DNA of 10,812 bases from Ruminococcus sp. (GTDB lineage: Bacteria; Bacillota; Clostridia; Oscillospirales; Ruminococcaceae): NCBI GenBank assembly GCA_017544125.1, contig JAFYET010000251.1, positions 1 to 10,812 of the forward strand, written 5' to 3'. This document shows, one piece after another, positions 1 to 10,812 of this stretch (within the stretch, counting starts at the first letter, position 1; every line of letters starts with the position of its first letter). Under the pieces are notes generated by a model that saw only the letters and a list, made by a program, of their open reading frames with translations, made no database searches and had not been told where the DNA came from. The position numbers and the translations under genes were made by a program.

Positions 1-484
1 CATAGTAATCATACCTCTCGGTATTTACTATCAGGTCTTTATGCGATGTGCCTTCGTCAAAGTATATCTGGCTCTCGTTAGTATATGCACAAAGAATGCT
101 GTTTATCTCGCTCATATAGTCAAAGCTCAGGCTGCTGTCTTTATATCTTAGCACCTGCGATGAAACTATACACAGCCTGTCGTAGAGCGTCTCAATCTCG
201 CCGGGGTCAATGGCATCTTCGATATACTTGAACTTGTTTGATTCCTTGGGCTGCTCATCGCCCATGACGGCTGCCTCGATATCCCACACATATTCACAGC
301 AGGAAAGCGCCTGAAGTGCCGTCAGCCCGTATGCCGCAAGCACTGCCGAGAGGATAAACGCCGCTACCCTTATCCACCGTGCCGACAGCTTATACGCTAT
401 GCTCCCCTTAGCGGGAGGAGAGGGTGTCTCCTCCGCCGTATCGGGGGTCTGTTTTGTTGTCTGCTCACTTTTGTTTTTTGTCAT
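1..484 (-). CDS. Probable sensor histidine kinase, N-terminal part (cut by the window edge)
   Basis: Reading from an ATG at 484 down to base 1 gives 161 open residues with no stop. The protein starts with a Lys/Thr/Pro-rich cytoplasmic tail (about residues 1-36). One hydrophobic membrane segment follows (about 37-59, rich in Ala, Leu and Val), then a polar stretch (about 65-161) that would be the start of an extracellular sensor domain. No kinase motif (HisKA or HATPase) lies inside the window, so the kinase call rests on position: it begins 13 bases after the stop of an OmpR-family response regulator on the same strand. There is no strong Shine-Dalgarno before the ATG, only an AACGGAA immediately next to it, so translation is probably coupled to the regulator gene. 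An in-frame TTG at 511 is a less likely start. It could be another membrane protein, but kinase partner is the best guess. Confidence 0.7.
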   Translation of the reverse strand, partial: MTKNKSEQTTKQTPDTAEETPSPPAKGSIAYKLSARWIRVAAFILSAVLAAYGLTALQALSCCEYVWDIEAAVMGDEQPKESNKFKYIEDAIDPGEIETLYDRLCIVSSQVLRYKDSSLSFDYMSEINSILCAYTNESQIYFDEGTSHKDLIVNTERYDYY

Positions 485-497
485 TTCCGTTTCGTTG

Positions 498-1205
498 TCA
501 GTATTTTTCAATTTTGTATCCAACGCCCCACACCACCTTTAAATATCTCGGCTCCTTCGGGTTTATCTCTATTTTTTCCCTTATGTGCCGTATGTGGACC
601 ATAACGGTGTTCTCGACCGCATATGCGTCCTCTCTCCACACACGCTGATATATCTCTTCCGCTGAGAATACTCTGCCGGCATTACTCATCAAAAGCTCGA
701 GTATCTTGTATTCGGTAGCGGTCAGCGTGCATTTTTTGCCGTCGATGCTTATGCTCTTTGTCTCTTTGTCAAGCTCAAGCCCGCCGACGGTTATTATTCC
801 CTGCCTTGTAACGGAGCTGTCACGAGAGCCGAGCGTCAGGTAGCGCCGCAGGTTAGCCTTTACCCTCGCTATAAGTTCAAGCGGGTTATAGGGCTTTGTG
901 ATATAATCATCAGCCCCCATGGAAAGCCCGAGTATCTTGTCGGTATCTTCGCTCTTGGCCGAGAGCACTATGACGGGAATGTTGTTGTGCTGCCTTATCT
1001 TCATAAGAGCCGACAGCCCGTCGAGCCTTGGCATCATAACGTCGATTATAAGCAGCTCGACCTGGCGCTCGGCTATTATTTCAAGCGCTTCAAGCCCGTC
1101 ATAGGCTGTCAGCACATTCAGCCCCTCGTCTTTAAGGAGCCTGCTTATAGCCGAAACTATATCCCTGTCATCATCTACCACAAGTACCGTCTGAGTGTTT
1201 TCCAT
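498..1205 (-). CDS. OmpR/VanR-type response regulator, winged-helix DNA binding
   Basis: This 235-residue protein has the usual length and order for the OmpR/PhoB family. The receiver domain spans about residues 5-120, with the acidic pocket D11-D13, the phosphoacceptor D55 (IIDVMMPRLDG), the switch Ser82 (LSAKS) and Lys104 in TKPY. A Trans_reg_C winged helix spans about 140-235 and contains TATEYKILELL, the recognition-helix region ENTVMVHIRHIREKI and the terminal wing VVWGVGYKIEKY. It would be phosphorylated by the kinase encoded next to it and then bind DNA as a dimer at direct repeats. The start at 1205 is chosen because GGAGGAAAACGGAT precedes that ATG with good spacing; an upstream in-frame ATG at 1238 has no such site and would add 11 unlikely residues. 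Three TTTCTTAAGA boxes upstream suggest autoregulation. Confidence 0.93.
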   Translation of the reverse strand: MENTQTVLVVDDDRDIVSAISRLLKDEGLNVLTAYDGLEALEIIAERQVELLIIDVMMPRLDGLSALMKIRQHNNIPVIVLSAKSEDTDKILGLSMGADDYITKPYNPLELIARVKANLRRYLTLGSRDSSVTRQGIITVGGLELDKETKSISIDGKKCTLTATEYKILELLMSNAGRVFSAEEIYQRVWREDAYAVENTVMVHIRHIREKIEINPKEPRYLKVVWGVGYKIEKY

Positions 1206-1241
1206 ATCCGTTTTCCTCCGTTGAATATATAATAGCACACA

Positions 1242-1285
1242 TTTCTTAAGACAAAGTCGAGATTTTTCTTAAGAATTTCTTAAGA
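1242..1285. promoter_or_regulatory. Triple TTTCTTAAGA boxes, probable response-regulator operator
   Basis: The exact 10-mer TTTCTTAAGA occurs at 1242-1251, 1265-1274 and 1276-1285. The start-to-start distances are 23 and 11 bp, so all three lie on roughly the same helical face. Each contains the 8-bp palindrome TCTTAAGA. OmpR-family regulators typically bind direct repeats about 11 bp apart. Relative to a proximal start near 1222, the two outer boxes fall at about -43 to -63, a classical activator position, and the inner box overlaps the -35 zone. Binding by the adjacent regulator is inferred. Confidence 0.7.
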
Positions 1286-1310
1286 TGCGTTATATGCGTT
1301 TACTAAGGTT

Positions 1311-1339
1311 ATTATAACATATAAAGGGCAGTGGTTCAA
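1311..1339 (-). promoter_or_regulatory. Distal sigma-A promoter for the two-component genes
   Basis: On the minus strand TTGAAC (1339-1334) is followed, after 17 bp, by a perfect TATAAT (1316-1311). Transcription would start near 1304, upstream of the three boxes, so a bound regulator could block it. The proximal alternative is an AT-rich TATTATATATT at 1234-1224 with a poor -35, as expected for an activated promoter. Confidence 0.55.
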
Positions 1340-1350
1340 TAGGGCGGGGT

Positions 1351-1379
1351 TTGAAAAAGCGCATGAAATATGCTATAAT
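1351..1379 (+). promoter_or_regulatory. Sigma-A promoter for the sigma/anti-sigma operon
   Basis: TTGAAA at 1351-1356 and TATAAT at 1374-1379 are 17 bp apart, and a TG at 1371-1372 makes an extended -10. Transcription would begin near 1386, giving a leader of about 80 bases before the sigma factor. It lies back to back with the distal minus-strand promoter. Confidence 0.75.
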
Positions 1380-1434
1380 AAAAAATGTTTTTAATGTGTG
1401 TCACTTTTTATGAGTTTTGGTTGTCTGTAATAAG

Positions 1435-1446
1435 TGAAACGTTTCA
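1435..1446. promoter_or_regulatory. Palindrome TGAAACGTTTCA in the sigma leader
   Basis: A perfect 12-bp inverted repeat with a central CG sits about 50 bases after the predicted start site and a few bases before the ribosome binding site (GTGAGG, 1452-1457). Its form matches operators of LacI/GalR-family regulators, including catabolite-responsive sites, and could act as a downstream roadblock. The TGAAAC half also resembles the -35 of ECF sigma promoters, but no matching -10 follows at proper distance. Confidence 0.4.
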
Positions 1447-1464
1447 ATAAAGTGAGGACTTCAT

Positions 1465-1998
1465 ATGAATGACAGAGAGCTTTTGGAGCTGCTGAAGGCT
1501 GACCCGCATAAGGGGCTTGCGGCGGTGGTGAAGCAGTACAGCGCTTATGTTTACAAGATAGTTTTGAGCCGCCTGAGTGCAGATTGCAGCAGGGAGGATA
1601 TAGAAGAGGCTGTCAGTGACATATTTATGCGGCTTTATACGGCGGTGCAGGGCAGCGATGTTAAGATCAACTCGCTTTGTGCATACCTTGCGGCTATTGC
1701 ACAGCGGCACTGTATAAATGTATTCAAAGCGCACCTGCGGCGTACTGAGACGGTGTCGTTTGATGAACTTGAGGGTGCGCTTGCTGATGACATCACAGCG
1801 CAGGCGGACACAGAGCTTATTGATGCGATACATTCGCTTGGCAAGCCTGACAGCGAGATATTTATAAGGCGCTATTACCTGACGCAGACGGCGGCGGAGA
1901 TAGCGGCAGATCTTGGTATGAAGCCAAACACGGTAAACAAACGTATATCCCGGGGATTAAAGAAACTTAAAGAAATACTGAAGGAGGGAGAAAACTGA
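1465..1998 (+). CDS. Sigma-70 family RNA polymerase sigma factor (ECF-like)
   Basis: This 177-residue protein has the two-domain build of a small alternative sigma factor. Region 2 covers about residues 20-90, with an acidic helix REDIEEAVSDIFMRLY typical of region 2.1/2.2 core-polymerase binding. Region 4 covers about 118-172, with PDSEIFIRRYYL and the helix-turn-helix TAAEIAADLGMKPNTVNKRISRGLKKLKEIL that would read the -35 element. It has no sigma region 1.1 or 3. The ATG at 1465 follows GTGAGG with 7-base spacing. Its stop overlaps the start of the next gene by one base, the standard arrangement of a sigma factor with its membrane anti-sigma factor. A house-keeping-type promoter lies upstream and no clear self-recognised promoter was found. 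The signal it answers to cannot be read from the sequence. Confidence 0.9.
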   Translation: MNDRELLELLKADPHKGLAAVVKQYSAYVYKIVLSRLSADCSREDIEEAVSDIFMRLYTAVQGSDVKINSLCAYLAAIAQRHCINVFKAHLRRTETVSFDELEGALADDITAQADTELIDAIHSLGKPDSEIFIRRYYLTQTAAEIAADLGMKPNTVNKRISRGLKKLKEILKEGEN

Positions 1999-3020
1999 TG
2001 AGACTTACAAGGCTTTATGAGGCAGACGATATAAAGACTTGCGAGCATATGCAGAGTGAGCTTGAAAGCATAAGCTCGCACTCGCAGCTCGATGAAGATG
2101 CACAGCAGCGCATTCTCTCCCTGACGATGAAAAAGGCGGGATTTGAGATGAATGAAAGCATAACAATAAACAAGACTAAAAGATTCAGCAGGCGGTTTAT
2201 CGTGCTTATGGCGGCAGCGGTTATAGCCGTGACAGGTGCAGTAGGCGCAGGGGCAGCGTATATTGCCAAGAGGCGCAGTTCGGTCGAGGCGCTGCTCGGT
2301 GAAGAAAAGGCGGTGGCGCTTGACAGCCGTGGGCTGATCGACGAAAAGCACTTTGAGACGGATAAATATGATATGACGATAGATACCGTGCTTTGCGACG
2401 GGCAGAGCGTGCTATTAACGCTCGAAGCTGTGCCCAAGGACGAGAATATGTCTTTAGAGGAACTGGAGGAAGATATCACGGGCAGATGCTTTTCCATTGA
2501 CTGCAACTGGGAAAAGGAAGATGTGATGAAAAAGCAGGACAATATGCTTGTGGACGAGGCTATGAAAACCAATATTGACTATGGAGAAAGGGCTGTAAGG
2601 GTATTATGGCAGGGCGAAATGGAAAAGCCCTTTGATAAGCTGTTTCTGCCGCTTGCTGTAAATGTTATGAACCAAACGCATGACGAGCAGGATGTCATCG
2701 GCGATATAGTGCTTGAGCTTAAACAAAACGTGATAAGCCGTGATTTTGTAAATGCGAACGGCGAAAAGGTGAGGGTATCGGAAATTGCAATAACGGCAGA
2801 TCACCTTTCGGCAGGCGTGACGGCTGAAAACATCGAACCTTTATTTGAGTATGATGACGGCAGCACAGCCTATGCGCCGCAGGTGAGCTTTTCTGCTGAC
2901 CCTTATAGTGACGATGATACAGAGTTTGATAATGCTTATATAGATATGTTTACAGTTGTTGATATAATCAATATAAGAGCTGTAACTATCGGCACACAAA
3001 GATATGAAGAGGTGACCTGA
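1998..3020 (+). CDS. Membrane-anchored anti-sigma-like protein (DUF4179-like)
   Basis: The 340-residue protein starts with a cytoplasmic segment (about 1-62). A basic stop (KTKRFSRR) and one membrane helix at about 67-90 follow (FIVLMAAAVIAVTGAVGAGAAY), then an extracytoplasmic domain of some 250 residues rich in Asp and Glu. This layout, and the pairing with the sigma gene just upstream, match the DUF4179 group of Firmicute anti-sigma/sensor proteins. The N-terminal segment would hold the sigma factor at the membrane. The zinc-binding H-x3-C-x2-C signature of classical ZAS anti-sigma factors is not present. The start codon ATG (1998) overlaps the sigma stop, and AGGAGGGAG (1982-1990) inside the sigma gene is a strong ribosome binding site, so both proteins are translationally coupled. 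The family name is less certain than the topology. Confidence 0.8.
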   Translation: MRLTRLYEADDIKTCEHMQSELESISSHSQLDEDAQQRILSLTMKKAGFEMNESITINKTKRFSRRFIVLMAAAVIAVTGAVGAGAAYIAKRRSSVEALLGEEKAVALDSRGLIDEKHFETDKYDMTIDTVLCDGQSVLLTLEAVPKDENMSLEELEEDITGRCFSIDCNWEKEDVMKKQDNMLVDEAMKTNIDYGERAVRVLWQGEMEKPFDKLFLPLAVNVMNQTHDEQDVIGDIVLELKQNVISRDFVNANGEKVRVSEIAITADHLSAGVTAENIEPLFEYDDGSTAYAPQVSFSADPYSDDDTEFDNAYIDMFTVVDIINIRAVTIGTQRYEEVT

Positions 3021-3289
3021 TATATAATATTTATTGATAGCTATAATAACAGTTTATAGCAAAGGCGGTTTATGACAGCGTTATCTTATAGCCCCTGCAT
3101 TTTTGCAAAAGATTCTGTTTCGTGGGTGTGAACACCCACTGAAAACGGCGCTGATACGGGGTGGCAACGTTGTCACCATAAGTGCACGAGGGGTGGCTTG
3201 CAGGGGAGAAACGGGCTTATATACATTGAATTTTGCGTGATGAACGCTTTGCACACGGTCTTGTGTGCGAACGTTGTCACGCATTTTTG
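3021..3289. other. Gene-free, structure-rich region after the sigma operon
   Basis: No plausible gene is present. An AT-rich hairpin comes first (GCTATAA 3040-3046 with TTATAGC 3054-3060). The core comes next: CCCCTGCA (3092-3099) can pair with TGCAGGGG (3199-3206) and would close a multibranch fold. Inside it are GTGGGTG-TGAA-CACCCAC (3122-3139) and GGTGGC-AACGTT-GTCACC (3160-3177, one G-U pair). The octamer GGGGTGGC occurs twice (3158-3165, 3190-3197). The stretch ends in a terminator. It could be the sigma operon's structured 3' UTR, an independent small RNA, or a copy of a dispersed intergenic repeat. No clear promoter of its own was found. Confidence 0.45.
3234..3288 (+). terminator. Probable intrinsic terminator before the sulfhydrylase promoter
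   Basis: TGCGTGA (3234-3240) pairs with TCACGCA (3277-3283), and inside it GCACAC (3251-3256) pairs with GTGTGC (3263-3268), extended by TTT/GAA. Five T residues follow at 3284-3288. It would end transcripts from the sigma operon or a small RNA just before the next promoter. Confidence 0.6.
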
Positions 3290-3318
3290 TTGACCTTTGG
3301 TGTATCTTCGTGTATACT
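3290..3318 (+). promoter_or_regulatory. Sigma-A promoter of the sulfhydrylase gene
   Basis: TTGACC (3290-3295) and TATACT (3313-3318) are 17 bp apart. The start near 3325 leaves a leader of only about 40 bases, too short for a SAM riboswitch or T-box. The promoter abuts the T-run of the preceding terminator. Confidence 0.75.
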
Positions 3319-3364
3319 CAAAACATCGAAAGAACACACACAGACAACGAAAGGAATGGTAACA

Positions 3365-4654
3365 ATGGCAGAGTTTGGTTTTGACACAAGAAAGATAAGG
3401 GCGGGCTATGACCCGAAGGATAACAACCAGTCGGTGCTGCCGCCTATATATCAGACGGCTTCATATGATTTCAAGAGCACTGAGCACGCACAGAACCTCT
3501 TCACCTACAAGGAGGCAGGCTATCTCTACACAAGAGTTGGCAACCCCACGGTGACTTACTTCTCAGAGAGGGTAAAGGCACTTGACGGCGCAAAGAATGC
3601 AGTTGCGGTAGGCTCGGGCATGGCGGCTATAAGCTATACGCTTTTGAACCTTGCAGCAAAGGGCGGCACTATACTCGCATCGCCCTACCTCTACGGCGGC
3701 ACTATTGATGCATTTGACAGGCTCTTCCCCGAGCTGGGCGTGAACATCAAGCTAACAGATGCGGTGCTTGACCCTGCAAAGCTCGAGAGCGAGCTTACTG
3801 ATGATGTAAAGGCGGTATATGTTGAATCAATCAGCAACCCCAACGCTTATCTGCTCGATATAGATGCTATATCAGAGGTGGCGCACAAGCACGGCGTGCC
3901 TGTTGTGGTAGACAACACACTTGCAACGCCTTATCTTTACAGACCCTTTGAGCACGGCGCTGACATCGTGGTATACTCGGCAACAAAAGCGCTCACAGGC
4001 CACGGCAACATCATAGCAGGTCTTATACTCGACAACGGCGATATGAGCCTTTACACTAAGGAGCGCTACCCGCAGTTCTATGAGCCGATAGTTATGCTTA
4101 AGGGCAAGTCAACTGCTGACATATTCCCTGATAACTTCTTTATATTCAGAGCGACGCTGGTTTATCTGAACCTCTTGGGTGCTGCACTCTCTCCGCAGGA
4201 TGCTTACCTTGCCATCATCGGTCTTGAAACGCTCTCTGAGCGTGTGGCAAAGCAGAGCAGCAATGCCGCAAAGATAGCAGAGTATCTTGAAAGCTCGCCC
4301 GCAGTTGAGTGGGTGCGCCACCCCTCGCTTGCAAGCTACAAGTTCAAAGCACTTGCTGACAAGAATCTGCCCAATGGCGGCGGCGGTGTGCTCTCATTCG
4401 GCATAAAGGGCACCCCCGAGCAGGAAGCGGCTTTCCTTAACAACATCAAGCTGTTTACTTATCACGTTAATCTTGGTGATGCACGCTCGCTGATAGTTGA
4501 TTCGCCTAACACCACACACAGTGAGCTTGATGAGGAGGAATTAAAGCTGGCTGACATTCCCGCTAACCTCATACGCATATCCGCAGGTCTTGAAGACGCT
4601 GACGACCTTATCGCTGACCTCGAACAGGCATTCAAGGCAGCGGGGCTTATCTGA
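3365..4654 (+). CDS. O-acetylhomoserine sulfhydrylase (O-acetylhomoserine aminocarboxypropyltransferase)
   Basis: This 429-residue cytoplasmic PLP enzyme of the Cys/Met metabolism family joins O-acetylhomoserine and sulfide to make homocysteine, the direct sulfhydrylation route to methionine. Visible features are FDTRKIRAGYDP near the N terminus, the substrate/PLP-phosphate segment LYTRVGNPTV (54-63), SGMAAISY (84-91), VVVDNTLATPYLYRPFEHGAD (180-200) and the PLP-binding Lys208 in YSATKALTGHG. Length and the long GADIVVYSATKALTGHGNIIAG block fit sulfhydrylases better than the shorter (about 380-residue) cystathionine synthases and lyases. The start at 3365 has AAAGGAA at good spacing. An ATG at 3356 is too close to that site, and the upstream in-frame extension to 3233 covers the terminator and promoter. 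The gene appears monocistronic. It could be assigned cysteine-forming activity as well; specificity cannot be settled from sequence. Confidence 0.92.
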   Translation: MAEFGFDTRKIRAGYDPKDNNQSVLPPIYQTASYDFKSTEHAQNLFTYKEAGYLYTRVGNPTVTYFSERVKALDGAKNAVAVGSGMAAISYTLLNLAAKGGTILASPYLYGGTIDAFDRLFPELGVNIKLTDAVLDPAKLESELTDDVKAVYVESISNPNAYLLDIDAISEVAHKHGVPVVVDNTLATPYLYRPFEHGADIVVYSATKALTGHGNIIAGLILDNGDMSLYTKERYPQFYEPIVMLKGKSTADIFPDNFFIFRATLVYLNLLGAALSPQDAYLAIIGLETLSERVAKQSSNAAKIAEYLESSPAVEWVRHPSLASYKFKALADKNLPNGGGGVLSFGIKGTPEQEAAFLNNIKLFTYHVNLGDARSLIVDSPNTTHSELDEEELKLADIPANLIRISAGLEDADDLIADLEQAFKAAGLI

Positions 4655-4689
4655 GCTGTGGAGTATTAGGATTTTCCATACTTAAAAAA

Positions 4690-4858
4690 GGTAACAGGTT
4701 ACAGGTAACAGGTGAGGAGCGGCTTCGCCGCAGATGCCCATTCGGGCTTTTACTCCCACATAATTGCTTAAAACATCAGAAATGCTATATCTAATAGTCC
4801 TAATGTACATTATTCGCCGAAGACGACACCTTAACTGATCACTTTTACCTGTTAACTG
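4690..4858. repeat. Small non-coding repeat element candidate with TAACAGGT/ACCTGTTA ends
   Basis: The left end is a tandem heptamer, GGTAACA-GGTTACA-GGTAACA-GGT (4690-4713). The right end carries the inverse ACCTGTTA (4847-4854) and two copies of TTAACTG (4831-4837, 4852-4858). Between them are two tight hairpins, GCGGCTTCGCCGC (4719-4731) and GCCC-ATTC-GGGC followed by TTTT (4736-4751). There is no ORF. The size (about 170 bp) and inverted ends are MITE-like, but no target-site duplication was found. The second hairpin could also act as a weak terminator for the sulfhydrylase. Confidence 0.4.
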
Positions 4859-4862
4859 AAAT

Positions 4863-4904
4863 AAGCCGCTCGTGTGCTGTGAAATGGCAGCATATGGGCG
4901 GCTT
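4863..4904 (+). terminator. 17-bp RNA hairpin, probable terminator or processing stem
   Basis: Bases 4863-4879 (AAGCCGCTCGTGTGCTG) can pair along their whole length with 4888-4904 (CAGCATATGGGCGGCTT) when three G-U pairs are allowed. They leave an 8-base loop, TGAAATGG. Only a short T-run follows (TTTGTT counting the stem end), so termination may be weak. As RNA the plus strand has G-U wobbles, while the minus strand would have A-C mismatches, which argues for the plus strand. Confidence 0.5.
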
Positions 4905-5011
4905 TGTTAATAGGATGTTAAATTCATAGTTGTGAGGTAGGAAAACATCACTAAAATATATTCGGGATATTATACCTAACTTGTAGGAAATGCTGAAACG
5001 AATAAAACCTA

Positions 5012-5040
5012 TTGACACGATAGGAAATGAATGTTATAAT
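5012..5040 (+). promoter_or_regulatory. Perfect consensus sigma-A promoter of the GCS2-type ligase
   Basis: TTGACA (5012-5017), a 17-bp spacer and TATAAT (5035-5040) match the consensus at all 12 positions. The start near 5047 gives a leader of about 70 bases. CCTAT (5008-5012) and ATAGG (5020-5024) form an inverted repeat around the -35 element and could be an operator. TAGGAAATG is repeated at 4984-4992 and 5021-5029. Confidence 0.85.
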
Positions 5041-5116
5041 AGTAACATAAAATCATACCAAATATATCGGAAATATAATTATTGGAAATATCTTATCTAT
5101 TACGGAGTGAAAAACT

Positions 5117-6502
5117 ATGACTGATGAAAGGCTCAGTGAGGCGATATACGAAAAGTATATCGAACCCACCGACAAGCACAGGAGCAGCATGGCGGGTATC
5201 GAGATAGAGCTGCCTGTGGTGAATATGTCAGGCGATGCCGTCGATGAGAGTCTTGTCATCGAAGCGGCTGACAAATTCAGAGAGCATTTCGGCTTTGAAG
5301 CCGAGGGGCGTGACGACAACGGGAATGTAAACTCGATGACATTCAGGCAGACGGGCGACAACCTTTCCTTTGACTGCTCATACTCAAACTTAGAGCTTTC
5401 GCTGGGCAAGGGCGATGACCTTTGTGCGATACACGAGAGCTTCAAAAAGTATTACGGCTATATGCAGTCGCTGCTGCAAAAAAATAACTACACGCTCACG
5501 GGCATGGGTATTAACCCGCATTACAACATCAACCACAACAAGCCCGTACCCAATGAGCGGTACAGAATGCTTTACCACTACCTGCATTCATATCACAGGT
5601 ATGAGGGCAAGATAAATATGAGCTTTCACAACAGACCCGACTTCGGCACGTTTACCAGCGCATCGCAGGTGCAGCTTGATGTTGAGAGAGAGTCGCTCAT
5701 CGACACGATAAACGCATTCACGCTGCTTGAGCCCTACAAGGCGCTGCTGTTTGCAAACTCATATCTGCCGGAGTACCCCGAATACCTGTGTGCGAGGAAT
5801 ATGCTCTGGGAGCACAGTATGCAGGGCTTTAACCCACACAATGTGGGAATGTTCGGCAGCAGGCTGCAAAGCGTTGACGAGCTTATAGAATACATAAAAT
5901 CACAATCCGTCTACTGCACGATGCGTGACGGAAGATACATAGATTTCAAGCCCACCGCCGTGAAGGATTATTTCACCCTCGGGCAGGTGAGGGGCGAGTT
6001 TTTTGACGGGGAGAAGTACATCATTACAGAATTCACCCCTGATGAGAGCGACCTGAAATATCTGCGGACGTTCAAGTTTGAAGACCTGACGTTCAGAGGC
6101 ACGATAGAATACCGCAGCTCATGCACACAGCCAATAAAGGACGTTATGACGGTTGCGGCGTTCCACACGGGACTTTCGGGCAGGCTTGAAGAGTTGACGG
6201 CGCTTGTTGAGAGTGACCGCACGCTTTACAGGCACGGCTTCACGCCTGTGCAGCTTCAGGATATGCTTTCAAAAAGAGAGCTGCCCGGCTTTATTGACAA
6301 GCAACAACTCAGCAGGCAGCTTATAAGGATACTCGATATTGCGGCGGCAGGGCTTAAAGACAGGCAAAAGGGCGAGGAGAAGTTCTTAAAGCCGCTCTAC
6401 ACCAGAGCCGAGAAGCTGACAAACCCTGCAAAGGAAATGCTCAGAGGCTTGGAAAGCGACACTTCGATGGACGAGTTTATCGAGCTTTATTCGGCGGTGT
6501 AA
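5117..6502 (+). CDS. GCS2-family glutamate-cysteine ligase-like enzyme (EgtA/plant GCL type)
   Basis: The 461-residue protein shows the motif series of the GCS2 carboxylate-amine ligase fold. The Mg/ATP-binding GIEIELPVVN is at 27-36, YSNLELSLG at 89-97, TGMGINPHYN at 128-137 and ERYRMLYHYL at 147-156. ASQVQLDVER follows at 182-191, LLFANSYLPEYP at 210-221, WEHSMQGFNPHNVGMFG at 231-247 and RGTIEYRSSCTQP at 327-339. Members make an ATP-driven gamma-glutamyl amide bond, in known cases gamma-glutamylcysteine. It would act in the cytoplasm and shows no signal peptide or membrane span. GGAG at 5104-5107 supports the ATG at 5117. It has its own strong promoter and ends convergently with the next gene. 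A gshA-type ligase of a different family lies 0.9 kb away, so this one may use another amine substrate. Family confidence is high, substrate confidence low. Confidence 0.8.
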   Translation: MTDERLSEAIYEKYIEPTDKHRSSMAGIEIELPVVNMSGDAVDESLVIEAADKFREHFGFEAEGRDDNGNVNSMTFRQTGDNLSFDCSYSNLELSLGKGDDLCAIHESFKKYYGYMQSLLQKNNYTLTGMGINPHYNINHNKPVPNERYRMLYHYLHSYHRYEGKINMSFHNRPDFGTFTSASQVQLDVERESLIDTINAFTLLEPYKALLFANSYLPEYPEYLCARNMLWEHSMQGFNPHNVGMFGSRLQSVDELIEYIKSQSVYCTMRDGRYIDFKPTAVKDYFTLGQVRGEFFDGEKYIITEFTPDESDLKYLRTFKFEDLTFRGTIEYRSSCTQPIKDVMTVAAFHTGLSGRLEELTALVESDRTLYRHGFTPVQLQDMLSKRELPGFIDKQQLSRQLIRILDIAAAGLKDRQKGEEKFLKPLYTRAEKLTNPAKEMLRGLESDTSMDEFIELYSAV

Positions 6503-7346
6503 TGCTGTCGGCATAGGCTTTGAAATGCTGATACAGCTCATCTGAGCGGTCAGGTTCATGAGAAAGATAGGCGATGACAAGGCGCTTGTCGGGGTAGACC
6601 ATACAGCGCTGACCCCATTTGCCGACTACCGAGAAATGGTCATCAGCTACACGGAAGAAATAGCCGTAGCTATCACCAGAGCCGGTATTCACATAAGGCG
6701 TTAGGGCGGCGGTGAGTGAGCGCTCGCTTATAAGCTGCTGACCGTCAAAGCTGCCTCTATCAAGGCAGAGCTGACCGAAAAGTGCAAGCTCATGAACGGT
6801 AAGCTCCATACCCGTAGCGCCGTAGAAATGCCCCTCGGGCGAGGTAAGGCAGGGCGGCATGGAGATACCCAAAGGCGAGAACAGGCGCTTATCAAGGTAG
6901 CGAATGAGCTCACAGCCGACAGCGTTCTCTACTGCGACACCCACAAGGTATGCGGGGATATTTGAGTAGTGAAAAGACTTATCCGAGTGGTCGGTATCAA
7001 GAGTGAGCACTGTTTCAAGCCAGTTATCACCGTAAGGGCGGAAGGGGTATGAGCCCGCCGTCATAGTAAGAAAGCGGCTGACGGGCAGCTTTTTGAAATC
7101 ACTGCTCATAAGGTGATGATAGCGGCTCTCGATATATTCACAAAGCGGTGTGCCGGGGGTTATAAGCCCGTCATCACAGGCGAGGGCAAAGGCGGCAGAG
7201 GTAATCGACTTGGTCGCTGAATAAACAGGGCGGCGGATATCATCGTGGAAGGCTTTATGCAGTGCGATAGCACCGTCTGAAATGACTTCAAGTGCATGGA
7301 TAGAAAGCTCTGAGCTTTTAAGGCTATCAAAAATGGGATATATCAT
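6477..7346 (-). CDS. Serine hydrolase, beta-lactamase/class C fold, cytoplasmic
   Basis: This 289-residue protein belongs to the serine beta-lactamase/esterase family (PF00144-like). The nucleophile motif SxxK is S43-A-T-K46, the tyrosine motif is Y127-S-N129, and the third motif is probably GKWGQR (242-247) in place of KTG/HTG. There is no signal peptide, so it should act inside the cell, unlike true beta-lactamases and DD-peptidases. It is shorter than typical class C enzymes (about 360). Related cytoplasmic proteins include esterases and amide hydrolases of unknown substrate. The start is supported by GAGGTG a few bases upstream. Its 3' end overlaps the GCS2-type ligase by 26 bp in the opposite direction, and its 5' end is divergent from gshA with only 57 bp between them. 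A role in cleaving a gamma-glutamyl or thiol compound is possible but only inferred from location. Confidence 0.82.
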   Translation of the reverse strand: MIYPIFDSLKSSELSIHALEVISDGAIALHKAFHDDIRRPVYSATKSITSAAFALACDDGLITPGTPLCEYIESRYHHLMSSDFKKLPVSRFLTMTAGSYPFRPYGDNWLETVLTLDTDHSDKSFHYSNIPAYLVGVAVENAVGCELIRYLDKRLFSPLGISMPPCLTSPEGHFYGATGMELTVHELALFGQLCLDRGSFDGQQLISERSLTAALTPYVNTGSGDSYGYFFRVADDHFSVVGKWGQRCMVYPDKRLVIAYLSHEPDRSDELYQHFKAYADSITPPNKAR

Positions 7347-7363
7347 AAAAACACCTCATATGT

Positions 7364-7392
7364 ATTATAGAATAACATTCACATATTGTCAA
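7364..7392 (-). promoter_or_regulatory. Perfect consensus sigma-A promoter of the serine hydrolase
   Basis: On the minus strand TTGACA (7392-7387), a 17-bp spacer and TATAAT (7369-7364) match consensus fully. The start near 7357 would leave only about 10-12 bases before the ATG at 7346, just enough for the GAGGTG site. The -35 hexamer overlaps the start of the ribosome binding site of the divergent gshA-like gene. No comparable plus-strand promoter was found in the gap. Confidence 0.8.
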
Positions 7393-7403
7393 GGAGAAAA
7401 ATA

Positions 7404-8558
7404 ATGAACAGCAGTTTGTTTTATAAAGGCGGTTACGGGCTCGAGCGTGAGACGCTGCGTGTAGATATAAACGGCAGGCTTGCGCAGACACCCCACCCTT
7501 TCGGTGATGATGAGAGCATCACGAGGGATTTCTGCGAGAACCAGATAGAGGTAATAACCCCCGTCTGTAAAAGCATAGATGAAGTGATGAGCGAGCTTGG
7601 CAGGCTCGACAGGATAGTAAGAGAGAAGCTGAAAGAAAACGGTGAGAGGATATGGCTTTATTCAAACCCGCCGCATTTTGATAATGAGGACGAGATACCC
7701 GTTGCGAACTTCGTAGGCAGGCACTCGGGCAAGCGCAAATACCGTGAGCAGCTTGAAAAAAGATACGGCAAAAAGCTGATGCTCTTTTCGGGCGTGCATT
7801 TCAACTTCTCGTTTGATGAGGAGTATTTAAAAAGCATTTGCGATGATGAGGACTATGACAAATGGCGTGATGAGTTTTACTTAAGGCTTTACAAGCAGCT
7901 GAGCGTTCACAGCTGGCTGATGCTTTTGCTGACAGCGGCAAGCCCGAACTGCGATGAATCGCTTTTCAAAGACGGCGGTCACGGGGTAAGGAAAAGCAAA
8001 TATACATCTATCAGGAGCAGCGAGGCAGGCTACTGGAACAAGAGCCTGCCGATATTAAGATTTGAAAGCCTTGATGAGTTTATCAAAAGCATAGAGGAGT
8101 ATGTTAAAAAAGGCATATTATTCTCATCAAGCGAGCTTTATCTGCCGGTGAGATTAAAGCCGAAGGGGGTCAATTCTCTTGACAGCTTTAAAAACGGGGT
8201 GAGCCACATTGAGCTTAGAATGTTTGACCTTGACCCTGATACACCCCTTGGAGTTGACGAAAAGAACATTGAATTTGCACACCTGCTTATAATGTATCTA
8301 TCAACTCTGCCTGACTTTGAATTTGATGAACAGTTACAGATAAATGCAGCAAGAAATCACAAGAACGCAGCACTTGATGATCTGTCAGGCATCGAGGTAG
8401 ACGGCGTGCCGATGCTGCAAAGAGCAACAGAGATATTAGAGCAAATGGCAGCATTTTTCGAGGGAGATGAGCAGGCACTTGACATTATAAAATATCAGAA
8501 TAATAAACTTAAAAACAGAAATACAGACAGACAAAAGAAAGAAGACTTAGCAGGATAG
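7404..8558 (+). CDS. gshA: Glutamate-cysteine ligase, GshA/GshAB N-domain type
   Basis: This enzyme makes gamma-glutamylcysteine from Glu, Cys and ATP in the cytoplasm. It is the type of ligase found in E. coli GshA and in the first domain of bifunctional GshAB. Residues visible are YGLERETLRVD (11-21, with the metal-binding Glu14 and Glu16), ITRDFCENQIEVITPV (39-54), RKYREQLEKRYGKKLMLFSGVHFNFSF (111-137) and HIELRMFDLDPDTPLGV (268-284). At 384 residues it is shorter than E. coli GshA (about 520). It has no ATP-grasp C-terminal domain, so it cannot make glutathione alone. The ATG at 7404 follows AAGGAGA (7391-7397); the in-frame TTG at 7386 lies upstream of that site and is rejected. It is the first gene of a run with the amidotransferase and sufCB. 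Confidence 0.85.
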   Translation: MNSSLFYKGGYGLERETLRVDINGRLAQTPHPFGDDESITRDFCENQIEVITPVCKSIDEVMSELGRLDRIVREKLKENGERIWLYSNPPHFDNEDEIPVANFVGRHSGKRKYREQLEKRYGKKLMLFSGVHFNFSFDEEYLKSICDDEDYDKWRDEFYLRLYKQLSVHSWLMLLLTAASPNCDESLFKDGGHGVRKSKYTSIRSSEAGYWNKSLPILRFESLDEFIKSIEEYVKKGILFSSSELYLPVRLKPKGVNSLDSFKNGVSHIELRMFDLDPDTPLGVDEKNIEFAHLLIMYLSTLPDFEFDEQLQINAARNHKNAALDDLSGIEVDGVPMLQRATEILEQMAAFFEGDEQALDIIKYQNNKLKNRNTDRQKKEDLAG

Positions 8559-8570
8559 AGGTGAGTGAAA

Positions 8571-9326
8571 ATGTGCGAGCTGTTTGGCTTTTCGGGGGCT
8601 GAAAAGACAGATATAAGAGAATACCTGAAGGCTTTCTTTTCGCACGGCAGCAATAACCCCCACGGGTATGGGCTGATGTATGATGATGACAGAAAGGTCA
8701 TAAAAGAGCCCGTAAATGCAGCGGATAGTGAGAGACTTGACAAAACGGTGAAGGAGCTTGGCAAGCAGGCGGTAACGCTTGCGCACATACGCTTCGCAAC
8801 GGTGGGCTCGGTAGATGAGAACAACTGCCACCCCTTTACAAAAAGCGACAGCTCGGGGCGTGTATGGACGCTGATACACAACGGCACGATATACACGGGG
8901 CGTGAAACATACAACTATTTTAAAGTGCAAAAAGGCGACACTGATTCGGAAAGGCTGTTCCTGGCGTTTATCGACAGAATGAATGATAAATTAAAGCAGG
9001 GTGAGCTCAGTGAGCGGGAGCGGTTTGAGGCTGTGAATGAGTTTATAACTGAGAACTCGCCGAGGAACAAGCTAAACCTTATACTATACGACGGGGAGCT
9101 GATGTATGCACACAAAAACATGAAAAACACCCTCGGCTTTTCATTGGTCGGCGGGGGAGTGCTTATCTCGACTACACCGCTTTGCGAAGCCCGGTGGCAT
9201 GATATGCCGATGGCGCAGGTGGTGGCATACAGGCATGGCGAAGAGGTATACCGGGGCGAGAAGCACGAAGGCGAATTTATTCCTAACCTTGAATACATCA
9301 CAGCACTTGATGCTATGCACATATAA
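8571..9326 (+). CDS. Class II glutamine amidotransferase, YafJ/EgtC family
   Basis: The 251-residue protein has an N-terminal-nucleophile glutaminase fold. Removal of Met1 would expose the catalytic Cys2 (MCELFGFSG). Other family positions are HGYG (31-34), AHIRFATVG (71-79), NCHPF (85-89), the oxyanion/Asn motif HNGTI (103-107) and GDTDSERLF (122-130). There is no synthase domain, so it is a stand-alone amidohydrolase. Family members include E. coli YafJ (role unclear) and actinobacterial EgtC, which removes gamma-glutamate from a thiol intermediate. The ATG at 8571 is required for a terminal Cys; an in-frame GTG at 8565 would bury it. GAGGTG (8558-8563) overlaps the last base of the gshA stop, leaving 12 bp between genes. 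Sitting behind a gamma-glutamylcysteine-forming gene suggests a gamma-glutamyl substrate, but this is inferred. Confidence 0.88.
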   Translation: MCELFGFSGAEKTDIREYLKAFFSHGSNNPHGYGLMYDDDRKVIKEPVNAADSERLDKTVKELGKQAVTLAHIRFATVGSVDENNCHPFTKSDSSGRVWTLIHNGTIYTGRETYNYFKVQKGDTDSERLFLAFIDRMNDKLKQGELSERERFEAVNEFITENSPRNKLNLILYDGELMYAHKNMKNTLGFSLVGGGVLISTTPLCEARWHDMPMAQVVAYRHGEEVYRGEKHEGEFIPNLEYITALDAMHI

Positions 9327-9348
9327 ATAAATGAAAGGAAATAGTGAA

Positions 9349-10101
9349 ATGTCAGACATACTGAAAATAGAAGGACTTACAGTTGCAGCAGAGGACACGG
9401 AGCTTCTGCACGGAATAGATATGACGGTCGGCGAGGGTGAGACACACCTGCTTATGGGGCACAACGGTGCAGGAAAATCCACCCTCGGCTGCACAATAAT
9501 GGGCAGCCCCGAATACAAGGTGACGGGCGGCAGGATAGTATTTGACGGCGATGACATCACGCAGGAGAGCGCTGACAAGCGTGCAAAGAGGGGCATATTC
9601 CTCTCATTCCAGAGCCCTGTGGAGATACCGGGAATAACCCTTTCGGAGTTTTTACGAAACGCACTGGAGCAGGTAAGCGGCAAGCGCATGAAGCTGTGGG
9701 ATTTCAAAAAGCAGCTTAAAGCGGCAATGGCGCTTATCGGAATGGACGAGAGCTACGCTGAGCGTGACCTGAACGTAGGCTTTTCGGGCGGCGAGAAGAA
9801 AAAGGCTGAGATATTGCAGCTGCTTATCTTAAAGCCGAGACTTGCGATACTTGACGAGACCGACTCGGGGCTTGATGTTGATGCGGTAAAGACGGTATCA
9901 AAGGGCATCGAGGAATACAGAAAGAGCGTCGGCGGCACGCTTCTCATCATCACACATAATGCAAAGATACTCGAATCGCTGAAGGTTGACAGAACGCATA
10001 TCTTATCAAACGGACGTGTGGCAAAAGAGGGCGACGGCGAGCTTGCGGCACAGGTGCTTGAAAGCGGCTTTGAGAACACATTAAGCGGGGTAGAAAAATG
10101 A
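9349..10101 (+). CDS. sufC: SufC, Fe-S cluster assembly ATPase
   Basis: The 250-residue ABC-type ATPase powers the SufBC(D) scaffold that builds Fe-S clusters in the cytosol. It has Walker A GHNGAGKST (37-45), the Q-loop FQSPVEIPGITL (87-98), the signature FSGGEKKKAEILQ (145-157), Walker B LAILDETDSGLDVDA (165-179) and the switch His203 in IITHNAKIL. The FSGGEKK/ETDSGLD combination is diagnostic for SufC rather than for a transport ATPase. The length is normal. The start at 9349 has AAGGAA with 8-base spacing; the in-frame ATG at 9331 overlaps that site and has none of its own. It begins 22 bp after the amidotransferase stop and overlaps sufB by four bases. No separate promoter was seen in the short gap, so it is probably co-transcribed with gshA. 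Confidence 0.95.
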   Translation: MSDILKIEGLTVAAEDTELLHGIDMTVGEGETHLLMGHNGAGKSTLGCTIMGSPEYKVTGGRIVFDGDDITQESADKRAKRGIFLSFQSPVEIPGITLSEFLRNALEQVSGKRMKLWDFKKQLKAAMALIGMDESYAERDLNVGFSGGEKKKAEILQLLILKPRLAILDETDSGLDVDAVKTVSKGIEEYRKSVGGTLLIITHNAKILESLKVDRTHILSNGRVAKEGDGELAAQVLESGFENTLSGVEK

Positions 10102-10812
10102 AGCAGAAAACACAGGTAGATGATATAGACCGCTCGCTCTACGATTTCAGGTATGATGAAGACGAGGGAGATTTTCTGCAGGCTGGGATTTCGCCCGAGA
10201 TCATAACCGAGATATCGCAGGAGAAGAACGACCCCGAGTGGATGAGGGACTTCCGCCTAAGATCGCTCGAAATATACAGGCGCACACCCATGGTCACGTG
10301 GGGCGCTTCGATAGAGGGGCTTGATGTTGACAACATCGTCACATACATTCGCCCCAAGAGCCGCATGAACACAGATTGGGACGATGTGCCTGAGAACGTT
10401 AAGGAGACCTTCGAACGCCTTGGAATACCCCAGGCGGAGCGTGAATCGCTGGCGGGCGTGGGTGCGCAGTATGACAGCGAGCTTGTTTACCACAACGTCA
10501 GGGAAGAGGTCGCACAGTCGGGCGTAGTATACACCGACCTTGAAAGCGCAATGCACGACCCGAAATATGCCGACATTATCAAGAGCCATTTCATGAAGCT
10601 CGTGCCGCCCACAGACCACAAGTTTGCAGCGCTTCACGGAGCTGTATGGTCGGGCGGGTCATTTGTATATGTACCGAAAAATGTACGGCTAGATATTCCG
10701 CTGCAATCGTACTTCAGGCTCAACGCAAAGGGTGCAGGGCAGTTTGAGCACACGCTCATCATACTCGAGGAGGGGGCTTATCTGCACTTTATCGAGGGCT
10801 GCTCGGCACCGA
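10098..10812 (+). CDS. sufB: SufB, Fe-S cluster scaffold (5' part, cut by the window edge)
   Basis: An ATG inside the ATGA that ends sufC opens a frame to the window end (238 complete codons). The visible protein carries SufB hallmarks: GISPEIITEISQEKNDPEWMRDFRLRSLEIY near residues 30-60, a VPENVKETFERLGIPQAERESLAGVGAQYDSE block, then VVYTDLESAMHDPKYADIIKSHF, and GAVWSGGSFVYVPKNVRLDIPLQSYFRLN leading into the beta-helix core. SufB binds SufC and holds the nascent cluster. The C-terminal half, with the cluster-ligand residues, lies outside the window. The four-base overlap implies coupled translation in a fixed ratio with SufC. Further suf genes would be expected downstream but cannot be seen. 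Confidence 0.95.
   Translation, partial: MKQKTQVDDIDRSLYDFRYDEDEGDFLQAGISPEIITEISQEKNDPEWMRDFRLRSLEIYRRTPMVTWGASIEGLDVDNIVTYIRPKSRMNTDWDDVPENVKETFERLGIPQAERESLAGVGAQYDSELVYHNVREEVAQSGVVYTDLESAMHDPKYADIIKSHFMKLVPPTDHKFAALHGAVWSGGSFVYVPKNVRLDIPLQSYFRLNAKGAGQFEHTLIILEEGAYLHFIEGCSAP

Follow-up and report, generated by a model that had tools for sequence, protein, structure and literature searches.

The window analysed here (10,812 nucleotides, Ruminococcus sp. contig JAFYET010000251.1) carries ligase genes of two different families on its forward strand. The upstream gene (5117-6502) encodes a 461-residue ATP-dependent carboxylate-amine ligase of the GCS2 type, assigned by profile matches and residue comparison and resembling plant glutamate-cysteine ligase (GCL); a predicted sigma-A type promoter-like sequence, read from the DNA, lies upstream at 5012-5040 on the same strand (TTGACA at 5012-5017, a 17-base spacer, TATAAT at 5035-5040). 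The second (7404-8558) encodes a stand-alone GshA-type ligase of 384 residues, related by profile matches to the N-terminal half of GshAB. A gene for a 251-residue class II glutamine amidotransferase (GAT; GATase_4, EgtC-like by profile matches) comes next at 8571-9326, its Met-Cys start and ribosome site having been read from the sequence, then sufC (9331-10101; above the TIGR01978 cut-off) and directly after it sufB (10098-10811), cut by the contig end; all are on the forward strand. Between the ligase genes, on the reverse strand, is a beta-lactamase-family serine hydrolase gene (6477-7346; profile match). The initial annotation had remarked on two ligase families side by side without gshB in view, and this observation was confirmed.

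The serine hydrolase gene occupies the same place in 13 of 69 GCS2-GshA loci; it is inserted occasionally and does not belong to the core gene set. The suf operon is likewise an occasional neighbour: it follows in the window's clade, 12 of the 61 loci that could be assessed having sufC in this position, and in one relative (L019) sufD- and sufS-type genes lie further downstream. As for the sulfur context, the window holds an O-acetylhomoserine sulfhydrylase-like gene as well as sufCB, and elsewhere other GshA-GAT pairs adjoin a cysteine synthase gene (cysK was confirmed in L110) or a homoserine O-succinyltransferase gene. An Rfam scan of the window and eight loci returned two tRNAs only, with no riboswitch or other Rfam control element.

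The GCS2-type protein has the fold and catalytic-core residues of plant-type GCL. It scores 40.9 bits against the plant-type equivalog TIGR01436, below the curated cut-off of 463, and 16.6 bits against Pfam GCS2 (PF04107; gathering cut-off 21 bits); four of eight fused relatives (P0172, P0175, P0135, P0166) reach 24-37 bits against the latter, the other four being unlisted. Its earlier label, EgtA-like, was not supported: the plant-type GCL was the sole NCBIfam model to match at E 0.01, and no EgtA model reached that level. Catalytic-core residues are kept across 146 family members. Compared with three alphaproteobacterial GCL-type proteins, the family has many fixed differences and an inserted segment; shared residues include the Arg227, Glu331 and Arg333 positions, which presumably act in glutamate activation. 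A mobile element was considered and rejected, there being no close plasmid copy: the eight plasmid records that matched, all alphaproteobacterial, were distant (22.7-24.1% identity).

The GshA-type protein scores 210.8 bits against Glu_cys_ligase (PF04262), above the gathering cut-off of 27, and 280 bits against the GshAB/GshF model NF002688 (cut-off 425), to which the N-terminal half alone aligned; no ATP-grasp domain was found in this stand-alone protein. Its subfamily has Met126 where the compared GshAB enzymes have Gln, and differs from them at fixed positions, one of which corresponds to Gln144 of E. coli, so that its specificity for cysteine is not certain. In this comparison the stand-alone proteins of L163, L165, L167 and L168 (also Met) formed a separate group, and those of L169-L171 fell outside the stand-alone group, the same genes (as L140, L142, L145) being among the seven other sequences.

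GAT scores 106.8 bits against the class II glutamine amidotransferase model PF13230 (cut-off 23). Across 94 GAT domains, Cys2, Arg74, Asn104-Gly105 and Asp125 show conservation of 97% or more; we take Cys2 to be the N-terminal Cys of this class, and the Arg, Asn-Gly and Asp to bind the gamma-glutamyl group. EgtC (TIGR03442) was the closest NCBIfam model, at 52.4 bits (E 4.6e-14), far below its cut-off of 218.65. The protein resembles 1te5, which we take to be YafJ, and is presumably YafJ/Dug3-like. GAT cannot serve GCS2 alone, since it pairs with GshA in 9 of the 10 family genomes with GshA that lack GCS2 and is also fused to a GshA having the Gln. Catalytic residues are kept in all three families (146 GCS2, 128 GshA and 94 GAT domains).

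Conservation of the trio was followed in open reading frames called by our own script. All three genes occur together in 65 of 80 loci (L022-L101, the 80 top-ranking of 424 confirmed relatives that two peptide patterns had retrieved), and 4 more of the 80 carry GCS2-GshA up to the contig end. Among the families neighbouring GCS2 in 85 loci, GshA is present in 73, GAT in 70 and the family ranking third in 25; since other neighbours vary, a leftover of general synteny was rejected. Gene order can be reshuffled with the trio kept (GshA-GAT-GCS2 in L162, GAT-GCS2-GshA in L166). Among 297 family genomes—related genomes that are not independent samples, some also under a named-locus handle (e.g., G716 and G509)—GshA was found in 22 and GCS2 in 12, all 12 within those 22. 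GCS2 had no adjoining GshA in 11 named loci; GshA was elsewhere in 8 of these genomes (G708 may be a contig break), and GAT adjoined the distant GshA in 7 of 7 fetched. Among 20 genomes examined, GCS2 occurred without a detected GshA in three, two apparently metagenome-assembled and the third R. flavefaciens MC2020, whose GCS2 is without its start. The cultured R. flavefaciens strains 007c, ATCC 19208 and Y1 (L054, L058, L061) carry the cassette.

The three families are also fused to one another, in four arrangements: GCS2-GshA (9 protein clusters), GshA-GCS2 (26, including two short pieces, P0170 and P0176), GAT-GCS2 (13) and GAT-GshA (3). The fusion searches covered proteins 0.55-1.75 times the query length; one scored only the 7994 candidates that shared the most words, and another all 900 of its candidates. 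In a tree of 54 of the 146 GCS2 domains (12 of the 26 GshA-GCS2) and three outgroup proteins, GshA-GCS2 and GAT-GCS2 each formed one group, as measured against labelled rows only; GCS2-GshA needs two changes, which well-supported branches do not force. A structure model of a GAT-GCS2 fusion (pLDDT 61, pTM 0.54) was too poor to judge domain geometry or ammonia channelling. Four features go beyond the initial annotation: the GAT gene, the conservation of all three genes together, the occurrence of GCS2 inside the set of GshA genomes, and the gene fusions. They argue that the two ligases act in one pathway rather than independently; on the strength of trio conservation, nesting and fusions, two independent ligases brought together by chance were rejected. 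The comparison shows that the GCS2, GshA and GAT genes make up a single functional unit.

The suggestion that glutathione synthetase is missing was supported. In the window genome and six genus-mates, the GshAB model found the GshA half and weak general ATP-grasp matches only, and PF02955, applied to four of the seven (G000, G004, G005, G006), had no match; as a positive control, the GshAB model detected genome G578 at 984 bits. The window genome (G000) is 81.8% complete and one genus-mate is 99% complete in two contigs. Loss of gshB through incomplete assembly was rejected, as genus-mates G004 and G005 (98-99% complete) are also without it. A ligase of another kind may act as glutathione synthetase in G000, G004, G005 and G006. 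Matches over the PF02955 cut-off (26-49 bits) came from five handles representing four genomes (G266, G314, G573, and G509, which is G716), all with GCS2, and these four may have a GshB-like ligase. L112 and L119 encode an ATP-grasp protein immediately upstream of GshA; in L163 it is also upstream, but two genes intervene. A search at ≥65% identity placed this protein in 3 of 40 genomes, and the 24 handles (23 genomes) with known GCS2 all lacked it at that level; three GCS2 genomes matched the query weakly and in part (E 8e-5 to 9e-4). The ATP-grasp protein is predicted to be another ligase in GCS2's slot.

Because the trio travels together and fuses repeatedly, it probably makes and recycles a small gamma-glutamyl compound, most likely sulfur-containing and not glutathione. 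We give about an even chance to the reading that the locus is a cassette of three proteins serving one gamma-glutamyl pathway, rather than a pair of stray glutamate-cysteine ligases, and that its product is not glutathione. The GshA-type enzyme would join glutamate and cysteine with ATP to give gamma-glutamylcysteine. The GCS2-type enzyme would take the position that glutathione synthetase occupies elsewhere, catalyzing the pathway's second ATP-dependent amide ligation. GCS2 could extend gamma-glutamylcysteine with a further gamma-glutamyl group, ammonia or another small amine, or could make a gamma-glutamyl amide that partners gamma-glutamylcysteine. To our knowledge, characterised GCS-fold ligases activate the gamma-carboxylate of glutamate, so GCS2 would need a novel activity to extend the molecule at the cysteine carboxylate, but not to add another gamma-glutamyl group. 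GAT would bind the gamma-glutamyl group and either act as a hydrolase on the product, in the manner of Dug3 and EgtC, or split glutamine to supply the ligase with ammonia. As product we would expect a thiol of low molecular weight, or a gamma-glutamyl compound, other than glutathione; in relatives with GshA and GAT only, gamma-glutamylcysteine itself is perhaps the end product. More tentatively, the cassette may specify a glutathione-like thiol route in which a plant-GCL-like ligase, not an ATP-grasp enzyme, elaborates GshA-made gamma-glutamylcysteine to an undescribed low-molecular-weight thiol of rumen and gut Bacillota, for example an amide formed with ammonia channelled from glutamine by an N-terminal GAT, or gamma-glutamyl-gamma-glutamylcysteine. 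The GshA-GCS2 fusions would then be the counterpart of GshF.

It is also conceivable, though we think it unlikely, that gamma-glutamylcysteine is the end-product thiol, with GshA producing it, GAT hydrolysing it to free cysteine and GCS2 serving as a second, differently regulated glutamate-cysteine ligase. The absence of gshB from the genus genomes searched and the plant-type core residues of GCS2 are consistent with this, as are reports that gshB-less Leuconostoc and L. reuteri have gamma-glutamylcysteine as their major thiol (PMC3462692) and that GshA produces it in haloarchaea (PMC7278568). A redundant GCS2 would, however, not be expected to co-occur so often with GshA, to fuse with it in both orders or to be nested in GshA genomes, and its many fixed differences from the compared GCL-type proteins also argue against this reading.

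Slightly less probable still is the second option of the initial annotation, in which GCS2 attaches glutamate to some amine that is neither cysteine nor gamma-glutamylcysteine, GshA makes gamma-glutamylcysteine in parallel, and GAT strips off gamma-glutamyl groups, the role that EgtC has in ergothioneine synthesis. The EgtC model is GAT's nearest in NCBIfam, albeit far under cut-off, and the residues GCS2 shares with GCL-type proteins fit glutamate activation if their presumed roles hold; but no other biosynthetic gene accompanies the cassette consistently, and an independent reaction would not predict nesting and fusions. Fusions in both orders would suit a single hetero-oligomeric ligase with one regulatory partner, like the catalytic and modifier subunits of animal GCL. 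We consider this very improbable: at least 97% of GCS2 and GshA members retain the catalytic motifs, unlike a regulatory subunit, and in a set of 20 genomes chosen to include such cases, 7 or 8 have GCS2 at a distance from GshA.

Rumen and gut Clostridia are, as far as we know, mostly regarded as lacking glutathione. The three-enzyme set, with its four fusion arrangements, offers defined genes for testing a new thiol in cultured R. flavefaciens; its carriers are rumen Ruminococcus and some other gut bacteria, in whose genomes the annotations 'glutamate-cysteine ligase' and 'class II glutamine amidotransferase' seem to hide one joint pathway. A literature query combining those two terms returned no paper, and our search, whose coverage excluded most subscription journals, yielded none that we recognised as describing the cassette.

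Among known systems, GshF/GshAB likewise joins a GshA-type ligase, to whose N-terminal half the cassette GshA is related, to a second ligase. That ligase is an ATP-grasp enzyme, whereas the cassette has a GCS-fold enzyme, adds a glutamine amidotransferase and shows fusions in both orders. Plant and alphaproteobacterial GCL (TIGR01436, PDB 2gwc) differ from the cassette GCS2 in score (41 versus 463 bits), in the inserted segment and the many fixed differences, and by ~23% identity to the plasmid-borne alphaproteobacterial proteins. EgtA/EgtC and Dug3/YafJ share the logic of a gamma-glutamyl ligase with a class II amidotransferase; the cassette has two ligases, its GAT is far below the EgtC cut-off, and no other ergothioneine enzyme was found among the nine window proteins scanned. 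Glutathionylspermidine synthetase/amidase carries, on a single polypeptide, both the ligase and the amidase of the same thiol conjugate and is a possible model for GAT-GCS2, although the folds are unrelated. Finally, the gamma-glutamylcysteine end-thiol systems of Leuconostoc, L. reuteri and haloarchaea (PMC3462692, PMC7278568) also have GshA without gshB; the cassette differs in linking a second ligase and a glutamine amidotransferase to GshA.

Both glutamate-cysteine ligase ORFs placed side by side in the initial annotation, a GCS2-type gene (5117-6502, + strand) and a GshA-type gene (7404-8558, + strand), are present as described, and 12 bases after the latter lies a gene for a class II glutamine amidotransferase (GAT; 8571-9326, + strand) whose N-terminus is Met-Cys-Glu-Leu. 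At the level of sequence, the three enzymes, all with intact motifs, are shown to form one unit. A promoter-like TTGACA-17-TATAAT read from the sequence belongs to the GCS2-type gene. Between the ligase genes, a beta-lactamase-family serine hydrolase gene (6477-7346, − strand) overlaps the end of GCS2; a gene of this kind separates the ligases at 13 of the 69 loci that have both GCS2 and GshA (from the best 80 of 424 relatives) and lies close to the cassette at 17 of 85. The window's hydrolase bears a weak likeness to 3-succinylated cholic acid synthase. Downstream of GAT are sufC and a cut sufB (9331-10811), a possible link between thiol and Fe-S assembly; sufC follows GAT in 12/61 assessable relatives' loci. 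A sigma-70-family (ECF-like) sigma factor gene is followed at once by one for a 340-residue protein (1465-3020), which had no Pfam match and is possibly an anti-sigma factor. The window makes up a complete contig. Among named relatives it stands nearest to rumen Ruminococcus, with 87% identity to RUG13257 and 71% to a protein labelled R. albus.

Scanning 84,980 species genomes gave 424 confirmed relatives of the GCS2-type protein, and the best 80 loci were fetched. All three genes were together in 65 of these 80, GCS2-GshA ran up to a contig end in four, and no GshA adjoined GCS2 in 11. GshA lay elsewhere in eight of those 11 genomes, with GAT adjoining the distant GshA in all seven fetched; in the genome G708 both genes are near contig ends, so that their separation may come from a break in the assembly. 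GshA was not found in the other three (G704, G705, G709), among them R. flavefaciens MC2020 (G705), whose GCS2 copy (L072:8040-9344) lacks a start and first residues, so that the two ligases seem to decay together there. A second, diverged (55%) GCS2 copy in another genome (G087:C28:8710-10089, locus L125) stands apart from that genome's trio. Among 41 sampled genomes, GCS2, GshA and clear GAT orthologues occurred only in the seven of the genus, and 12 others matched GAT only weakly (E 6e-6 to 8e-4). Across 297 family genomes, the 12 with GCS2 all fall within the 22 with GshA, and GAT adjoins GshA in 9/10 having GshA but not GCS2. In other families the gene order is altered with the trio still together (loci L162, L166), and at locus L164 both ligases are one 887-residue protein with GAT beside it.

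The case for a single pathway served by all three proteins rests most strongly on their fusions. Searches for long proteins with GCS2 domains (57 proteins; P0089, already listed, was left out of the domain count) and for GAT domains (17 proteins) led to domain mapping of 68 new protein clusters (P0121-P0188), eight of them checked with Pfam. These comprised 26 GshA-GCS2, 13 GAT-GCS2, nine GCS2-GshA and three GAT-GshA fusions, plus 16 with GCS2 alone and one with GAT alone. In the GCS2 tree, GshA-GCS2 (100/100) and GAT-GCS2 (93/88) each formed one group, and GCS2-GshA required two changes. Domain mapping and tree together therefore indicate joins of GCS2 to a partner in three arrangements, with GAT-GshA additional. 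In a single cluster, P0188, GAT is joined to a PF02446 (4-alpha-glucanotransferase) match, which may be an artefact.

The GCS2-type protein scores under the Pfam cut-off; model, profile and predicted fold (pLDDT 78.9) agree in likening it to plant-type glutamate-cysteine ligase. We compared 146 family members with three alphaproteobacterial proteins of that type, two annotated as glutamate--cysteine ligase and an unannotated one from Sinorhizobium. E29, E31, E93, R227, E331 and R333 are common to both sides, whereas the GCS2-type protein has an inserted segment and changes fixed in at least 95% of members, such as Q186, C336, Q338 and H350, which probably sit in the substrate pocket. The GshA-type protein is a PF04262 member resembling the N-terminal half of GshAB. 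Its residue 126 is Met in 85/85 aligned stand-alone GshA (counting the GshA half at L164) and in four further ones; this position is Gln in 11/11 GshAB, 7/7 other sequences, the three GAT-GshA fusions and all four solved homologues (E. coli Gln144). The surrounding region presumably lines the cysteine site. In GAT, the nucleophile and the motifs that bind the gamma-glutamyl group are conserved in at least 97% of the 94 domains compared.

The absence of gshB noted in the window held genome-wide: the GshAB model gave no second half in seven genus genomes, the window's own being 81.8% complete in 398 contigs. Among 40 chosen genomes its only full-length match was in the control G578 (984 bits), which also has a separate second-half match (219 bits); a second-half match (256 bits) occurred in G028, a genome of another family where GCS2 and GshA were not found. 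PF02955 matched in 6/40 genome handles, five over the cut-off; the four genus genomes included gave no match. Those five are four GCS2 genomes (G266, G314, G573 and G509, also G716), whose 26-49-bit matches may be RimK-like ligases.

GshA would make gamma-glutamylcysteine and GCS2 would perform a second ligation that depends on it; nesting of GCS2 within the GshA genomes and the GshA-GCS2 fusions favor such a sequential pathway. GAT would hydrolyze a gamma-glutamyl amide or supply ammonia, roles we consider about equally likely: GAT adjoining or fused to GshA alone favors a hydrolase, and GAT-GCS2 proteins, with GAT N-terminal, are laid out like glutamine-dependent synthetases. The sulfur setting, with an OAHS-like gene and suf genes in the window, cysteine synthase in locus L110 and homoserine O-succinyltransferase in L117, favors a thiol product but is not proof. 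An ATP-grasp ligase gene lies directly upstream of GshA at L112:3606-4901 and L119:5748-7202, and upstream with two genes between at L163:9550-11130. Family members share 65-66% identity with the L112 protein, and GCS2 is not beside these GshA. At 65% identity or more, the ligase occurred in 3/40 genomes, none known to have GCS2; the two of these searched for GCS2, those other than G589, lack it genome-wide. Three GCS2 genomes had weak partial matches. This family is a possible alternative second ligase, and the small sample points to a single slot that second ligases of different kinds can occupy. In two GCS2-less genomes, an adenylate-forming enzyme (L113:6118-7458, L114:8011-9354; AMP-binding in Pfam, phenylacetate-CoA-ligase-like by eye) is encoded upstream of a GshA-GAT pair.

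No description of the cassette was found in the literature searched, and by the curated models none of its proteins qualifies as a GshAB, plant GCL or EgtC equivalog. The known two-ligase fusion is GshF. To our knowledge, GshF and the systems ending in gamma-glutamylcysteine have neither a GATase nor a second ligase of the GCS fold. The latter systems are gshB-less lactic acid bacteria (PMC3462692) and haloarchaea (PMC7278568), in both of which gamma-glutamylcysteine is itself the end thiol.
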